Below are positions 1 to 64,000 of a DNA stretch of 64,000 nt, piece after piece. The stretch comes from Radicibacter daui (GTDB lineage Bacteria > Pseudomonadota > Alphaproteobacteria > Radicibacterales > Radicibacteraceae), in NCBI GenBank assembly GCA_030657355.1, contig CP131056.1, forward strand, positions 1,508,501-1,572,500. The letters are read 5' to 3'. Positions within the stretch are counted from its first letter, which is position 1. The number at the start of each line of letters is the position of its first letter. The position numbers and the translations under genes were made by a program. The notes below the pieces were generated by a model, which did no database searches, was not told the origin of the DNA, and saw only the letters and a list, made by a program, of their open reading frames with translations.

Positions 1-1406
1 GTATGGAGATGCTGACCAGCGCCTCCATGGCCTTTTCCACCTTGCCGGTCTTGACGCAGGGCATGGTGGAAGCGCTCGCCCGCCATGCCGGCCCTGACCT
101 TCAGGCCTGGGCGCTGCCAAAGCTGGTGTCCGGCGAATGGTCGGGGGCGATGGCGCTGACCGAGCCGCAGGCGGGCTCCGATCTCGGGGCCATCCGCACC
201 CGCGCGGTGCAGGCGGCAGACGGGAGCTATAGCGTTACCGGCAGCAAGATATTCATCACCTTCGGCGAACATGATCTGACGGATAACATCCTGCATCTGG
301 TGCTGGCGCGCCTGCCGGATGCACCGGAAGGCTCCCGTGGCATCTCGCTCTTTCTGGTGCCCAAATGGCTGGAAGAAAACGGGCAGCGAAAGCGCAATGC
401 CATTCTCTGCACCGGGCTTGAAAAGAAGCTCGGCATCCGCGCAAGCCCGACCTGCTCCCTGACTTATGACGGCGCAAAAGGCTTTATGGTCGGCAGCCCG
501 CACCAGGGCTTGCCGGCGATGTTCACCATGATGAACCGGGCCCGCCTTGCCACCGGCATGCAGGGCGTTGCCCTTGCCGAGCGCGCAACTCAGCAGGCAA
601 CAGCCTATGCCCGTGACCGGCGGCAGGGGCGCGGGCTCGATGGTGAAGTGTCGGCAGCACTTGTGAGGCACCCGGACGTGGCGCGCATGCTGATGATCAT
701 GCGCGCCCTGACAGATGCCGGCCGTGCCATCGCCTATCTCGCCGCCGCCGAGATCGACCGCGCGGAGACTTCCGCAGAGGCATCCGCCCGCGCCGATCTG
801 CTGACCCCCATCGTCAAGGCCCACCTGTCGCAAACCGGTGTCGACGTTACCTCGCTGGGCATCCAGGTGTTTGGGGGCGCGGGATATATCGAGGAAACGG
901 GCATGGCGCAGCTTTGGCGCGATGCCCGTATTGCACCGATCTATGAGGGCACCAACGGCATCCAGGCCATCGATCTGGTGATGCGCAAACTGCCACGTGA
1001 GGACGGCGCGGTGGTGCTGGGATTGATCGCCGCGCTGCGGGAAGAGATGGCCGCTCTGGGCGCCGGCGCCGCGGATGAAGCCCTTGGCGACTGGCGGCAG
1101 GCAACATCGCTGCTGCTGGATCCGGGGATGAGTGAAGAGCAGGGCCTTGCGGTTGCCTCGCCCTATCTGCGACTGGCGGGGCTTGCCCTTGGCGGCACCC
1201 TGTTGCGGCGGCGGGCCCACCGGGCATCGATGCTGATTGCTGCCGGTGATGCCTCGCCGCTTCATGCCGGCCGGGTGGCCGCAGCGGATTTCTATGAGGC
1301 CAATATTGCGCCCGAGACGGCGGCGCTGCTGCGGATCGTCCGCAGCGGTGCGGCTTCGGTTATTGGTGCCGTGCGGGCGTTCGGCGGCGAAACTGCGCTG
1401 GTGTAA
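1..1406 (+). CDS. Acyl-CoA dehydrogenase, DmdC-like, 5' truncated
   Basis: Flavin-dependent alpha,beta-dehydrogenation of an acyl-CoA thioester. The reading frame is open to the left edge, and the visible 467 residues begin inside the N-terminal helical domain, so roughly 100 or more residues lie outside the window. The segment ALTEPQAGSDLGAI is the usual FAD/substrate loop of the middle domain. IYEGTNGIQ (around bases 935-965) contains the Glu that serves as catalytic base in medium-chain acyl-CoA dehydrogenases. An additional helical C-terminal tail after VMRKL fits the long DmdC/AcdA-like subfamily (methylmercaptopropionyl-CoA dehydrogenase type). It converges on the minus-strand CoA operon and could supply its unsaturated acyl-CoA, but the true substrate is not readable. 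Confidence 0.85.
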   Translation, partial: MEMLTSASMAFSTLPVLTQGMVEALARHAGPDLQAWALPKLVSGEWSGAMALTEPQAGSDLGAIRTRAVQAADGSYSVTGSKIFITFGEHDLTDNILHLVLARLPDAPEGSRGISLFLVPKWLEENGQRKRNAILCTGLEKKLGIRASPTCSLTYDGAKGFMVGSPHQGLPAMFTMMNRARLATGMQGVALAERATQQATAYARDRRQGRGLDGEVSAALVRHPDVARMLMIMRALTDAGRAIAYLAAAEIDRAETSAEASARADLLTPIVKAHLSQTGVDVTSLGIQVFGGAGYIEETGMAQLWRDARIAPIYEGTNGIQAIDLVMRKLPREDGAVVLGLIAALREEMAALGAGAADEALGDWRQATSLLLDPGMSEEQGLAVASPYLRLAGLALGGTLLRRRAHRASMLIAAGDASPLHAGRVAAADFYEANIAPETAALLRIVRSGAASVIGAVRAFGGETALV

Positions 1407-1414
1407 AAGGAAAA

Positions 1415-1442
1415 GGGCTGCCGGCAATCGCCCCGGCAGCCC
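1415..1442. terminator. Bidirectional intrinsic terminator between convergent genes
   Basis: A perfect 10-bp inverted repeat (GGGCTGCCGG / CCGGCAGCCC) with an 8-nt loop lies 9 bp after the acyl-CoA dehydrogenase stop and is followed by TCCTTGTTTT. On the other strand the stem is followed by a CTTTTCCTTTT run, so it can end both converging transcripts. Confidence 0.8.
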
Positions 1443-1465
1443 TCCTTGTTTTCCGGTGCCTCGCC

Positions 1466-2605
1466 TTACTTCACCAGATCGAACTTGCTGTCCTTCACCG
1501 TCAGCACGACGACGGAGCGCTGGTCGAGCCCGTTGTGGTTGTCGGCATTGTAGTGATAGACGCCCTGGCTCGCGGCCACGTCGCCGGCATTTTCGATGGC
1601 ATCGCGCAGGGCACTGCGAAACTCTGCCGTGCCGGGTTTGGCAGACTTGAGAGCCACGGGAACTGCCGCTTCCAGCACCAGCATGGCGTCATTGATATGG
1701 GCGCCAAACTGGGTGCGGGTGCCGGCGCCATATTTGGCTTCATAGGTCTGCACATAGGCAAGGCCCGGAGCCTTGGTTTCGGTGCCTTCCTGCAGCTCGG
1801 CCACCATCACCGGGCCGGAAGCCATGATGGTGCCTTCCGCCGCCTTGCCGGCAACGCGGATGAAGTCACCGGTCACCGCACCATGGGTCTGGTAGAAGGT
1901 GCCCTTGTAGCCACGCTGGCGCAGCTCGATCTGCGGCAGCGCGGCGCCGGTGCCGGAGGCGCCGACGAGGATGGCGTCCGGATGGGCAGCCAGCAGCTTC
2001 AGGGCCTGGCCGGAAACGGAAGTGTCCGGGCGGGCATAACGCTCTTCTGCCACCAGCTCGAGCCCCATCTCCTTGCCGGCGGATTTCAGCTGGTTGATCC
2101 AGAGATCGCCGTAGGAGTCCGAAAAGCCGATATAGCCCACCGTCTTGACGCCGTTCTTCTTCATTTCCTTGAAGAGGGCGCCGGCAATCAGCTTGGCGTC
2201 CTGCGGCATGACGAAGGACCAGCGGCTCTTGTGCGGGTCGATCGGCATCGGTGAGCAGGCGAAATGCGGAATGCCGATTTCATTGGCAACGCCGGCCACG
2301 GCAATGGTGCCGGGAGTGAGGGAGGAGCCGATGATGGCATCGGCATTATCCTCGGTGGCAAGGCGCCGGGCGTTGGTGGTGGCCTGTGCCGGGTCGCCGG
2401 CATCGTCCAGCACCACGACATTCAGCTTCTCGCCGGCGATCTCGGCCGGATAGAGCGCGACCGAATTTTTCATCGGGATGCCGAGCGCCGCGCCGGGTCC
2501 GGTCGCGGAAAGGGTAATGCCGATGGTGATGTCGGCCCTGGCGGCCGGCATCAGGGCCATGGTGGCCGCGGTGACCGCCAGGGCGGCCAGGGTATGTTTC
2601 AGCAT
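1466..2605 (-). CDS. Branched-chain amino acid/aromatic acid-type ABC transporter substrate-binding protein
   Basis: Periplasmic solute receptor of the LivK-like family (Peripla_BP_6), 379 residues. The N-terminus is a clear Sec signal peptide (hydrophobic core LAALAVTAATMALMP, likely cleavage after AARA near residue 24). The mature part starts DITIGITLSATGPGAALG, the normal start of this fold. It is the last gene of a minus-strand operon with a feruloyl-CoA synthase-like ligase and beta-oxidation enzymes, so an aromatic carboxylate such as a hydroxycinnamate is a plausible ligand. Branched amino acids are the family default. No permease or ATPase genes adjoin it in this window, so it must work with components encoded elsewhere. 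Confidence 0.85.
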   Translation of the reverse strand: MLKHTLAALAVTAATMALMPAARADITIGITLSATGPGAALGIPMKNSVALYPAEIAGEKLNVVVLDDAGDPAQATTNARRLATEDNADAIIGSSLTPGTIAVAGVANEIGIPHFACSPMPIDPHKSRWSFVMPQDAKLIAGALFKEMKKNGVKTVGYIGFSDSYGDLWINQLKSAGKEMGLELVAEERYARPDTSVSGQALKLLAAHPDAILVGASGTGAALPQIELRQRGYKGTFYQTHGAVTGDFIRVAGKAAEGTIMASGPVMVAELQEGTETKAPGLAYVQTYEAKYGAGTRTQFGAHINDAMLVLEAAVPVALKSAKPGTAEFRSALRDAIENAGDVAASQGVYHYNADNHNGLDQRSVVVLTVKDSKFDLVK

Positions 2606-2652
2606 GTCAGTAGCGTCCTCCCTTCAGATGGTGCCGCATTCTTCTGGCGGCG

Positions 2653-3102
2653 TTATGTCTCCGACCCCGGGGTAAAAGCGCGCCTGATCTCCTCGGGGAG
2701 AGGAGCGGATCGAAGCCCGGCCGGAACGCTGGCATCGCGCTCCGTCCAGACCCTCGTTTCACTGGCCTCGACCGCCACCACGCTGCCCCGGCGCGCTACA
2801 TGCGCGACCTTGAAGCTGGAGCGACCGAGGGCGGTAATGCTGGTTTCGATCTCGACATCATCGCCGAAGCGGCAGGGCGCGAGAAAGCGTGCCGCGCTAT
2901 CCACCAGCGGAATGCCGGCAAAGGCGGGGTAAACCTCGAACAGGCGCCATTTGGGCGTACCGATCGCTTCGAACAGGGCGGCCGTTGCCGCGTCGAAAAA
3001 GGCGAAATAGCGCGGGTTGAACACGATGCCCGCCGGGTCGCAGTCGCCCCATTCGATGCGCACCGTCCGGCGGTTGGTAAAGAGCTTGTCGGGGGCAGTC
3101 AT
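2653..3102 (-). CDS. Acyl-CoA thioesterase, 4-hydroxybenzoyl-CoA thioesterase (hotdog) family
   Basis: 149-residue single hotdog-fold thioesterase that hydrolyses an acyl- or aroyl-CoA to the free acid. The N-terminal motif IEWGDCDPAGIVFNPRY matches the YbgC/4HBT signature; the Asp in DPAGIVF is the usual catalytic residue. It overlaps the upstream dehydrogenase gene by 4 bp (ATGA), which implies translational coupling. In this operon it could release the aromatic acid left after side-chain shortening (for example 4-hydroxybenzoyl- or vanilloyl-CoA), which is an inference from context. Confidence 0.85.
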   Translation of the reverse strand: MTAPDKLFTNRRTVRIEWGDCDPAGIVFNPRYFAFFDAATAALFEAIGTPKWRLFEVYPAFAGIPLVDSAARFLAPCRFGDDVEIETSITALGRSSFKVAHVARRGSVVAVEASETRVWTERDASVPAGLRSAPLPEEIRRAFTPGSET

Positions 3103-3857
3103 CGGGCAGCCATCCTCAGGGCACCATCCAGCCGGATGGTCTCGCCATTAAGGTAAGGGTTTTCGGCGATGTGCTGTACCAGCGCCGCGAATTCATCCGG
3201 CTCGCCCAGCCGGCCCGGAAAGGGGATGGCGGCGGCGAGGGTCTGTTTTGTCTCGGGCGGCAGTTCGCCCAGCAGCGGTGTGGAGAAAAGACCCGGCGCT
3301 ACCGTCATGCAGCGGATGCCAAGGCGGGCCAGCTCGCGGGCAATCGGCAGTGTCATCGCCGCAATCCCGCCCTTGGCCGCCGCATAGGCCGCCTGGCCGA
3401 TCTGACCGTCGAAGGCGGCAACCGAGGCGGTGCTGATAATCGCGCCGCGCTCTTCTCCCGCCGGCTCCAGCGCCTGCATGCGGGCGGCGGCAAGGCGGAT
3501 CATGTTGAAGGTGCCGATCAGGTTCACGCGGATAACCCGCTCGAAATCGCCGAGCGGCATTGGCCCGTCGCGCCCCACTACCCGTTTTGCCGTACCGATA
3601 CCGGCGCAGTTGACGAGCAGACGCGGCACCCCCTGTGCGGCCTCTATCTTGCCCAGCCCTGCATTGACAGCCGCCTCGTCGCAGATATCGGCTACAACCG
3701 CTGTTCCACCAACCTCGGCGGCGATTGTCGCGGCCGCGTTGCCGTCACGATCCAGCACGGCGACCTTTGCGCCCGCACCGGCAAACCGGCGCGCAACGGC
3801 GGCTCCAAGCCCGGAGCCGCCGCCTGTGATGAGCACTGAAGTTCCTTCGAGTTTCAT
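3099..3857 (-). CDS. SDR-family 3-hydroxyacyl-CoA dehydrogenase
   Basis: 252-residue short-chain dehydrogenase, resembling type II 3-hydroxyacyl-CoA dehydrogenases (HSD17B10-like), that would oxidise the 3-hydroxyacyl-CoA made by the hydratase with NAD+. The cofactor motif TGGGSGLG is at residues 11-18, NCAG at 83-86, and the catalytic Ser145, Tyr158 and Lys162 (YxxxK) are all present. Asp36 after the second strand points to NAD rather than NADP. It lies between thiolase (7 bp) and thioesterase (4-bp overlap), which supports a role in a dedicated beta-oxidation pathway. Confidence 0.88.
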   Translation of the reverse strand: MKLEGTSVLITGGGSGLGAAVARRFAGAGAKVAVLDRDGNAAATIAAEVGGTAVVADICDEAAVNAGLGKIEAAQGVPRLLVNCAGIGTAKRVVGRDGPMPLGDFERVIRVNLIGTFNMIRLAAARMQALEPAGEERGAIISTASVAAFDGQIGQAAYAAAKGGIAAMTLPIARELARLGIRCMTVAPGLFSTPLLGELPPETKQTLAAAIPFPGRLGEPDEFAALVQHIAENPYLNGETIRLDGALRMAAR

Positions 3858-3864
3858 TGCCGCC

Positions 3865-5103
3865 TCACCCCGCCGCCGGATTTTCGATCAGCAGGGCAAT
3901 GCCCTGTCCGCCGCCGATGCAGGCGGAGGCGATGCCGTAGTGCAGGCCGCCGCGCCGCAACTCGCGGGCACAGGTAACGGCTAGGCGAATGCCGGATGCC
4001 CCCAGCGGGTGGCCGATGGCGATGGCGCCGCCATTGACGTTGAGCTTCGCTTCATCCAGCCCCAGTTCGCGGGCGCAGGACAGCACCTGCGCGCCGAATG
4101 CCTCATTGATCTCGAAGCGGTCGATATCGCCCAGCGCAAGACCGGCGCGTTCCAGCACGGCCCGAATGGCCGGCACCGGGCCGATGCCCATGATCTCCGG
4201 CGGTACGCCCACGGCGGCCACGGCACGCAGCCGGGCAAGGGGTTGCCGCCCATGGCGCGCCGCATACCCGGCAGAGGCGACCAGCGCGGCCGTTGCCCCG
4301 TCCACCACGGCGGAGGAATTGCCGCCGGTCTGAACGCCGCCAAAAGCCGGGCGGATGCGGGCCAGCACCTCGACCGGGGAGGGGCGGACATGGCTGTCAC
4401 GGATGACGGTCTCGTCTTTCCTGAGCTTGATGCCACGGGCGGCAAACCCGTCGCGCTCGAAGCTCTCGCTGATCACCGGCACGATTTCGCCGGCCAGAAA
4501 GCCGTCCGCCTCTGCTTTCACTGCACGCTCGAAGGAACGGGCGGCGAAGGCGTCCACCTCCTGGCGGGTAATGCCATGGCGGCTGGCAAGGTTTTCAGCG
4601 GTGCCGCCCATGGTCACATTGGCCGCCGGGTCCAGCAGCGCTTCCCAGAGGAAATCCTTGAACTCTACCTGCCCCATGCGAAAGCCGCCGCGATGGGTAT
4701 AGGCAGCAACCGGGTTGCGGCTCATGGATTCAGCGCCGGCACACAGCGCCAGATCGGCGCGTCCCAGCTCGATGGCGTCGGCGGCCTGCGACAGGACCTC
4801 GATGCCGGTGCCGCAGACCCGCTGCACCAGATGGGCCGGCGTTTCTACTGCGACCCCCGCATAGAGCCCGACATGGCGCGGCAGCATGTAGGCATCGAAG
4901 CTTGCCTGCGCCATCGATCCGCAGATGACGGTGCCGACGTCGCTGGGCGGGGTGCCCGCCTTCTCCAGCACCGCCCGCGCCGCCTTGATGCCGAGATCGA
5001 TGGGAGAGACCAGCGACAGGGCACCCTGATAATCGACAAAGGGCGTGCGGATACCGTCCAGCAGGACGGCATTGTTCCAGGCTGCGGTCAGGGCGGCCGC
5101 CAT
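3865..5103 (-). CDS. Acetyl-CoA acyltransferase (thiolase)
   Basis: 412-residue thiolase that would cleave a 3-ketoacyl-CoA with CoA, releasing acetyl-CoA. The catalytic nucleophile is Cys97 in QRVCGTG. The second active-site residues are His365 in GHPLGASG and Cys395 in ACIGGGQG. The start at 5103 is chosen because it is preceded by GAGGAG at good spacing and follows the ligase stop by one base. A longer in-frame extension into the ligase gene has no thiolase character. In an operon with a feruloyl-CoA synthase-like ligase, a 3-keto-phenylpropionyl-CoA is the likely substrate. Confidence 0.9.
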   Translation of the reverse strand: MAAALTAAWNNAVLLDGIRTPFVDYQGALSLVSPIDLGIKAARAVLEKAGTPPSDVGTVICGSMAQASFDAYMLPRHVGLYAGVAVETPAHLVQRVCGTGIEVLSQAADAIELGRADLALCAGAESMSRNPVAAYTHRGGFRMGQVEFKDFLWEALLDPAANVTMGGTAENLASRHGITRQEVDAFAARSFERAVKAEADGFLAGEIVPVISESFERDGFAARGIKLRKDETVIRDSHVRPSPVEVLARIRPAFGGVQTGGNSSAVVDGATAALVASAGYAARHGRQPLARLRAVAAVGVPPEIMGIGPVPAIRAVLERAGLALGDIDRFEINEAFGAQVLSCARELGLDEAKLNVNGGAIAIGHPLGASGIRLAVTCARELRRGGLHYGIASACIGGGQGIALLIENPAAG

Positions 5104-5104
5104 C

Positions 5105-6967
5105 TCAGGGCTCCTCATGGTGGGCGACGATGACCTCCGGCGGCGGCGGGTCGGCATAAAGCGCCGCGACTTCTCCCGGCCGGTGAGCCAGCACTGCGCG
5201 CTGGTTGATCGAGCCCTTGTCGGTAATCTCGCCGGTGTCGATGGAAGGGGCGCTCTCCAGCACAAGTGCCCGCCTGACCCGGGTGGACGAGCCGCCGGGC
5301 TCTGCCGCCAGCCGGTCGAGGCTGATTTGCAGGGCGGCGCGTACGGCGGGATGGCGGGAGATTTCGGCCAGCGGTGCCGTTGCCGGCAGGTTGGCCAGCA
5401 TGCGGCAGGCCTGTGGGTCGATGATGAGGATGGCGCTCAGGTCATTGCGGTCCGGTCCGGCCAGCACACAGTCGCGGACCAGCGGCGCGCAGGCGGCGAC
5501 CAGACGGGCGCGCATGGGGCCAACGCTGACCCAGGTGCCACTGCTGAGCTTGAAATCCTCGGTTATACGGCCATCGAACCAGAAGCCCTTGGCAATATCG
5601 GCCTCGTCCACAAAGCGCAGCGCATCGCCGAAGCGGTAATACCCCTCTTCATCAAAGGCCCTGGCGGTGACATCGGGCTGGCGCCAGTAGCCGGGCGTGA
5701 TGTTCGGCCCCTTGACGCGCGCTTCCATCTTGCCCTCCACCGGCACCATCTTCAGCAGGTTGCCCATTACCGGCACACCCACGCGGCCGGAGCCGGTGGT
5801 GGCAGGCGTGCAGCAGAGCGCGAAGGGGGAGCTTTCGGTGGCGCCAAGCCCGGTCAGGATGGGAATGCGGGCACCGATGGTGTCGATGGCGAGCTCATCC
5901 AGCGCCTCCCACACATGGGGCGGCAGGCCGGCACCGGCAAAGAACAGGGCTTGCAGGTTGCGGAAGAAGCTTTCCCGCAGTGCGCGGTCATCGCGCAGAT
6001 ACGGCACCAGGCTTTCATAGCCCTTGGGCACGTTGAAATAGACGCTCGGCGAGACCTCGCGCAGGTTGCGCACGGTCGCCTCGATGCCTTCCGGCACCGG
6101 TTTGCCATCGTCGATATAAAGCGAGCCGCCATTATAGAGCACCAGCCCGAAATTATGGCTGCCGCCGAACACATGGTTCCAGGGCAACCAGTCGACGATG
6201 GTCGGCCCGTCCTTCAGAAAGGCCAGAATTTCGCGCAGCATCACCTGGTTGGAGCTGCACATGCGCTGGGTGGTAATCACCGCCTTGGGGCCGCCGGTGG
6301 AACCGGAGGTAAGCAGGAATTTGGCGATTGTGTCGGGGCCGATGGCGCCGCGGTAGTAGTCGATCGCCGCGCCGGGTTTGGTGGCCTGCAACTCTGCAAG
6401 CGTGGTGGAGCGCCGCCCTGCAGCCGGATTGCGACCGATGATGACTTCCCGTTCCGCCGGCCAGACGGCGTCGAGCGCTTTGGCAAAGCGCGCGCCGTCG
6501 CTCACATAGACGAGGCCGGGCGTCAGCAGCGAAAACACATGGCGCAGTTTGCTGAAATCGGTGGAGATCAGCGAATAGGCCGGGGAGACGGGGCAATAGG
6601 GGATGCCGGCCTGCATGGCGCCAAGCGCCAGCAGCCCATGATCGATATCGTTGCCGGAGAGAATAACCAGCGGCTTTTCCGCAGAAAGGCCGCGCGCAAT
6701 CAATGCCTCGCCGATGGAGCGTGCCGCCGCCAGCGCCTTGGCATAGGTCACCCGGCGCCAGCTGCCATCGGTATCCCGTTCGGCAAGGAAGGTCTTGTCC
6801 GGTTCGGCGGCGGCCCAGTATTCCAGCCGCTCGCACATCGAGCTCGCATAGTCCGGCAAATTGATCCGGGGCGTGACCAGGATGGCGCCGTCAGCCCGGC
6901 GCTCCATGGTGACGTCGACATTGCCAAAGGCAACGTCGCGCAGCGGCTTCTGCATGACCGCATTCAT
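5105..6967 (-). CDS. fcs: Feruloyl-CoA synthase-like hydroxycinnamate:CoA ligase
   Basis: 620-residue adenylate-forming ligase that would activate ferulate, p-coumarate or caffeate with ATP and CoA. The AMP-binding P-loop TSGSTGGPK is at residues 220-228, and GATESSPFA and YRFGD are later core motifs. Family-specific stretches shared with feruloyl-CoA synthases include FLAERD, VILSGNDI, PYCPVSPAYSL and LLTPGLVYV near residues 60-155. The length matches that family (about 620, longer than ordinary acyl-CoA ligases). It is followed after one base by thiolase and preceded by an enoyl-CoA hydratase. The hydroxycinnamate assignment rests on these recalled motifs; the exact ring substitution cannot be read. 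Confidence 0.85.
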   Translation of the reverse strand: MNAVMQKPLRDVAFGNVDVTMERRADGAILVTPRINLPDYASSMCERLEYWAAAEPDKTFLAERDTDGSWRRVTYAKALAAARSIGEALIARGLSAEKPLVILSGNDIDHGLLALGAMQAGIPYCPVSPAYSLISTDFSKLRHVFSLLTPGLVYVSDGARFAKALDAVWPAEREVIIGRNPAAGRRSTTLAELQATKPGAAIDYYRGAIGPDTIAKFLLTSGSTGGPKAVITTQRMCSSNQVMLREILAFLKDGPTIVDWLPWNHVFGGSHNFGLVLYNGGSLYIDDGKPVPEGIEATVRNLREVSPSVYFNVPKGYESLVPYLRDDRALRESFFRNLQALFFAGAGLPPHVWEALDELAIDTIGARIPILTGLGATESSPFALCCTPATTGSGRVGVPVMGNLLKMVPVEGKMEARVKGPNITPGYWRQPDVTARAFDEEGYYRFGDALRFVDEADIAKGFWFDGRITEDFKLSSGTWVSVGPMRARLVAACAPLVRDCVLAGPDRNDLSAILIIDPQACRMLANLPATAPLAEISRHPAVRAALQISLDRLAAEPGGSSTRVRRALVLESAPSIDTGEITDKGSINQRAVLAHRPGEVAALYADPPPPEVIVAHHEEP

Positions 6968-7044
6968 CAGGCGTTTCCTCTCCCATGCTCGCCGCCTCCG
7001 CTTGTTTTTATGGGGCGCGGAGTTCGGCCTTAACCCTGGTCAGT

Positions 7045-7866
7045 TCATCCCGGCGCCCTTACCTTGGCGGCCTTCTTGTCGAGGAAGGCACGCATGCGCG
7101 CCTTGGCCTCGGCATCATTCTGGGCAATGGCGGACATCAGCGCTTCCATGAGGAAGCCGGCCGGTGCGTCCGTCTCGGCGATGCGGGGCAGCGCCTGCAC
7201 CACAGCAAAATTGGTCATGGGGGCATTGCCGGCAATGGCACGCGCCAGTTCTGTTGCCTTTGCAAGGCCGCTGCCTGCCGGCACGACATATTGCGAGAGG
7301 CCGGCGGCCATGCCGCCCGCCGCGTCATAAGTGCGGCCGGTCAGCATCATGTCCGCCATGCGGGCAGCGCCGATAAGGCGCGGAATACGTACCGAGCCGC
7401 CGCCGCCGACAAAGATGCCGCGCTGGCCTTCCGGCAGGGCGTAGAAGGCATTTTCCTCCGCCACGCGGACATGGGTGGCGGCTGCCAGCTCAAGCCCGCC
7501 GCCAACGACCGCACCCTTAAGCACGCTCACCACCGGCAGCTGGCCACGCTCGATATACTGGAAGGCGTGATGCCACATCATCGAGTGGGCGATGCCGGCC
7601 ATCACGTCATTGTCGCCGCCCTCGCTGAGGTCGGAAAGGTCGAGGCCGGCAGAAAAGTGATCCCCCTCGCCACTGATGACGGCAACCCTGGCACCGGCAG
7701 GCGGTGCGGCAAAGGTGCGCTCCAGGGCGCCGATGGCCTCGGCGTTAAGGGCATTGCGCTTTTCCGGCCGGGACAGGGTCACGAACAGGATGTCGCCCTC
7801 AAGCCGGACGCTGACCGGCGGCTTTACCGCAGGCTGCTGGAGGGGAACGGGCCGGCCTTCTGACAT
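7045..7866 (-). CDS. Enoyl-CoA hydratase/isomerase (crotonase) family protein
   Basis: 273-residue crotonase-fold enzyme, first gene of the minus-strand CoA operon. The oxyanion-hole segments FSAGLDL (71-77) and GAVVGGG (118-124) are present. Both acid/base residues of a true hydratase are visible: Glu126 in GLELAA and Glu146 in LPEGQRG. Hydroxycinnamoyl-CoA hydratase-lyases (vanillin-forming) lack the first Glu. Hydration of feruloyl/coumaroyl-CoA to the 3-hydroxy intermediate, then oxidation by the SDR enzyme, is therefore more likely than direct aldehyde release. The 77-bp gap to the ligase gene holds no obvious terminator. Confidence 0.85.
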   Translation of the reverse strand: MSEGRPVPLQQPAVKPPVSVRLEGDILFVTLSRPEKRNALNAEAIGALERTFAAPPAGARVAVISGEGDHFSAGLDLSDLSEGGDNDVMAGIAHSMMWHHAFQYIERGQLPVVSVLKGAVVGGGLELAAATHVRVAEENAFYALPEGQRGIFVGGGGSVRIPRLIGAARMADMMLTGRTYDAAGGMAAGLSQYVVPAGSGLAKATELARAIAGNAPMTNFAVVQALPRIAETDAPAGFLMEALMSAIAQNDAEAKARMRAFLDKKAAKVRAPG

Positions 7867-7893
7867 CGCGTTACCATAGGTGATCTGATATTA

Positions 7894-7929
7894 TTGTTAT
7901 ATAAGATAACAAAATTGATGCCCGGTCAA
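7894..7929 (-). promoter_or_regulatory. Putative operator and promoter of the hydroxycinnamate operon
   Basis: A perfect 7-bp inverted repeat with 5-bp spacer, TTGTTATATAAGATAACAA (7894-7912), lies 28-46 bp upstream of the hydratase start in an AT-rich pocket of GC-rich DNA. On the minus strand a TTGACC box (7929-7924) lies about 17-19 bp before TCTTAT/TTATAT, which falls inside the palindrome. A repressor bound here would cover the -10 region. Size and symmetry suit MarR-type regulators, which often control hydroxycinnamate genes, but no such regulator is encoded in the window. Confidence 0.55.
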
Positions 7930-7981
7930 GCTGACTGAAAGCGGCCCCTCAGTCCCAAGAGGAAAGGCCATCGCCGCGATG

Positions 7982-9343
7982 TCAGCCGGCCTTGTTTGCG
8001 AGGTCCCCGGCCAGCCTGTTGTGCCGGCGGGTAAGGGCGCTGAGGTCAATCGTTTCCAGCTGTCCCTCGCGTACGACCACCCGGCCATTGATGATGCTGA
8101 AGCTCACCTGCTCCGGGCTGCAGAAGATGAGGGCGGCGAGCGGGTCATGCAGGCCGCCGGCGAAGGCGGGGGCCGACAGGTCAAAGGCGGCGAAATCGCA
8201 GGCCATGCCCGGAGCAAGGGCACCGATATCATCGCGGCCCAGCACCTTCGCGCCCCCCAGCGTGGCGATCTCCAGCGCGGTACGGGCGCTCATGGCATCG
8301 GGCCCGTATTTGACCCGTTGCAGCAACATCGCCTGCCGTGCCTCGCCCAGCATATGGCCGCCATCGTTGGAGGCGGAGCCATCGACGCCGAGCCCGACGG
8401 GAATGCCGGCGGCGCGCATGCGCCCGATCGGCGCGATACCGGAGGCAAGGCGCATGTTGGAGCAGGGGCAGTGGGCAACGCCGGTGCCGGTACGGCCAAA
8501 GAGGTTGATGCCGTGATCGTCCAGATGCACGCAGTGGGCATGCCACACATCCGGGCCGACCCAGCCCAGATCCTCGACATATTCCGCCGGGGTCTTGCCG
8601 AACATCTGGCGGCTATAGGCGATGTCATTGTCGTTTTCAGCCAGATGTGTGTGCAGCGAAACGCCGTAGCTGCGCGCCAGCGCCGCGCTGTCGCGCATCA
8701 GGCCGGTGGAGACGGAAAAGGGAGAGCAGGGCGCCACCACGATGCGGCGCATCGAGAGCGGCGCCGGGTCGTGATAGGCCTCGATCAGGCGCTGGGTTTC
8801 CTTGAGGATCGCGGCCTCGTCTTCCACCACGCTGTCCGGCGGCAGGCCGCCCTTGCTCTCCCCCACACTCATGCTGCCGCGGGCGGCGTGGAAGCGCATG
8901 CCGATATCGTCTGCCGCTTCCAGCGCGTCGTCCAGCCGGCAGCCATTGGGGTAGATGTAGAGATGGTCCGACGAGGTGGTGCAGCCGGAAAGGATAAGCT
9001 CGGCCATCGCCGTCTGTGTGGAGACGTGGATCATCTCCGGGGTCAGGCCCGCCCAGAGTGGGTAGAGTGTCTTCAGCCAGCCAAAGAGCTCCGCATCCTG
9101 CGCCGCCGGTACGGCCCGCGTCAGGCTCTGGTACATATGGTGGTGGGTGTTGATGAGGCCCGGAATGACGATGTGGCCGGATAGGTCCAGCACTTCGTCC
9201 GCCGTCTGCGGCAGCTCATCCGCCTTTCCGACAGAGACGATGCGGCCACCCTCCGCATAGAGCCCGCCGCCCGCGATTTCCGGCCGCTCCCCGTCCATGG
9301 TCACAAGCAGGTCGGCATTGCGGACAAGAAGGCTGCGGGGCAT
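7982..9343 (-). CDS. 8-oxoguanine deaminase (amidohydrolase superfamily)
   Basis: 453-residue metal-dependent amidohydrolase that deaminates 8-oxoguanine to uric acid. The N-terminal sandwich (LLVRNADLLVTMDGER) leads to the metal site NTHHHMYQ (His67-69). Later metal/active-site segments are HTHLAEND, HAHCVHL and GLGVDGSASNDGG. The whole pattern matches 8-oxoguanine deaminases, which were formerly annotated as hydroxydechloroatrazine ethylaminohydrolase (AtzB/TrzN relatives). The start at 9343 (MPRSLLVRNAD) is preferred over an in-frame ATG at 9385 because family members begin there. It is divergent from a nucleoside hydrolase that could supply free oxidised bases. Confidence 0.85.
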   Translation of the reverse strand: MPRSLLVRNADLLVTMDGERPEIAGGGLYAEGGRIVSVGKADELPQTADEVLDLSGHIVIPGLINTHHHMYQSLTRAVPAAQDAELFGWLKTLYPLWAGLTPEMIHVSTQTAMAELILSGCTTSSDHLYIYPNGCRLDDALEAADDIGMRFHAARGSMSVGESKGGLPPDSVVEDEAAILKETQRLIEAYHDPAPLSMRRIVVAPCSPFSVSTGLMRDSAALARSYGVSLHTHLAENDNDIAYSRQMFGKTPAEYVEDLGWVGPDVWHAHCVHLDDHGINLFGRTGTGVAHCPCSNMRLASGIAPIGRMRAAGIPVGLGVDGSASNDGGHMLGEARQAMLLQRVKYGPDAMSARTALEIATLGGAKVLGRDDIGALAPGMACDFAAFDLSAPAFAGGLHDPLAALIFCSPEQVSFSIINGRVVVREGQLETIDLSALTRRHNRLAGDLANKAG

Positions 9344-9381
9344 CGGTGATTCCGGTCTTAAGTCTGAAGAGAGGCCATGCT

Positions 9382-9403
9382 GCACCGGACATCATGCCGG
9401 TGC
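9382..9403. promoter_or_regulatory. Inverted repeat in the divergent purine-gene spacer
   Basis: GCACCGG and CCGGTGC form a perfect 7-bp inverted repeat with an 8-bp spacer between the divergent 8-oxoguanine deaminase and nucleoside hydrolase genes. It may be an operator shared by both; a chance GC-rich palindrome cannot be excluded. Confidence 0.3.
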
Positions 9404-9513
9404 CAATGCTGACTTCCGCTGGACGAAAACAGCGCTTTTCCGCCGGGCGTGGATTTGTGCTAGTGCCACGTCAGCAACACCCTCTCCCTCAAGTCAGGAA
9501 AGCGCGCTCAGCC

Positions 9514-10479
9514 GTGGTTACCAAGGTCATATTCGATACCGATCCGGGCGTGGACGATACCGCGGCCCTGCTGTTCATCCATGCCGCGCCGGAGCTCGAT
9601 CTTGTCGGCATCACCACCGTGTTCGGTAATGCCCATATCGAGACGACGACCCGCAACGCGCTTTATCTGGCCGAGCGTTTCAACATTCCCTGCCCGGTGG
9701 CGCAGGGTGCGGGGCAGGCGCTGAAGCGCCGTTATGAGGGGCCGCCCACCTTCATCCATGGCGTCGACGGGCTGGGCGATGTCGGCGTGCCGGAGACGAT
9801 CTCCCGCACGGTCGATCCGCGTCCGGCGCACCGCTTCATCATCGATATGGTGAAGGCCCATCCGGGCGAGATCACGCTGATTGCCGTTGGCCGTATGACC
9901 AATCTCGCCCTTGCGCTTGAAGAAGCGCCGGAGATTGCCGGCCTCGTCAAGCAGGTCGTGATCATGGGCGGCGCCTTCGGGCAGAACGGCCATGGCGGCA
10001 ATGTAACCCCGGCAGCAGAAGCCAACATCATCGGCGATCCGGAAGCGGCCGACATCATGCTCGGCGTGCCCTGGCCGGTGGTGGTGGTCGGGCTTGATGT
10101 GACCAAGGAAACCTTCATGGCGCCGGAAGGGCTTGCCCGTCTGGTGCGCGAGGCCGGCGATGCCGGCCGGTTCATCGCCGAGACCTCCGAGCTCTACAAG
10201 CAGTTCCACATCGACCGCCACGGGCTCGACGGCATTTTCATGCATGATAGCTGCGCCGTCGCCTATGTGCTGGCGCCCGAGCTCTTTACCACCCGCAGCG
10301 GCGCGATGCGCGTGGCGACCGAGGGCATTGCCGTCGGCCAGACCATCCAGAAGCCGGACAGCGTCAACTTCGCGCCGGGCGCTTGGGATGGCCTGCCGTC
10401 GCAGCTTGCCTGCATCGGCATTGATCACGAAGCTGTCCTGGAACTCTTCCACCAGAAACTGGCCCTTCTGGGCAATTGA
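9514..10479 (+). CDS. Inosine/uridine-preferring nucleoside hydrolase
   Basis: 321-residue nucleoside N-ribohydrolase that splits nucleosides into base and ribose. The calcium/ribose signature DTDPGVDD is at residues 8-15, followed by NLALA, VIMGGAF, EANIIGDPEAAD and HDSCAV, in the family's usual order. The start is taken as GTG at 9514, immediately before VTKVIFDTDPG. AGGAAAG at 9496-9502 is the ribosome site, and upstream ATGs would add unrelated sequence. No signal peptide, so it is cytoplasmic. It pairs divergently with 8-oxoguanine deaminase. Confidence 0.87.
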   Translation: MVTKVIFDTDPGVDDTAALLFIHAAPELDLVGITTVFGNAHIETTTRNALYLAERFNIPCPVAQGAGQALKRRYEGPPTFIHGVDGLGDVGVPETISRTVDPRPAHRFIIDMVKAHPGEITLIAVGRMTNLALALEEAPEIAGLVKQVVIMGGAFGQNGHGGNVTPAAEANIIGDPEAADIMLGVPWPVVVVGLDVTKETFMAPEGLARLVREAGDAGRFIAETSELYKQFHIDRHGLDGIFMHDSCAVAYVLAPELFTTRSGAMRVATEGIAVGQTIQKPDSVNFAPGAWDGLPSQLACIGIDHEAVLELFHQKLALLGN

Positions 10480-10502
10480 GGCTTTTTGCCCCAATTGCGT
10501 AA

Positions 10503-10539
10503 AAAATGCGGCGAAGGGTGGAACCTTCTGCCGCATTTT
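10503..10539 (+). terminator. Intrinsic terminator after nucleoside hydrolase
   Basis: AAAATGCGGC / GCCGCATTTT encloses an inner GAAGG / CCTTC stem, giving a long hairpin that ends in a T run 24 bp after the stop codon. Confidence 0.75.
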
Positions 10540-10593
10540 GCTGTTGGTGATGCAGGGCTGATCAGGAGGGGCCGGGGGGCTGCCGGTTGGCCA

Positions 10594-10619
10594 GGCGGGC
10601 CGGAGCAATCCGGCCCGCC
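10594..10619. terminator. Second GC-rich hairpin, possible terminator
   Basis: A perfect 10-bp inverted repeat GGCGGGCCGG / CCGGCCCGCC with a 6-nt loop, followed by CCTTTC. The weak T tract makes termination uncertain. Confidence 0.4.
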
Positions 10620-10706
10620 CCTTTCAGGCATCAACCTGCTGCCCGTAACGCCTGCCGCCCTGTGCCGGCCAAGCGAAGCGGTGCCGGCAAGCGCAAGGGG
10701 GCATCC

Positions 10707-10805
10707 ATGCGTTTCATCGACGGTTTCATCGCCAGCGGCTACGGGGTCTGCACCTTTGCTGCCATCCTGCTGGTCTCCGGTCTGCTCTCGCTCGTCGTCT
10801 ACTAG
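10707..10805 (+). CDS. Candidate 32-residue single-pass membrane peptide
   Basis: ATG at 10707 is preceded by AAGGGG at 10695-10700, a good ribosome-site spacing, and opens a 32-codon frame ending in TAG. The N-terminal part (MRFIDGFIASGYG) is followed by a strongly hydrophobic segment (about residues 14-31, rich in Leu, Val and Ile). I do not recognise a family. It ends 4 bp into the 3' end of the convergent YbhN-like gene and lies after two hairpins, so it would need its own promoter. Confidence 0.4.
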   Translation: MRFIDGFIASGYGVCTFAAILLVSGLLSLVVY

Positions 10806-11764
10806 GCGCCGGACGAGGAGCGGGCCTGTTCCGCCTTGTTCTGCCGGGCCAGTTCCGTGCGCTCGAAAATGAGCACGAAAATGGGCGACAGGCTGAAGGG
10901 GATGAGCAGGTAAAGGATACGGAAGACGATCAGCGCGGCCAGAACGTCCGCCGGGGCGAGTTCAGGCAGCGCGGTCATGAAGACGATCTCCAGCACACCC
11001 AGCCCGCCCGGCGCATGCGAGAGCAGTGCGACGGAGAAGGACATGAGGAAGATGCCCAGCACCGTCAGGTAGCTGAGATGGGCATCCGCCGGCAGGGCGA
11101 AATAGATGATGCCTGCTGCGCCGAGCAGTTCAACCGGCGCCACGATCAGCTGGCGAACGATGACTTCGATGCGCGGGTAATAGAGATCAGTCTTGCCGAT
11201 GCGCAGCGGCTTGAAGCCGCGCCAGCCGCCATAGATGTAAAGCGCCACCAGCGACAGCATGGCGGCGCCGAGCAGCATGGAGGCCCACATCGGTACGTCG
11301 GCCCAGAAGCGCTGCAGCAGATGCGGCTCCAGGATCAGCACCAGCCCGCCGAGAGAAACCGCCCCCAGAATGAAGGTGAAGGAGCACAGCGCCACCAGCA
11401 CGCCCACTTCGCTGGTCGAAAGCCCGCGCGAGGAGTAGGCGCGATAGCGCACGACAGCGCCGGAGATCACCGAGGCGCCGATATTGTGCGACAGCGCGTA
11501 GGCGGTGAAGGAGGCGATGGTGATGAAGAGCCAGGAGATCTTCCGCCGCAGATGCAGCAGCGCGACGGCGTCATAGCCGGCAAGCGCGGCATAGGCGATC
11601 ACGGTGGCGGCCGTTGCCAGAAGCCAGCGGTGGAACGGGATGGCCTCGAAGCTCTCCACGACGTCGTCGAGGGAGAGGTTGCGGAACTCGTGATAGATGA
11701 GCCAGAGGGAAACGACGACGACCGTAAGACCAATGGCCGGCCAGATATATTTCTTGATTTTCAT
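10802..11764 (-). CDS. UPF0104/YbhN family integral membrane protein (LPG synthase TM-region family)
   Basis: 320-residue polytopic inner-membrane protein with about eight hydrophobic segments, starting with IWPAIGLTVVVVSLWLIY. It resembles the transmembrane half of lysylphosphatidylglycerol synthase (flippase-like part) without the soluble aminoacyl-transfer domain. Segments SHNIGASVISGAVVRYRAYS and SHAPGGLGVLEIVF are typical of the family. Substrate is unknown; a lipid or lipid-linked compound is the usual guess. It lies downstream of ligA on the same strand, with an apparent ligA terminator between. Confidence 0.75.
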   Translation of the reverse strand: MKIKKYIWPAIGLTVVVVSLWLIYHEFRNLSLDDVVESFEAIPFHRWLLATAATVIAYAALAGYDAVALLHLRRKISWLFITIASFTAYALSHNIGASVISGAVVRYRAYSSRGLSTSEVGVLVALCSFTFILGAVSLGGLVLILEPHLLQRFWADVPMWASMLLGAAMLSLVALYIYGGWRGFKPLRIGKTDLYYPRIEVIVRQLIVAPVELLGAAGIIYFALPADAHLSYLTVLGIFLMSFSVALLSHAPGGLGVLEIVFMTALPELAPADVLAALIVFRILYLLIPFSLSPIFVLIFERTELARQNKAEQARSSSGA

Positions 11765-11921
11765 GCGGCCGCTTTCAGCAATTCCACAATGCTCCCTCTG
11801 GTGTCTTCCGGACCTGACTGCATGCTCCGGCGCTCCTGGCTACCAATATGGTTATTGAAGGTGTGCCTTCGCAAGGCGCCAGTTGCCTCCCCATGCGGAT
11901 GGATAGGCCCTCAGAAGTTTA

Positions 11922-11945
11922 AAACCTCATAAGACGGTGAGGGTT

Positions 11946-11946
<1 letters not shown>
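11922..11946 (-). terminator. Putative ligA terminator
   Basis: On the minus strand AAACCCTCA pairs with TGAGGTTT with one bulged C, starting at the ligA stop codon and ending in TTTTAAAC. Confidence 0.45.
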
Positions 11947-14096
<2,150 letters not shown>

Positions 14097-14239
14097 TCAG
14101 TGTTCCAGCCGTCCTCGCCATCGGCGGCTCGCGAGAGACTCAAGTCGTACGGCGCCTTATCAGATGGGTTCGCGCTCTATGACTAATTTTGTATGATTGC
14201 TGTGGACGGCAGGTTGCCCTCCATCCGGAAGAGGATGTC

Positions 14240-14701
14240 ATGAACCTTGTGACGAGGCTGGCCTATTGGCGGAACTGGCGGATCGCGCGGGAGCTGCTTG
14301 CGCTTTACGGCGTTGAAATACCGGCTGAGGTGCGGATCGGTACCGGCCTCGAAATCCTGCATCGCGGCTTCGGCACCGTTATCCATCCCACCACCGTTAT
14401 CGGCAACAATGTGCGCATCTACCATCAGGTAACCATCGGCCGCGCCGATGCCCATCTGGATTCGCAACATACGCGCATGGAGCGGGTCATAATTGGCGAC
14501 GGCGTGGTGCTGTTTCCCGGCGCCAAGATTTTGGGCGGCGCTGGCGTCACCACCATCGGGCGGGGCTGCCTCATTGCTGCGAATGCGGTGGTGCGCGAAT
14601 CCACCGGCGATAACGAGGTCTGGGCCGGCGTTCCGGCGCGCAAGGTGGGGATGAGAAAGGACCTGCCTGTAGAGCCTCTGCCTGCTAGCGTTGGGCTATA
14701 G
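14240..14701 (+). CDS. Hexapeptide-repeat acyltransferase, serine acetyltransferase-like
   Basis: 153-residue left-handed beta-helix acyltransferase. Hexapeptide turns are visible through IGTGLEILHRGFGTVIHPTT, IGNNVRIYHQVTIG and ILGGAGVTTIG, followed by the usual VWAGVPARKVG cap. It lacks the N-terminal helical domain of full CysE, so it is more like short transferases of polysaccharide or serine O-acetylation. The start at 14240 is chosen for the GGAAGAGG site 6-10 bp upstream. The acceptor cannot be told from the sequence. Confidence 0.75.
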   Translation: MNLVTRLAYWRNWRIARELLALYGVEIPAEVRIGTGLEILHRGFGTVIHPTTVIGNNVRIYHQVTIGRADAHLDSQHTRMERVIIGDGVVLFPGAKILGGAGVTTIGRGCLIAANAVVRESTGDNEVWAGVPARKVGMRKDLPVEPLPASVGL

Positions 14702-14751
14702 CCTGCGCCGCTTCGGCCGGGCCGCAATCGACAGCCGGGCGCCTCCACAGT

Positions 14752-15693
14752 ATGTCCAAACTCCCCGATCTTGAGGCTCTCTCCATCTTCGCCAAGGTGG
14801 CCGAGCTGCGGTCCTTTGCGGCTGCCAGCGAGGAACTGGGGCTTTCCAAACCCACGGTCTCCAAGGCAGTGAGCCGGCTGGAGCATCGGCTGGGGACCCG
14901 GCTTTTCAACCGCACCTCGCGCCAGCTCGCGCTGACCGACGCGGGCCAGCGGCTGATGCCGAAGGCGGCGCGGCTGCTGGCGGATGCGGAAGCCGCGGAA
15001 AGTGAAATGCTGAACCAGTCAGTGACCCCGCGCGGGCTCCTGCGGCTGGCCGTGCCGATGTCCTTCGGCGTGCGCGAGGTGGCGCCGGCCTTGCCGGGGT
15101 TTCTGGCCCAGTATCCGCAGGTATCGGTGGACCTGCATCTGAGCGACGAGACCGTCGATCTGATCGGCGGCGGTTACGATGCCGCCCTGCGTATTGCGGC
15201 CCTGCCGGACAGCTCGCTGGTGGCCCGGCGGCTGGCGCCGATACCGCGCCTGCTGGTCTGTGCCCCCTGTTATCTGGAAGGGCGCACGGCGCCGGAGCAT
15301 CCACGCGATCTCATGGACCATTCCTGCCTTTCCTACGCCTATCTGGCGACACCGGAGGTCTGGCATTTCACCCACAAGAGCGGGGAGCAGGTGTCGGTCA
15401 GTCCGGCAGGCCAGCTCAAGGCCAACAATGCCGACGCTCTGACCCCGGCGCTTTTTTCCGGCCTGGGCATCGCCCTGCAGCCGGAGTTTGTCGTCGGGCC
15501 TGCTGTCCGGGACGGGCGCCTTGCCGTATTGCTGCCCGACTGGCAGACGCCCTCCATCGCGCTTCATCTCGTCATGCCGCCCGGCGGCCCGCGCCCGGCC
15601 CGGGTTGAAGCTCTGGCGGCCTATCTCGGCCGTTATTTCTCCAAGGGCGAACGCGGCAAGGCCGAAGCGGAGATGCTCGGAATAAAAGAATAG
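14752..15693 (+). CDS. LysR-family transcriptional regulator
   Basis: 313-residue LTTR with an N-terminal winged helix-turn-helix (residues about 5-65: LEALSIFAKVAELRSFAAA, SKPTVSKAVSRLE, RLFNRTSR) and a periplasmic-binding-like effector domain from about residue 90. It lies immediately upstream of, and in the same direction as, a YcaC-type hydrolase gene across a 122-bp AT-rich spacer holding inverted repeats. Control of that gene is therefore likely. The 50-bp spacer after the acyltransferase gene is too short to decide whether they are co-transcribed. Confidence 0.9.
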   Translation: MSKLPDLEALSIFAKVAELRSFAAASEELGLSKPTVSKAVSRLEHRLGTRLFNRTSRQLALTDAGQRLMPKAARLLADAEAAESEMLNQSVTPRGLLRLAVPMSFGVREVAPALPGFLAQYPQVSVDLHLSDETVDLIGGGYDAALRIAALPDSSLVARRLAPIPRLLVCAPCYLEGRTAPEHPRDLMDHSCLSYAYLATPEVWHFTHKSGEQVSVSPAGQLKANNADALTPALFSGLGIALQPEFVVGPAVRDGRLAVLLPDWQTPSIALHLVMPPGGPRPARVEALAAYLGRYFSKGERGKAEAEMLGIKE

Positions 15694-15730
15694 AAACGAT
15701 GAGTTTCAATCAATTCTATTTTTTGAAATG
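15689..15730. promoter_or_regulatory. AT-rich inverted repeats upstream of the YcaC-type hydrolase
   Basis: Overlapping symmetric elements: AATAGAA (15689-15695) pairs with TTCTATT (15714-15720). GAAAC and GTTTC (15693-15707) flank a 5-bp spacer, and a TTTCA...TGAAA pair extends to about 15729. This could be the LysR-regulator binding site, or the outer stem followed by TTTTT could end the lysR transcript. Confidence 0.4.
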
Positions 15731-15815
15731 ATGATCTGGCCGATGCTTCAACTGTCAGCGCCGCCACGCAATCCCGCGAAACGGCCGGCGCGAAAAGAAC
15801 AGAGGAAGCTTCAAA

Positions 15816-16499
15816 ATGCCGATGATCATCTCTTCAAAGACCGCCCCGAAGGCCACCGCCACCGCCGGTTCCGCCCTGCTGACGCCGGACGATCACACGC
15901 TGATCATGATCGACCACCAGTCGCAGATGGCGTTCGCCACCAAGTCGATCGACCCGGTGCAGCTGCGCAACAATGCCGGCCTCGTGGCCGAGGCGGCCGC
16001 CGGCTTCAACGTCTCCACCATCCTGACTACGGTTGCCGAAAAGACCTTCTCCGGCCCGATGTTCAGCGAGATCAAGGATGCCTTCCCGACGGCTCCGGTC
16101 ATTGACCGCACCAGCATGAATTCCTGGGAAGACCAGAATGTCATCGATGCCGTGAACCGCATCGGCAAGCGCAAGATCGTGCTGGCCGGCCTGTGGACAG
16201 GTGTGTGTATCGTCGGCCCGGCATTGTCGGCCCTTGAGCAGGGTTTTGATGTCTATGTGATTGCCGATGCCAGCGGCGACGTGTCCGAGGAAGCGCATCA
16301 GCGCGCCATGGAGCGCATGGTTCAGGCCGGCGCCCACCCCATGACTTCTCTGCAGTACCTGCTCGAGCTGCAGCGCGACTGGGCCCGTACCGAGACCTAC
16401 AGCATGACCACCGGCATCGCTTCGCGGCTGGGCGGCGCCTATGGCCTCGGCATCATCTACGCCAAGAACATGTTCGGCGCCTCCGAAGGTGGCCACTGA
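15816..16499 (+). CDS. Isochorismatase-family (YcaC-type) cysteine hydrolase
   Basis: 227-residue cysteine hydrolase of the isochorismatase superfamily. Asp33 (IMIDHQ) and nucleophile Cys131 (WTGVCIVGPALSALEQG) are in the expected places. RTSMNSWEDQNVIDAV, the cis-peptide region and DASGDVSEEAH closely follow the YcaC pattern. Reaction unknown; YcaC-like proteins have no firmly assigned substrate. The start at 15816 (MPMIISSKTAPKA) has AGAGGAAG about 10-17 bp upstream. It precedes small membrane-protein genes on the same strand. Confidence 0.85.
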   Translation: MPMIISSKTAPKATATAGSALLTPDDHTLIMIDHQSQMAFATKSIDPVQLRNNAGLVAEAAAGFNVSTILTTVAEKTFSGPMFSEIKDAFPTAPVIDRTSMNSWEDQNVIDAVNRIGKRKIVLAGLWTGVCIVGPALSALEQGFDVYVIADASGDVSEEAHQRAMERMVQAGAHPMTSLQYLLELQRDWARTETYSMTTGIASRLGGAYGLGIIYAKNMFGASEGGH

Positions 16500-16598
16500 A
16501 CGTTCCTCCGCATGGGCCGGGCCGGCTCCCCGCTTTCCTGCGTGGCCGGTCCGCCCCGACGGTCCCGGTCACCTCCCGGAAGAGGGGAGTTCCCTGCC

Positions 16599-16790
16599 AT
16601 GAAACCCTATCTGATCTCGCTGGCCGCGGGCCTGCTGATGGGCCTGCTTTATAACCTGCTCAACGTTCGTTCTCCCGCGCCGCCGGCCATCGCTCTCGTC
16701 GGGCTTCTGGGCATGGTGCTGGGGGAGCAGGCCCTGCCGGTGCTGCGCCAACTGCTGACGCTGGCCCTGACCAACTGGCGGATCCTCTGA
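16599..16790 (+). CDS. XapX domain-containing small membrane protein
   Basis: 63 residues, MKPYLISLAAGLLMGLLYNL followed by a second hydrophobic stretch IALVGLLGMVLGEQ. The two-helix hairpin with the SPAPPAIALVGLLGM loop matches the XapX family (small proteins often next to YcaC/isochorismatase-like genes). GAGGGGAG about 10-17 bp upstream supports the ATG at 16599. Function is unknown. Confidence 0.75.
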   Translation: MKPYLISLAAGLLMGLLYNLLNVRSPAPPAIALVGLLGMVLGEQALPVLRQLLTLALTNWRIL

Positions 16791-16899
16791 AGGGGCCGCG
16801 ACTGCATGATTAGCCGGCTTCCGGCACGCGCATTCAAGAAAGAGGCAGCCCTTCAGGCGCATATGCCTTGGGGAAGTGGCCAGAGGAGGGGCTCTTAAA

Positions 16900-17355
16900 A
16901 TGTCCGACCGTTCAATTTCATCCATCAGCTCTGGTTCCGGCGACGGCCGCGGCGATGCCTTCCTTTGGCGCGCCGGCCAGTTCATCGCTCTCCTGGGCCT
17001 GTGCTCGGCCTATATCCAGGGCGGCCTCACCAAGCTGTTCGACTTTCCTGGCGCGATTGCGGAAGCCACCCATTTCGGGCTGCCCTTTCCTGTTGTCGTC
17101 GCCGTGATCACGATCGTTCTGGAACTTGGCGCCTCTTTCCTCATTCTCAGCGGGCGCCTGCGCTGGGCCGGATCACTTGCTCTTGCCGGTTTCACGCTGA
17201 TGGCAACCTTTATCGCCAACCGCTTCTGGGAGCTGCCCCAGGGTGAGCGCTTCATGGTCGAGAATGCCTTCTTCGAGCATCTCGGCCTCGTCGGCGGTTT
17301 CCTCTTTGTTGCCTTGTTCGATCTTGGCCGGCTGCTGCCGGCGCGGAGGGTGTGA
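16900..17355 (+). CDS. DoxX family membrane protein
   Basis: 151-residue four-helix membrane protein. DAFLWRAGQFIALLGLCSAY, GGLTKLFDFPG, ATHFGLPFPVVVAVITIVLELGAS and FMATFIANRFW-type segments follow the DoxX/SURF4-like layout. The ATG at 16900 is preferred over a GTG at 16876 because AGAGGAGGGG at 16882-16891 is spaced correctly for it. The next gene starts directly after its stop (TGAGATG), so the two are likely co-translated. Biochemical role is not established. Confidence 0.75.
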   Translation: MSDRSISSISSGSGDGRGDAFLWRAGQFIALLGLCSAYIQGGLTKLFDFPGAIAEATHFGLPFPVVVAVITIVLELGASFLILSGRLRWAGSLALAGFTLMATFIANRFWELPQGERFMVENAFFEHLGLVGGFLFVALFDLGRLLPARRV

Positions 17356-17356
17356 G

Positions 17357-18091
17357 ATGAGCCAGACTTTCGGCCGCCTGCTGGGTGCAGGCGATCCCCG
17401 TCAGGGCCCGCTGCCGGTTTTGCTCCTGGCTCTCACCGTGGTGACCGGACTTGTCGATGCCGTCAGCTTTCTCGCGCTCGGCCGGGTCTTTGTTGCCAAC
17501 ATGACCGGCAATGTCGTGGTGCTGGGTTTTGCCGTGGCCGGCACCGCCGGATTTTCCATCCTCGCTTCGGTTGTCGCCATCTTCGCCTTTCTGGGCGGGG
17601 CTGCCGGCGGCGGGTATCTTGCCCGCCGCGCCGGCACCAGCCGCATCTGGCTGCTCAGCCGGGCCATCTGGCTGGAGACGGCGCTGGTGATCCTGTCGCT
17701 CGCGCTCAGCTTTGCTGTGGCAGGTAATGTCGAGGATGCCCTTGGGCACTATGGGCTCATCCTGCTGCTCGGCCTTGCCATGGGCATGCAGAATGCCGTT
17801 GCCCGCCGCCTTGCCGTGCCAGACATGACGACGACGGTGCTGACCCTGACCCTGACCGGCATTGCGGCGGATGGCGCTGCCGGCGGTGTGCCCGGCAGCT
17901 GGCGTGCCAGCCTGCTGCGCCGTCTGCGTGCAGTGCTGGCCATGTTTATCGGCGCTGCCGTTGGCGCTTTCCTGCTCGGTCAGGCCGGCGTTACCGCTGT
18001 TCTGGTGGTCGCCGCCGGCCTGCTGGTCATCGCCAGCCTCGCCGCCCTGCCGCATCACCGGTCCGTGGAGCCCTGGGCGATCGCCGGTTAA
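17357..18091 (+). CDS. DUF1275 (YoaK-like) membrane protein
   Basis: 244-residue integral membrane protein with about six hydrophobic segments. VTGLVDAVSFLALGRVFVANMTGN is the family signature (D, F, G, R and the MTGN turn), and GLAMGMQNAVARRLAVPDM is the second conserved block. The start at 17357 is one base after the DoxX stop and follows GCGGAGGGTG. Function unknown. It ends 7 bp from the convergent DUF1501 gene. Confidence 0.8.
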   Translation: MSQTFGRLLGAGDPRQGPLPVLLLALTVVTGLVDAVSFLALGRVFVANMTGNVVVLGFAVAGTAGFSILASVVAIFAFLGGAAGGGYLARRAGTSRIWLLSRAIWLETALVILSLALSFAVAGNVEDALGHYGLILLLGLAMGMQNAVARRLAVPDMTTTVLTLTLTGIAADGAAGGVPGSWRASLLRRLRAVLAMFIGAAVGAFLLGQAGVTAVLVVAAGLLVIASLAALPHHRSVEPWAIAG

Positions 18092-18098
18092 GGGGTGA

Positions 18099-19289
18099 TC
18101 AGATAAAAAGGCCGTTCTCGGCTTTCACGCTGCCGGCATCGGGGAAGATCTTTTCCTCGATGCCGCGGCGCGAGACACGCAGATGATCACCAAGGGCCGC
18201 CTTGAACAGTGAGCGGACGTCCCGCGTCGGGGCAAGATCGCGGTCCTCATAAAGTGCTGCGTCGCCGAGCCCGGGCCAGTCCGCCAGCACCCGTCCACCC
18301 TTGACGGCACCGCCGGCAAGGAAGGCAGCGCTTGCCGTGCCATGATCGGTGCCGCCCGTGCCGTTTACCGCGGCGGTGCGCCCGAATTCGGTCACAGCCA
18401 GCACGACCGTCTTCTTCCAGGCGTCCTCCCCCAGCGAGGCGCGCAGGGCAACGAAGGCGTTCGACAGGCCTTCAAGCTGCTTGGCAAGGCGTCCGGTCTC
18501 ACCGCCCTGGCCGACATGGGTATCCCAGCCATCATTGCTGATAACGGCGATGCGGGGGCCGCTCTCGGCCGTCAGGAAATGCCCGGCCGCTTCGGCAAGG
18601 GTCTTCAGCTCCCGGTTTCGAAGTTCGGCATCGTCAAAACCGCCGGCCATCGCCTGTGCCTGGACCGCCCCGTCGAAGGCAGAATGAAGCTGGGCGTCGG
18701 CCATATAAAGCCGCGCCGCACGGTCCATCAGTGAATCTGCCGGGGCCTGCATGCTGGAGGGCGCCCAGGACAGCACCTTGGCCTTGCCGCGCAACACCAG
18801 AGGTACGCCGACACCAACCGAGATCGCCTTGTCGCCGGTCCCTTCCGACGCCATCGTCACGAGTGTGCGACTGAGCCACCCGTCCCGCGTCAGCCCCTTG
18901 GCGTTGAGGCCAAGCTCCAGCACGTCCTGCCCGTCAAAATGGCTGCGCTCCCGGTAGGGGGAAGCGACGGCATGGACCGGCAGCAAAACGCCCTCCTTGT
19001 ACCAGCCATGGATGGGCGCCATGGCCGGGTGCAGGCTGAAGAAGCCGTCGAGCGGCAGCCCCTGCTCGAGGGCTATGCTGGTGCGCAGCCCCTGATAGGC
19101 GGGGTCCTGCAAAGGGATGACAGCGCCAAGCCCGTCCATGGCTCCGCGCAGGACGAACAGCACCAGCCGCTGGTCCCCACCCGGCGTTGCGGCCAGCACG
19201 AGGTTGGACGAAAGGGTTGTCGCGCCGGCAAGGGCGGCGGCTCCGCCGATCAGCAGGCGGCGGCGGGGCAGGGAGAAGGAACGGGTCAT
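18099..19289 (-). CDS. DUF1501 secreted protein (sulfatase-like fold), Tat signal
   Basis: 396 residues. The N-terminus MTRSFSLPRRRLLIGGAAAL has a twin-arginine-type motif and hydrophobic core with likely cleavage near residue 29, so it is exported folded. LVLFVLRGAMDGLG, ISNDGWDTHVGQ, TEFGRTAAVNGTGGTDHGTA are the conserved DUF1501 blocks and carry Asp/His residues reminiscent of alkaline-phosphatase/sulfatase metal sites. The start at 19289 is chosen for the GGAGGT 9-14 bp upstream. It is 40 bp downstream of a DUF1800 gene, its usual partner. Activity unknown. Confidence 0.85.
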   Translation of the reverse strand: MTRSFSLPRRRLLIGGAAALAGATTLSSNLVLAATPGGDQRLVLFVLRGAMDGLGAVIPLQDPAYQGLRTSIALEQGLPLDGFFSLHPAMAPIHGWYKEGVLLPVHAVASPYRERSHFDGQDVLELGLNAKGLTRDGWLSRTLVTMASEGTGDKAISVGVGVPLVLRGKAKVLSWAPSSMQAPADSLMDRAARLYMADAQLHSAFDGAVQAQAMAGGFDDAELRNRELKTLAEAAGHFLTAESGPRIAVISNDGWDTHVGQGGETGRLAKQLEGLSNAFVALRASLGEDAWKKTVVLAVTEFGRTAAVNGTGGTDHGTASAAFLAGGAVKGGRVLADWPGLGDAALYEDRDLAPTRDVRSLFKAALGDHLRVSRRGIEEKIFPDAGSVKAENGLFI

Positions 19290-19329
19290 CGTTGGCACCT
19301 CCACGAAGGGAGAGAAGGGAAGCGGCACC

Positions 19330-20649
19330 CTAGCGGCGCTGGAATTCGGGGGTCAGCAGGGCAAGGGTAAAGGTCTCGCGCGCCGAGGTGGCGCTGCGGA
19401 TGACGCCGAAATGCGCCTCTGTCAGCAGCGGGCCGGCCGTGCTCTGCGCGAAGTCACGCCCGTCGATCTTGCCGCCATACTGGTTGCCCATGCGCTGCGC
19501 CCATTCTATCCGGCGCAGCAGCGCATCCGGGGCGAACCAGTCCGCCGTCGTGTCGGGCCAGCCGGTGGGGGCTGGCGCTCCCCAATAAGGCTGACCCAGT
19601 TGGCTGAGAAAGGAGAGGTCCTTCTCGTCGGCACCGTCGTCCCCGAGAGCGCGGTGCAGGCCCACAACCAGATCGACCGGCTGCGTTGCCTTGGCAAGCG
19701 GGTTGGCCCAGGCCTCGTCGAGATCGACAATGGCCTTGTGCAATGTCGGCAGGTCGCCGCCGCTTTGCTGGTAGACCTTTGCCAGCCTGTCGATAGCCGC
19801 CTGAGGCGGCGTGTCGGCCACAAAGTGGGTGGCGAGCTTGGTTGCGATATGGCGGGCGGTTGCCGGATGTTCGGCTAGCCGGTCCAGCAACTCTTCACCT
19901 TCCTTCTCGCCGCCCGAACGGATGGTGGTACCGAACCAGGGCTTGTCGCCCGGCTCATGCCGGTTATCGGCGTAGCGGAACTCACCCTGCTTGAAGGGCG
20001 CCGTCCAGCCGGTAAGGATACGCGCGGCGTTGGTCACGTCAGCCTGCGTGTAGCCGGCATTGACCCCGAGCGTGTGCAACTCCATCAGCTCGCGGCCGAG
20101 ATTTTCGTTAAGGCCCTTGTGGTTCTTGAGACCGGCCTTCGAGTTCGGGCCGGTCGAGCTGTCGTTATCCAGATATTGCAACATGGCCGGATGCCGGACC
20201 ACGCGGCCCAGCAGTTGCCGGAACGTGCCCTCCATACCGGGACGGATGGCGTCGCGCTCATACGCGCCGGCCAGCAACACAACCGCATTGCGGGCATCGG
20301 AGACACAGAAATGGTTGGTCCAGAACCGGACCAGCCGTTCCATATAAGGCGTCTGGCTGGTAGAGGCGGCCCGCAGACTCGCCAGATAATCACGGCGTTT
20401 GGCAGCCTCCCGCAGGGTGCGTTTGGTATCGTCGCTCGGTCGCGGGTCGTTGGCGGTATAGATCGCGGCATCCGCCATGGCCTCATTGGTCGGTGCCATG
20501 GGTTTTGTCGCATCCGGCAGTGCGGCACCGGCATGGATCTGTGCCTTGAGCCAGCCGCGCGGATCCTGCGCGGCATTGCTCAGGTCGCGGGTGCCGGGTC
20601 CGGTGCCGAAGCGGCGGACGGCATGAAACGCCAGGGAAGGATCTGCCAT
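19330..20649 (-). CDS. DUF1800 domain-containing protein
   Basis: 439 residues. LAFHAVRRFGTGP near the N-terminus, RLVRFWTNHFCVS, YERDAIRP, FRQLLGRVVRHPAMLQYLDN and NENLGRELMELHTLGVNAGYTQADVTNAARILTGW are the hallmark DUF1800 segments. The start at 20649 (MADPSLAF) has AGAGG upstream, better than an ATG at 20670. No obvious signal peptide. It forms a two-gene unit with DUF1501; such pairs are widespread but uncharacterised. Confidence 0.82.
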   Translation of the reverse strand: MADPSLAFHAVRRFGTGPGTRDLSNAAQDPRGWLKAQIHAGAALPDATKPMAPTNEAMADAAIYTANDPRPSDDTKRTLREAAKRRDYLASLRAASTSQTPYMERLVRFWTNHFCVSDARNAVVLLAGAYERDAIRPGMEGTFRQLLGRVVRHPAMLQYLDNDSSTGPNSKAGLKNHKGLNENLGRELMELHTLGVNAGYTQADVTNAARILTGWTAPFKQGEFRYADNRHEPGDKPWFGTTIRSGGEKEGEELLDRLAEHPATARHIATKLATHFVADTPPQAAIDRLAKVYQQSGGDLPTLHKAIVDLDEAWANPLAKATQPVDLVVGLHRALGDDGADEKDLSFLSQLGQPYWGAPAPTGWPDTTADWFAPDALLRRIEWAQRMGNQYGGKIDGRDFAQSTAGPLLTEAHFGVIRSATSARETFTLALLTPEFQRR

Positions 20650-20829
20650 TGGTCCGGCCTCTTGCCCCATTGAAGATCTGCGGGGGGCACAAGGCACCCA
20701 CCCTGCAATCCATTGGGCCGGCCAAACATGGCGAAGGGATGGTCCGCGCCTGTCGAGCGGATGATCATAGCCGACAGGAAAATGGCAAAAAACAAAGGGT
20801 TATGTAGTTGGGGCGGGTGTCCGCGTCAG

Positions 20830-22497
20830 TTAGCCGCGCTGGGCGAGCAAGGCAGCGGCGGCCGCGCGCGCCGGGTCGGTGATGGAGGCGCCGGACAGCA
20901 TGCGGGCAATCTCGTCCTCCCGCTCTCCGGGCTCCAGCGGGCGGACGCGGGTGGCAAGGCGGGCACCTTCTTCCTGCTTCTCGACCTTCAGATGCTGCCG
21001 TCCGCGGGCGGCCACCTGCGGGCTGTGGGTTACCACCAGCACCTGCACATTGTCGCCAAGCCGGGCAAGCCGTTCGCCCACCGCATCGGCGGTGGCGCCG
21101 CCGATGCCGGTGTCCACCTCGTCGAAGACCAGTGTGGCCGCGGCGGAAACCCGCGCCAGCACCACCTTCAGCGCCAGCATGAAGCGGGCAAGCTCACCGC
21201 CGGAGGCCACACGCGCCAGCGGGGCAGGAGGGGTTCCGGGATTGGTGGCGACCAGAAAGGCAACGGTATCGGTGCCGTGCGGCCCCCAGCCGGCTTCCGG
21301 CGCGGTGTCGATGACGGTGACGAACCGGGCGCGGCCGAGGCGCAGCGGCTCGAGTTCGGCGGCTACCGCATTATCCAGCTCCAGCGCCGCTGCCCGGCGC
21401 GCAGCGCCCAGTGCCTGCGCCAGCTTCAGATAGGTGGCGCGTGCCATCTCGGCGGCCTGCGCCAGCTTGCCAAGGCTCTCACCCTGATCCTCGATCAGCG
21501 CCAGCCGGCGGGCGAGATCGTCCCGCAGTGCCGGCAGCCTGTCGATCTCCACATTGTGCTTGCGGGCGGCCGAGCGCAGGGCGAACAGCCGCTCCTCCAC
21601 CTGCTCCAGCGCCCGCGGGTCCATATCGATATCCGCGCTGGCGGAGTGGAGGAGGGCGAGCGCCTCCTGGATTTCGGTGGCTGCCCGGTCCAGCGCCTCG
21701 ATGGCGCCGTCAAAGGCGCCGCCGGCTTTTTCGGCCTGACGGGTGAGGGCGCGGGAGGCGTTGGCGATGGCGGCTTCGGCGCCACGATCACCGGCAAGAG
21801 CGCTGTCGGCGCCGGTCAGCGCTTCCACCAGTTTTTCCGCATGGGCAAGGCGGGTGCGGCGCTCTGCCAGCTGGTCGGCTTCACCTGGCTGGCAGGCGAG
21901 CAGTTCAAGCTCACTCACCGCATGGCGCAGGAATTCTTCTTCCTGCCGGGCGCGGCCGGACTCTTCGGCAGCATCGGCATGGGCCTTTTCGGCCTGCCGC
22001 CACGTCTTCCAGGCGCCGTCGACAGCTTCTGCCTGCATGCCAAGGCCGGCATGGGCGTCGAGCAGGGAGCGGTGGGTCGTGGGGTCAAGCAGGCCGTGCG
22101 TATCGAACTGGCCGTGGATTTCAACCAGCAGCGTCCCCACCTGCCGCAGCAGCGTGACGCTAACGGGCTGGTCGTTAATCCAGGCGCGGCTGCGTCCTTC
22201 GGCGGTCAGCGAGCGGCGGATGATGAGCGGGCTTTCCGCTTCCAGCCCCTGTTCGGCGATCAGGGCGAAGGCGGGATGATCGTCCGGCACGTCAAAGGTT
22301 GCCGTCACCGCCGCCTGCTCGGTGCCATGGCGCACCAGTGCGCTGTCGGCGCGGGCACCCAGCGCCAGGCCAAGGCTGTCGAGCAGGATTGACTTGCCGG
22401 CACCGGTCTCGCCCGTCAGCACGCTGAGGCCCGGCGCGAAGCTGAGGTCGAGCCGGTCGATGAGCACAACATCACGGATCGACAGCGCGGCCAGCAT
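20830..22497 (-). CDS. recN: DNA repair protein RecN
   Basis: 555-residue SMC-like ATPase for double-strand break repair. Walker A GETGAGKS is at residues 29-36. The long central coiled-coil regions flank an Ala/Glu-rich middle. The signature VASGGELARFMLALK and Walker B TLVFDEVDTGIGG are present, followed by VLVVTHSPQVAARG. It follows bamD by 52 bp on the same strand, the common alphaproteobacterial arrangement. No SOS box was searched for reliably. Confidence 0.97.
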   Translation of the reverse strand: MLAALSIRDVVLIDRLDLSFAPGLSVLTGETGAGKSILLDSLGLALGARADSALVRHGTEQAAVTATFDVPDDHPAFALIAEQGLEAESPLIIRRSLTAEGRSRAWINDQPVSVTLLRQVGTLLVEIHGQFDTHGLLDPTTHRSLLDAHAGLGMQAEAVDGAWKTWRQAEKAHADAAEESGRARQEEEFLRHAVSELELLACQPGEADQLAERRTRLAHAEKLVEALTGADSALAGDRGAEAAIANASRALTRQAEKAGGAFDGAIEALDRAATEIQEALALLHSASADIDMDPRALEQVEERLFALRSAARKHNVEIDRLPALRDDLARRLALIEDQGESLGKLAQAAEMARATYLKLAQALGAARRAAALELDNAVAAELEPLRLGRARFVTVIDTAPEAGWGPHGTDTVAFLVATNPGTPPAPLARVASGGELARFMLALKVVLARVSAAATLVFDEVDTGIGGATADAVGERLARLGDNVQVLVVTHSPQVAARGRQHLKVEKQEEGARLATRVRPLEPGEREDEIARMLSGASITDPARAAAAALLAQRG

Positions 22498-22549
22498 GCG
22501 GGCTAAGGCTCCTTGCGTGGGTCAGGTCGGCGAGGTGGGCGCCGCTCTT

Positions 22550-23386
22550 TCAGTTGACGATCGAATTCCAAGCCCGGCTGAAGAAGCCTTCATCATTCTC
22601 CGTGCGCCATTTGGGATCGCGCAGCAGCGCGTAGCTGTCCTGATACCAGCTGCTGCCCGGGAAGTTGGCGCCCAGCACCGTGGCGGTGCGCTCGGCTTCT
22701 TCACGCAGGCCAATGGAAAGATAGGCCTCGACCAGACGATGCAGCGCTTCAGGCACGTGCGAGGTGGTCTGGTACTTGTCGATCACTTCCTTGAAGCGGC
22801 CGATGGCGGCCTGATACTGGCCCTGGCGCAGATACCAGCGGCCGATATCCATTTCCTTGCCGGCCAGATGGTCGACCGTCAGGTCGTACTTCAGCTGGGC
22901 GTCGCGGGCATATTCGGTATTGGGGAAGCGGCGGATGACCTCCTGCAGGTCGTCCATCGCCACCTTGGTGATCTTCTGGTCGCGCTTCACATCGGTGATT
23001 TGCTCATAGAAGCAGAGCGCGCGCAGGTAATAGGCGTAGGCGATATCCTCGCTGCCCGGATGCAGCTGGATGTAGCGCTCCAGCTCCACCACCGCATCAT
23101 CGTAATGCAGCGACTGGTAGTGGGCGTAGGCCGACATCAACTTGGCGCGGGTTGCCCAGGGCGAATAGGGGTGCTGGCGCTCCACCTCATCGAAGGACTT
23201 GGCGGCCGTCTCATATTCCTTGTTTTCCAGCTGGGCGTGCGCCTCGTTGTAGAGCTGCTCTACAGGGCGCTCTACATAAGGCTCCGGCTCCTTGGTGCTG
23301 GAGCAGCCGGCCAGCAGGGCGACACCAAAGAGAAGGGCAGCGGGCAGTCGCAAACGGCTGGAGAACATCGAAGAGCTGATCATCAA
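22550..23386 (-). CDS. bamD: Outer-membrane assembly lipoprotein BamD
   Basis: 278-residue lipoprotein of the BAM complex that inserts beta-barrel proteins. The signal peptide ends in the lipobox LLAG-Cys28. The mature protein has tetratricopeptide repeats (PVEQLYNEAHAQLENKEYE, FDEVERQHPYSPWATRA, RYIQLHPGSEDIAYAYYLRA, RFPNTEYARDA), the typical ComL/BamD set. Starts at 23383 or 23368 are also possible. Just upstream lies the chemoreceptor-fusion gene rather than lpxC. Confidence 0.95.
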   Translation of the reverse strand: MMISSSMFSSRLRLPAALLFGVALLAGCSSTKEPEPYVERPVEQLYNEAHAQLENKEYETAAKSFDEVERQHPYSPWATRAKLMSAYAHYQSLHYDDAVVELERYIQLHPGSEDIAYAYYLRALCFYEQITDVKRDQKITKVAMDDLQEVIRRFPNTEYARDAQLKYDLTVDHLAGKEMDIGRWYLRQGQYQAAIGRFKEVIDKYQTTSHVPEALHRLVEAYLSIGLREEAERTATVLGANFPGSSWYQDSYALLRDPKWRTENDEGFFSRAWNSIVN

Positions 23387-23578
23387 GGCCTGTCAAACCG
23401 GTATCTGGGAGCCCGCCCGCAGGTGCTGCCGGCGCTGGCCGGGCAGACGCGAACGCGCCTTCGCGCCCCTGTATAGCAATAGCGCACCAGCCTGCCTACA
23501 GCCTGCCGTCGGCAAGTGCAATGGTCAGCAGGTCGCGGGGCCTGCCGCTTCTGCGGAGTGGGGTATGAAAGCGGGCCG

Positions 23579-25942
23579 TCAGGCGCCGGTACGCTTGATC
23601 CAGGGGCTCCAGGGTTCGGGCGCCACCAGGGCTTCGCTGGTGGCGACAGGGGTGATGCCGCCGCCTGTGATGCGGCCCATGACAACCGGCTTGTGGAGAT
23701 GATGATTGGCCTTGTCCATGTGGACGGTAAAGCCGCTGGGCGCCGTAACGCTGAGACCGCCAAGAGCGGCGATGACGGCGGCCGGCTTTGTCGAGCCCGC
23801 CGCTTCCACGGCCGCGCACCAAAGCTGGAAGCCGATCCAGGTGGCTTCCATCGGATCGTTGGTCACGGCGCTCTTGCTGCCTGTGTGGCGCCGCCAGGCT
23901 TCGATGAAGCGATGGTTTTCCGGCGTGTTCAGGCTTTGCAGGTAGTTCCAGGCCACCAGATGGCCTTCCATCGCCTTCACCGGCAGGGTTTCCAGTTCGG
24001 CCTCGCCGATGGAAAAGGCCATGACGGGAACGTCGTTTGCTGTGATGCCCTGCCGGGCAAGCTCGCGGTAGAAATAGACATTTGCGTCACCGTTGATGGT
24101 GGAGATGACGGCCAGCCTGTCTCCGCGGCCAGCGCTGATGCGGCTGACCGTGGAGGCCCAGTCGCGATGGCCGAAATCGGTATAGATCTCCTCGATATCT
24201 TTTGCGGCAATGCCTCTGGCGGCGAGGAAACGCTTCAGGATGGCATTGGTGGTCCGCGGATAGATGTAATCCGTGCCGATCAGCATGAAGCGCCGGCGCC
24301 CTTCCTTCAGCAGATGCTCGGCTGCCGGCAGGGCCTGCTGTGCCGGGGTGGCGCCGGTATAGAAGATGTTGGCGGACTGTTCCTGCCCTTCATACTGCAC
24401 CGGGTAGAAAAGCAGGCCGCCGGCCTTCTCGACCACGGGCAAAACCTCCTTGCGGGAAGAGGAGGTCCAGCAGCCGAAGATGGCAGCCACCTTGCGCTCG
24501 CGCATCAGCTGGCCGGCTTGTGCGGCGTAGGTCGGCCAGTCCGAGCGCGGATTGAGAATCACAGGCTCCAGCGGGCGCCCCAGCAAGCCGCCGGCGGCAT
24601 TGCGTTCGCGGATCAGCATGACGAGGAGCTGCTGCAGCGGCTTTTCGCTGATGGCCATGGTGCCGGAGAGCGAATGCAGGATACCGAGCTTGATCACTCC
24701 CTCGCTTAGGTCGCTGAAATAGCCGTCGACAGCGCCGGTGAGCTGGCCCGTCTGATGCAGCAATTCGCCGGCGGTGCCGAGCATTGTCCTGCCCACCTCA
24801 TCGGTGCGCGTCACTTCCGCCGAGATATCGCCGAGCGCGCGGCTGACCGCCCGGGTCTTTTCGGCAACGGCATCGGCGCTGCGGGCAATGCGCTCGATGC
24901 GGCCGACACCGGCATTCCCGTGGTCGAGAGAGGTTGCCATCGTGCGGTTGGCGTCGCTCATGGCGATGACGTTTTCCAGCACGTCGCGAATGGCGGCGGA
25001 GGTAGAGCGCACGACCTCTTCCATGCGCCCGATACGCACAGCGACTTCTCCGGTGGCTTTGCCGGTCTGCAGGGCGAGGGATTTGACTTCGTTGGCGACG
25101 ACGGCGAAACCCCGCCCCGCTTCGCCGGCGCGGGATGCTTCGATGGTGGCATTGAGGGCCAGGAGATTGGTCTGTTTGGCGATCTGGTCGATCATCGCCA
25201 GCACGCTGCCAATTTCGCTCGCTGCATCGGAAAGGCTGGTGACGATTTCCTCGGTGCGGCGCAATCCGCCCACCGTGCGGTCGGCAAGGCCGGCCGATCC
25301 GGCCACGCTGTTGGCCGACCGGCGCAGCAGTTCGATCATCTGGTTGGCGGCTTCCGCCATCTCCTCCACCTGTTCGGCGGCCACGCCCGCAGCCTCGCTG
25401 GCCGCGCCAATCTGGCCGGCTATGGCGCTATTCCTGTGGACGAGGTCGGCAGCCCGCTCGCGGACCCCGTCGCCGGCTGCGGTAAAGGCGGCAACCAGAT
25501 GGCCGACGCGGCCGTGAAATTTTTCGGAGAAGAACTCGCGGGAGCCGTTGTGCAACTCGGCTTCTACCTGCCGGCTTGCCTGGTCGGCCATGGCGGCGTC
25601 GGCTTCGATCAGGCTTTCGCGTGCCGCTTCTCCGGCACGTGAAAGGCGCGCCGCAAGGCCGCCTGCACCACCGGTTTCGATGACGGCGAAACGATCTCCC
25701 AATGAAATGGCTTCCAGGGCATCGGCGATACCGTCGAGGGTGGAGGCGGGGCCGGCATGTCGTGCCGGATGCAACAGGAACGGCAGGAAGGCCGCCAGCA
25801 GGACGCCGGTTGTTCCGACCGCAGCGAGCGGGGCAAAACCGGCCAGCCCGATCCGGGCCATGACAAGGGACAAGAGAACCGCGGCTACTGCCGCCAGCAC
25901 CGTGCAGGCCAACTGCCTGACGCGCTCTCCACCAAGACGCAT
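23579..25942 (-). CDS. Chemoreceptor fused to a C-terminal UrtA/AmiC-like solute-binding domain
   Basis: 787 residues from the ATG at 25942 (GGGAGGG just upstream; a longer frame to 25984 lacks a ribosome site). Two hydrophobic segments (about 11-33 and 36-57) form a tight hairpin with almost no periplasmic loop. A coiled-coil methyl-accepting signalling domain follows (about 160-400) with the conserved tip [20 protein letters not shown] and [15 protein letters not shown] (255-290). From about residue 417 to the end is a complete type I periplasmic-binding fold of the Peripla_BP_5 class ([49 protein letters not shown]), as in UrtA and AmiC. With no membrane span before it, that domain should be cytoplasmic. 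The gene sits between lpxC and bamD. Ligand unknown; urea or short amides are the family default. Confidence 0.85.
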
Positions 25943-26119
25943 GAGCCCTCCCGCGCCAGAAGAATGACGGCTGTCATTCACCATAATGCTATCAGGCGTT
26001 TTGGCTTGTTCGCTACTGCAATACGATAGTGTGCATATAAAAATGTAACGATTCAGATGGGAGAATCGCTTGCCTTCCTGTCCCTGCTCCGGTCGTCGTC
26101 CGGATGACTGGACTGCGCA

Positions 26120-26157
26120 AGTGCAAAACAAAACAGCCGGCCCAGAGGGCCGGCTGT
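26120..26157 (-). terminator. lpxC intrinsic terminator
   Basis: ACAGCCGGCCC / GGGCCGGCTGT is a perfect 11-bp stem with a 3-nt loop. On the minus strand it is followed by TTTGTTTTGC, 26 bp after the lpxC stop codon. Confidence 0.85.
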
Positions 26158-26182
26158 GAGTGGAGGGGGATCCGAAGTCAGG

Positions 26183-27169
26183 TTAGCTGGCGACACCGGC
26201 CACAGCCAGTTCCGCCGCGCCGGTGCGTGCCACATTGCGCAGGCGCACGATGCGGTAGTTCGCCGGGTCGGCATAAACCGCATGCAGCAGCTTGTTGGTG
26301 ATGCGGTGGCCGGCCTTGAAGCCGTGATAATGACCCAGCACCGGACCGCCGGCGAGGTAGGTGTCTCCAACGGCGTCCAGCACCTTGTGGCGCACGAACT
26401 CATCCGGGCGGCGCAGGCCTTCCGGGTTCAGCACACGGCCGCTGTCGACGATGACCGCATTTTCCATCGAGCCGCCGAGGCCAAGGCCGGCGGCGCGCAG
26501 CGCTTCGGCATCCTTGAGGAAACCGAAGGTGCGGCAGTTGGCGACTTCGCTCTGGAAGTTGCCATCTTCAAGCAGGAGACTGTGGCGCTGCTGGCCGATG
26601 GCACGGTCGGCAAACTGGATTTCGAAGCTGAAGCGGCGTTCGGAGGACGGCGTGTAGGAAGCCTCCACATCGCCTTCGCTGACGCTTACGGGGCGCAGGA
26701 TCTCGAGGGCACGGCGGTCGGCGTCCTGGATCTGGATGCCGGCGGCGTTGATGAGGAAGACGAACGGATCGGCGCTGCCATCCATCACCGGTACTTCGGC
26801 CGCATCGACGTGGATTTCGGCATTATCGATGCCGCAGCCATTCAGCGCGGCCATCAGATGCTCGATGGTGCCGACACGGGCGCCGGCCTCGTTGCCGATC
26901 ACGGTGCACAGGCGGGTATCGACCACACTGTTCCAGCGTGCTTCGATCAGGCCGTCCTGCGGGCGGTCGGAGCGGATGAAGACGATGCCGGTATCGGGCG
27001 CAGCCGGGCGCAGCTCGAGGCGCACCTTGCGGCCGCTGTGCAGACCGATGCCGACACAATGAATGGCGGATTTGAGGGTGTGCTGGGAGAACTCTGCCAG
27101 GGCCGGATTGTTGAGGGGCAAGACGAGAACTCCTGGTTTTTCCGAAGCAGCCTTACCCGGCTGCCGCAC
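26183..27169 (-). CDS. lpxC: UDP-3-O-acyl-N-acetylglucosamine deacetylase LpxC
   Basis: 328 residues; zinc hydrolase of the committed step of lipid A synthesis. Zinc ligands are seen at His104 (TIEHLMAAL), His261 and Asp265 (HKVLDAVGD). The catalytic His288 is in HGFKAGH, and the acid/base Glu lies near EVPVMDGSA. The N-terminus TLKSAIHCVGIGLHSG is typical. It is preceded by a 307-bp gap after ftsZ and followed by a strong hairpin, so it looks like a separate transcription unit. Confidence 0.97.
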   Translation of the reverse strand: MRQPGKAASEKPGVLVLPLNNPALAEFSQHTLKSAIHCVGIGLHSGRKVRLELRPAAPDTGIVFIRSDRPQDGLIEARWNSVVDTRLCTVIGNEAGARVGTIEHLMAALNGCGIDNAEIHVDAAEVPVMDGSADPFVFLINAAGIQIQDADRRALEILRPVSVSEGDVEASYTPSSERRFSFEIQFADRAIGQQRHSLLLEDGNFQSEVANCRTFGFLKDAEALRAAGLGLGGSMENAVIVDSGRVLNPEGLRRPDEFVRHKVLDAVGDTYLAGGPVLGHYHGFKAGHRITNKLLHAVYADPANYRIVRLRNVARTGAAELAVAGVAS

Positions 27170-27358
27170 AAGCCTTCGATTGAAACGTCCGGAGGGCGGT
27201 TACCGATCCGGCGGTGCCGGTTCGTCATGAAGCCAGCGCATGCTCACTAGATAGGCCGGCGGTGTGAAGCCTTCAAATCACTGATTGTTATTTATTGTTA
27301 CAACTGTGTGCGATCAAAAATATTAACGAATTCAAGGCTTAAAAGGCGTTTTGCAAAA
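27170..27358 (-). promoter_or_regulatory. lpxC upstream region
   Basis: The gap between ftsZ and lpxC holds no gene. Its middle (about 27270-27345) is AT-rich with ATTGTTATTTATTGTTACAA and AAAATATTAACG, which stands out from the GC-rich surroundings and probably holds the lpxC promoter. No convincing -35/-10 pair can be fixed by eye. Confidence 0.4.
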
Positions 27359-27432
27359 GCTCGCCGGGGCGTGAAAAACCGGGGCGAGGAAGGCGGGTTG
27401 CCGCCTGCCGGAGCCGGAGCTCTGGCAGGCGG
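27359..27432 (-). terminator. ftsZ downstream hairpins
   Basis: Two stems lie after the ftsZ stop on the minus strand. CCGCCTGCC / GGCAGGCGG is at 27401-27432. An imperfect CTCGCC...GGCGAG stem at about 27360-27388 is followed by CTTTTGC. The second is the better candidate for the end of the dcw transcript. Confidence 0.5.
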
Positions 27433-27476
27433 TACCCAGGACGAAGTTGCGACCGGCTGGACGACCGGTTTCTTGC

Positions 27477-29252
27477 TTAGTTGGCCTGACGACGCAGGAA
27501 GCTCGGGATGCTGAGCGTGTCGTCGTCATTCCACATCATGCGGGACTGGGCCTCGGGGGCTGCGGCCCGCTGCTGCGGGGCCGGAGCCTGCTGGGCCGGA
27601 GCCGCCGGGCGCTGGGCCGGAGCGGTGGCCTGCGGGGCCACGCGGCTCTGGGCCTGTTCGCGCAGGCCGGCGAGCGACGGCTGCGGTTCACGGCGCGGAG
27701 CAACCGGTTGGGCGGCGCTTTCCGGTGTCTTGCCGAGCAGGCGGTTGATCAGGCTCGGCCGGCGCGGTTCGGCGCGGTGGGCCTGCTCATGCGCCACACG
27801 ACCGGTAGCGTTGACCAGGTCAGCCTCGACGAACGGGTCGATGGCGGCAGCGCGCGGCGCAGCCGGGATTTCGACCGGGGCCGGTTCCGGCTCGATTGCA
27901 CGCGGCGGGATGAAGGTGCCACGCGGAGCAACCGGAGCTTCGGCGGCTGCCTGCGGGGCGGGCTGCGGGGCCGGTTCGGCCATCATGGCGACCGGGGCTT
28001 CTTCCTCAACCTCGGCAACCGGCTGCGGAACCGGGAAGGCGATACCGTCGGTACCGGTGGCCTTCAGGCCTTCGCCATCGTCGCCCTCATGGGAGGCGGT
28101 GAAGGTGGCAGTGCCGGCCATGGTGGCTGCCTGGGTGGCGACAGCCGGGGTGGCGGGCACGAAGCGCGGCGTTGCCGGAGCGCTGACCGTGGTGCGGCTG
28201 GCGGTCTCTACCGCTTTCGGTGCGGCGCGGCCGCCATCGATGGTCGAGAAGGTTGCCGTGCCCGGGCGGGTCAGCTGGGCCGGCTGCACGTCGATGCCGG
28301 TGGCCACCACGGAAATGCGGATGCGACCATCCATCTCCGGATCGAAGGTCGAGCCGAAGATGATGTTGGCTTCGGGGTCGACTTCGTCGCGGATGCGGTT
28401 GGCGGCGCTGTCGACTTCCATCAGCGTCATGTCCATGCCGCCGGTGATGTTGATCAGCACGCCGCGGGCGCCGCGCAGGGAGACGTCGTCGAGCAGCGGG
28501 TTGTTGATGGCGAGTTCGGCCGCTTCGATGGAGCGGTTGTCGCCGGAGCATTCGCCGGTGCCCATCATCGCCTTGCCCATCTCCGTCATCACCGAGCGGA
28601 TGTCGGCGAAGTCGAGATTGATGAGGCCCGGGCGAACCATGAGGTCGGTGACGGAGCGCACGCCGGAGAACAGCACATCGTCGGCCATCTTGAAGGCGTC
28701 GGCGAAGGTGGTCTTCTCGTTGGCGATGCGGAAGAGGTTCTGGTTCGGGATGATAATCAGCGTGTCGACATGCTGCTGCAGCTGCTGGATGCCGGTCTCC
28801 GCCATGCGCTGGCGGTGGGCACCTTCGAAGCTGAACGGCTTGGTGACGACGCCGACGGTCAGGATCTTGCGATCACGGCAGGCCTGCGCGATGACCGGCG
28901 CGGCGCCGGTACCGGTGCCGCCACCCATGCCGGCGGTGATGAAGACCATGTTGGAGCCTTCAAGCTGCTCCATCACTTCATCAATGGATTCTTCGGCCGA
29001 CACCTTGCCGACTTCCGGGCGCGAGCCGGCGCCCAGACCGTTGGTGGTCTGCGGGCCCAGCTGGATGCGGCGGGCGGCGAGGTTGTTGTTAAGGGCCTGG
29101 GCGTCGGTATTGCAGATCAGAAATTCGCAGCCTTCCAGCTCCGACTTGATCATGTTGTTGACGGCATTGCCGCCAGCACCGCCAACGCCAACCACAGTGA
29201 TGCGCGGCTGGACCTGGATGGTCTCCTGCGGCACAGAAATATTCAAAGCCAT
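27477..29252 (-). CDS. ftsZ: Cell division protein FtsZ
   Basis: 591 residues; tubulin-like GTPase forming the Z ring. The nucleotide-binding VGGAGGNAV and the tubulin signature GGGTGTG (110-116) are intact, followed by the T7 loop [11 protein letters not shown]. After about residue 320 comes an unusually long linker (about 250 residues) rich in Ala, Pro, Gln and Glu. The protein ends in the conserved tail [16 protein letters not shown], which binds FtsA and other partners. The start at 29252 is set by GAGGAGAG about 8 bp upstream. It is the last gene of the dcw operon. Confidence 0.97.
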
Positions 29253-29360
29253 AACCGGTCTCTCCTCTCGGTCGTAAGTCTTCGTCCTGTTCATCTCCCG
29301 CCGGGTGTCCAGTCCGGCGGGTTACTTCCGTGTGGCAACGCGTGAACCCTTCAAAAGGAT

Positions 29361-30659
29361 TCAAAGATTTTCGCGCAGCCACTGCCCCACCCGGCCGAAC
29401 AATCCGCCCGGCTGGCTGAGGCCCTCTGTCGGCAGGAGCGGCAGCTCCGCCGGATGCTCGCCCGCGAAGGCCAGAAGGCCGGCGCAGGTTGCAAGGCTTG
29501 GGTTCGCGGCCGGGTCGATCGCGCCTGCATTGCCAATCCCGCCGGAAATCAGGCGGGAGGGGCGTCCATGGCGGATCTGCCGGTCGAGAATGTAATGGGC
29601 GAGGTCGCGGATGCCGGGCATCTGGCTGGCCCCCCCGGTCAGCACGATATGGCCGGCTAAAGCGAACATGCCGCTCGCCTCCAGACGGCTACGCACCAGT
29701 TCGAATGTCTCTTCCAGCCGCGGCTGGATGATCTGGCCGAGCATCGATTTGGGCAGGTGGCGCATGTGGGTTTCGTCATTGTCCCCCACCACCGGCACGT
29801 CGATTTCCTCGTGATAGTGAATGGCGCTGGTCATGGCGTGCCCGTGCAGCGTCTTCAGCCGCTCGGCATCCGCCAGTGTGGTGCCAAGGCCGCGCGCGAT
29901 ATCCGAGGTCACGTGCCAGCCGCCGACCGGCAGGCTGTCCACCCAGATGCAGCGCCCTTCCACGAACACGGCCACCGTGGTGGTGCCCGAGCCCATGTCG
30001 ATCACGGCCGTACCCAGCTGACGTTCGTCCTCCAACAGGACTGCAAGCCCTGATGCATACGGGGATACGACAAAACGCTCGACCGCCAGATGGCATTCTT
30101 CCACGCAACTGCGCAAATTGTTGAGAGCCGCGGCTTCAGCTGACACTACATGCAGCTTCATGGCCAGCTGATCGGCTTCCATTCCTAATGGATCGCGTAC
30201 TCCCCGATTCCCGTCAATGGCATATTCAACGGGAAGCGAATGAACGATCTCCATTTTCACCTGTTCCTGCGCCGGACGGGCCTGGGCGATGGCGCGGCGC
30301 AGGTCGTTTTCGCTTACTGCGCGGCTGCCGATGTCAACATGCGCGGTATAGGTGTGGGAGAGGGGGTGGCCTCCCGAAATATTGACGATCACACTTTCCA
30401 CATGGCTGCCGGTGGCGACTTCGGCTTCGTGGATGGCGCGGCCAACGGCCTCGCGCGTGCGGGCCATATCGACAACGGTACCGGCGCGGATGCCGTGCGA
30501 GGCGGTGAGGCCCATGCCAGCCAGACGGATGCCCCCCGACGGGTCAACCTGGCCGATCATGCAGCTGACCTTGCTCGATCCGGCATCGAGCACGGCAATC
30601 AGCCCGCCGCCGCCCGGGAAGGAACGGCCGACCTTGCGGTCTATGCCCCTGTTCTTCAC
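29361..30659 (-). CDS. ftsA: Cell division protein FtsA
   Basis: 432 residues from the GTG at 30659; actin-like protein that tethers FtsZ to the membrane. LIAVLDAGSSKVSCMIG is the first phosphate loop. IDMGSGTTTVAVF and VLTGGASQMPGI are the other ATP-binding motifs. The C-terminus LFGRVGQWLRENL is the amphipathic membrane-binding helix. The start is uncertain: a GTG at 30683 has an almost identical ribosome site, and a TTG at 30740 is the furthest in-frame option. Confidence 0.93.
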   Translation of the reverse strand: MKNRGIDRKVGRSFPGGGGLIAVLDAGSSKVSCMIGQVDPSGGIRLAGMGLTASHGIRAGTVVDMARTREAVGRAIHEAEVATGSHVESVIVNISGGHPLSHTYTAHVDIGSRAVSENDLRRAIAQARPAQEQVKMEIVHSLPVEYAIDGNRGVRDPLGMEADQLAMKLHVVSAEAAALNNLRSCVEECHLAVERFVVSPYASGLAVLLEDERQLGTAVIDMGSGTTTVAVFVEGRCIWVDSLPVGGWHVTSDIARGLGTTLADAERLKTLHGHAMTSAIHYHEEIDVPVVGDNDETHMRHLPKSMLGQIIQPRLEETFELVRSRLEASGMFALAGHIVLTGGASQMPGIRDLAHYILDRQIRHGRPSRLISGGIGNAGAIDPAANPSLATCAGLLAFAGEHPAELPLLPTEGLSQPGGLFGRVGQWLRENL

Positions 30660-30698
30660 CTTGATGCCCCCTTGATGACCCACCTTGTCGCCCCCTTG
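30657..30698 (-). promoter_or_regulatory. Duplicated ribosome-binding/start module of ftsA
   Basis: Two 18-bp direct repeats, CAAGGGGGCNNCAAGGTG, at 30698-30681 and 30674-30657 each place AAGGGGG 7 bp before an in-frame GTG. The two possible starts are eight codons apart. Confidence 0.5.
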
Positions 30699-30776
30699 GT
30701 TCCCCCGGCTCCCCGCCCTGGCGGTGCCTGCCTGTCTCAAGCCGATATCGTCTTTTCTACTGCCCCTGTTTTCCCG

Positions 30777-31664
30777 CTAGATCCCTGCCGGGCGGGGTGC
30801 CGGCTCCTTCATCGTCTTGGCCGCCGTCTCGCTGGTCTGGATAACCAGCCGGTCTGGCAGGCGCAGGTCGATGGCAACGATGTCCCGGTCGAACAGCTTG
30901 TCGACCTGATCGAGATTGGCCGCCTGCTTCAGCGCCATCGCCACACCCTCCTCCGGCAGGCGGATATCGACGCCGTTATCGAGCCGCAGGTCCCAGCGCC
31001 GGCCGCCGACGCGGATGGCGGCGTAAAGGCGCTGGCGGATCTGCGGCACTGCGTCGAGCAGCGGCAGCAGGGCACCCGCCGTCTGCGGCGCGTCCTGGCC
31101 AACGATGAGCGGCAGGCTGGTGAATTGCTGATAGTCCGGCGTCAGCTCGGCGCCGGTGGAATCCACCACCACCAGCCGGCCATCCTGCTGCCAGACAGCC
31201 ATCGGCGCGCGCTCGGTGATGTGGACATAAAGCGTGTCCGGCAGACGGCGCTCGATCACCACATCCTTGACCCAGGGTAGCGCGGCGACGCGCGCCTGCG
31301 CCGTCGGCAGGTCTACGGCGAAGATCGGCATGTCCGGCCGCACGCCAAGCGCACGGGTCAGGGCGGTGTCGCTGGTCTGCTGGCGCCCGTCCACCATCAC
31401 GGACTTGACCACCAGGCCGCTGGTGGCAGCCATGCCGGCAAAGCCGTCCTCGATGCGGGCCGTCTGCTCGGAAATCCAGCCGGACGACCAGGCAAAGACG
31501 CCGATGCCGCTCACGGCCGTTACCACGCCGCATACCGCCAGCACCGGCACGGCCCAGCCGGGCAGGGCGCGCGTGCGCACGGAGCGGCGCGGGCTGCGCG
31601 CCGGCTTCTTCTTGCGGGCCGCCGCGGCCGGGGTCTTGCGGGCCTGGCTGGTCAGGACTGGCAT
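30777..31664 (-). CDS. ftsQ: Cell division protein FtsQ
   Basis: 295 residues; bitopic divisome protein linking early and late division proteins. It has a basic cytoplasmic N-terminus (ARKKKPARSPRRSVRTR), a single transmembrane span (VPVLAVCGVVTAVSGIGVF, about residues 40-60), a POTRA domain (VVKSVMVDGRQQTSDTAL) and the FtsQ domain with LPWVKDVVIERRLPDTLYV. The start at 31664 is preferred for its GGAG site; it overlaps the end of ddl by 13 bp. Confidence 0.93.
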   Translation of the reverse strand: MPVLTSQARKTPAAAARKKKPARSPRRSVRTRALPGWAVPVLAVCGVVTAVSGIGVFAWSSGWISEQTARIEDGFAGMAATSGLVVKSVMVDGRQQTSDTALTRALGVRPDMPIFAVDLPTAQARVAALPWVKDVVIERRLPDTLYVHITERAPMAVWQQDGRLVVVDSTGAELTPDYQQFTSLPLIVGQDAPQTAGALLPLLDAVPQIRQRLYAAIRVGGRRWDLRLDNGVDIRLPEEGVAMALKQAANLDQVDKLFDRDIVAIDLRLPDRLVIQTSETAAKTMKEPAPRPAGI

Positions 31665-32593
31665 AGGGCGGTCTCCAGCAGCCACTCGCACAGTTCACCG
31701 AACGAAATCCCGCAATGTTCGGCCTGTTCGGGCACCAGCGAGATCGGGGTGAAACCGGGCTGGGTGTTCACCTCAAGGAAATAAAGCCCCTCGGTGCCCG
31801 GCTTGCGCTCGTCCCACAAAAGGTCGGAACGGCTGATGCCGCGACAGCCAAGCGCCTGATGAATGGCGACAGCCCAATCCTTGGCCTTGGCCAGGATTTC
31901 GGCGGGCACCGGGGCCGGCAGCACATGGCGGGCATGCCCGGCCACATATTTGGCCTCGTAATCGAAGAAACCGTGCGTGTGCTGGATCTCGGTCACGGTC
32001 AGTGCCCGGTCGCCCATCACGCCACAGGTAAGCTCCCGGCCATGAACATATTCCTCTATGAGGAACGGCTCGGCCGGCTCGCCCTTGGCAAGTGCGATGC
32101 GGTTGAAACCGGCCTGCACCAGCATGACACCGACACTGGAGCCGCTGGCGGCCGGCTTCACCACGAACGGGGCAGCCATCGGCAGGTCACCCGCCTCGAT
32201 CTGGCGGCGGGTGCGCACGGCGCCGCTGGCAGTGCGGATACCGATGCTGGCGGCGATGATCTTGGTCATCGGCTTGTCCATGGCGACAGCCGAGGCCAGC
32301 AGGCCGGAATGAGTATAGGGCATGCCCAGCATGTCGAGCACGCCGTGGATGGTGCCATCCTCGCCGCCGGTGCCGTGCAGGGCGTTGAAGACCACATCCG
32401 GGCGCGGCGTGAGCGCAGCGATGAAGGCCGGCAGGTCGCGCGTCACGTCGATGCGCTTGACCTTCCAGCCGCGCGCCTCCAGCGCCTTTGCTGCCGCGTC
32501 GCCCGACATCAGCGAGACTTCGCGCTCGGCAGACCAGCCGCCCATCAGCACGGCGACGGTGCGCCCTTCAGCCTTGCCGGTCACGGCGCTCAT
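31652..32593 (-). CDS. ddl: D-alanine--D-alanine ligase
   Basis: 313-residue ATP-grasp enzyme making D-Ala-D-Ala for the MurF step. N-terminal VAVLMGGWSAEREVSLMSG, then FNALHGTGGEDGTIHGVLDMLGMPYTHSG, the ATP-binding VKPAASGSSVGV loop and the metal-binding EVNTQPGFTPISLVPEQ are all present. It overlaps murB by 4 bp. Confidence 0.96.
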   Translation of the reverse strand: MSAVTGKAEGRTVAVLMGGWSAEREVSLMSGDAAAKALEARGWKVKRIDVTRDLPAFIAALTPRPDVVFNALHGTGGEDGTIHGVLDMLGMPYTHSGLLASAVAMDKPMTKIIAASIGIRTASGAVRTRRQIEAGDLPMAAPFVVKPAASGSSVGVMLVQAGFNRIALAKGEPAEPFLIEEYVHGRELTCGVMGDRALTVTEIQHTHGFFDYEAKYVAGHARHVLPAPVPAEILAKAKDWAVAIHQALGCRGISRSDLLWDERKPGTEGLYFLEVNTQPGFTPISLVPEQAEHCGISFGELCEWLLETALCQS

Positions 32594-33549
32594 AGCACGT
32601 CTCCCTTGCTCTCGGCAGCGGTGGCCGGCAGCGCAACGCCGACGCGGCGGATTTCCCAGCGCAGTTCGACGTCAAACTTCTCGCGCACGCGCCGGCGCAC
32701 TTCCTCGCCCAGCGCCTCGATATCGGCGGCGGTGGCATCCCCGGTGTTGATGAGGAAGTTGGTATGCTTTTCCGACACCATCGCCCCGCCAAGCTTCAAC
32801 CCGCGCCCGCCGACCGCGTCGACCAGCTGCCAGGCCTTGTGGCCGGGCGGGTTGGCGAAGGTGGAGCCGCCGGTGCGCGCCTTGACGGGCTGGCTGTCTT
32901 CGCGGGCGGTGGAAATTTCTTCCATGCGCGCAGTGATGGCCGCGGTGTCGCCGGGCGTGCCCTTGAGCGCGGCACGGGTGAAAATCCAGTCTTCCGCCAC
33001 ATCGCTATGGCGATAGGTCAGGCCCAGTTCGGCCAGCGTCAGGCGCTTGATCTCGCCGGCCCGGGTCACCACCTCGGCCCATTCGGTGATATCCACCATC
33101 TCGCGGCCATAGGCGCCGGCATTCATGCGCAGCGCCCCGCCGATGAGGCCGGGCACCCCGGTCAGGAACTCAAGGCCGGCAAGGCCATGGTCGCGAGCGG
33201 TGGCAGCGACACGCCGGTCGGGCGCGGCGGCTCCGGCATAAACGGTTTCGCCTTCCACGCTCAGCGTGCCGAATGCGCGGCCAAGCTTGATGGTCACGCC
33301 CGGAATGCCGCCGTCGCGGATCAGCGTGTTGGAGGCCACGCCGATGAAGGTCAGCGGCACATCGGCCGGGCAACCGGCCATGAAGGCCGCCAGATCTTCA
33401 GTATCGGCGGGCGAATAGAGCACTTCGGCCGGGCCGCCGACGCGGAACCAGGTGACCGGGGCGAGGTTGGCATCCTTCTCGTAGCTGCCGCGCACGGCGG
33501 GCAGGCGTTCGATCAGGCTCTGGCGTTCAGGCAGGTGCATGGCGTTCAT
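32590..33549 (-). CDS. murB: UDP-N-acetylenolpyruvoylglucosamine reductase MurB
   Basis: 319-residue flavoenzyme reducing UDP-GlcNAc-enolpyruvate to UDP-MurNAc. The FAD-binding segments [21 protein letters not shown] and [21 protein letters not shown] are clear. [21 protein letters not shown] follows, then [18 protein letters not shown], whose Ser is the proton donor. The C-terminal [13 protein letters not shown] matches type I/II MurB. GGGAGGGG precedes the start, which overlaps the murC stop by 4 bp. Confidence 0.96.
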
Positions 33550-34979
33550 GCGGCCCCTCCCTTCAGCGCTTCCAGCTCGGCGGGCAGGGCATTGGCCCAG
33601 GCGCTGATGCTGCCGGCACCAAGACAGATGACCATGTCGCCTGGCTGGGCCAGCTCGCGCACCTTTGCCGCCAGCTTGTCCGGCCCTTCCAGCGCCATGA
33701 CGCTGCGGTGGCCGCGCTCGCGGATGCCTTCCACCAGCGCGTCGCGGTGCACGCCCTCAATGGGGGCTTCACCGGCCGGATAGACATCCGTCACCAGCAC
33801 GGTATCGGCGTCGTTGAAGCAGGAGGAGAATTCGCCAAAGAGGCTCTTGAGGCGGGTATAGCGGTGCGGCTGCACCACGGCGATAATACGGCCGCCCTTC
33901 GTCGCCCCCTGCAGGGCCTGACGGCCGGCCTTGAGCACGGCGGCAATCTCGATCGGGTGGTGGCCGTAATCGTCGATGATGCTGATGCCATCGACCACAC
34001 CGGTCAGGGTGAAGCGCCGCTTGACGCCGCCGAAACCGCGCATGGCCGCCCGCATGGCATCTTCGCTGAAGCCCAGCTCGATGCCGATGGTGATGGCGGC
34101 CAGCGAATTCTGCACATTGTGCTGGCCGACGATGGGCAGCTGGAAGCCCTCGATCCGGCGCACCGCACCGGTCTTGCGGTCGGTATGCACGACATCGAAG
34201 CTGCTGCCGGTCGGCGCCATGGAAAGGTTGGTGGCGCACACATCGGCCTGCGGGCTGAAGCCGTAGGTGAGCAGCTTGCGGTCCCGCACACGCGGGATCA
34301 GCGCCTGCACTTCCGGATGGTCGATGCACAGCACGGCAAAGCCGTAGAAGGGGATGTTCTCGACGAAGTTCTCGAAGGCGGCCTTCACCCGGTCGAAGGT
34401 GCCGTAGAAATCGAGATGCTCCGGATCGATGTTGGTGACGACGGCGATGTGGGCGGGCAGGCGCACAAAGGTGCCGTCGCTCTCATCGGCCTCGGCCACC
34501 AGCCATTCGCCCTGACCGAGGCGGGCGTTGGTGCCATAGGCATTGATGATGCCACCATTGATGACGGTGGGGTCGAGCCCGGCGCCTTCCAGCATGGCGG
34601 CCACCAGCGAGGTTGTGGTGGTCTTGCCATGGGTGCCGCCGATCGCGATCGACCATTTGAGGCGCATGAGCTCGCCCAGCATGTCGGCGCGGCGCACGAC
34701 AGGCAGGAAGGCGGCGCGGGCCGCGATCACCTCGGGATTGTCGTCCTTGACGGCGGAGGAGATGACCAGCACCGCCGCATCGGCCACGTTCTCGCCCTTG
34801 TGGCCGACCGTTACCGGAATGCCGAGGCCGCGCAGGCGCTTGACGTTGGCGTTCTCTGTAATGTCCGAGCCCTGCACCTTATAGCCAAGATTGTGCAGAA
34901 TCTCGGCAATGCCCGACATGCCGATGCCGCCAATGCCGACGAAGTGAATAAGGCCGGTATTAAGGGGGATCGTTCTCAT
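33546..34979 (-). CDS. murC: UDP-N-acetylmuramate--L-alanine ligase MurC
   Basis: 477-residue Mur ligase adding L-Ala to UDP-MurNAc. The N-terminal Rossmann motif [17 protein letters not shown], the ATP loop GTHGKTTTT (115-123), the [13 protein letters not shown] segment and [12 protein letters not shown] are all family markers. It overlaps murG and murB by 4 bp each. Confidence 0.97.
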
Positions 34980-36151
34980 GGGGCACTGTCCGCGGTACGA
35001 AGGGTCTTGAGGCTTGCCGGGGCTTCTTCCGGGCGGGCGGCCCGGGCAGGGCTGGAGCTGCCCAGCACCATGTCGGCAAGGGCGGCGGCGGCATCGGGTC
35101 GGCCAAGGGCGCGTGCCCTTGTGGCGGCGTCCGCCAGGTTCTGTGGCAGGGCCAGCAGCATCTCGATGCGCGCGGCAAGGCTGGCCGGGGTAAAGGCATC
35201 GTTCGGCATCAGCCAGCCGGCACCGGCGGAAACCAGCGCTTTGGCATTGGCGGTCTGATGGTCATCCATCGCGTGCGGATAGGGCACGAAGATGGCCGGC
35301 CGGCCGATGACAGTCAGTTCGGCAATGGTGGAGGCGCCGGAGCGGCACACCACCAGCGCAGCGCGGGCAAGACGCTCCGGCACATCGCTGAAGAAGGTGG
35401 CGAGCTCGGCATCGATGCCGGCGGCTTCATAGAGGGCGCGCACGCGCTCGAGATCTTCCGGCCGGCACTGCTGGCTGACGCTGATGCGGGCCCGGGTGGG
35501 GCCGGTCAGCTGGGCGAGGGCCTGCGGCACGACATTGGAGAAGATGCTTGCGCCCTGGCTGCCGCCGGTCACGAGGATGTGGAAACGGCCGTGGCCATTG
35601 ACCGGCACCGGAGCGGGAGCTGTTTCGCGCAGGGCGGAGAAGGGCGGACGTACCGGGTTGCCGGTCTCCAGCGTGCCCACGGCAGCCGGCAGGCGGCTCA
35701 CTTCCGGGAACGACGTGGCAATGCGCACGCCCGGGGCGGCCAGCAGCCGGTTAGCACGGCCCAGAAGGGCGTTCTGCTCATGCAGGATGACGGTGATGCC
35801 CAGATGGCGCGCCGCCAGCACACTCGGCACTGACGGGTATCCGCCGAAACCGACGATGGCAGCCGGCTTCATCTTCTTCAGCAGGCGCCGGGCCTGGAAA
35901 TAGCCACGGGTGAGAGCGGCCAGACCCTTGATCTTGCCCTTGAGGCCCGCACCGATGGTGCCGGCGGCGACGATCTCTGCGTCAAGGCCGCTCACGCTTT
36001 CGCGCAGCTTCGCACCGCGGCTGTCAGTCATCAGCGTTACCGCGACGCCGCGGCCGATGAGTTCGCGCGCCAGAGCCTCGGCGGGGAACAGATGCCCGCC
36101 GGTGCCGCCTGCTGCCAGGGCGATGGTATAGGGGTCGCGCGCGGGGGTCAC
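34976..36151 (-). CDS. murG: Lipid II synthase MurG
   Basis: 391-residue GT-B glycosyltransferase that transfers GlcNAc to lipid I on the inner face of the membrane. The N-terminal glycine loop [51 protein letters not shown] and the UDP-GlcNAc-binding [23 protein letters not shown]-type region are present. Confidence 0.97.
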
Positions 36152-37278
36152 AAATCGTCTCCAAGTTCGTTCCGGCGCCGGGTCAGTGCCAGGAGGAGGC
36201 CGGTGGTTACACCAAGCGCCAGCAGAGAGGAACCGCCGTAGCTGAGGTACGGCAGCGTCATGCCCTTGGTGGGCATCAGGTGCAGGGCGGAGCCCATGTT
36301 GATGAGGGCCTGCAGGCCGAATTGCAGCACGAGGCCGGCAGAGGCGAGCAGAACGAAGAGGTTGCTGTCGCCCAGCACCCGCAGCAGCCCACGCAGGATG
36401 ATGAAGGCAAAGATCGCCACGATGATGAGGCAGACGATAAGCCCCAGTTCCTCACCGGCGACGGCGAAGATGAAGTCGGCATGGGCGTCGGGCAGCATGT
36501 GCTTGATGATGCCCTGTCCCGGACCGGTGCCGGTCAGGCCGCCATTGGCAAAGGCCTGCAGCGAGCGGTCGATCTGGTAGGTGTCGCCGACCTCCGGATT
36601 GAGGAAGCGGTCAATACGGCTGGCCACGTGCGGCAGGATGAGGTAGGCGCCAAAGAGACCGACGCAGCCCATCACGGCGAAGCCGAACACCAGCACCAGC
36701 GGCAGCCCTGCCAGGAACAGCTCGCCAAAGCAGATGGCGCTTGTCAGCACGGTCTGGCCGAGGTCCGGCTGCAGCATCAAAAGCGCAACGATGAGGAGCC
36801 AGAGGCCGAAGGCGATGAGCAGCGAGATCGGCTCGGCGCGGCGCTTCACGCGGGTCAGCAGGAAAGCGAGCAACACGGCAAAGGCCGGCTTCACAAACTC
36901 GGAGGGCTGCACCGAAAGGCCGGCAATATAGATCCAGCGGCTGGCACCCTTGGCCTCGCTGCCCATCACGAGCGTCAGCGCCAGCAGCGGCAGGAAGATG
37001 CCGAGCACGGTAAGCGAGGCAACACGCACCCCGCGCAGCGGCAGCATGGAAAGCCCGATCATGATCATGACCGAGGGGCCGAGCAGGGCGAGATGGCGGA
37101 TCAGGAAGTGGTTTGCCGGCAGGCCGGTGCGTACGGCAACGGCCGGGCCGCCCGCGGCAATCAGCACCACGCCGATGACCATCAGCGTGCCGAACGCGGC
37201 GAGCGTCCAGCGGTCGACCGTCCACCACCAGCGGGCGAGGACGGATTGGTCATAGCGGGCGAAGCCGGACATGCTCAT
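36148..37278 (-). CDS. ftsW: Septal peptidoglycan glycosyltransferase FtsW
   Basis: 376-residue SEDS-family integral membrane protein (about ten hydrophobic segments), polymerising glycan at the septum with FtsI. Conserved stretches include IYIAGLSVQPSEFVKPAF, LLMLQPDLGQTVL, and YQIDRSLQAFANGGLTGTGPG. FIFAVAGEELG and LPTKGMTLPYLSYGGSSLLA-type motifs follow. A second ATG two codons in (37272) is possible. Confidence 0.96.
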   Translation of the reverse strand: MSMSGFARYDQSVLARWWWTVDRWTLAAFGTLMVIGVVLIAAGGPAVAVRTGLPANHFLIRHLALLGPSVMIMIGLSMLPLRGVRVASLTVLGIFLPLLALTLVMGSEAKGASRWIYIAGLSVQPSEFVKPAFAVLLAFLLTRVKRRAEPISLLIAFGLWLLIVALLMLQPDLGQTVLTSAICFGELFLAGLPLVLVFGFAVMGCVGLFGAYLILPHVASRIDRFLNPEVGDTYQIDRSLQAFANGGLTGTGPGQGIIKHMLPDAHADFIFAVAGEELGLIVCLIIVAIFAFIILRGLLRVLGDSNLFVLLASAGLVLQFGLQALINMGSALHLMPTKGMTLPYLSYGGSSLLALGVTTGLLLALTRRRNELGDDL

Positions 37279-38663
37279 GCGGCCTTACCTTCGGCAAGAG
37301 TGCGGGCAAGGGCGGTAAACTCGTCGCCCCGATGCTCGAAACTGCGGAACTGGTCCCAGGAAGCGCAGGCCGGGCTCAGCAGGATGGTGGCGCCGGCCTT
37401 GCCATCGCCCCGGGCGGCGGTGAATGCCGCCTCGGTCGCGCGGGAGAGCGTGCCGCAGCGCTCGAAGGGAGTGCCCTTCTGCGCGAGCCATCCGGCAAAT
37501 TGCTCTTCCGCTTCGCCGATCAGGAAGGCTTTGGTCACGCGGGAGAGATGCGGTTCCATCGGCTCCAGCGAGGCGCCTTCCTTGGCGCGGCCGCCGGCGA
37601 TCCAGTAGATCGGCTCGTAGCAGGCAAGCGCGCGGCAGGCGGCATCCGGGTTGGTGGCCTTGCTGTCATTGACGAAGCTGATGCCGTCCACTTCAGCAAC
37701 ACGCTGCTGGCGGTGCGGCAGGCCGGGGAAGCTGCGCAGGCCGGCAACGATCATCGCGCGGTCAAGGCCCAGCACGCGGCAGGTGGCATAGGCAGCCGCC
37801 GCATTCTGGAAGTTGTGGCTGCCGGGCAGGGCGGGCGCCTCGGCCATATCCATCACCCGCAGGTCCTTGTCCTGCATGTCGTCGAACAGCACGCCGTTTT
37901 CGACATACACGCCGCCGGCAAGCGCCTGCTGGCCGGAGACGGCGATGACGCGCTGGCGGTGGGTATCGGCAACGACGGTGAAGGCGAAGCGCGAATGTTC
38001 GTCATCCACGCCGATGACGGCGACGTCGCTCGGGCGCTGGCTTTTGAAGATGCGCATCTTGGCGCCGATATAGCCCTGCATGCCGCCATGACGGTCGAGA
38101 TGGTCGGGGCTGAAATTCAGCAGCACTGCCACCCGGCAGGTGAGGCTCGGCGCCAGCTCCAGCTGGTAGGAGCTGAGCTCCAGCACATAGCGCCCGCCGG
38201 CACCGAGGCCGTCGAGTTCGACCACCGGGGTGCCGAGATTGCCGCCAACAGCCATCGGCGCGGTGTCCTGCGCCAGAATGTGGGCGATGAGGGCGGTGGT
38301 GGTGCTTTTGCCGTTGGTGCCGGTAATGCCGATGAAGGCAGCCTGACGATAGGCCTGCGAGAGCAGCTCGATATCGCCGATGATCGGCAGGCCCGCTTCC
38401 TTGGCCGCAGCGGCAACCGGATGCGGCTCGGGATAGGTGTGCGGGATGCCGGGGCTGAGGATCAGCGCCTCGAAGCCCGAAAGATCGCTCAGCGGGGCAA
38501 CGGTCAGGCCGGCTGCCACAGCAGCATTGCGGCCCGCCTCGCCATCATCCCACGCCACCACCTCGGCGCCGCCGGCAACAAGGGCGCGCGCGGTGGCGAG
38601 CCCGGACTTGCCGAGCCCCATCACCGCGAATTTCTGCCCCTTGAAGCTGGAAAGATCGATCAT
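37275..38663 (-). CDS. murD: UDP-N-acetylmuramoylalanine--D-glutamate ligase MurD
   Basis: 462-residue Mur ligase adding D-Glu. The N-terminal VMGLGKSGLATARALVAGG nucleotide fold, the ATP loop GITGTNGKSTTT, LNFSPDHLDRHG and NDSKATNPDA are all present. It is 8 bp downstream of mraY and overlaps ftsW by 4 bp. Confidence 0.97.
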   Translation of the reverse strand: MIDLSSFKGQKFAVMGLGKSGLATARALVAGGAEVVAWDDGEAGRNAAVAAGLTVAPLSDLSGFEALILSPGIPHTYPEPHPVAAAAKEAGLPIIGDIELLSQAYRQAAFIGITGTNGKSTTTALIAHILAQDTAPMAVGGNLGTPVVELDGLGAGGRYVLELSSYQLELAPSLTCRVAVLLNFSPDHLDRHGGMQGYIGAKMRIFKSQRPSDVAVIGVDDEHSRFAFTVVADTHRQRVIAVSGQQALAGGVYVENGVLFDDMQDKDLRVMDMAEAPALPGSHNFQNAAAAYATCRVLGLDRAMIVAGLRSFPGLPHRQQRVAEVDGISFVNDSKATNPDAACRALACYEPIYWIAGGRAKEGASLEPMEPHLSRVTKAFLIGEAEEQFAGWLAQKGTPFERCGTLSRATEAAFTAARGDGKAGATILLSPACASWDQFRSFEHRGDEFTALARTLAEGKAA

Positions 38664-38671
38664 CTGGTGGA

Positions 38672-39757
38672 TTACCGCAGCTTGAGCGTGGCGAGGCCGA
38701 TCAGCGCCAGGATCACCGAGATGATCCAGAAGCGGATGACGATGGTGGGCTCGTGCCAGCCCTTCTTTTCGAAGTGATGGTGCAGCGGCGCCATGGCGAA
38801 GACGCGCTTGCCGGTCATCTTGAAGGAAGCGACCTGGACGATGACGGAGACGGCTTCCAGAACGAAGAGGCCGCCGATGATGGCAAGCACCAGCTCATGC
38901 TTGGTGATGACGGCGATGGAGCCGAGCATGCCGCCAAGCGCGAGCGACCCGGTATCGCCCATGAAGACGGCTGCCGGCGGGGCGTTGAACCACAGGAAGC
39001 CGAGCCCGCCGCCCATCAGCGCACCGCACAGGATGGTGAGTTCACCTGCCCCGCGCACCGACTGGATGCCGAGATATTCGGAGAAGATGGCGTTGCCGCT
39101 GAGATAGGCGATGAGGCCGAAGCAGGAGGCCGCGATCATCACCGGCACGATGGCAAGGCCATCTAGCCCGTCGGTGAGATTCACGGCATTGGAGGCGCCC
39201 ACCATCACCAGGAGCGCAAACGGGATCATCAGGAGCCCGAGCGGTAGCAGTGTGGATTTGAGGAAGGGGATCGCAAGGCCGGTCGCCAGTGGGTAGGGCG
39301 TGACCCACATCACGATGGCAATGGCGATGCCGCCGAAGAACAGCTGGCCGAGGATCTTGTAGCGGCCCGGCAGGCCCTTGGAATTGCGCTTGGAAACCTT
39401 GAGGTAATCGTCAAGGAAGCCCAGCAGGCCGAAGCCGAGCGTCACCAGCAGCACGACCCACACATAGCCGTTACGCAGGTCCGCCCAGAGCAGCGTGCTG
39501 ACGGTGAGCGACAGCAGGATCATGAAGCCGCCCATGGTGGGCGTACCGCGCTTCTTGAGGTGGGTTTCCGGCGTATCCTCGCGCACATTGTCTGCCTTGC
39601 CCTGGGCAACGCGCAGGCGGCGGATGATGGTGGGGCCGAAATAGAAACCCATCAGCAGCGCCGTCAGGATGGCGCCGCCCGTGCGGAAGGTGATGTAGGT
39701 AAAGATATTGAGCGCCGTGAAGTCGGGAATGAGCGGCGTCAGGAGAAGATAAAGCAT
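38672..39757 (-). CDS. mraY: Phospho-N-acetylmuramoyl-pentapeptide transferase MraY
   Basis: 361-residue polytopic enzyme making lipid I from UDP-MurNAc-pentapeptide and undecaprenyl phosphate. The substrate loop [12 protein letters not shown], metal-binding [31 protein letters not shown] and the C-terminal [13 protein letters not shown] are all intact. Its start shares one base with the murF stop. Confidence 0.97.
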
Positions 39758-41175
39758 CAGGCCGCTCCGTCGCTGGCAAGGGACGTAATGACTTCAACAA
39801 CCTTGGCCATGCGGCTGCCCAGCGAGCCTTTGACCATCACCACGTCGCCGGCACGCAGTTCGCGGGCAAGAGAGCGGGCAAGAACGGTGCTGTCCGGCGC
39901 GCGTAGCCCGCGCATGGCAGCCGGCAGCAGCTCCCACAGGTAGGCGGCATAGGGGCCGCAGCAATGTACGGTGTCGATCTTGTTGGCGACGGCGGGGCCG
40001 GCGAGGTCGGCATGCAGGGCAGCGCTCTGCTCGCCCAGCTCCAGCATGTCGCCGATGATGGCGATGCGGCGCCCGCCGGTACCCGGCGTCTCCGCACCCA
40101 GCACGCCAAGCGCAGCGGCAACCGCGGCGGGGCTGGCATTGTAGCTTTCATCGATGAGCGTCAGCTCGCCGCCACCGGCAAGGGCGATCTTGCGGCGGCC
40201 GCCCCGACCTTTTAGCGGCTGCAGCCCTTCCAGCGCGGCTGCGGCGCGGGCGATGTCGCCGCCCGCGGCATGCACGGCGGCAAGGGCACCCAGCGCATTC
40301 ACCGCCTGATGCTTGCCGAAGAAATTGAGATGGAAGGTGAGCGGCAGGCCGGCGGCAACGGCGCTGACCGTCAGTCCTTCCGGCCCAGTTTCGACGCCCT
40401 TCAGCAGGAAGTCGGCGCCCGCGGTCTCACCAAAGGTGATGTGGCGGGTCACACCGGCTGCACGGGCAGCGGCGGCAAGACGGGCATAATGCGGGTTGTC
40501 GAGCGGCAGGACGGCGGTGCCGCCCGGCTCGACGCCCTGGAAAATCTCGGCCTTGGCATCGGCAATCGCCTCGACCGAGCCGAAGAACTCGATATGAGCT
40601 GCCGCCACCGTGGTGATGAGCGCCACATGCGGGCGCACCATGCCGGTGAGGTCGGCAATCTCGCCGGCATGGTTCATGCCCATCTCGAAGACGCCGTAGC
40701 GCACATCATGCGGCATGCGGGCGAGGGAGAGCGGGACGCCCCAGTGATTGTTAAGGCTGCCGGGGGAAGCGTGCGTCGCGCCAAGGGCGGCGAAGGCCGT
40801 TGCCAGCATTTCCTTGGTCGTCGTCTTGCCGACACTGCCGGTCAGGCCGATCACGGTCGCGCCCACCGCCTCGCGCCGGGCGATGCCGAGCGCGCGCAGG
40901 CCCGCCAGCGTCTCGTCGACCTTGATCAGCGAGGGATTGTGCGCCGGGAATTCCGGCAACGTATCCACCAGCGCGGCAACGGCACCCTTGGCAAGGGCAT
41001 CGGCCACATAGGCATGACCGTCGAAGTTCGGCCCGCGCAGCGCGACGAAAAGATCGCCTTCGGCCACGCTGCGGCTGTCGATGGAAACGCCGTTGGCGTT
41101 CCAGTCCGGGCCTACCAGCGCGCCGCCGGTAGCATCCTGGGCTTCATGACTGGTCCAGAGCGGACGGGCGGTCAT
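39757..41175 (-). CDS. murF: UDP-MurNAc-tripeptide--D-Ala-D-Ala ligase MurF
   Basis: 472-residue Mur ligase completing the pentapeptide. It has the N-terminal [20 protein letters not shown] domain, the ATP loop [14 protein letters not shown] and [36 protein letters not shown] and a C-terminal domain with [12 protein letters not shown] follow. Overlaps murE by 4 bp. Confidence 0.97.
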
Positions 41176-42629
41176 ATCACGGCCTCCCCACCCAGCGCCT
41201 TTGCGGCTGCCCGGGCTTCTTCCGCATCGTCGAAATGGTGCTTCACGGTCCCCACGATCTGATAATCCTCATGGCCCTTTCCGGCGATCACCAGCACGTC
41301 ACCATCTTCCAGCCCCTGAACGGCGGTGCGGATGGCGTCGGCCCGGTTTCCGATCTCGGTGCCTGACGGGCAGGCGGCCATGACCTGCGCACGGATCATT
41401 TCCGGCGCTTCGGTGCGGGGGTTGTCGTCGGTAACTATGGCAACATCGGCGCAGCGTTCGGCCACTTCGCCCATTTGTGGCCGCTTGCCGGGGTCGCGGT
41501 CGCCGCCGGCGCCAAAAACCACATGCAGGCGGCCTTCGGTGTGCGGGCGCAGGGCCTTCAGCACCGTCTCCAGAGCATCGGGCGTGTGGGCATAATCGAC
41601 ATAGATGCTGGCGCCATTCGGCAGGTTCGCCACGCGCTGGATGCGGCCCGGCACGCCGGCAAGGCCGGAGAGGGCGGCCAGCGCCGCAGCGCTGTCTTCC
41701 CCGGCGCCGATGGCAAGGCCGAGGGCGGCCAGCGCGTTCATGGCCTGGAAGGTACCGGCAACCGGCAGCATCACATCGACCGGCATGCCGAAGACCATGA
41801 GGTCCAGCATCTGCCCGTCCGGCAGCGGCTGCTGGCGCACGAGGCGAAGATCGTCGCCCTTGCGGCCGAAGGTCAGCACGCGCTGGCGGCGGGCGCGGGC
41901 CATGCCGATAAGCTCTTCCGCCACATCGCTGTCGGCATTGATGACGGCGGTGCCGCCTTCCGGCAGCAGGCGGGTAAAGAGCTGCGCCTTGGCGGCCAGA
42001 TAGGCCTCCATGGTGCGGTGATAGTCGAGATGATCGCGCGTCAGGTTGGTGAAGGCGGCAGCCTTCAGCTCAATCCCGTCGAGCCGGTACTGGTCGAGCC
42101 CGTGGCTGGAAGCTTCCATCGCCACATGGGTGAAACCGTCGCCGGCAAGGCGGGCGAGGGTGGCGTGCAGGCCAACGGTATCCGGCGTGGTCAGCGAGCC
42201 GGCTTCATTGATGCCGGTGCCGATGATGCCGAGCGTGCCGAGGCTGGCCGAGCGGTGGCCCCCTTGCGCGAAGATCTGCTGGGCAAAGCAGGCGGTCGAG
42301 GTTTTGCCGTTGGTGCCGGTGACGGCAACCATCGTGGCCGGCTGCGTCTGGTAGAAGGCGGCCGCCAGTTCGGCGAGGCGGCGGCGCGGCTCGCCATCGG
42401 TCAGCAGCGCGGCGCAGCTGCCGGCGGGCAGGGGTGTGCCGGTCGGGGCCAGAATGGCGGCGGCGCCTTTTTCCAGCGCCTGCGCAATGAAGTCGCGCCC
42501 GTCCATGCGGCTGCCGGGGATGGCGGCAAACAGCATGCCCGGCTTTACCTCGCGGCTGTCGGCGGTAAGGCCGGCAATGGCAAGGCGGGCGCCGCTATCG
42601 GCCGTGATCATCAGCTCAGAAGGAGACAA
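41172..42629 (-). CDS. murE: UDP-MurNAc-L-Ala-D-Glu--meso-diaminopimelate ligase MurE
   Basis: 485-residue Mur ligase. ATP loop AVTGTNGKTSTACF, GLTADSREVKPGMLFAAIPG near the N-terminus, and DNPRTEAPEMI near the C-terminus. The DNPR motif specifies meso-diaminopimelate rather than lysine, so the peptidoglycan is of the Gram-negative type. The start is taken as TTG at 42629, which has GGGAGGAG 6 bp upstream and overlaps the ftsI stop by 14 bp. An ATG at 42653 lacks a ribosome site, and an ATG at 42611 is also in frame. Confidence 0.95.
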   Translation of the reverse strand: MSPSELMITADSGARLAIAGLTADSREVKPGMLFAAIPGSRMDGRDFIAQALEKGAAAILAPTGTPLPAGSCAALLTDGEPRRRLAELAAAFYQTQPATMVAVTGTNGKTSTACFAQQIFAQGGHRSASLGTLGIIGTGINEAGSLTTPDTVGLHATLARLAGDGFTHVAMEASSHGLDQYRLDGIELKAAAFTNLTRDHLDYHRTMEAYLAAKAQLFTRLLPEGGTAVINADSDVAEELIGMARARRQRVLTFGRKGDDLRLVRQQPLPDGQMLDLMVFGMPVDVMLPVAGTFQAMNALAALGLAIGAGEDSAAALAALSGLAGVPGRIQRVANLPNGASIYVDYAHTPDALETVLKALRPHTEGRLHVVFGAGGDRDPGKRPQMGEVAERCADVAIVTDDNPRTEAPEMIRAQVMAACPSGTEIGNRADAIRTAVQGLEDGDVLVIAGKGHEDYQIVGTVKHHFDDAEEARAAAKALGGEAVI

Positions 42630-44523
42630 GGGTTGCTCCTCCCTGGGCGCCATCGGGGTTGTCGGGGGCGGGCAGCAGCTGGTGCGGCTGCGGGCCATGT
42701 GCGCCGGTGTCGGCATTGGTCGGCGGCACGGAAAGAGCGAGCGCGGCGCGCACGGCCGGATCGTCCTCGCTCTCCGGCGGCAGGCCGTAGAGCGGGCCCA
42801 TCTGGGCGACGAGACGGCTGACGACCGGAGCGGCAACCCAGCCGCCGGTGGCGTAGCCGTAGCTCGACTTGTTGCCCTGCGGCTCATCCAGCATGACGAA
42901 CACGACATAACGCGGTTTGGTGATGGGGAAGGCGCCGATGAAGCTGGAGATGAGCGCCTTGTGGGCATAGCCGCCGGCAGTCGCCTTTTCGGCCGTGCCG
43001 GTCTTGCCGCCCACCAGATAACCCGGCGCATCGGCAAGGCCGGCGCCGCCGGTCACCACAAGACGCATCAGGCGGCGCACGGTGTCGGAGGTCTTCTGCG
43101 CAATGATGCGCTGGCCGACCGGCACGGCGCTCGTTTGCTTGAGGAGCGTCGGCGTTACCAGCGTGCCGCCATTGACCATGGCGGAAACGCCGGCCACCAG
43201 ATGCAGCGGCGTCACCGCGATGCCATGGCCATAGCTGATGGTCCAGCTCTCTACCTCGCCCCAGCGCGGCGGCGCCGTGACGTTGGCAAGCTCCGGCAGC
43301 TCCAGCGTCGCCGGACGGGTCATGCCAAGCCGGCCGAGGAAGCGCTGCTGCAGGTCGCGGCCCACCACCTGCACCATGCGCAGGGAGCCGATGTTCGAGG
43401 ATTTCTCGAAGATTTCCGGCACGTTCATCCAGTAATTGACCGGATGGAAGTCGTGGATGGTGAAGCGGCCGATGCGAACCGGGCCGGCGGTGTCGAACGT
43501 GTCGGAGAGCTTGACCTTGCCGCTTTCAAGCGCGAGCGCGGTGTTGAAGATCTTGAAGACCGAGCCCAGCTCGTAACGGCCGAGCGTGTTGCGGTTGAAC
43601 AGCGCTTCGTCGTTCGGGTCGTGGCGCTCGTTGGGGTCGAAGTCCGGCAGCGACACCATGGCGAGCAGTTCACCGGTATAGATGTCCATGACGATGCCGG
43701 AGCCGCCAACAGCGCTGTACTGCTCCACATTGGCCTGCAACTCGCGCCGCAGGATGTGCTGCAGGCGCATATCCAGCGACAGCTCGACCGGCTGGCCATC
43801 ATTCAGGAACTTGTCGAACTGCTTCTCAAGGCCGGCCTGGCCGACCTGGTCGATGTTGGTGTAGCCGACGATGTGCGAGGCAAGGTTGCCGGTGGGGTAG
43901 AGCCGGCACGGCTCGTCGCGGAAATCGATACCCGGCAGGCCAAGATCATGGATGGTCTGGCGCTGGGTCGGCGTCAGGTGGCGCTCGACCCATACCATGC
44001 GCCCCTTGGCGGTCAGTCGGGCCAGCGTGGTGGAATAGTCGAGCGAGGGCAGCACCTGCATCAGCCGGTTGGTGGTGCCCACGGGGTCGGAGATCGCCAC
44101 CGGGTCGGCATACATCGACGGGCAGCTGATGGTGGTGGCAAGGATGCCGCCATTGCGGTCGGTGATGTCGGCGCGCCAGGCGGCGGGCGCCGGCACGACC
44201 GGGCTGGCACTGGCATCGGCCACAGCTGGGGCGGAGACGTCGGCCTCGTCGGCCGTCTGGTCCGGCGTGCGCAGCAGCATGACGTCGACAAGACGCACCG
44301 CGACGATGGAAAAGGCCACCAGCATCATGAAGCCGACCATCACGGCGCGGCCCCGCGACTGCTCCATCACGGCATTGGCATGCTCGGGGCGGCGGGCGTC
44401 GATCACGCCGCCGGCAAGCCACAATGCAAGGCGCGACAGCAGGATGCGTACCGACAGGCCACCGGCGCCGGGCACGGAAGCCTTGCGGGTGGAAAGCGGC
44501 GAGGTCGGGTTGAAGAAGGTCAT
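42616..44523 (-). CDS. ftsI: Septal transpeptidase FtsI (PBP3)
   Basis: 635-residue class B penicillin-binding protein cross-linking septal peptidoglycan. There is a long cytoplasmic N-terminus and a single membrane span at about 60-82. A dimerisation domain follows from about 118. The transpeptidase domain has the serine motif Ser321-Val-Phe-Lys324, SSN at 375-377 and KTGT at 507-510. An Ala/Pro/Val-rich segment at about 87-116 lies between the membrane span and the dimerisation domain and looks like an added flexible linker. Confidence 0.96.
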   Translation of the reverse strand: MTFFNPTSPLSTRKASVPGAGGLSVRILLSRLALWLAGGVIDARRPEHANAVMEQSRGRAVMVGFMMLVAFSIVAVRLVDVMLLRTPDQTADEADVSAPAVADASASPVVPAPAAWRADITDRNGGILATTISCPSMYADPVAISDPVGTTNRLMQVLPSLDYSTTLARLTAKGRMVWVERHLTPTQRQTIHDLGLPGIDFRDEPCRLYPTGNLASHIVGYTNIDQVGQAGLEKQFDKFLNDGQPVELSLDMRLQHILRRELQANVEQYSAVGGSGIVMDIYTGELLAMVSLPDFDPNERHDPNDEALFNRNTLGRYELGSVFKIFNTALALESGKVKLSDTFDTAGPVRIGRFTIHDFHPVNYWMNVPEIFEKSSNIGSLRMVQVVGRDLQQRFLGRLGMTRPATLELPELANVTAPPRWGEVESWTISYGHGIAVTPLHLVAGVSAMVNGGTLVTPTLLKQTSAVPVGQRIIAQKTSDTVRRLMRLVVTGGAGLADAPGYLVGGKTGTAEKATAGGYAHKALISSFIGAFPITKPRYVVFVMLDEPQGNKSSYGYATGGWVAAPVVSRLVAQMGPLYGLPPESEDDPAVRAALALSVPPTNADTGAHGPQPHQLLPAPDNPDGAQGGATLVSF

Positions 44524-44942
44524 GATTCCACCCCGCCGATGGTGGCGAGCACGATGCCGGATTTGAGTTCGATCGGCCGGATGTCGGCCGGACGCGGAAG
44601 CGGGACGGGCATGTCGGGCACTTCGGTGCCCGGCGCCATGCGCATGGGGATGCGGGCGATGTCCTGTTCGCCCTGAAGCAGCTGGTCGCCGGAAATCGGG
44701 CTCAGCAGCAGGCCGGCATCATTCTGCTTGGCCTTGTCGAGCATGGTCTCCAGGCGCTTGGGCGAGTTAAGCGTGCCCCATTCGGCGCGCAGCAGCCGAT
44801 AGCGCTCGCGCTCGTGGCGGATGCCGGCCTGATCGGCAGAGAGCTGTTCTTCCAGCTTCTGCGTGTCGTGGCTGATCTTGAAGGTCACACCCAGCGTCAC
44901 CACGCAGCAGATAGCCAGCAGCAGGGAGAGCATGCGCGTCAT
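44520..44942 (-). CDS. ftsL: Cell division protein FtsL
   Basis: 140-residue bitopic protein of the FtsQLB complex. The N-terminus is itself the membrane span ([20 protein letters not shown]), followed by a short coiled-coil ([29 protein letters not shown], read in parts) and [11 protein letters not shown]. The assignment rests on this layout and position between rsmH and ftsI, since FtsL is poorly conserved. Overlaps both neighbours by 4 bp. Confidence 0.88.
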
Positions 44943-45937
44943 GCAGCCCCCTTGCCCGGCCAGACCGGGGCATCGGTGCGCTCCGCGCTGCGCAGCTTGG
45001 AGGAGCGGGCACGCGGATTGGCGCGCATCTCCGCCTCGTCGGGGGCGACGGGCTTGCGGTGCAGCAGGCGGAAGCTGGGCTCGGACGTCTTGACCTGCAT
45101 CGGCATGTGGCGGCTGCCACCGCCGCCGGCGCCGGAGCGCAGGGTCAGGAAATGTTTGGCGATGCGGTCTTCCAGCGAATGGAAGGTAACGACGGCAAGC
45201 CGTCCGCCGGGGGCCAGCAGCGCTTCGGCGGCAGCCAGCCCGCGCTCGACCTCGCCCAGTTCGTCATTCACCGCGATGCGCAGGCCCTGGAAGGTGCGGG
45301 TCGCCGGGTCGATGCCGTCGGCAGACTTGCGCACGACCGAGCGTACGATCTCCGCCAGTTGCAGCGTGCGGGTAACCGGCCGGGCGGCGATAATGGCGCG
45401 GGCTACGGCGCGCGAGCGGCGCTCTTCGCCATAGTTATAGATGAGGTCGGCAAGCTCGTCGGCTTCCAGCGTGTTGCAGAGGTCCGCGGCGCTGGGGCCA
45501 TTGGCTTCCATGCGCATGTCGAGCGGGCCATCGGCGCGGAAGGAAAAACCACGCTCGGCAGTGTCAATCTGGGGGGAGGACACACCGAGGTCGAGGGTGA
45601 CGCCATCAACCTTGTCGATGCCTTGTGCGGCCAGCAGCGCCGCCATATCGCCAAAGCGGCCTTCCACCACGCTCAGGCGTCCGTCGCTTTCCTTTTCCAG
45701 CTCGCGGCCAACGGCGATGGCGGCAGGGTCGCGGTCAATGGCGATCACCCGGCAATTGGCCGCAGCGAGGATAGCGCGGGTATAACCGCCGCGGCCAAAG
45801 GTACCGTCCACATAGGTGGCGCCGTCCCGGGGGGCGAGTGCGGCAACTACCGGGCCGAGCAGCACAGGCACATGGCCGCCTTCGGCGCGGGGGAGCGCCG
45901 GGGTCGTGCCTGCCTTGTTGTGCTCGGGGTGGGTCAT
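44939..45937 (-). CDS. rsmH: 16S rRNA (cytosine(1402)-N(4))-methyltransferase RsmH
   Basis: 332-residue SAM-dependent methyltransferase (formerly MraW). [13 protein letters not shown], the SAM loop [41 protein letters not shown] and [16 protein letters not shown] are the full family set. It follows mraZ after a 97-bp gap. Confidence 0.97.
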
Positions 45938-46034
45938 CGGTTTCCTTGGGGTGTATTCTGGTGTGGCGGGCAGTGGGGGGAGTCTGAGTCTGGTGAGCTT
46001 GAGGCCTTTTGAATCCCTGGGTTCGGCCGGCGGA

Positions 46035-46502
46035 TCAGCCGGCGCTGGGTTTGGGCAATGTCAGATTTCGCTCACGCATCGCGGCGAGCGTGGCGGCCTG
46101 ATGCGCCTCGTAGGCGTCCGGGCGCCAGAGCTGGAAGCTGTTGCCCATGCCGACAAAGGCGACGGTTTCGCCAAGGCCGATACGGGCAGAAAACTCCTCG
46201 GGGATGCCGATGCGGCCTTCGGGGTCGAAGGTGACAGGGCGGGAGGCGGCGAAAATCGCCGTGCGCATCACCATGTCTTCGTCGGAGAACATGGCGCCGT
46301 CATCAAGACTGGTGGCGATCCGCTCCATGAGGGCCATGGAACTGGCTTCCAGCGCCTCCAGCTTGTGGTGCGGGCGCAGCACGCAGCCATTGAAATCGGT
46401 GCCGTTATTCTGCTGGGCCAGGAGCGTACGGAACTGCGCAGGGACGGAGACCCGTCCCTTCCTGTCAATGCGGTTCACGTATGTTCCGAAATAGAGGCCC
46501 AT
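46035..46502 (-). CDS. mraZ: Transcriptional regulator MraZ
   Basis: 155-residue protein with two SpoVT-AbrB-like DNA-binding repeats: [21 protein letters not shown] near the N-terminus and [21 protein letters not shown] in the second half. MraZ assembles into rings and binds spaced TGGGN repeats upstream of its own operon. Two such arrays lie upstream here (46587-46631 and 46902-46940), in line with autorepression of the dcw cluster. Confidence 0.95.
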
Positions 46503-46586
46503 GGCCCCGCTGCCCCCAGCTCCATCCCGCTGACCCCCCGAAGCGCAGCCGCAAGGCGCCTTCTCCCGCCGGCCAGCGAGATGGAT

Positions 46587-46631
46587 TGGGAGCCGGTGGG
46601 TGTATTTGGGATATCATGGTAAAAACTGGGT
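46587..46631. promoter_or_regulatory. Proximal MraZ-box array
   Basis: TGGGN elements start at 46587, 46597, 46607 and 46627, with a degenerate TGGTA at 46617, at an exact 10-bp period. This is the published MraZ pattern of TGGGN separated by 5 bp. They read on the plus strand, against the direction of mraZ, and lie 85-130 bp upstream of its start. Confidence 0.6.
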
Positions 46632-46901
46632 CCGAAAGGGTAAAGCTATAAGACATTGATTTTGAATGATTATTTTTAACGAAGATTGATATAACTTTAG
46701 GTATGGGCTGGATTTTGGCCTGATATGATATTTCCGGAGCCGGCGGGCCGATGATTCGCAACGGCAGCATTTCAAGCACTTAGGATGATTTCTGAATCTT
46801 TTTCCTGCGATTTGTTCATCATACGTTCGTGTTTTGGCGGGGTTTCTCCGAGTCGCGCCCTGTTAACGATGTGTTCAGACTTTTTCCGGCGCTGTGCATC
46901 G
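46632..46901 (-). other. dcw leader/promoter region without genes
   Basis: No credible gene is visible. About 46632-46700 is strongly AT-rich (AAGACATTGATTTTGAATG, TATTTTTAACG) against GC-rich surroundings and is a likely promoter segment for mraZ. No sure -35/-10 pair could be assigned. The rest has no recognisable structure. Confidence 0.4.
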
Positions 46902-46940
46902 TCCCATAAAATCCCATGGCCGCGTCCCATGCCTTCCCAT
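46902..46940 (-). promoter_or_regulatory. Distal MraZ-box array in operon orientation
   Basis: TCCCAT at 46902, 46912, 46925 and 46935 on the plus strand gives four ATGGGA units reading in the direction of mraZ. Spacings are 10, 13 and 10 bp. Two pairs therefore have the canonical TGGGN-5 bp-TGGGN form. The array is about 400-440 bp upstream of the mraZ start. Confidence 0.5.
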
Positions 46941-46989
46941 GGGCGGCCGTAAGGGCCCCTGCGGGCAGGCGCCGCGATTGCCGCACTGC

Positions 46990-47023
46990 ATCAATCGCCC
47001 GTATCAATCGCCCGTATAAATCG
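46990..47023. repeat. Tandem 13-bp direct repeat
   Basis: ATCAATCGCCCGT occurs twice head to tail (46990-47002, 47003-47015), followed by a partial third copy ATAAATCG. It lies between the rnpB 3' end and the dcw leader. Confidence 0.7.
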
Positions 47024-47033
47024 AAGGTAAAAA

Positions 47034-47552
47034 TGCCAGACGGCCTGTAAGCCGGGTTCTGTCCGCTGCCCGTTGCCGGGCAGGGGATGGCCATTCATCT
47101 GGGGTGCCTGTCGCCAGTCACCTCGTGCAACCAACCCGGGCGGCGGCTCGAAAATATGCCTTGTCCGGGTACTTTCCCGCCGTTGCCGGCGGGAGATGCC
47201 CGTCCTGCCGCCCCTATTCGGTCTTGCTCCCGGTGGGGTTTAGCCTGCCACCCACGTTACCGCGGGTGCGGTGCGCTCTTGCCGCACCGTTTCGCCCTTA
47301 CCTGCAGGCAAGGCCCCCGAAAGGGCCGCGCGTACAGGCGGTTTGATTTCTGTGCCACTTTCCCTGGGGTCGCCCCCGCCAGGCGTTACCTGGCACCGTA
47401 TTTCCGTGGAGCCCGGACTTTCCTCACCGCCTTTCGGCAGCGCGGCCATCCGGCCATCTGGCGCCGGTCTGATAGACCGGGGGCGCGGCCGTGTCAAACC
47501 CGCCCGGCGACTGGCCGGAAGGGGCAGGCAGTCCGACCGGCTGGCAAGCTCC
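47034..47552 (-). ncRNA. rnpB: RNase P RNA, class A
   Basis: Catalytic RNA that removes 5' leaders from pre-tRNAs. On the minus strand the universal segments occur in order: GAGGAAAGTCCGGGCTCC (around 47426-47408), GTGCCAGGTAACGCCTGG, ACAGAAATCAAACCGCC and GGTAAGGGCGAAACGGTGCGG. AAGAGCGCACCG, GGAGCAAGACCGAATAGGG, AGATGAATGGCC and the 3' ACAGAACCCGGCTTACAGGCC follow. The ends are approximate: TGCCAG near 47547 can pair with CTGGCA at 47034-47039 as helix P1, and TTTTT follows. The total of about 515 nt is longer than the usual 380-430. The extra length is partly 5' of the first conserved core, where a GGTCT/AGACC hairpin is added. Confidence 0.93.
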
Positions 47553-47741
47553 ACCGGCCAACCCCTACCGGATTGTATGGGGTGCTTAACCATATTTTCA
47601 TGCCGCCCATTGTATGCAAGATCAGTTTAGGGGTTGGTTTTGCCCTGTGCCTCATGTTAGCAAAAAGCGCGACTCGTGAGATTCATTACCCTTTATGGCG
47701 ATGAACCCGGGCCGATGCTTAAGGCGGAAAAAGGGATCGAG

Positions 47742-48266
47742 ATGGCACGTCAGGCCGGGTTCACCCTGCGCGCACTGCGCACGGTTGCTGCATTTGCTGC
47801 AGTTGCAGGCATCTCCTTCCAGGCATCCGCCACGCAGCTGTGTGCGACGCCCTCGCTGGAAGGCCACCTCTCCACCCGGCTCCTGCAAACAGAACTGATG
47901 GTCGCCGCCATCTATTGTGGCAGCAGCACCCACTACAACAGCTTCGTGCGCTCCTACAGCGACCAGCTCGTCGAAGCCGGCGAAAAGCTGCGTGGTCTGT
48001 TTGCCAGCGTCTACGGCTCAAAGCAGGCGCCGCGCGCCTGGGATACCTTCCTTACCAATCTCGCCAATGAAGCGGCGAAGCGCTCCTATGACGAGCGCTC
48101 TTTCTGCGCGCGCACCGACGCCATGTTCACCGCGCTCGACAGCGGTGAGGTGCGCGATCTGATGCATTTTGCCGAGGCGATGCCCTTTACCGACCGCCAC
48201 AGCGTGCCCGCCTGCACCACCGTGGCCCAGGCCGATCTTCCGCCCGCGGCGGCCAAGAAGAACTGA
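47742..48266 (+). CDS. Hypothetical secreted protein with four cysteines
   Basis: 174 residues; I do not recognise the family. The N-terminus is a Sec signal peptide (basic MARQAGFTLRALR, hydrophobic AAFAAVAGISFQ, likely cleavage after ASA at residue 30). The mature protein is helical-looking and has exactly four cysteines (LCATP, IYCGSS, SFCART, PACTT), which could make two disulfides in the periplasm. AAGGGA upstream supports the ATG at 47742. It is monocistronic, followed by a strong terminator. Confidence 0.7.
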   Translation: MARQAGFTLRALRTVAAFAAVAGISFQASATQLCATPSLEGHLSTRLLQTELMVAAIYCGSSTHYNSFVRSYSDQLVEAGEKLRGLFASVYGSKQAPRAWDTFLTNLANEAAKRSYDERSFCARTDAMFTALDSGEVRDLMHFAEAMPFTDRHSVPACTTVAQADLPPAAAKKN

Positions 48267-48286
48267 GACTTTCCCAAGCCATCCCA

Positions 48287-48329
48287 AAACGACAAACGGC
48301 GCTCCGGTTCGGGGCGCCGTTTGTCGTTT
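48287..48329. terminator. Bidirectional intrinsic terminator
   Basis: AAACGACAAACGGCGC / GCGCCGTTTGTCGTTT is a perfect 16-bp stem between the convergent secreted-protein and djlA-like genes, with A/T-rich stem ends serving both strands. Confidence 0.85.
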
Positions 48330-48347
48330 GGCTCTACGGGATTGCCG

Positions 48348-49094
48348 TCAGAGGCCGCGCGCCTTGCGCACCTGCTCCCAGGCGGCATTGATGGTCGCCA
48401 TCTTTTCCGTCGCCAACATGACGGCTTCTTCCGGCAGGCCCTGGGCGATCAGCTGGTCGGGGTGATGCTCGCGCACCAGCGCGCGGTAAGCGCTGCGTGC
48501 CGTCTCGTTGCTGGCTGCGGGATCGATACCGAGAATGACATAGGGGTCAGCCTTGTCCGGCCCCATATGGCCGGCGCGGATACGGTGCCACTCGCTGCCG
48601 GAAAAGCCGAAGATGTGGGCCACCGCCTCAAGATAGGAAAGTTCGGCCGGCCGCACCGTGCCATCGGCCTTGGCGATGTAGAACAGCCCGTCCAGCAATT
48701 CTTCCAGCACCGCCGGGCGGCCTTTCAGCAGCCGGGCCAGCTGGTGGGCATAGGGCTCGAAGCCGCGCGCATCGCGTTTGGCGATGTCGAACACGCGCGC
48801 CACATTGGCGGTCTCTTCCGGCGGCACGCGGAACACCTGCTTGAAGGCCGCTACCTCGTCGCGCGTTACATAGCCATCCACCTTCGCCATCTTGGCGCCG
48901 AGGGCGATGACGCCGATGGTAAAGGCTATCTTGCGTGTCGGATCGTCGGCCGCCTCGTCGGGGTTTGCGGCTTCAAGTTCCGGCGCGACATAGGCATCAT
49001 AGGCATGACCCGCCAGCGCTCCCAGCAGGAGGCCAAGCGGCCCACCCAGCGCGAAGCCGACACCGCCGCCCACAATCTTGCCCCAGATAGTCAT
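48348..49094 (-). CDS. djlA: DjlA-like membrane-anchored DnaJ co-chaperone (TerB and J domains)
   Basis: 248 residues. The N-terminal glycine-rich hydrophobic segment (GKIVGGGVGFALGGPLGLLLGALAGHAYD) is read as a membrane anchor. A TerB-like helical domain follows (IGVIALGAKMAKVDGYVTRDEV), and a C-terminal J domain has HPD at 211-213. This order is that of DjlA, which stimulates the DnaK ATPase at the inner membrane. Confidence 0.85.
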   Translation of the reverse strand: MTIWGKIVGGGVGFALGGPLGLLLGALAGHAYDAYVAPELEAANPDEAADDPTRKIAFTIGVIALGAKMAKVDGYVTRDEVAAFKQVFRVPPEETANVARVFDIAKRDARGFEPYAHQLARLLKGRPAVLEELLDGLFYIAKADGTVRPAELSYLEAVAHIFGFSGSEWHRIRAGHMGPDKADPYVILGIDPAASNETARSAYRALVREHHPDQLIAQGLPEEAVMLATEKMATINAAWEQVRKARGL

Positions 49095-49233
49095 TTTGCT
49101 CCCATCCCGGCCGGGCGGCCGGCTTGCCTTTCAAGGGCCCCTGTTTGTACGGGCGGAACATTATCGGCCCCGGAAGCATTTCGGAAGTCGGGACGGGCAT
49201 ACTCCTGAGATCACAAAATGGAGAGCGGCGGGA

Positions 49234-50244
49234 ATGATGGGCGTAAACTGGAGGGGATGGCTGGTGGCCGGCCTTGCCGTGCTGTCGGTAGCGGGTCTTG
49301 CCGCGCGCGCCGCGGCGGAGCCGGGGGAAAGCGGTGTCTGGACCTTTGGCGTCGATAACGACGTGTTGAACGGCGCCGACGACAATTATTCCAACGGGCT
49401 GCGGGTTTCCTACACGACCGCGGAAAATGACGTGCCGGACTGGCTGTTTTCCGCCGCCCAGTATGTGCCGATGTTCAAGACAACGGGCGACCTCAGGGCC
49501 CAGTTCGATCTCGGGCAGAACATCTTCACCCCTCACGATATTACCGACCCCAACCCGCCGACCACGGACCGGCCCTATGCCGGCTGGACCTATGTCGGTG
49601 CCGGCCTTGCCTCAGAAAGCGACGGCCGGCTGGATCGTCTCTACATGGATATCGGCATGGTCGGCCCTGCGTCGGGCGCCGAATGGGTACAGAAGAACTG
49701 GCACCGGACCTTCGGCTTCAACAAGCCGATGGGCTGGGACACCCAGCTTAAGAACGAACCCGGTGTCATTCTGGGTTACGAGCGCGACTGGAGCCTGCGC
49801 TCCGGCAAGGGGCCGCTGGGCATGGAAGCCGAGGCTCTGCCCTTTGTCGGCGGTGCGGTGGGTAACATCTACGATTACGCCTCGACCGGCGTCACCTTCC
49901 GCTTCGGCGCGGATATTCCCGATGATTACGGCCCGCCGCTGGTGCGCCCCAGCCGCACCGGCTCGGACTGGTTTGCCGCCGACCGGGCCAGCCCCGTGGG
50001 ATGGTATTTTTTTGCCGGCGTCGAAGGGCGCGCAGTGGCGCGGGATATTTTCCTCGACGGCAACACCTTCGCCGACAGCCGCAGCGTCTACAAAAACAAC
50101 TATGTCGGCTCGCTGCAGTTCGGCGGTGCCATTACCTTCCGTCAGACCCGCATCTCGCTGACGCAGATCGTGCGCACCCGCGAGTTCAAGGGGCAGCCGG
50201 AACCTGACAGCTTCCTCTCCCTCGCGGTCTCGACCCGGTTCTGA
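49234..50244 (+). CDS. Lipid A deacylase LpxR family (DUF2219) outer-membrane protein
   Basis: 336 residues. Signal peptide of about 28 residues (WLVAGLAVLSVAGLAARAAA). The mature start TFGVDNDVLNGADDNYSNG matches the LpxR/DUF2219 N-terminal motif (Asn, Asp and Ser/Thr of the active site). A His in WHRTFGF is in the position of the catalytic His, and the C-terminus ends in aromatic Phe (AVSTRF), as beta-barrels do. LpxR removes the 3'-acyloxyacyl chain of lipid A. That activity here is inferred. The start ATG at 49234 or 49237 follows GAGAGCGGCGGG. Confidence 0.8.
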   Translation: MMGVNWRGWLVAGLAVLSVAGLAARAAAEPGESGVWTFGVDNDVLNGADDNYSNGLRVSYTTAENDVPDWLFSAAQYVPMFKTTGDLRAQFDLGQNIFTPHDITDPNPPTTDRPYAGWTYVGAGLASESDGRLDRLYMDIGMVGPASGAEWVQKNWHRTFGFNKPMGWDTQLKNEPGVILGYERDWSLRSGKGPLGMEAEALPFVGGAVGNIYDYASTGVTFRFGADIPDDYGPPLVRPSRTGSDWFAADRASPVGWYFFAGVEGRAVARDIFLDGNTFADSRSVYKNNYVGSLQFGGAITFRQTRISLTQIVRTREFKGQPEPDSFLSLAVSTRF

Positions 50245-50250
50245 TCCGGG

Positions 50251-50502
50251 TCAGTGCGCATCGACCAGGGCGCGCAGGGCCGGGTCGCGCACCTCGAGCA
50301 GGTCAAAGAGGCCAAGCGCCCGCAGCGCCGGCAGGGCCTCGATGATGTCGAGGCGGGCGTCGTCGCGTTCTTCTGCCGTGCTGGCCGGGGCGGCCAGGAT
50401 ACGAGCATTGGCAAGGAAGGCGCCGACGCTGCCCTTGCGGATGGTTACGCCATCCAGCTGCACCTCGTTCAGGCCGTCCGGCAAAATATCCTCGGCACGC
50501 AT
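50251..50502 (-). CDS. Hypothetical protein, 83 residues
   Basis: A small soluble acidic protein (MRAEDILPDGLNEVQLDG...), family not recognised. The start at 50502 has AAAGGA 8 bp upstream; longer in-frame extensions run through DNA with no coding character. It is convergent with the LpxR-like gene (6-bp gap) and divergent from the AraC regulator. The C-terminal half (ALPALRALGLFDLLEVRDPALRAL) is a likely amphipathic helix region. Confidence 0.6.
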   Translation of the reverse strand: MRAEDILPDGLNEVQLDGVTIRKGSVGAFLANARILAAPASTAEERDDARLDIIEALPALRALGLFDLLEVRDPALRALVDAH

Positions 50503-50631
50503 TGGAAAGTCCTTTCTGGATGTTGACGTCACGGCGGCTTCAGTGCCGCGCCTGACGTTTGCCCGACTTTTGTAGGCCCTTGCTGCTGGCGCTGCTAAGC
50601 TATCGCGGCCATTCAATAGTGCGATCGCGCC

Positions 50632-51423
50632 ATGTCCGCTTCTTCTCCTGCTGGCCGGGTCTTGCCCCCTCTTGCCGCTGCCGCCCCCATTCTGGTGACG
50701 ACGGGCGCCCAGCCGATGCAGCGCATTACCGAGCGGCATAGCCATGCCCAGGGTCAGCTGCTGGGGGCTAGCCGCGGGCTTCTTTCTGTCGGTACGGAAG
50801 CCGGTCTTTCTGTCGTGCCGGCAACGCATGCGGTCTGGGTGCCGCCGCACCATCCGCATTCCTTGCGTTCGCACGGGGCCTTTGAAGGCTGGAGTGTCTA
50901 TGTGGCCGAAGCAGCCTGCGCCGGGCTGCCCGGCGAGCCGAGAACGGTGCGTATGTCAGAGCTGATGCGCGCGGCTGTAAAGCGGGCAGCGGGTTGGCCA
51001 GCGGGCGAGGGTTTGACGGCGGCCGGGCACAGGCTTGCCGCCGTGATGCTTGACGAGATTGCCCAGCTTGAGCCGGAGAGCTTCAGCCTGCCGCTGCCAC
51101 AGGAAGCCCGGCTGCTGCGCCTTGCCGAAGCCCTGGCTGCGGACCCGGCAAGCGAGGCGGGGCTTGAGGAATGGGCGGCCTTTGCCGGCCTGTCGCCGCG
51201 CACGGTCAGCCGGCATTTTGTCAGCGAGACGGGCTTCAGCTTCACCGCGTGGCGGCAGCGCCTGCGGCTTATCCGCTCGCTGGAAATGCTGGCAGAAGGT
51301 CTTCCGGTCACCACCGTTGCCATTGATCTTGGTTACAGCAGCGTCAGCGCCTTTATCGCGCTCTTCCGGCGCAGCTTCGGGCAGACGCCGGCGGCCTATC
51401 GCCGCCAGCTGGCTGCCGGGTAG
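50632..51423 (+). CDS. AraC-family transcriptional regulator
   Basis: 263 residues. The N-terminal cupin-like arm (ITERHSHAQGQLLGASRG, VWVPPHHPHSLRSHG) is a ligand-sensing domain. The C-terminal double helix-turn-helix carries LEEWAAFAGLSPRTVSRHF and GLPVTTVAIDLGYSSVSAFIALFRRSFGQTPAAYRR. The convergent MFS transporter gene three bases away is the likely target, a common arrangement for AraC regulators with drug exporters. Confidence 0.88.
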   Translation: MSASSPAGRVLPPLAAAAPILVTTGAQPMQRITERHSHAQGQLLGASRGLLSVGTEAGLSVVPATHAVWVPPHHPHSLRSHGAFEGWSVYVAEAACAGLPGEPRTVRMSELMRAAVKRAAGWPAGEGLTAAGHRLAAVMLDEIAQLEPESFSLPLPQEARLLRLAEALAADPASEAGLEEWAAFAGLSPRTVSRHFVSETGFSFTAWRQRLRLIRSLEMLAEGLPVTTVAIDLGYSSVSAFIALFRRSFGQTPAAYRRQLAAG

Positions 51424-51426
51424 GGC

Positions 51427-52665
51427 TCAGGCGCGGGCCGGGGTGTCGAGATGGCGCGCCTGGCGCAGCTGCGGGAAGCCACGCGCCCAGAGCAATGCCA
51501 CCAGCACGGTGCCGATGCCGCCGATGACGATGGCGGGCAGCACGCCGAACAGCGAGGCTGACATGCCGGCGCGGAACTCGCCCAGTTCGTTGGAAGCGCC
51601 GATGAAGACGCCGTTGACGGCGTTCACCCGTCCGCGCACCGCATCCGGGGTCCAGAGCTGGATCAGCGTCTCGCGCACTGCCACGCTCACCATGTCGCTG
51701 GCGCCCATCACCAGAAGGGAGGCGATGGAAATCCAGCCGGTGGTGGAGAGGCCGAAAACGACGGTCGCAAGGCCGAACAGGGTGACACCGGAAAACATGA
51801 TGATACCGGCATGGTCGCGGATCGGTCGGATGGACAGCCACGCCGCCATGGCGAGGGCGCCGATGCCGGGGGCGGCACGCAGCATGCCGAGACCCCAGGG
51901 GCCGGCATGCAGCACGTCGCGGGCAACGGCCGGCAGCAGCGCCGTTGCGCCACCGAGCAGCACGGCAAAAAGGTCGAGCGAGATGGCGCCGAACACCACC
52001 TTTTCACTCCACACGAAACGGAAGCCGGCGACGACAAGGCCCCAGCCCTGCGGTTCGTCGCTACGGATCAGTTTCGGCAGGCTGAGCAGCGGGATGGTGA
52101 TGGCGGCGACAGCGAACAGCACCAGCGCGCTCATATAGGCAACCGGCGCGGAAAGGCCGTAGAGCAGGCCGCCCGCAACCGGCCCGGCGATGGCCGCCAG
52201 CTGCCAGGCCGAGCTCGACATGGTGATGGCGTTGGAAAGGGCCTGCGGCGGCACGAGGCTGACGACGATGGACGAGGAGGCGGGGCCGAAGAAGGCGCGC
52301 GCCACGCCGAACACGGCAAGCAGCGCATAGACGATCCACAGCGCCGGCAGGCCGGTCAGCGCAAAGAAGAATAGCACGCCGGCACAGGCCGCCTCGATGC
52401 CCATGCAGATCGCCATGATCCAGCGGCGGTTAAAATGATCGGCAATCGTGCCGGTCACCAGCACCAGCAGCACGGAGGGCAGAAACTGCACAAGGCCGAT
52501 GAGCCCGAGATCGAAGGGGTCGCGCGTCAGGTCATAAACCTGCCAGGCGATGGCTACCGCGAGGATCTGCGTGGCAAAGGCGCCGGCAATGCGCGAGATC
52601 CAGTAGATGGTGAAGTTGCGATAGTGAAAGGCCGAGCGGGAGACGGCGGTATCGGGGGCGGTCAT
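51427..52665 (-). CDS. MFS transporter, EntS-like/MFS_3 family
   Basis: 412 residues with about 10-12 hydrophobic segments. The N-terminus FRNFTIYWISRIAGAFATQILAVAIAWQVYDLTRDPFDLGLIGLVQFLP-like region and the cytoplasmic loop DHFNRRWIM are typical of MFS_3 exporters such as EntS. Substrate unknown; siderophores or drugs are the family range. It shares only a 3-bp gap with the AraC regulator gene. Confidence 0.85.
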   Translation of the reverse strand: MTAPDTAVSRSAFHYRNFTIYWISRIAGAFATQILAVAIAWQVYDLTRDPFDLGLIGLVQFLPSVLLVLVTGTIADHFNRRWIMAICMGIEAACAGVLFFFALTGLPALWIVYALLAVFGVARAFFGPASSSIVVSLVPPQALSNAITMSSSAWQLAAIAGPVAGGLLYGLSAPVAYMSALVLFAVAAITIPLLSLPKLIRSDEPQGWGLVVAGFRFVWSEKVVFGAISLDLFAVLLGGATALLPAVARDVLHAGPWGLGMLRAAPGIGALAMAAWLSIRPIRDHAGIIMFSGVTLFGLATVVFGLSTTGWISIASLLVMGASDMVSVAVRETLIQLWTPDAVRGRVNAVNGVFIGASNELGEFRAGMSASLFGVLPAIVIGGIGTVLVALLWARGFPQLRQARHLDTPARA

Positions 52666-52818
52666 CTGGGGTCCGGAGGCGTCCCTGAAGGACGCGGTTA
52701 TCTGAAAAATCGAGCCTTAAGGACGCCTGCGGGCGCAGCCTGTCAAGGCGCCTTGCATCAATGTCGACAAAGTGTGGCGGCCTTGCCGCAACTGTGAATG
52801 ACGGTCGAGCTCTGTCGG

Positions 52819-52838
52819 TTAGGAAAAATTTCCCCTAA
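52819..52838. promoter_or_regulatory. AT-rich palindrome upstream of the tailspike-like gene
   Basis: TTAGGAAAAATTTCCCCTAA has TTAGG/CCTAA arms and an inner GGAAA/TTTCC symmetry. It lies in a 289-bp spacer between the MFS and tailspike-like starts that otherwise shows no gene. It may be an operator; no regulator can be assigned. Confidence 0.3.
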
Positions 52839-52954
52839 GAACATTTGGTGAACAAGTAGATTTATCACCCTAGCTTGAACGAGCACACGGGGGCGCCGGA
52901 CTTGCCGCTTCAGCTTGATGGCACCGCGTGTCTTTCTCAAGAAAGGTGTTGACG

Positions 52955-55033
52955 ATGAGTGTTGATCCTATTGGCGTTTATGGCCTTTTGTCCGGGATTT
53001 CCTGGAAGGCGCCGGTCGATGTGGCGACGGTCGGTCCCATATTTCTTTCGGGTGTCCAGGACATCGACGGCGTGACCGGCACCGAAAATCAGAGTGTTCT
53101 GGTGTGGCGGCAGGAAGACCCGCTGGAGAATGGCATCTACTGGCAGCAGCCTGGAATGTGGGTGCGCCGTACGGACGCTGACGGCCCGCGCGATTTCACA
53201 ACCGGCAGCCGGTTCGTCTGTCTGGGTGGTGCTGCAAATGGCAACCGCCAGTTCAAGGTCACGACAGCGACACTGCCGGTGGCTCCTGGCATCAATCCGC
53301 TGAATTTTGCTGTGGATCAGATTAACTGGGGCGGCAAGACCAGTGTGAAGGATGTCGCGACCCTGCGCCTGAATACCGAGATGGCGGCCAATATTTTTGT
53401 GCAGGGCTACTACGAAATCGGTGATGGCGGTGGCGGGCAGTTCTCGCTCGATCCGGCGGATGTAACGTCCGCAGACAACGGCGTCACCGTCATCGTCGAT
53501 GCGATGGGTAATCGCTGGAAGCGCGAGTTGAATGGCACGGTTCTCAGTGTGCTTCATGCTGGCGCCCGAAATGACGGCAGTGTCGACGCCGTTGGCGCGT
53601 TTGCTGCGGCTCTCGCGACGGGGGTGACGCAACTCCACATTCCGGCCGGTACTTACCGGTTTGATTCCACGCTCATCATTGGCGCCGTCGGCTCCGCCTG
53701 GCCGATGCTCACGGGCGAGGGCATGCGCAGCACCTTCATCGACGCGACCAGCCACACTGGCCCGGCCGTCCATTTCAACCAGACCAAGGGTTCAGGCGGT
53801 GGCTACGGTGGCGGTCTCGCCGATCTTTCCATTCTCGGCAGCAATGGCGTCAAGCTGTTGGATCGCACGCAAACTCTCACAGCCGGGGGCATCCTCCCTT
53901 TCAACATGCTGTTTCAGCGCGTGGCGGTTCGTATGGTCGGCGTAACGTCACCCGGCATTGCGTTCGACTTCGCCAAGCTGGCCCGGAGCCGGGTGGAGGA
54001 TTGTAACGCCGATGCTCCGAATGTCGGGCTTCTGCTGGTCGGCTGCGAGGACAACGCCATCACTGGCTTCACCGTTAGAGGGTTTTCCGGCTACGCTATC
54101 TATGAGCGTTCCTGCGGCACGCTGGGGCGGCAGAACCGGTTCTCAGGCTGTAATCTGATCGCCAACGAGGATGCGTCGGCTACCTACTTCAAGGCGGCAT
54201 CGCAAAGCGTGATCATGGCCTCGTCCTACATCCGCACGTCGCCCTGCTCGTCAGTCTTCGATTTCTCGCATGTCGATGAACCGGACTGGTTTGGCGAAAA
54301 TTTGCCGGCCTCTCCGTCTTTCATCGATCTGGCAGGAGTCGAAGCGGTCATCGGCTCCAACGCATCGGATTTTGCCTATCGTGTCGATGTCTCCGAGGCG
54401 CGCTATATCCGCATCGAGCCGGTCCGTATGCCGGGGGGCAGCGATGTGCTTGCCATCTTCACTGATGCCTCCGGCATTCCCTATGAAACTGGCATTCCTG
54501 CCATTGTGGGTTCCGACTATCGGGAAATTATCCTGGGCGACATCAATGAGGCCTTCGGCAGCCAGTGGCAGGCCTATCGATCCGGTTCTTCGATCGCCTA
54601 TCAGGGCGGGCTCTGTTTTACGACCGGTACTCTTGCGGCCCTGCCGATGTCGTTCCAGAACGATCAGGCACTGGTTGACGGGATTCGTCTCAACTTGCCG
54701 GCGGAACTCGACACTTCGGCCACTGTTCAGTTCATCGCGCCTGCCAGCAATCCCTCTGCCGTGTATCTGGCGCCGGGGACGACCTATACGCTGGAGGTCT
54801 ATGCCCGTACACGATCGCCGGACGGCGATACGCTCAACGCCAGCTTGAGCTGGTTCGAAACCGCGTGGTCGGGTTCGTCTCCGCAGGCACTTTCCCTGAG
54901 TGATTCAGTCCAGAAGTTCACCTTCACGGCGACGACACCTGCCGTTCCGTTCGCGAACGAAGGGGTTCGTTTCTCGCGCGGCACCAACAACGGTGTGATC
55001 GAGATCTACCAAGTACGAATTCTCTATTCGTGA
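52955..55033 (+). CDS. Phage tailspike/tail-fibre-like protein with pectate-lyase-type beta-helix
   Basis: 692 residues from the ATG at 52955 (AAAGG upstream). Residues about 15-110 have the tail-fibre repeat layout (SGVQDIDGVTGTENQSVLVW, ENGIYWQQPGMWVRRTDADG) seen in phage fibres as VLVKxQTxxxENGIY...TRATDAD. The centre has the tailspike beta-helix entry (VLHAGARNDGSVDAVGAFAAAL, LHIPAGTYRFDSTLIIG) followed by helix coils such as NAITGFTVRGFSGYAIYE. The C-terminal about 170 residues look like a beta-sandwich (carbohydrate-binding-like). No signal peptide and no other phage gene nearby. It may be a glycan-binding or depolymerase protein acquired from a phage; enzyme activity is not shown. Confidence 0.75.
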   Translation: MSVDPIGVYGLLSGISWKAPVDVATVGPIFLSGVQDIDGVTGTENQSVLVWRQEDPLENGIYWQQPGMWVRRTDADGPRDFTTGSRFVCLGGAANGNRQFKVTTATLPVAPGINPLNFAVDQINWGGKTSVKDVATLRLNTEMAANIFVQGYYEIGDGGGGQFSLDPADVTSADNGVTVIVDAMGNRWKRELNGTVLSVLHAGARNDGSVDAVGAFAAALATGVTQLHIPAGTYRFDSTLIIGAVGSAWPMLTGEGMRSTFIDATSHTGPAVHFNQTKGSGGGYGGGLADLSILGSNGVKLLDRTQTLTAGGILPFNMLFQRVAVRMVGVTSPGIAFDFAKLARSRVEDCNADAPNVGLLLVGCEDNAITGFTVRGFSGYAIYERSCGTLGRQNRFSGCNLIANEDASATYFKAASQSVIMASSYIRTSPCSSVFDFSHVDEPDWFGENLPASPSFIDLAGVEAVIGSNASDFAYRVDVSEARYIRIEPVRMPGGSDVLAIFTDASGIPYETGIPAIVGSDYREIILGDINEAFGSQWQAYRSGSSIAYQGGLCFTTGTLAALPMSFQNDQALVDGIRLNLPAELDTSATVQFIAPASNPSAVYLAPGTTYTLEVYARTRSPDGDTLNASLSWFETAWSGSSPQALSLSDSVQKFTFTATTPAVPFANEGVRFSRGTNNGVIEIYQVRILYS

Positions 55034-55083
55034 GCGATTGACCCCGGCCTCTGGCCGTTAAGGCCATGAAGTTCTCAACAGAG

Positions 55084-55121
55084 CGCCCCGCCCGCCTCCA
55101 ATGCGGGTGGGGTGTTTTGTT
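55084..55121 (+). terminator. Intrinsic terminator after the tailspike-like gene
   Basis: CGCCCCGCCCGC / GCGGGTGGGGTG (one G-T pair) with a 7-nt loop is followed by TTTTGTTG, about 50 bp after the stop. Confidence 0.8.
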
Positions 55122-55238
55122 GCGGGAGATAAAATGACGGTAGCCGGTAGGGGGCGATTACGCTTTAAAGGTCGTCATGCCGGCTTTTTTCTCTCGTATG
55201 ATTTTGCGCAGTGCCCTGCCGATGCGGCGTTTCGGCCT

Positions 55239-55949
55239 ATGAAGGCCTCGGAGCGTTTGCGGCGGCCTCTTGCTTTTGCCGGCCTGTGGCTGAAGCGGGT
55301 GGTGCTGACCATCCTCGGCCTCTGGGCATTCGGGCTGTTTGCCTATCGCTGGGTCGATGCGCCGATTACGCCGCTGATGGTGATCCGCCTGTTCGAGGGC
55401 GAGGGGCTCAGCGTTCACCATGTCCGGCTGGAGGAGATTGCCCCCTCTGTGCCGCGCGCGGTGATCGCGTCGGAGGATAACCGCTTCTGCGTCCATCACG
55501 GCATCGACCTTGGGGCGGTGCGCGACGCGGTGGATGATTTTACCGACAGCGGCCGGTTGCGAGGTGCCAGTACGCTGACGATGCAGCTTGCCCGCAATCT
55601 CTTCATGTGGCCGGGCGGCGGAGCGGTGCGCAAGATCTTCGAGCTGCCGCTGGCGCTTGCCATCGATGCACTCTGGCCCAAGGAGCGCATCATCGAGCTT
55701 TACCTGCAGGTGGCCGAATGGGGCCCCGGCGTGTATGGCATCGAGGCGGCAGCCCGCAAACATTTCGACAAGCATGCCAGCCAGTTGACCCGCCGTGAGG
55801 CGGCGCTGCTGGCGGCCGTACTGCCGGCCCCGCGGCGCTGGGATCCCAATCCGCCCAGTGCCTATTTGTCGCGCCGGGCGGTGACCATCGAGCAGCGCAT
55901 GCGCCAGCTCGCGCCGGACTGGTACCGCTGCCTGCCGGGTGATGATTAA
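55239..55949 (+). CDS. mtgA: Monofunctional peptidoglycan glycosyltransferase MtgA
   Basis: 236 residues from ATG 55239; GT51 enzyme polymerising lipid II glycan strands. There is one N-terminal membrane span (VVLTILGLWAFGLFAYRW). The catalytic Glu lies in VIASEDNRFCVHHGID. Further GT51 motifs are RGASTLTMQLARNLFMWPG, KIFELPLALAIDALWPKERIIELYLQ and GVYGIEAAARKHF. An in-frame ATG at 55134 has a better ribosome site (GGGAGATAAA) but would add 35 residues of unrelated sequence and starts only 13 bp after the preceding terminator. Confidence 0.92.
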   Translation: MKASERLRRPLAFAGLWLKRVVLTILGLWAFGLFAYRWVDAPITPLMVIRLFEGEGLSVHHVRLEEIAPSVPRAVIASEDNRFCVHHGIDLGAVRDAVDDFTDSGRLRGASTLTMQLARNLFMWPGGGAVRKIFELPLALAIDALWPKERIIELYLQVAEWGPGVYGIEAAARKHFDKHASQLTRREAALLAAVLPAPRRWDPNPPSAYLSRRAVTIEQRMRQLAPDWYRCLPGDD

Positions 55950-56028
55950 GGCATTCCCGCAACGCTTTGCTTACGTTGTTTCCATTAAAATGCCGGAATC
56001 GACCCCTACACCCGTTTACTGACAAGAA

Positions 56029-56068
56029 GGCTGGCCCCAAGCGGTTTTCCGCAAGGCCATGGCCAGCC
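56029..56068 (+). other. Nested hairpin between mtgA and the next gene
   Basis: GGCTGGCC (56029-56036) pairs with GGCCAGCC (56061-56068), and GCGG-TTTT-CCGC forms an inner stem. There is no T tract, so it may be a terminator remnant or a structured 5' leader of the gene starting at 56090. Confidence 0.4.
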
Positions 56069-56089
56069 GTTCAGAGGGTGTGATCCAGG

Positions 56090-56521
56090 ATGAAAAAGCC
56101 CGTCACTCTTACCGCTGCTGCGCTTTTTGCGACATTGCTCGGCGCAGCGCCCCTGGCTGCCGAGGCGGGAACCAGCGTTTCGGTCGGCATCTATGGCGGC
56201 TATCCCACGCCCTATTACCAGCCGGGCCCGCCGGGCTGGTATGGCCATCCCCATCCGCATGGCTGGGGGCCGCGTTACCGGGGCCCCTATGTGGCCTATG
56301 CCTACCCCTATCCGGCCTACCCGGTCGCCCCTCCGCCGCCTCAGGTGGTCGCGGTGCCCGTTCCTGTTCCGCAGGAGCAGAACTGGAGCCAGCCCTATCA
56401 GGTCTCCGACGGGCGTTACTGCCGCGAATATACCGAGCCGGGCATGGTGGGTGGCCGGCAGGCACAGCTGGTCGGCCATGCCTGCATGCAGCCGGATGGC
56501 ACCTGGCAAAAGGTGGACTGA
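56090..56521 (+). CDS. Pro/Tyr/His-rich secreted envelope protein, 17-kDa-antigen-like C-terminus
   Basis: 143 residues. Sec signal peptide (MKKPVTLTAAALFATLLGA, cleavage near AEA at residues 24-26). A low-complexity middle rich in Pro, Tyr, Gly and His (PYYQPGPPGWYGHPHPHGW, AYPYPAYPVAPPPP) precedes the C-terminal module GRYCREYTEPGMVGGRQ...GHACMQPDGTWQ. That module resembles the C-terminus of Rickettsia 17-kDa-type surface antigens and has two cysteines. Periplasmic or surface location is likely; function unknown. Confidence 0.75.
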   Translation: MKKPVTLTAAALFATLLGAAPLAAEAGTSVSVGIYGGYPTPYYQPGPPGWYGHPHPHGWGPRYRGPYVAYAYPYPAYPVAPPPPQVVAVPVPVPQEQNWSQPYQVSDGRYCREYTEPGMVGGRQAQLVGHACMQPDGTWQKVD

Positions 56522-56553
56522 ATTCTTTTCCCCTTGCCGGGAATTTTAGACGG

Positions 56554-56587
56554 AAAGGACAGGCAGCGATGCCTGTCCTTTCTTTTT
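56554..56587 (+). terminator. Intrinsic terminator
   Basis: A perfect 12-bp stem AAAGGACAGGCA / TGCCTGTCCTTT with a GCGA tetraloop is followed by CTTTTTG, 32 bp after the stop of the secreted-protein gene. Confidence 0.9.
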
Positions 56588-56594
56588 GTGCCTG

Positions 56595-57221
56595 TCAGGA
56601 AACGGTGCCGGGCGGTGCGAAGACCGCTCGGGCGGCGCTCACCTCCTCGCGGATGGCGCAGCCTTCCGCATGGTCGTTGATGAGCCCCATCGCCTGCATG
56701 AAGGCAAAGATGGTGGTGGGGCCGACAAAGGCCCAGCCGCGGTTCTTGAGGTCTTTTGAAATGGCGATGGACGTGGCCGAGGTGGAGGCCGTCTGCGGCG
56801 TGCCATGTTCGCCGGCGGCCGGCTCCCGGCGCCAGAAATAGGCGGCAAGCGAGCCTTCTGCCTCGATCAGCTCCAGCGCCCGCTTCGCATTGTTGATCAC
56901 AGCCTCGATCTTGCCGCGATGGCGCACGATGCCGGCATCCTGCAGCAGGCGCTCCACATCCGCCGCACCGAACTGCGCAACCTTGCGGAAATCGAAGCCG
57001 GCAAAGGCCGCGCGGAAGTTCTCGCGCTTGGCAAGGATGGTCCGCCAACTGAGGCCGGACTGGAAGCCTTCAAGGCACAGTTTTTCAAACAGCCGGATAT
57101 CGTCCGCGACGGGAAATCCCCACTCCCGGTCGTGATAGGGCAGGAACTCGGGCACGCTGCCGCACCAGCGGCAACGCGGTTTGCCATCGGGGGCGGTGAT
57201 GAGCTGGGTCATGGGTGTCAT
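56595..57221 (-). CDS. tag: DNA-3-methyladenine glycosylase I (Tag)
   Basis: 208-residue base-excision glycosylase releasing 3-methyladenine. The N-terminal CRWCGSVPEFLPYHDREWG carries zinc ligands (Cys17, with a C-terminal His/Cys in NDHAEGC). LFEKLCLEGFQSGLSWRTIL is the DNA/base-recognition helix with the conserved Glu and Trp. KNRGWAFVGPTTIFAFMQAMG is the family C-terminal block. It overlaps the YciI gene stop by 4 bp; the ATG at 57212 is an alternative start. Confidence 0.93.
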   Translation of the reverse strand: MTPMTQLITAPDGKPRCRWCGSVPEFLPYHDREWGFPVADDIRLFEKLCLEGFQSGLSWRTILAKRENFRAAFAGFDFRKVAQFGAADVERLLQDAGIVRHRGKIEAVINNAKRALELIEAEGSLAAYFWRREPAAGEHGTPQTASTSATSIAISKDLKNRGWAFVGPTTIFAFMQAMGLINDHAEGCAIREEVSAARAVFAPPGTVS

Positions 57222-57505
57222 CCTGCCAGAAAGCCGAGCCGGGCATCGGTGCGCCCGGGCGTTATCTCCGCAATCTCGGTGCTGACGAGGCCTTCGGCAA
57301 CAAAGGGATCTTCGGCAAGGCGCGCCTCAAGCTCGGGGCGCGAGAGATTGTGGGCGAGAATACCGCCGCCGGGCCCCGGCTGCAGGTTGCCGGTCATGAG
57401 GAAAACCCCGTCGTCGAAGCCGCGCTGGATCCAGGTTTGATGCCCTGCCATCAGGGGCTGGGCTGCAGCCTTGTCGGCGATGAATTTGAGCTGGATGACG
57501 AACAT
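57218..57505 (-). CDS. YciI family protein
   Basis: 95-residue ferredoxin-like fold protein. FVIQLKFIADKAAAQPLMAGHQTWIQRGFDDGVFLMTG contains the YciI His/Asp pair, and DPFVAEGLVSTEIAEITPG is the usual C-terminal strand. No firm biochemical role. Translationally coupled to tag and 45 bp downstream of the TetR gene, so it is likely in the TetR operon. Confidence 0.82.
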   Translation of the reverse strand: MFVIQLKFIADKAAAQPLMAGHQTWIQRGFDDGVFLMTGNLQPGPGGGILAHNLSRPELEARLAEDPFVAEGLVSTEIAEITPGRTDARLGFLAG

Positions 57506-57550
57506 GGTCTGCTGGGCACTCCCGGATGGAAGGGGAAGACAAGGGCCGGA

Positions 57551-58126
57551 TCAGGCTGCGGCCGTCTGCTGCGCGAGCCAGCCATGAAGGGCGGCCACCT
57601 CCCGCCGCAGGAAGTTTTCGTCGCGAAAGGCGTTGGCGAGGGCGGCAATGCCCTGGCTGCGGGCGAGCAGATGCAGCGACTGGCGGTCGGCCTCGGCAGC
57701 ATCGCGGCCAAGAGCGCTGAACTGGCCCGCCAGCCATTCCCGGAACAGCTGGAACAGGCCATTGGCATCCGGCAATGCCGGATGATCGAGTTTTGCCAGC
57801 TCGTTGCAGAGTGAGCCGACCGGGCAGCCATGCTGCAGGATCTTCACCCGGTTCATGATCATCATGTCGATGAAGCTGGCGATACGCCCGGCAGGGGAGG
57901 CGCCCTCCGCCTGCCAGCGCTCCAGCAGGACCCGGGTGCCGGCCTGCCGACGCTCGATCACGGCGGCCAGGATCTCGTCCTTGGTGCGGAAGTGATAGTA
58001 GAAGTTGCCGCGCGAGATCTGCACTGCCGCGGCGATGTCGGCAAAGGAGGTGTGCTCGTAGCCCTGCTCGTAGAAGAGCCGGTCCGCCTGCGCGACGATA
58101 GTCTCCCGCGTCTCTCCCGCCCCCAT
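57551..58126 (-). CDS. TetR/AcrR-family transcriptional repressor
   Basis: 191 residues. The N-terminal helix-turn-helix (TRETIVAQADRLFYEQGYEHTSFADIAAAVQISRGNFYYHFRTKDEILAAV region) is typical. The C-terminal ligand domain has a Cys-containing HGCPVGSLCNELAK segment seen in TetR proteins of the NemR/AcuR-like type, where cysteine can sense electrophiles. It is probably autoregulated through the palindrome at 58181-58200 and may control the downstream yciI-like and tag genes. Confidence 0.9.
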   Translation of the reverse strand: MGAGETRETIVAQADRLFYEQGYEHTSFADIAAAVQISRGNFYYHFRTKDEILAAVIERRQAGTRVLLERWQAEGASPAGRIASFIDMMIMNRVKILQHGCPVGSLCNELAKLDHPALPDANGLFQLFREWLAGQFSALGRDAAEADRQSLHLLARSQGIAALANAFRDENFLRREVAALHGWLAQQTAAA

Positions 58127-58180
58127 GCTGCTTCTCCCGCTGCCCTGTGTTGGCCGCCTTGCGAACGATTTAGGGCATTT

Positions 58181-58200
58181 GTCCTAATCAAAATTAGGAC
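58181..58200. promoter_or_regulatory. Palindromic TetR operator
   Basis: GTCCTAATCAAAATTAGGAC is a perfect 8-bp inverted repeat with a 4-bp spacer, 55-74 bp upstream of the TetR start. Further TAGG and GTCC half-sites flank it at 58171-58174 and 58205-58208. Confidence 0.65.
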
Positions 58201-58380
58201 GATTGTCCAAAGTCGTCAAGCGCTGCCTGCTGCTTAAGCAGATGCGAAGCCTGCATAACTCTTGACCCAAACGGAATTGGTCGCCCTTCGCGGCTGCGTG
58301 CTAACCGGGCAGCTCTCCATCCTGGGATTTACGCAAGAGAGCCGGCCTGCCGGCCATAGCCAGAACAGGGAAGCAAGACA

Positions 58381-59976
58381 GTGATCTCCAGACGCAATCT
58401 TCTGATCGGTGGCGCCGTCGCGCCGTTCATTTCCTATGCCGGCATCTTTTCTGCCAGCGCGGATACGCCCAGGGACATCCTTGTTGTCGCCCAGCAGATC
58501 GACAACATGACCAGCCTCGACCCGCATGAGAGCTTCGAGGCGGTGGGCGGCGAGATCATCAGCAACATGTACCAGAAGCTGGTGCGTCCGAATAAGGACG
58601 ACCCTTCGAAGGTCGATGCCCAGCTGGCGGCTTCTTGGTCGGCCGATGCCGATAACAAGGTCTTCACCTTCAAACTGGCGAGGCAGACCTTCTCCAGCGG
58701 CGCCCGGGTAACGGCGGAAGATGCCGCCTTCTCGCTGCAGCGCGCCATCAAGATGAACAAGGGCGCAGCCTTCATCATCAACCAGTTCGGTTTCACGGCG
58801 GACAACGTTGCCGAACGCGTCGTTGCTGCCGATGCCGAAACGCTGGTGCTGACGACCGACAAGCCGACCTCGATCGCCTTCCTGCTCTACTGCCTCTCGG
58901 CCAACATCGCTGCCGTGGTGGAAAAGAAGACCGTGCTCGCCAACGAGGTGAATGGCGACATGGGCAATGCCTGGCTGCAGAAGAACAGCGCCGGCTCGGG
59001 CGATTTCCTGCTGCAGTCCTGGAAGGCCAGCGAAAGCATTGCCCTGCAGCTCAACCCGCACGGCCCCTACAAGGGCAACCTCAAGCGGGTGCTCATCCGC
59101 CATGTGGTCGATCCCTCGGCCCAGCTTCTGCTGCTGCAGAAGGGCGATGCCGATATCGCCCGCGACCTGACCTCCGAGCAGCTTCAGGCCATCGAGGGCG
59201 ACAAGAATTTCGTGCGCATCACCCGCACCATCGCCTCGCTGATGCTGATGTCGCTCAACCAGAACGTCGAGGCGCTGCAAAAGCCGGAAGTCTGGCAGGC
59301 CATTCGCTGGGCGCTCGATTATGACGGCATGCAGAAGAACATCGTGCCGATGACCCACAAGGTGCATCAGAGCTTCGAGCCAGAAGGTTTCCCCGGCGCC
59401 GTCAACGACACGCCCTTCCTCAAGGATGTGGAGAAGGCCAAGGCCCTGATGGCCAAGGCCGGTTATGCCGACGGCTTCGACATTGTCATGGACCATTATT
59501 CGGCCCAGCCCTATCCGGACCTTGCCCAGGCCATCCAGGCGAGCCTCGGTGCCATCGGCATCCGCGTGCAGCTGCAGGCCGCCGAAAACCGCCAGGTGCT
59601 GACCAAGATGCGTGCCCGCCAGCACCAGATTGCCCTGTCGGCCTGGGGCACGGACTATTTCGACGCCAACTCCAACGCCGAAGTGTTCTGCATCAACAAG
59701 GACAATGCGGACGACGCCAAGTCCAAGCCCTTTGCCTGGCGCTCGCACTACAAGAACGACGATTTCGCCGCAAAGGCGGAAGCCGCGCGTGACGAGAAGG
59801 ACCCGGCAAAGCGCATCGAGCTCTATGAGGCGTTGCAGCGCGAGTTCATGGAAAACAGCCCCTTCATCTTCCTGTTCCAGACGCAGAAGAATGCCGTCTG
59901 TTCCACGAAGGTGACCGGCTTCCGCCTGGGCGTGCTGTCCGAGGGTAACTCCTACTCGGAGACCATCAAGGCGTGA
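58381..59976 (+). CDS. Peptide/nickel-type ABC transporter substrate-binding protein
   Basis: 531-residue SBP family 5 (DppA/OppA-like) receptor. The GTG start at 58381 is preceded by GGGAAG. The N-terminus ISRRNLLIGGAVAPF has a twin-Arg-like signal with cleavage near residue 26. LDPHESFEAVGGEIISNMYQKLV and LAASWSADADNKVFTFKL are the family's opening motifs. It overlaps the permease gene by 4 bp and heads a five-gene transporter operon. Ligand is probably an oligopeptide or related compound. Confidence 0.9.
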   Translation: MISRRNLLIGGAVAPFISYAGIFSASADTPRDILVVAQQIDNMTSLDPHESFEAVGGEIISNMYQKLVRPNKDDPSKVDAQLAASWSADADNKVFTFKLARQTFSSGARVTAEDAAFSLQRAIKMNKGAAFIINQFGFTADNVAERVVAADAETLVLTTDKPTSIAFLLYCLSANIAAVVEKKTVLANEVNGDMGNAWLQKNSAGSGDFLLQSWKASESIALQLNPHGPYKGNLKRVLIRHVVDPSAQLLLLQKGDADIARDLTSEQLQAIEGDKNFVRITRTIASLMLMSLNQNVEALQKPEVWQAIRWALDYDGMQKNIVPMTHKVHQSFEPEGFPGAVNDTPFLKDVEKAKALMAKAGYADGFDIVMDHYSAQPYPDLAQAIQASLGAIGIRVQLQAAENRQVLTKMRARQHQIALSAWGTDYFDANSNAEVFCINKDNADDAKSKPFAWRSHYKNDDFAAKAEAARDEKDPAKRIELYEALQREFMENSPFIFLFQTQKNAVCSTKVTGFRLGVLSEGNSYSETIKA

Positions 59977-60986
59977 CCTCCCGCGTCAAAAGTCTGACGA
60001 AGATCCTGAGCAGCGTCGTCCTGACGCTGCTCGGTCTTTCCATCGTCACCTTCCTCATCGGCCGGGTCATGCCGGTCGATCCGGTGATTGCCGCCGTGGG
60101 CGACAATGCCCCGGAAGAGGTGATCGTGCGCGTGCGGGCGGAAATGGGGCTCGACCAGCCGCTTGTCGTGCAATACCTGCACTATCTGGGTCAGGTGCTA
60201 CATGGCGATTTCGGCATGTCGGTACTGACGAAGAACCCGGTTGCCGTCGATATCGCCCGCGTGTTTCCGGCCACGCTGGAACTGGCGACAGGCGCACTGC
60301 TGCTCGCGGCCCTCATCGGCATTCCGCTTGGTGTCTGGGCGGCGGTGCGGCAGGGGCGGTTGGTGGACCAGATCATCCGCATCGTCTGCCTCGCCGGTCA
60401 TTCCGTGCCGGTGTTCGTGCTCTCGCTGCTATCGCTGCTGATCGTCTACGCCAAACTGGGCCTCGCGCCGGGGCCGGGACGGCAGGACATTCTCTATGAC
60501 GGCATGATCACGCCGGTAACAGGCCTTCTCAGCATCGATACGCTGCTGGCCGGCGATCTCGGCGCCTTTTGTGATGCGCTTGCCCATATGGCGCAGCCGG
60601 TCATCATCCTTGCCTATTTCTCGATGGCCTACATCACCCGCATGACGCGCGCCTTCATGATCGATGCGCTAAAGGGTGAATATGTGATCACCGCGCGCGC
60701 CGCCGGCCTTACCGGCACCCGCGTGGTGTGGGGCCATGCCTTTCCCAATGTGGCCGTGCAGCTCGTCACCGTGCTGGCGCTGACCTATGCCGGCCTGCTG
60801 GAAGGCGCCGTCGTCTCCGAGACGGTGTTCAGCTGGCCGGGCCTCGGGCGCTATCTCACCAATGCGCTGATGAATGGCGACATGAACCCGGTGGTCAGCG
60901 CCACGCTGCTGATCGGCACCATCTATGTCGGCCTCAATCTGCTGGCCGACCTGCTCTACCGCCTGCTGGACCCGCGCGTTACATGA
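59973..60986 (+). CDS. Peptide ABC transporter permease, DppB type
   Basis: 337-residue inner-membrane permease, GTG start. Six hydrophobic segments; N-terminal TLLGLSIVTFLIGRVMPVDPV is diagnostic of DppB. The coupling loop EYVITARAAGLTGTRVVWGHAFPN (EAA motif) contacts the ATPases, and VFSWPGLGRYL is the typical C-terminal block. Confidence 0.92.
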   Translation: MTSRVKSLTKILSSVVLTLLGLSIVTFLIGRVMPVDPVIAAVGDNAPEEVIVRVRAEMGLDQPLVVQYLHYLGQVLHGDFGMSVLTKNPVAVDIARVFPATLELATGALLLAALIGIPLGVWAAVRQGRLVDQIIRIVCLAGHSVPVFVLSLLSLLIVYAKLGLAPGPGRQDILYDGMITPVTGLLSIDTLLAGDLGAFCDALAHMAQPVIILAYFSMAYITRMTRAFMIDALKGEYVITARAAGLTGTRVVWGHAFPNVAVQLVTVLALTYAGLLEGAVVSETVFSWPGLGRYLTNALMNGDMNPVVSATLLIGTIYVGLNLLADLLYRLLDPRVT

Positions 60987-61885
60987 TCCTTTCCAACTTC
61001 CGCAGTTGGGCGCTGGACGAGGCGCCCGCCTCGCGCTCCCAGGCGACCTGGGGCAGCGCCTACCGTGTGTGGCTGTCGCTGAGGCGCAATCCGCTGAGCA
61101 TGATCGGCCTTGCGATCATCCTCGCCTTCGTTGCCCTGTCGCTGGCAGCCCCGCTGCTGGCGCCCTATGACCCGGCGGCGCAGGACCTTGGCAACCGCCT
61201 TGCTGCAAGCTCCGGCGCACACTGGTTCGGCACGGACGAACTGGGCCGCGACGTGCTCTCGCGCCTGCTCTATGGCGGCCGTGTCACGCTGGGCATGGTG
61301 GTGGCCGTGGTGGTGCTGGTGGCGCCCATCGGCCTTGGCATCGGCTGCATCGCCGGTTATTTCGGCGGGGCGGTCGATACCGCGCTCATGCGCCTTACCG
61401 ATATCTTCCTTGCCTTTCCCCGCCTTATCCTGGCGCTCGCCTTCGTGGCGGCGATGAAGCCGGGCGTGGAAAGTGCCATCCTTGCCATCGCGCTCACCGC
61501 CTGGCCGCCTTATGCGCGCCTTGCCCGGGCCGAAACGCTGACGGTGCGCGGCAGCGATTTCATCGCCGCCTGCCGCCTGACCGGCGCCTCGCCGTGGCGC
61601 ATCATTCTGCGCCACGTCATGCCGCTGTGTACGCCCAGCCTCATCGTGCGGGTGACGCTGGATATGAGCTCCATCATCATCACCGCTGCCAGCCTCGGTT
61701 TCCTGGGCATGGGCGCCCAACCGCCCTCGCCGGAATGGGGCGCGATGATTGCGACGGCCAAGCGCTTCATCTTTGACCAGTGGTGGGTCGCCACGGTTCC
61801 TGGCATCGCCATTTTCCTCGTCTCGCTCGCCTTCAACTTCCTCGGCGATGGTCTGCGCGACGTGCTCGATCCCAAGGGGCGCTGA
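60983..61885 (+). CDS. Peptide ABC transporter permease, DppC type
   Basis: 300-residue permease. The N-terminal RNPLSMIGLAIILAFVALSL and the following PLLAPYDP, HWFGTDELGRDVLSRLLYGGR are DppC hallmarks. The EAA loop is FIAACRLTGASPWRIILRHVMP. The start at 60983 overlaps the DppB stop by 4 bp. Confidence 0.92.
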   Translation: MILSNFRSWALDEAPASRSQATWGSAYRVWLSLRRNPLSMIGLAIILAFVALSLAAPLLAPYDPAAQDLGNRLAASSGAHWFGTDELGRDVLSRLLYGGRVTLGMVVAVVVLVAPIGLGIGCIAGYFGGAVDTALMRLTDIFLAFPRLILALAFVAAMKPGVESAILAIALTAWPPYARLARAETLTVRGSDFIAACRLTGASPWRIILRHVMPLCTPSLIVRVTLDMSSIIITAASLGFLGMGAQPPSPEWGAMIATAKRFIFDQWWVATVPGIAIFLVSLAFNFLGDGLRDVLDPKGR

Positions 61886-61888
61886 GGC

Positions 61889-62719
61889 ATGCTGGCGGAA
61901 ATAGACAATCTGCGGATTTCCTTCCCCACGCCCTCCGGCTTTTACGAAGCCGTGCGGGGCGTGTCGCTGAAGCTCGGGCAGGAGAAGCTGGGTATCGTGG
62001 GCGAGAGCGGCTCCGGCAAGAGCCTGACCGCCCGGGCCCTGATGCGGCTGTTGCCCTCGCAGGCCCGTATCGAGGCCGATACGTTGCGCTTCGATGGTAT
62101 CGACATCCTCTCTGCCAGCGAGCAGCAGATGCGGGCAGTACGCGGCAAGCGGGCCGGCTTCATCCTGCAGGACCCGAAATATTCGCTGAACCCGGTCAAA
62201 TCCATCGGGGCACTGGTCGCCGAGGTGTGGCGGTTGCACAAGGGCGGCAGCCGGCGCGAGGCGATGGAAGCGGCGATAAACCTGCTGGAGCAGGTGAAGA
62301 TCCGCGACCCGCACCGGGTGGCGAAATCCTATCCGCACGAAATCTCCGGCGGCATGGGCCAGCGCGTCATGATCGCCATGATGCTGGCGCCCGACCCGGA
62401 GATGCTGATTGCCGACGAGCCGACCAGTGCGCTCGATGCGACCGTGCAGGCCGAGATTTTGCGCCTGATCGAGGAGCTGGTGTCCGAGCGCGGCATGGGC
62501 CTTCTGCTCATCAGCCATGACTTGCCGCTGGTCTCGCATTTCTGCGACCGGGTGATGGTCATGTATGCCGGCCGCGTGGTGGAGGAGCTTGCCGCCAGCG
62601 AGCTGTCCTCGGCGCACCATCCCTATACGCGCGGGCTTCTGGATTGCATCCCCTCGCTCAGCCGGCCGCAGGAGCGGCTTTCCGTCCTCAACCGTGATCC
62701 GGCATGGGCCAATCCATGA
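61889..62719 (+). CDS. Peptide ABC transporter ATP-binding protein, DppD type
   Basis: 276-residue ATPase. Walker A GESGSGKS at 38-45, signature ISGGMGQRVMIAMML, Walker B LIADEPTSALD, H-loop LLISHDL. The C-terminal HPYTRGLLDCIPSL extension is typical of Opp/Dpp ATPases, although the last Cys-rich part of full-length DppD is short here. Confidence 0.92.
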   Translation: MLAEIDNLRISFPTPSGFYEAVRGVSLKLGQEKLGIVGESGSGKSLTARALMRLLPSQARIEADTLRFDGIDILSASEQQMRAVRGKRAGFILQDPKYSLNPVKSIGALVAEVWRLHKGGSRREAMEAAINLLEQVKIRDPHRVAKSYPHEISGGMGQRVMIAMMLAPDPEMLIADEPTSALDATVQAEILRLIEELVSERGMGLLLISHDLPLVSHFCDRVMVMYAGRVVEELAASELSSAHHPYTRGLLDCIPSLSRPQERLSVLNRDPAWANP

Positions 62720-63459
62720 TCGATGTTGAAAATCTGCGTGTCCGCTTCGGCTCCCGCGAGGCGGTGAAGGGGGTTTCCTTCTCCGTCGGGCAGGGGGACT
62801 GTTTCGGCGTCGTTGGCGAAAGCGGTTCCGGCAAGTCCACCATCCTGCGCGTGCTCGCCGGACTTTATGATGACTGGTCGGGCAAGGTTGCTTTCGGTGG
62901 GGAAGCGGTCGGGCCGCGCCGCCAGCGCGCCTTCTTCCGCAAGGTGCAGATGGTGTTCCAGGATCCGTACGGCTCCCTGCATCCGCGCCAGACCATCGAC
63001 CGTATCCTCAGCGAATTGCCGCTGGTGCATGGTATGGACGATATCGACGGGCGCATCCTGCGTGCGCTCGATGCCGTGGCCCTGCCGCGTGCCGCGCGCT
63101 TCCGCTTTCCGCACCAGCTCTCCGGCGGCCAGCGCCAGCGTGTGGCGATTGCCCGTGCCCTGATCGCCGAGCCGGAAGTGCTGCTGCTGGATGAGCCGAC
63201 CAGCGCGCTCGATGTTTCGGTGCAGGCGGAGATTTTGAATCTGCTGGCGGATCTGCGGCGCGAGCGCGGCCTTACCTATCTGCTGGTCAGCCACAATCTG
63301 GCGGTCGTCGCCCATCTCTGCTCCCATGTGGGGGTGATGTATGGCGGCGAAATGGTGGAGCTGACGGATGCGGCGACGCTGCGCGAGGGGCGGGTTAGTC
63401 ACCCCCACACGCAGGAACTGCGGCGCCTCAGCGTCGAGCTTGAAGAGACGGGGAACTGA
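62716..63459 (+). CDS. Peptide ABC transporter ATP-binding protein, DppF type
   Basis: 247-residue ATPase. Walker A GESGSGKST near residue 34, signature LSGGQRQRVAIARAL, Walker B LLLDEPTSALD and H-loop LVSHNL are intact. The start at 62716 overlaps the DppD stop by 4 bp (ATGA), matching the spacing in this operon; an ATG at 62704 is an alternative. It completes a full five-component transporter. Confidence 0.9.
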   Translation: MIDVENLRVRFGSREAVKGVSFSVGQGDCFGVVGESGSGKSTILRVLAGLYDDWSGKVAFGGEAVGPRRQRAFFRKVQMVFQDPYGSLHPRQTIDRILSELPLVHGMDDIDGRILRALDAVALPRAARFRFPHQLSGGQRQRVAIARALIAEPEVLLLDEPTSALDVSVQAEILNLLADLRRERGLTYLLVSHNLAVVAHLCSHVGVMYGGEMVELTDAATLREGRVSHPHTQELRRLSVELEETGN

Positions 63460-63492
63460 GGTCCGGATCGCGGCCTTGTGGATGGGGTGAAA

Positions 63493-64000
63493 ATGGACAA
63501 GCAGAACTGGCCGCTGGCAGTGCAGGTGGCCGCGGATTTTGCCGCGGAGTGGAAGGCCGATGCCCCCGGCGGTGCGATTGTCGCCTTCGATGCTTCGGGC
63601 ATACGCTTTGCCCATGCCGGCGGGCTGGAGAGCCTTGCGACCCGCGCGCCCTTCACGCCGGCCAGCGTGGTGCGCTACGCCTCTGTTACCAAACATGTCT
63701 TCTGCGCCATGGTGCTGGCCCATCCGACGCTGATCGGTCTGGAAGACAGATTGGGTAAACACCTGCCGGAACTCTCGGAGCCGCTCGCCTCCGTCACCGT
63801 TGGCCGTGCGCTCAATATGACCGGCGGCCTGCCGGATGTACGCGAATGCCTGACGCTGCTGGGCCTCTCCGTCTATTCCCACACCGATGCCGAGGCGTTG
63901 CTGAAGTATCTCGCGCGGCTCACCCGCCTCAATTTCGAGGCCGGCACCGAGATTTCCTATTCCAATACCGGCTACCGGCTTGTCGAGGCGGCGCTGGAGA
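63493..64000 (+). CDS. Serine hydrolase, beta-lactamase/D-aminopeptidase family, 3' truncated
   Basis: The first 169 codons are visible; the frame runs off the right edge. The nucleophile motif Ser64-Val-Thr-Lys67 (SxxK) and Tyr156-Ser-Asn158 (YxN) define the class C beta-lactamase/DD-peptidase fold. There is no signal peptide, so it is probably cytoplasmic, as in D-aminopeptidases and esterases of the family. It lies 33 bp after the peptide transporter operon, which suggests it processes the imported substrate. Confidence 0.82.
   Translation, partial: MDKQNWPLAVQVAADFAAEWKADAPGGAIVAFDASGIRFAHAGGLESLATRAPFTPASVVRYASVTKHVFCAMVLAHPTLIGLEDRLGKHLPELSEPLASVTVGRALNMTGGLPDVRECLTLLGLSVYSHTDAEALLKYLARLTRLNFEAGTEISYSNTGYRLVEAALE

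Follow-up and report, generated by a model that had tools for sequence, protein, structure and literature searches.

A chemoreceptor fused to an UrtA-type binding domain in Radicibacter daui, a candidate sensor of cytoplasmic urea or a related amide

AmiC, the amide sensor of Pseudomonas aeruginosa, plays its role in the cytoplasm. The protein described here, encoded in a stretch of 64,000 nucleotides of the Radicibacter daui genome (contig CP131056.1, positions 1,508,501 to 1,572,500; hereafter the window), would likewise employ a periplasmic-binding fold as a cytoplasmic sensor, although AmiC (1pea, 1qo0) acts on the antiterminator AmiR and not on CheA. The same fold, over the whole domain, is found in UrtA of the UrtABCDE transporter (8hic, 7s6e, 8tg1), in which eight residues around urea are reported to be strictly conserved: W120, S122, Y141, Q144, E146, Y190, N246 and S274 (PMC10392092). 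By alignment the window protein keeps all eight, whereas AmiC differs at four of them (the positions of W120, Q144, N246 and S274). Unlike UrtA, the window domain has no signal peptide, is predicted not to be exported, is fused to an MCP and scores below the NCBI cut-off for the family.

Chemoreceptors with a C-terminal ligand-binding domain make up, according to PMC7390727, a little-studied subfamily in which at least 17 types of domain occur. One of them, TlpD, for which a full structure has been reported, has no canonical methylation sites, and TlpD and other receptors with a C-terminal CZB sensor likewise carry the sensor on the ascending helix past the tip (PMC12871147). The CZB domain, though, is a helical bundle that binds zinc, and TlpD itself is soluble, whereas the window protein combines a two-lobed solute-binding domain with a membrane hairpin. 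The way in which a sensor behind the tip drives a chemoreceptor is just starting to be worked out, with TlpD as the case. One cluster of Peripla_BP_5 chemoreceptors appears in a survey of plant-associated bacteria (PMC8547431), and the literature searched yielded no study of a receptor with a C-terminal cytoplasmic Venus-flytrap sensor. The receptor thus belongs to the known class of C-terminal-sensor chemoreceptors, and its UrtA-type domain would make it a novel form within that class.

Domain order and the urea pocket

The fusion is encoded on the minus strand. The likelier start is the ATG at 25942, which has GGGAGG four bases upstream and gives 787 residues; an in-frame ATG further upstream, at 25984, would give 801 residues and has no obvious ribosome-binding site. 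Residue numbers used here are those of the 801-residue frame, and subtraction of 14 converts them to the numbering of the first-pass annotation (787 residues). The gene and its receptor half are laid out as follows.

23579..25942, minus strand: MCP-UrtA fusion gene, 787 amino acids, single open frame
25763..25927, minus strand: two-helix membrane hairpin, residues 20-74, from hydropathy, with no room for a periplasmic domain
25658..25762, minus strand: juxtamembrane helix-connector, residues 75-109, with an AF2 helix at 80-94; HAMP-like in layout only
24701..25657, minus strand: antiparallel coiled coil, residues 110-428, AF2 model m0d1bd25e7727, predicted helices 110-285 and 287-428
24797..25402, minus strand: MCPsignal domain, residues 195-396, Pfam PF00015, E 7.3e-27
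25103..25168, minus strand: signalling tip, the CheA/CheW-contact hairpin, from sequence; tip intact

The first-pass annotation had read a membrane hairpin, an MCP coiled coil and a whole periplasmic-binding fold in that order, and this order is indeed present in one open frame. A Pfam search returns both MCPsignal (195-396) and Peripla_BP_5 (431-794) in the single protein, and the PF00015 score of 94.7 bits, against a cut-off of 34.6, identifies the former as an MCP domain. The hairpin at the tip of an MCP is the contact for CheA and CheW. A membrane hairpin is also found in nearly all relatives. The HAMP domain has no Pfam match in the window protein, even at E 10, and a HAMP identity for the juxtamembrane segment was therefore dropped. 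The AF2 model has a mean pLDDT of 74.5; the binding domain lies mostly at 80-95, the hairpin is poorly modelled (residues 1-66 fall below 50) and parts of the coil are also of low confidence. In this model the coil helix extends to residue 428 and the binding domain opens with a strand at 431, leaving almost no linker. As a separate observation on the tip, the glutamate of the RAGE(x)GRGF motif is replaced by alanine or glutamine in three homologues (L056, L057 and L058), at a site that should be important for the kinase interface.

The second half of the protein carries the binding domain and its pocket.

23603..24694, minus strand: UrtA-type periplasmic-binding domain, residues 431-794, PF13433 (Peripla_BP_5), E 1e-138; predicted cytoplasmic
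24389..24469, minus strand: urea-pocket residues W506, S508, Y527, Q530 and E532 (UrtA W120, S122, Y141, Q144 and E146), by alignment; roles from PMC10392092
24266..24268, minus strand: urea-pocket residue Y573 (UrtA Y190), by alignment
24092..24094, minus strand: urea-pocket residue N631 (UrtA N246; Ser in Xanthobacteraceae homologues), by alignment
24011..24013, minus strand: urea-pocket residue S658 (UrtA S274), by alignment

The domain had been described at first pass as UrtA/AmiC-like, which holds, and solved structures of both proteins match it. It is nearer to UrtA, scoring 358 bits with 8tg1 and 159 with AmiC, and Foldseek gives a TM score of 0.92 (to target) for 8tg1. The domain follows the MCP coil with no signal peptide ahead of it, and on the NCBI UrtA model (TIGR03407) it scores 457.7 bits, below the curated cut-off of 492.75, whereas the genuine UrtA of the same genome reaches 599 bits. 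It is also not placed as an AmiC-type regulator, as its pocket follows UrtA and its gene neighbours are lpxC and bamD. Across 30 family domains, seven of the pocket positions are invariant or nearly so. The eighth, that of N246, holds Asn in the window protein, G163 and Elstera; 26 domains have Ser there and one has Gly. The window protein, G163 and Elstera thus keep all eight urea-site residues, identical to the genuine UrtA of the same genome, the Xanthobacteraceae members carry the single change N246S, and G042 has two pocket residues changed.

Relatives, gene context and the Azospirillum parallel

Among 385 genomes of the class, the fusion was found in the window genome, G163 and G042, and further cases, in Elstera litoralis and three metagenome-assembled genomes of Hyphomicrobiales, emerged when genome contigs were scanned. 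In the Elstera draft contig a frame change near 5248-5338 splits the fusion (L055:4202-6525). In a phylum sample of 398 genomes, fusion-level scores occurred only in the window genome and G042. The family of G360 yielded matches in 38 of 392 genomes, nearly all as open frames near 780-870 amino acids; the three metagenome-assembled genomes appear to be included in the 38, as their protein lengths are identical. In total, matches of this kind (group A) occur in 41 other alphaproteobacterial genomes, and the 29 full-length members that were read, the window's included, have one architecture. Other hits (G130, G315, G276, G375 and G259) resembled fusions in frame length but were rejected: they are ordinary proteins of UrtA type, and the sequence upstream of them is open but carries no MCP motif. 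Both halves of the fusion are under purifying selection in the tested pairs (dN/dS 0.05-0.22), and in each of the two pairs with values for both halves the binding domain has the smaller one (0.126 vs 0.215 for the MCP half in one pair, 0.076 vs 0.208 in the other).

Consensus methylation sites, defined as [ASTG][ASTG]xx[EQ][EQ]xx[ASTG][ASTG], are absent from 28 of the 29 full-length members, the window protein among them, and at least one such site is present in 30 of the 39 MCPs parsed from the same genome. The absence of these sites does not by itself exclude an MCP, because TlpD also lacks canonical ones.

The gene stands between two housekeeping genes, given here for context only.

26183..27169, minus strand: lpxC, upstream neighbour, PF03331, E 5e-102
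22550..23386, minus strand: bamD, downstream neighbour, PF13525, E 4e-55

That the gene interrupts an lpxC-bamD pair which lies closer together in relatives, as noted at first pass, was borne out: the gap is about 2.8 kb in the window and 47-836 bp in 22 other genomes of the class. Among 30 lpxC loci inspected in the class, these 22 others give a clear gap, one shows an uninterpretable overlap, and in seven (the window's included) the fetched stretch holds no bamD. The interruption is specific to the lineage and uninformative on function, since relatives adjoin rho, glyA-nrdR or other housekeeping genes; of seven loci of the Xanthobacteraceae type, five have rho and hem genes close by and the other two glyA and nrdR (names assigned by eye from sequence starts). 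No urea genes lie near the group A fusions at the loci examined, and a urea link by gene neighbourhood was therefore dropped for this group. Elsewhere, the window genome holds urtA, urtB, urtD and urtE, with a permease-like frame at the position of urtC, and it also holds urease.

Urea genes do stand beside the fusion of Azospirillum brasilense (group B; L157, L158 and L159), which has the same domain order and, in L157 and L159, the hairpin. On plasmid p1 of strain MTCC4039 (L157:340-9360), the fusion forms part of an urtABCDE-like operon in the order substrate-binding protein, UrtB, UrtC, UrtD, UrtE, MCP fusion and formamidase FmdA. It differs from the window protein in this operon site, in the clade of its binding domain and in keeping both methylation sites. 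The Azospirillum fusions have a Q144F/N246V pocket, as does the adjacent transporter protein, and their binding domains form a clade of their own that also takes in the stand-alone binding protein whose gene lies 4 kb upstream on that replicon. In an alignment by eye, the linker of the Azospirillum fusion resembles the signal-peptide region of that upstream protein with the hydrophobic core lost (best 12-residue hydrophobic mean 1.03 vs 2.02). A fusion of the Azospirillum type was sought in the three genomes of the G259 family, and none was found there.

In the binding-domain tree the group A fusions cluster in a single clade (100/100), beside alphaproteobacterial UrtA (wider join 88/98). In the tree of the MCP halves, the window protein groups with those of Hyphomicrobiales (99/96), and G163 and Elstera fall elsewhere; this free tree splits group A, but the AU test does not reject a single clade (p 0.32). 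On the evidence of the binding-domain tree, the Azospirillum protein is an independent fusion from a different binding-protein clade, and since the binding domains of groups A and B lie in separate clades, the fusion has arisen at least twice. As an independent parallel, the Azospirillum operon would tie the fused binding domain to a substrate that is taken into the cytoplasm.

Placement, ligand and signalling

In the window protein we found no membrane segment beyond the hairpin at 20-74. A span just before the binding domain, which the first-pass annotation had recognised would place that domain outside, is absent, the linker that joins the coil to the binding domain reaching a best 19-residue hydropathy mean of 0.51. 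The tip that binds CheA has to be in the cytoplasm. Because no span follows the hairpin, the G042 homologue has no recognisable membrane span by hydropathy, the Azospirillum linker resembles a signal peptide without its export core, and the tip meets CheA, we infer that the binding domain sits in the cytoplasm, as first proposed; the sensor would thus follow the signalling domain on its cytoplasmic side, as in other chemoreceptors with a C-terminal ligand-binding domain. Urea is the likeliest ligand of the window's copy, judging from the intact pocket and from the urt genes and urease of its own genome. With N246S in Xanthobacteraceae and two changes in G042, the ligand may differ among members, and a retuned amide ligand is possible in these relatives.

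Our preferred reading, which we consider somewhat better than an even prospect, is that the protein is a membrane-tethered chemoreceptor in which a C-terminal flytrap of UrtA type responds to urea, or a related amide, in the cytoplasm and drives CheA, with ordinary methylation playing no part. The hairpin would hold the coiled coil at the membrane, where the coil could join receptor arrays, and the C-terminal helix of the coil continues, in the model, straight into the binding domain's first strand. If the flytrap closed on urea in the cytoplasm, or on a close amide analogue, this helix would move at the end of the coil nearest the membrane, and CheA activity at the tip would change. The cell would then respond to internal urea, which its own Urt transporter or diffusion would bring in and its own urease would consume; adaptation, if any, might be supplied by neighbouring receptors or depend on non-consensus sites. 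Being small and neutral, urea and formamide pass through membranes to a degree, so a cytoplasmic sensor could follow the outside as well. Counted against this reading are the genes that adjoin the window gene and the inspected group A relatives, which are housekeeping genes and not urea genes, the pocket changes in the Xanthobacteraceae homologues and G042, the score below the NCBI UrtA cut-off, and the low confidence of the hairpin and of parts of the coil in the model.

Other explanations share parts of this evidence. The pocket might have shifted its specificity to a different small amide or carbamoyl metabolite, with topology and output unchanged, which we regard as unlikely, though a good deal less so than the alternatives that follow: Ser replaces Asn at the N246 position in 26 of the 30 family domains and Gly in one, the Azospirillum fusions carry their Q144F/N246V pocket beside a formamidase, and AmiC, of the same fold, binds amides, but the window copy, G163 and Elstera keep the complete urea site of the same-genome UrtA. 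It is improbable that the domain has ceased to sense a solute and serves as a structural or protein-docking tail which positions the receptor or recruits a partner. AmiC itself works by binding its partner AmiR (1qo0), and group A has no urea genes nearby; however, neither a pocket nearly invariant in 30 divergent domains nor a binding-domain dN/dS that falls below the MCP-half value in each of the two pairs measured would be expected of a disused pocket.

A periplasmic binding domain that senses external urea, in a receptor that is inverted or spans the membrane again, is very unlikely. In its favour, relatives of the domain are exported proteins, and a weakly hydrophobic stretch at 736-754 rises above the hydropathy threshold. 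This stretch lies within the folded binding domain, though, neither a span nor a signal sequence precedes the domain, the G042 homologue with no recognisable span and the core-less Azospirillum linker speak against export, and the CheA-binding tip must be cytoplasmic. Finally, an artefact, whether a frameshift, an assembly chimera or two genes merged in reading, can practically be dismissed. Two relatives, the Elstera litoralis draft (L055) and Azospirillum Az39 (L158), do have a broken frame or start, but the joining of two genes near base 24700, which had been raised at first pass, is ruled out by the same in-frame junction, which recurs across separate assemblies in 29 full-length members with the window's own among them, and selection is purifying on either side of the junction.

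Returning to the flytrap receptor, a broader interpretation, to which we give a little less than an even chance, is that an uncharacterised chemoreceptor family has, at least twice, internalised the binding protein of a urea/amide transporter as a tail that gauges imported substrate in the cytoplasm, giving a metabolism-linked chemotaxis to urea or formamide that is methylation-free in the main group. A bacterium may in this way steer by its internal level of urea or a similar small amide. A well-studied fold with a known pocket is here wired to an MCP in the model species Azospirillum brasilense and in dozens of other species, and such receptors make internal substrate sensing, signalling through a C-terminal helix and methylation-free adaptation directly testable.

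Other genes bearing on unusual receptor layouts and amide binding were seen in passing. Two neighbouring genes (L223 and L224; G000:C1:708894-713673) encode a short MCP tip near the N-terminus followed by about 310 residues that are possibly Cache-like (by eye), and a similar short-tip gene (L019:155-1192) divergently adjoins the G042 fusion. Two MCPs of the window genome (L203 and L220) extend about 245 residues past the tip and have a PilZ-like end (by eye). An AmiC-like binding protein without a signal peptide (L011; G000:C1:2323848-2324930) adjoins a gene resembling an isochorismatase-type hydrolase (by eye) and is a possible separate amide-type regulator.

Follow-up and report, generated by a model that had tools for sequence, protein, structure and literature searches.

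Phage tailspikes of the beta-helix fold act as trimers: they attach to surface polysaccharides and cut them. The bacterially made proteins of tailspike fold that we met as subjects of study are WceF and TspA. WceF, which has a Tat leader, is described as a tailspike-fold enzyme that Pantoea stewartii uses on its own exopolysaccharide (EPS) (PMC7949094). TspA (Rcc02623, from locus rcc02623 beside lysS) is described as the biofilm-degrading tailspike of RcGTA, the gene transfer agent of Rhodobacter capsulatus, and the possible release of surplus TspA as free enzyme upon lysis has been proposed (PMC13420450, a preprint). Searches of the open PubMed Central library for lone or domesticated tailspikes, depolymerases and tail fibres gave, judged by the titles listed, no paper on a lone bacterial tailspike apart from WceF.

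The gene considered here, which encodes a tailspike-type protein of 692 residues in a window of 64,000 nucleotides (the whole stretch of Radicibacter daui DNA that was analysed), is intact, lone and phage-derived. A leaderless spike that bears its anchor and is accompanied by no detectable particle genes raises the question of reuse as a stand-alone biofilm or capsule enzyme, and that of its exit route from the cell. Our preferred reading, held tentatively, is that a phage tailspike has been captured and that its product is probably a soluble polysaccharide depolymerase, set free when cells lyse. Almost as likely is a recent neutral relic.

The gene and its surroundings

The frame runs from an ATG at 52955 to a stop ending at 55033 without an internal stop codon, in exact agreement with the coordinates and length that the preliminary description gave for an intact gene of 692 codons. 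Ordinary genes stand on both sides, and no polysaccharide operon adjoins it. The side of the MFS transporter also has AraC, LpxR and TerB/DnaJ genes, while the transglycosylase side continues with methyladenine glycosylase and TetR genes and then, judged by eye, a peptide-type ABC transporter. A sugar-nucleotide/heptose-type surface polysaccharide cluster begins ∼20 kb downstream (L020:12184 to L021:3076, from gene starts only).

Features of the tailspike-type gene and its immediate surroundings, in window positions
Feature	Position	Strand	Basis or remark
MFS transporter, 5' neighbour	51427-52665	-	
Palindrome CTTTCT-CA-AGAAAG	52932..52945	.	Inverted-repeat scan; overlaps the ribosome-binding site of the spike gene
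Tailspike-type gene, 692 aa	52955..55033	+	ATG-TGA frame; phage tailspike families and folds
N-terminal virion/fibre domain, aa ~9-119	52979..53311	+	PHROG, tblastn, PDB 9nx3, model
Tailspike stem/cap with GYYxxGDGGGGxF motif, aa ~125-240	53327..53674	+	PHROG, model, relatives
Right-handed beta-helix body, aa ~195-440 (later rungs poorly modelled)	53537..54274	+	VIA, sub-threshold Pfam
C-terminal jelly-roll/CBM-like beta-sandwich, aa ~560-692	54632..55030	+	Separate fold, Foldseek, VIA
Rho-independent terminator-like hairpin, 20-bp stem, T-rich 3' side	55076..55122	+	Folding energy, shuffles
Transglycosylase, MtgA-type, 3' neighbour	55239-55949	+	Gene call

Ten neighbours searched with Pfam and PHROGs gave no phage structural, lysis or integration families; their PHROG matches were to families of unknown function or, in one case, of transcription regulation. 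The surroundings had been described as free of phage genes, and among these ten they are: adjacent cryptic phage genes, the finding named beforehand as speaking against a lone gene, were looked for and did not appear. The 115 gene calls of the window and 60 kb of flanking DNA are cellular-looking by their starts. There are no tRNA genes within the 64-kb window and no Rfam families at 52600-55300, and the segments 52301-53000 and 54951-55650, compared for attachment-site-like direct repeats, have no common word of 10 or more bases.

The genome (5.06 Mb, 2 contigs, 100% complete) was searched for five particle markers, and no match was obtained for GTA_TIM (PF13547), which we take to be a domain of the RcGTA megatron, or for Phage_capsid (HK97), Terminase_6N, Phage_portal and Phage_sheath_1. 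Among 14 control genomes, the same markers were found in one (GTA_TIM), four (Phage_capsid), six (Terminase_6N), four (Phage_portal) and three (Phage_sheath_1), the Caulobacter control being positive for GTA_TIM.

The codon-use comparison suggested earlier was run against the genome region. Among the 84 gene calls of 200 aa or more, the spike gene has the second lowest GC3 (0.697 versus a median of 0.804), the second lowest GC (0.595) and the third lowest codon score. Its composition is foreign-leaning and fits a recent arrival, and an intact frame therefore need not mean use. With low GC3, clean neighbours and five particle markers unmatched genome-wide, the earlier view of a phage-derived, cargo-like single gene holds. 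The further suggestions made there, that the protein may act on the cell's own capsule or EPS or serve in defence or competition, are left as conjecture by the lack of an evident leader peptide and of a polysaccharide operon next to the gene.

The same composition bears on the main rival to the depolymerase reading, a neutral relic, which we consider a serious if unproven contender: the gene would be as yet unbroken but idle, either all that is left intact of a prophage in decay or in fragments, or an acquisition from a phage through illegitimate recombination. Atypical GC3 and codon use argue for such a relic, as do the absence of any polysaccharide context in the adjoining genes and the presence of a single gene copy in the genome with no order-level relatives (genus, family and order are each represented by one genome, that of the source). 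Against it, all 692 codons are intact, the gene has its own ribosome-binding site and its own strong hairpin, and no other phage debris was found beside it.

That hairpin (−38.7 kcal/mol, z −5.7, with none of 200 shuffles equally stable) upholds the terminator reported earlier downstream of the gene; a terminator consensus scan also has a match at 55091-55111, the regional number of such matches being at chance (3 versus a mean of 2.8). The palindrome claimed upstream fared less well. The 289-bp gap does contain three perfect inverted repeats with 6-bp arms (mean 0.87 in 500 mononucleotide shuffles), but 43 of the 500 shuffles reach three, so the number is no higher than chance and the palindrome was rejected as an operator. 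Of the three, that at 52932-52945 is closest to the gene. An imperfect 20-base palindrome at 52819-52838 also lies 5' of the gene. Scanning of the coding strand gave no promoter-like site at the gene, in a scan that is weakly informative in this organism.

Domain architecture and predicted fold

The three parts named in the preliminary description, a fibre-type N-terminus, a beta-helix core and a C-terminal beta-sandwich, are all supported, by PHROG matches, VIA and a separate C-terminal fold, respectively. Residues 9-119 match PHROG virion-structural, head-decoration and tail-fibre families and residues 125-240 match tail-fibre and EPS-depolymerase families, these being among 25 families listed, many of them of unknown function. 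With residues 1-124 as the tblastn query (E up to 0.1), 281 phage records were matched, of which 194 are Mycobacterium phages; the best 60 of the 281 include the 'capsid decoration protein' of cyanophage PSS2 and tail fibres and tailspikes of Klebsiella phages. The N-terminal domain also matches the solved structure of a 'capsid decoration protein' (PDB 9nx3; E 6.4e-5), for which the open PubMed Central library yielded no paper. Further along, Pfam Pect-lyase_RHGA_epim is matched at residues 198-268 below its threshold (E 2.9e-4, 21.1 bits versus 27) and Beta_helix more weakly, and the search against NCBIfam gave no family. A profile built from alignment A3 matched 44 PDB sequences at E up to 0.01, among them tailspikes, glucanases, alginate epimerases and WceF.

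The protein was modelled with AlphaFold2 and the same alignment, which holds 36 phage stretches, mostly trimmed to the matching region, from 34 of 80 IMG/VR loci. The mean pLDDT is 59.5, with most of residues ∼20-300 well modelled: residues 21-120 have values of 76-88, apart from one block at 59, and residues 131-240 have values of 87-97. As residues 383-569 fall below 50, the catalytic residues were not placed; the structure prediction proposed earlier thus provided tailspike-type helix matches and left the accompanying search for active-site residues without a result. Foldseek places phage tailspikes on top and lists 31 chains, WceF included, at E up to 0.001; whole-model TM-scores, normalised by the model, are low (best 0.26 among the tailspike and WceF matches listed), as are those against viral predicted structures. 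VIA gave Z of about 13-17 against phage tailspikes, including Klebsiella K2-2 TSP (Z 16.9, rmsd 16) and gp42 of vb_AbaP_AS12 (6eu4; Z 15.1, rmsd 3.7, 263 aligned); several tailspike comparisons have an rmsd above 15 because the alignments cross badly modelled residues. Two hallmarks of a phage tailspike are represented, the right-handed parallel beta-helix body in the comparison of the model with tailspikes (residues ∼125-440) and a putative N-terminal particle-binding domain with stem in the sequence, where the modules follow the order seen in phage loci L036 and L129.

The last 152 residues (541-692) were folded separately without an alignment. The best of five models is a beta-sandwich (pLDDT 65, pTM 0.66), the other four having a pLDDT of 44-54. 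In Foldseek, CBM4/CBM16 modules lead, followed closely by jelly-roll domains from unrelated proteins, and among the VIA matches listed the best has a Z of 9.6 and the others 7.5 to 8.8, with 7.7 for the Klebsiella phage capsule depolymerase 6tku. The C-terminal beta-sandwich has no Pfam match below E 0.1, and 'CBM-like' is here a statement on the predicted fold, not on function.

Relatives and selection

Matches to the spike were found in 13 of 385 genomes of the class (E up to 1e-3) and 13 of 398 of the phylum (E up to 1e-4), the source genome included in each. The gene itself aside, none extends over the complete protein: what they cover is the N-terminal domain, the stem or the early helix. 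Of the 12 other class genomes with matches, 11 have matches that reach into the stem (residues ∼125-240), and so do most of the 80 IMG/VR loci. No full-length relative appeared in the class, phylum, IMG/VR or GTDB-contig searches, in which pattern scans reach close relatives only. Such scans of IMG/VR with the whole protein, its C-terminal 148 aa and its middle 284 aa gave no relative, and none of 15 pattern matches in GTDB contigs was confirmed. With MtgA as a synteny anchor, two relatives at 60% identity were available. Of 16 window proteins compared with both, MtgA alone was matched in the two, with two ABC ATPases matched elsewhere in one, and therefore no empty site could be shown.

Flanks were viewed for 13 of the 16 other class loci (those of G050, G163 and G232 were left out) and for 12 of the 13 other phylum places listed (that of G720 was left out). 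The class loci occur in three settings: lone among ordinary genes, with a Tat-type leader and/or polysaccharide genes, and phage-like. The loci that are phage-like in gene order are L023, L032 and L033, the last two read as plain ORFs and the first with the gene caller on the wrong strand under the match. Also in the same class, prophage-like locus L129 encodes a protein of 657 aa that has both modules, virion domain and stem, at its N-terminus; a phrog_376 tail protein gene lies upstream of it and an endolysin gene downstream. The IMG/VR phage contig L036 has these two modules as well (38% identity in the best segment, residues 10-222), and its spike gene is followed by a second gene with the N-terminal domain, with an endolysin-type gene downstream. 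At nine phylum loci (L130-L137 and L140) the N-terminal domain lies within fibre genes, in clusters that are of the contractile-tail type by gene starts. Two non-alphaproteobacterial genomes contain stem-type spikes (L138:8305-10419 and L139:8099-9958) with no twin-arginine leader and, by gene starts, no evident phage neighbours.

The second setting, with a Tat-type leader and/or polysaccharide genes (L028, L030, L031 and L035), includes three relatives with Tat-type leaders (L028:9840-11660, L031:9796-11199 and L035:8731-10260). These three are possible WceF-like exported EPS enzymes. Among ten class proteins compared, L028 reaches furthest into the helix (24% identity over residues 105-522 of the present spike, P0001), and L031 and L035 adjoin glycosyltransferase or sugar-epimerase genes. 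An exported enzyme of the WceF kind, trimming the cell's own exopolysaccharide, is accordingly worth weighing for the present spike too, the more so as VIA aligns its model with Pantoea WceF (6tgf; Z 14.6, rmsd 4.2, 263 aligned), its relative L028 has a Tat-type N-terminus, two of the three Tat-leader relatives stand beside polysaccharide genes, and surface-sugar-type genes begin about 20 kb downstream, by gene starts only. We nonetheless judge it improbable, and the least probable of the explanations considered for this protein: the gene lies outside any polysaccharide cluster, the virion domain occupies the position of a leader, and inspection of the first 30 residues revealed no twin-arginine motif and, by eye, no leader-like start. 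Within the first 45 residues, hydropathy peaks in the 12-residue stretch 23-34 (score 1.80), which falls inside the virion domain; since the corresponding values in the three Tat-type relatives are 1.61-2.03, hydropathy alone is indecisive on a leader.

Lone, leaderless spikes beside ordinary genes were found at L024, L025, L026, L027, L029 and L034, all in genus g34. Their stems are 28-52% identical to that of the 692-residue spike, and they are without the N-terminal virion domain. Those of L024, L025 and L027 adjoin a SulP permease, with a family search run on the L024 neighbours. Genome G033 has three different lone leaderless spikes (L026, L027 and L029) at unrelated places, and genome G161 two (L025 and L034), likewise at unrelated places.

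For the orthologues L024, L025 and L027, the spike has pairwise dN/dS values of 0.109, 0.224 and 0.202, compared with 0.039-0.195 for six flanking genes, and in two of the three pairs, both with L027, the spike lies above all six. At least one lone leaderless spike, of g34 and without the virion domain, is thus maintained, although constraint on it is slightly weaker than on the genes around it. When L024 is compared with L027, the dS of the spike (0.30) is several-fold above that of the flanking genes (0.031-0.083), which suggests that the spike allele was replaced by recombination.

That one set of lone spikes elsewhere is under purifying selection weakens the relic explanation for the present gene, whereas its anchor lends that explanation some weight. 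In a score of conserved positions the fit of the anchor to its family consensus (0.69) is the second lowest of 18, poorer than that of the stem, which takes rank 42 of 76, and a low anchor score would fit relaxed particle binding; the comparison is weak, as the pool held nine contractile-cluster fibres that probably weigh on the 18 anchors, and near-identical stems were kept in the 76.

The spike might also be a particle part acting in trans, carried by a gene transfer agent, by a tailocin or by a phage that infects this bacterium, as RcGTA carries TspA. We regard this as unlikely, given that the genome matched none of the five markers, in a search with non-contractile tailocins, divergent or other families and visiting phages outside its reach, and that the three g34 genomes with lone spikes also gave no match for GTA_TIM, found in G237 only among 11 genomes tested. 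What speaks for it is the retention of the N-terminal virion domain and the precedent of TspA, described as an alphaproteobacterial tailspike whose gene has ordinary neighbours yet serves a particle (PMC13420450). A head spike of a gene transfer agent, an idea drawn from the N-terminal head-decoration matches and from the head spikes described for RcGTA (PMC7296036), was rejected for an agent of the RcGTA type, GTA_TIM having no match.

Proposed role and comparison with known systems

To return to the captured, lysis-released depolymerase that we tentatively prefer, we propose that the genome took up a complete tailspike gene whose phage donor was probably short-tailed and podovirus-like; nothing else of that phage was detected. 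By analogy with tailspikes of its fold, the product would assemble as a trimer in the cytoplasm, and it may degrade or modify a surface or matrix polysaccharide, meeting this substrate mainly upon lysis of some cells. Released in this way, it could loosen EPS or capsule around kin or competitors, comparable with what has been proposed for surplus TspA (PMC13420450). Since an export signal and a particle are both missing as far as tested, release by lysis is the simplest working route; that no lysis gene was seen near the spike gene counts against it. The lone leaderless spikes of g34 among ordinary genes speak for this reading as parallel cases, but the selection measured there bears on it less directly, since it concerns a different spike that lacks the virion domain.

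A wider and more doubtful idea is that of a class of domesticated lone tailspikes, repeatedly captured and kept without leader or particle as lysis-released matrix cutters, of which the 692-residue spike would be an anchor-bearing member. If real, such a class would, on the same doubtful footing, stand apart both from the EPS enzymes exported by Tat and from the spikes of gene transfer agents. The question of reuse becomes testable with the lone spikes of g34, of which one set is under purifying selection and may have been exchanged between species. They resemble the present spike in their related stem, the lack of a twin-arginine leader and their ordinary neighbours, but differ in that the N-terminal virion domain is absent and that three genomes share one of these spikes as an orthologous locus.

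Phage depolymerases such as Klebsiella K2-2 TSP (8iq9), Acinetobacter vB_ApiP_P1 (6e1r) and Depo32 (7vz3) have the same order of parts as the 692-residue spike, from a virion-type N-terminus to a C-terminal beta-sandwich, whereas the latter stands alone on a bacterial chromosome with particle genes undetected, and its clear sequence similarity to phage proteins is limited to about the first 300-370 residues. TspA, as described, is similarly alphaproteobacterial, encoded beside an ordinary gene (lysS) and built of a capped beta-helix and a C-terminal beta domain. It differs in being made together with RcGTA, whereas the genome studied here gave no match for GTA_TIM, and its N-terminus is described as a beta-sandwich of the CBM-like kind (PMC13420450); that of the present spike matches phage decoration and fibre families by sequence. 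WceF (6tgf) shares with the spike a tailspike-type fold in a bacterial protein outside a phage, with neck and helix aligning, and is described as having kept a phage-like N-terminal head domain (PMC7949094). It differs in its Tat leader and its location in the stewartan cluster, neither of which applies to the present gene, and its head domain is described as resembling that of P22 TSP, whereas the N-terminus of the 692-residue spike matches decoration and fibre families.
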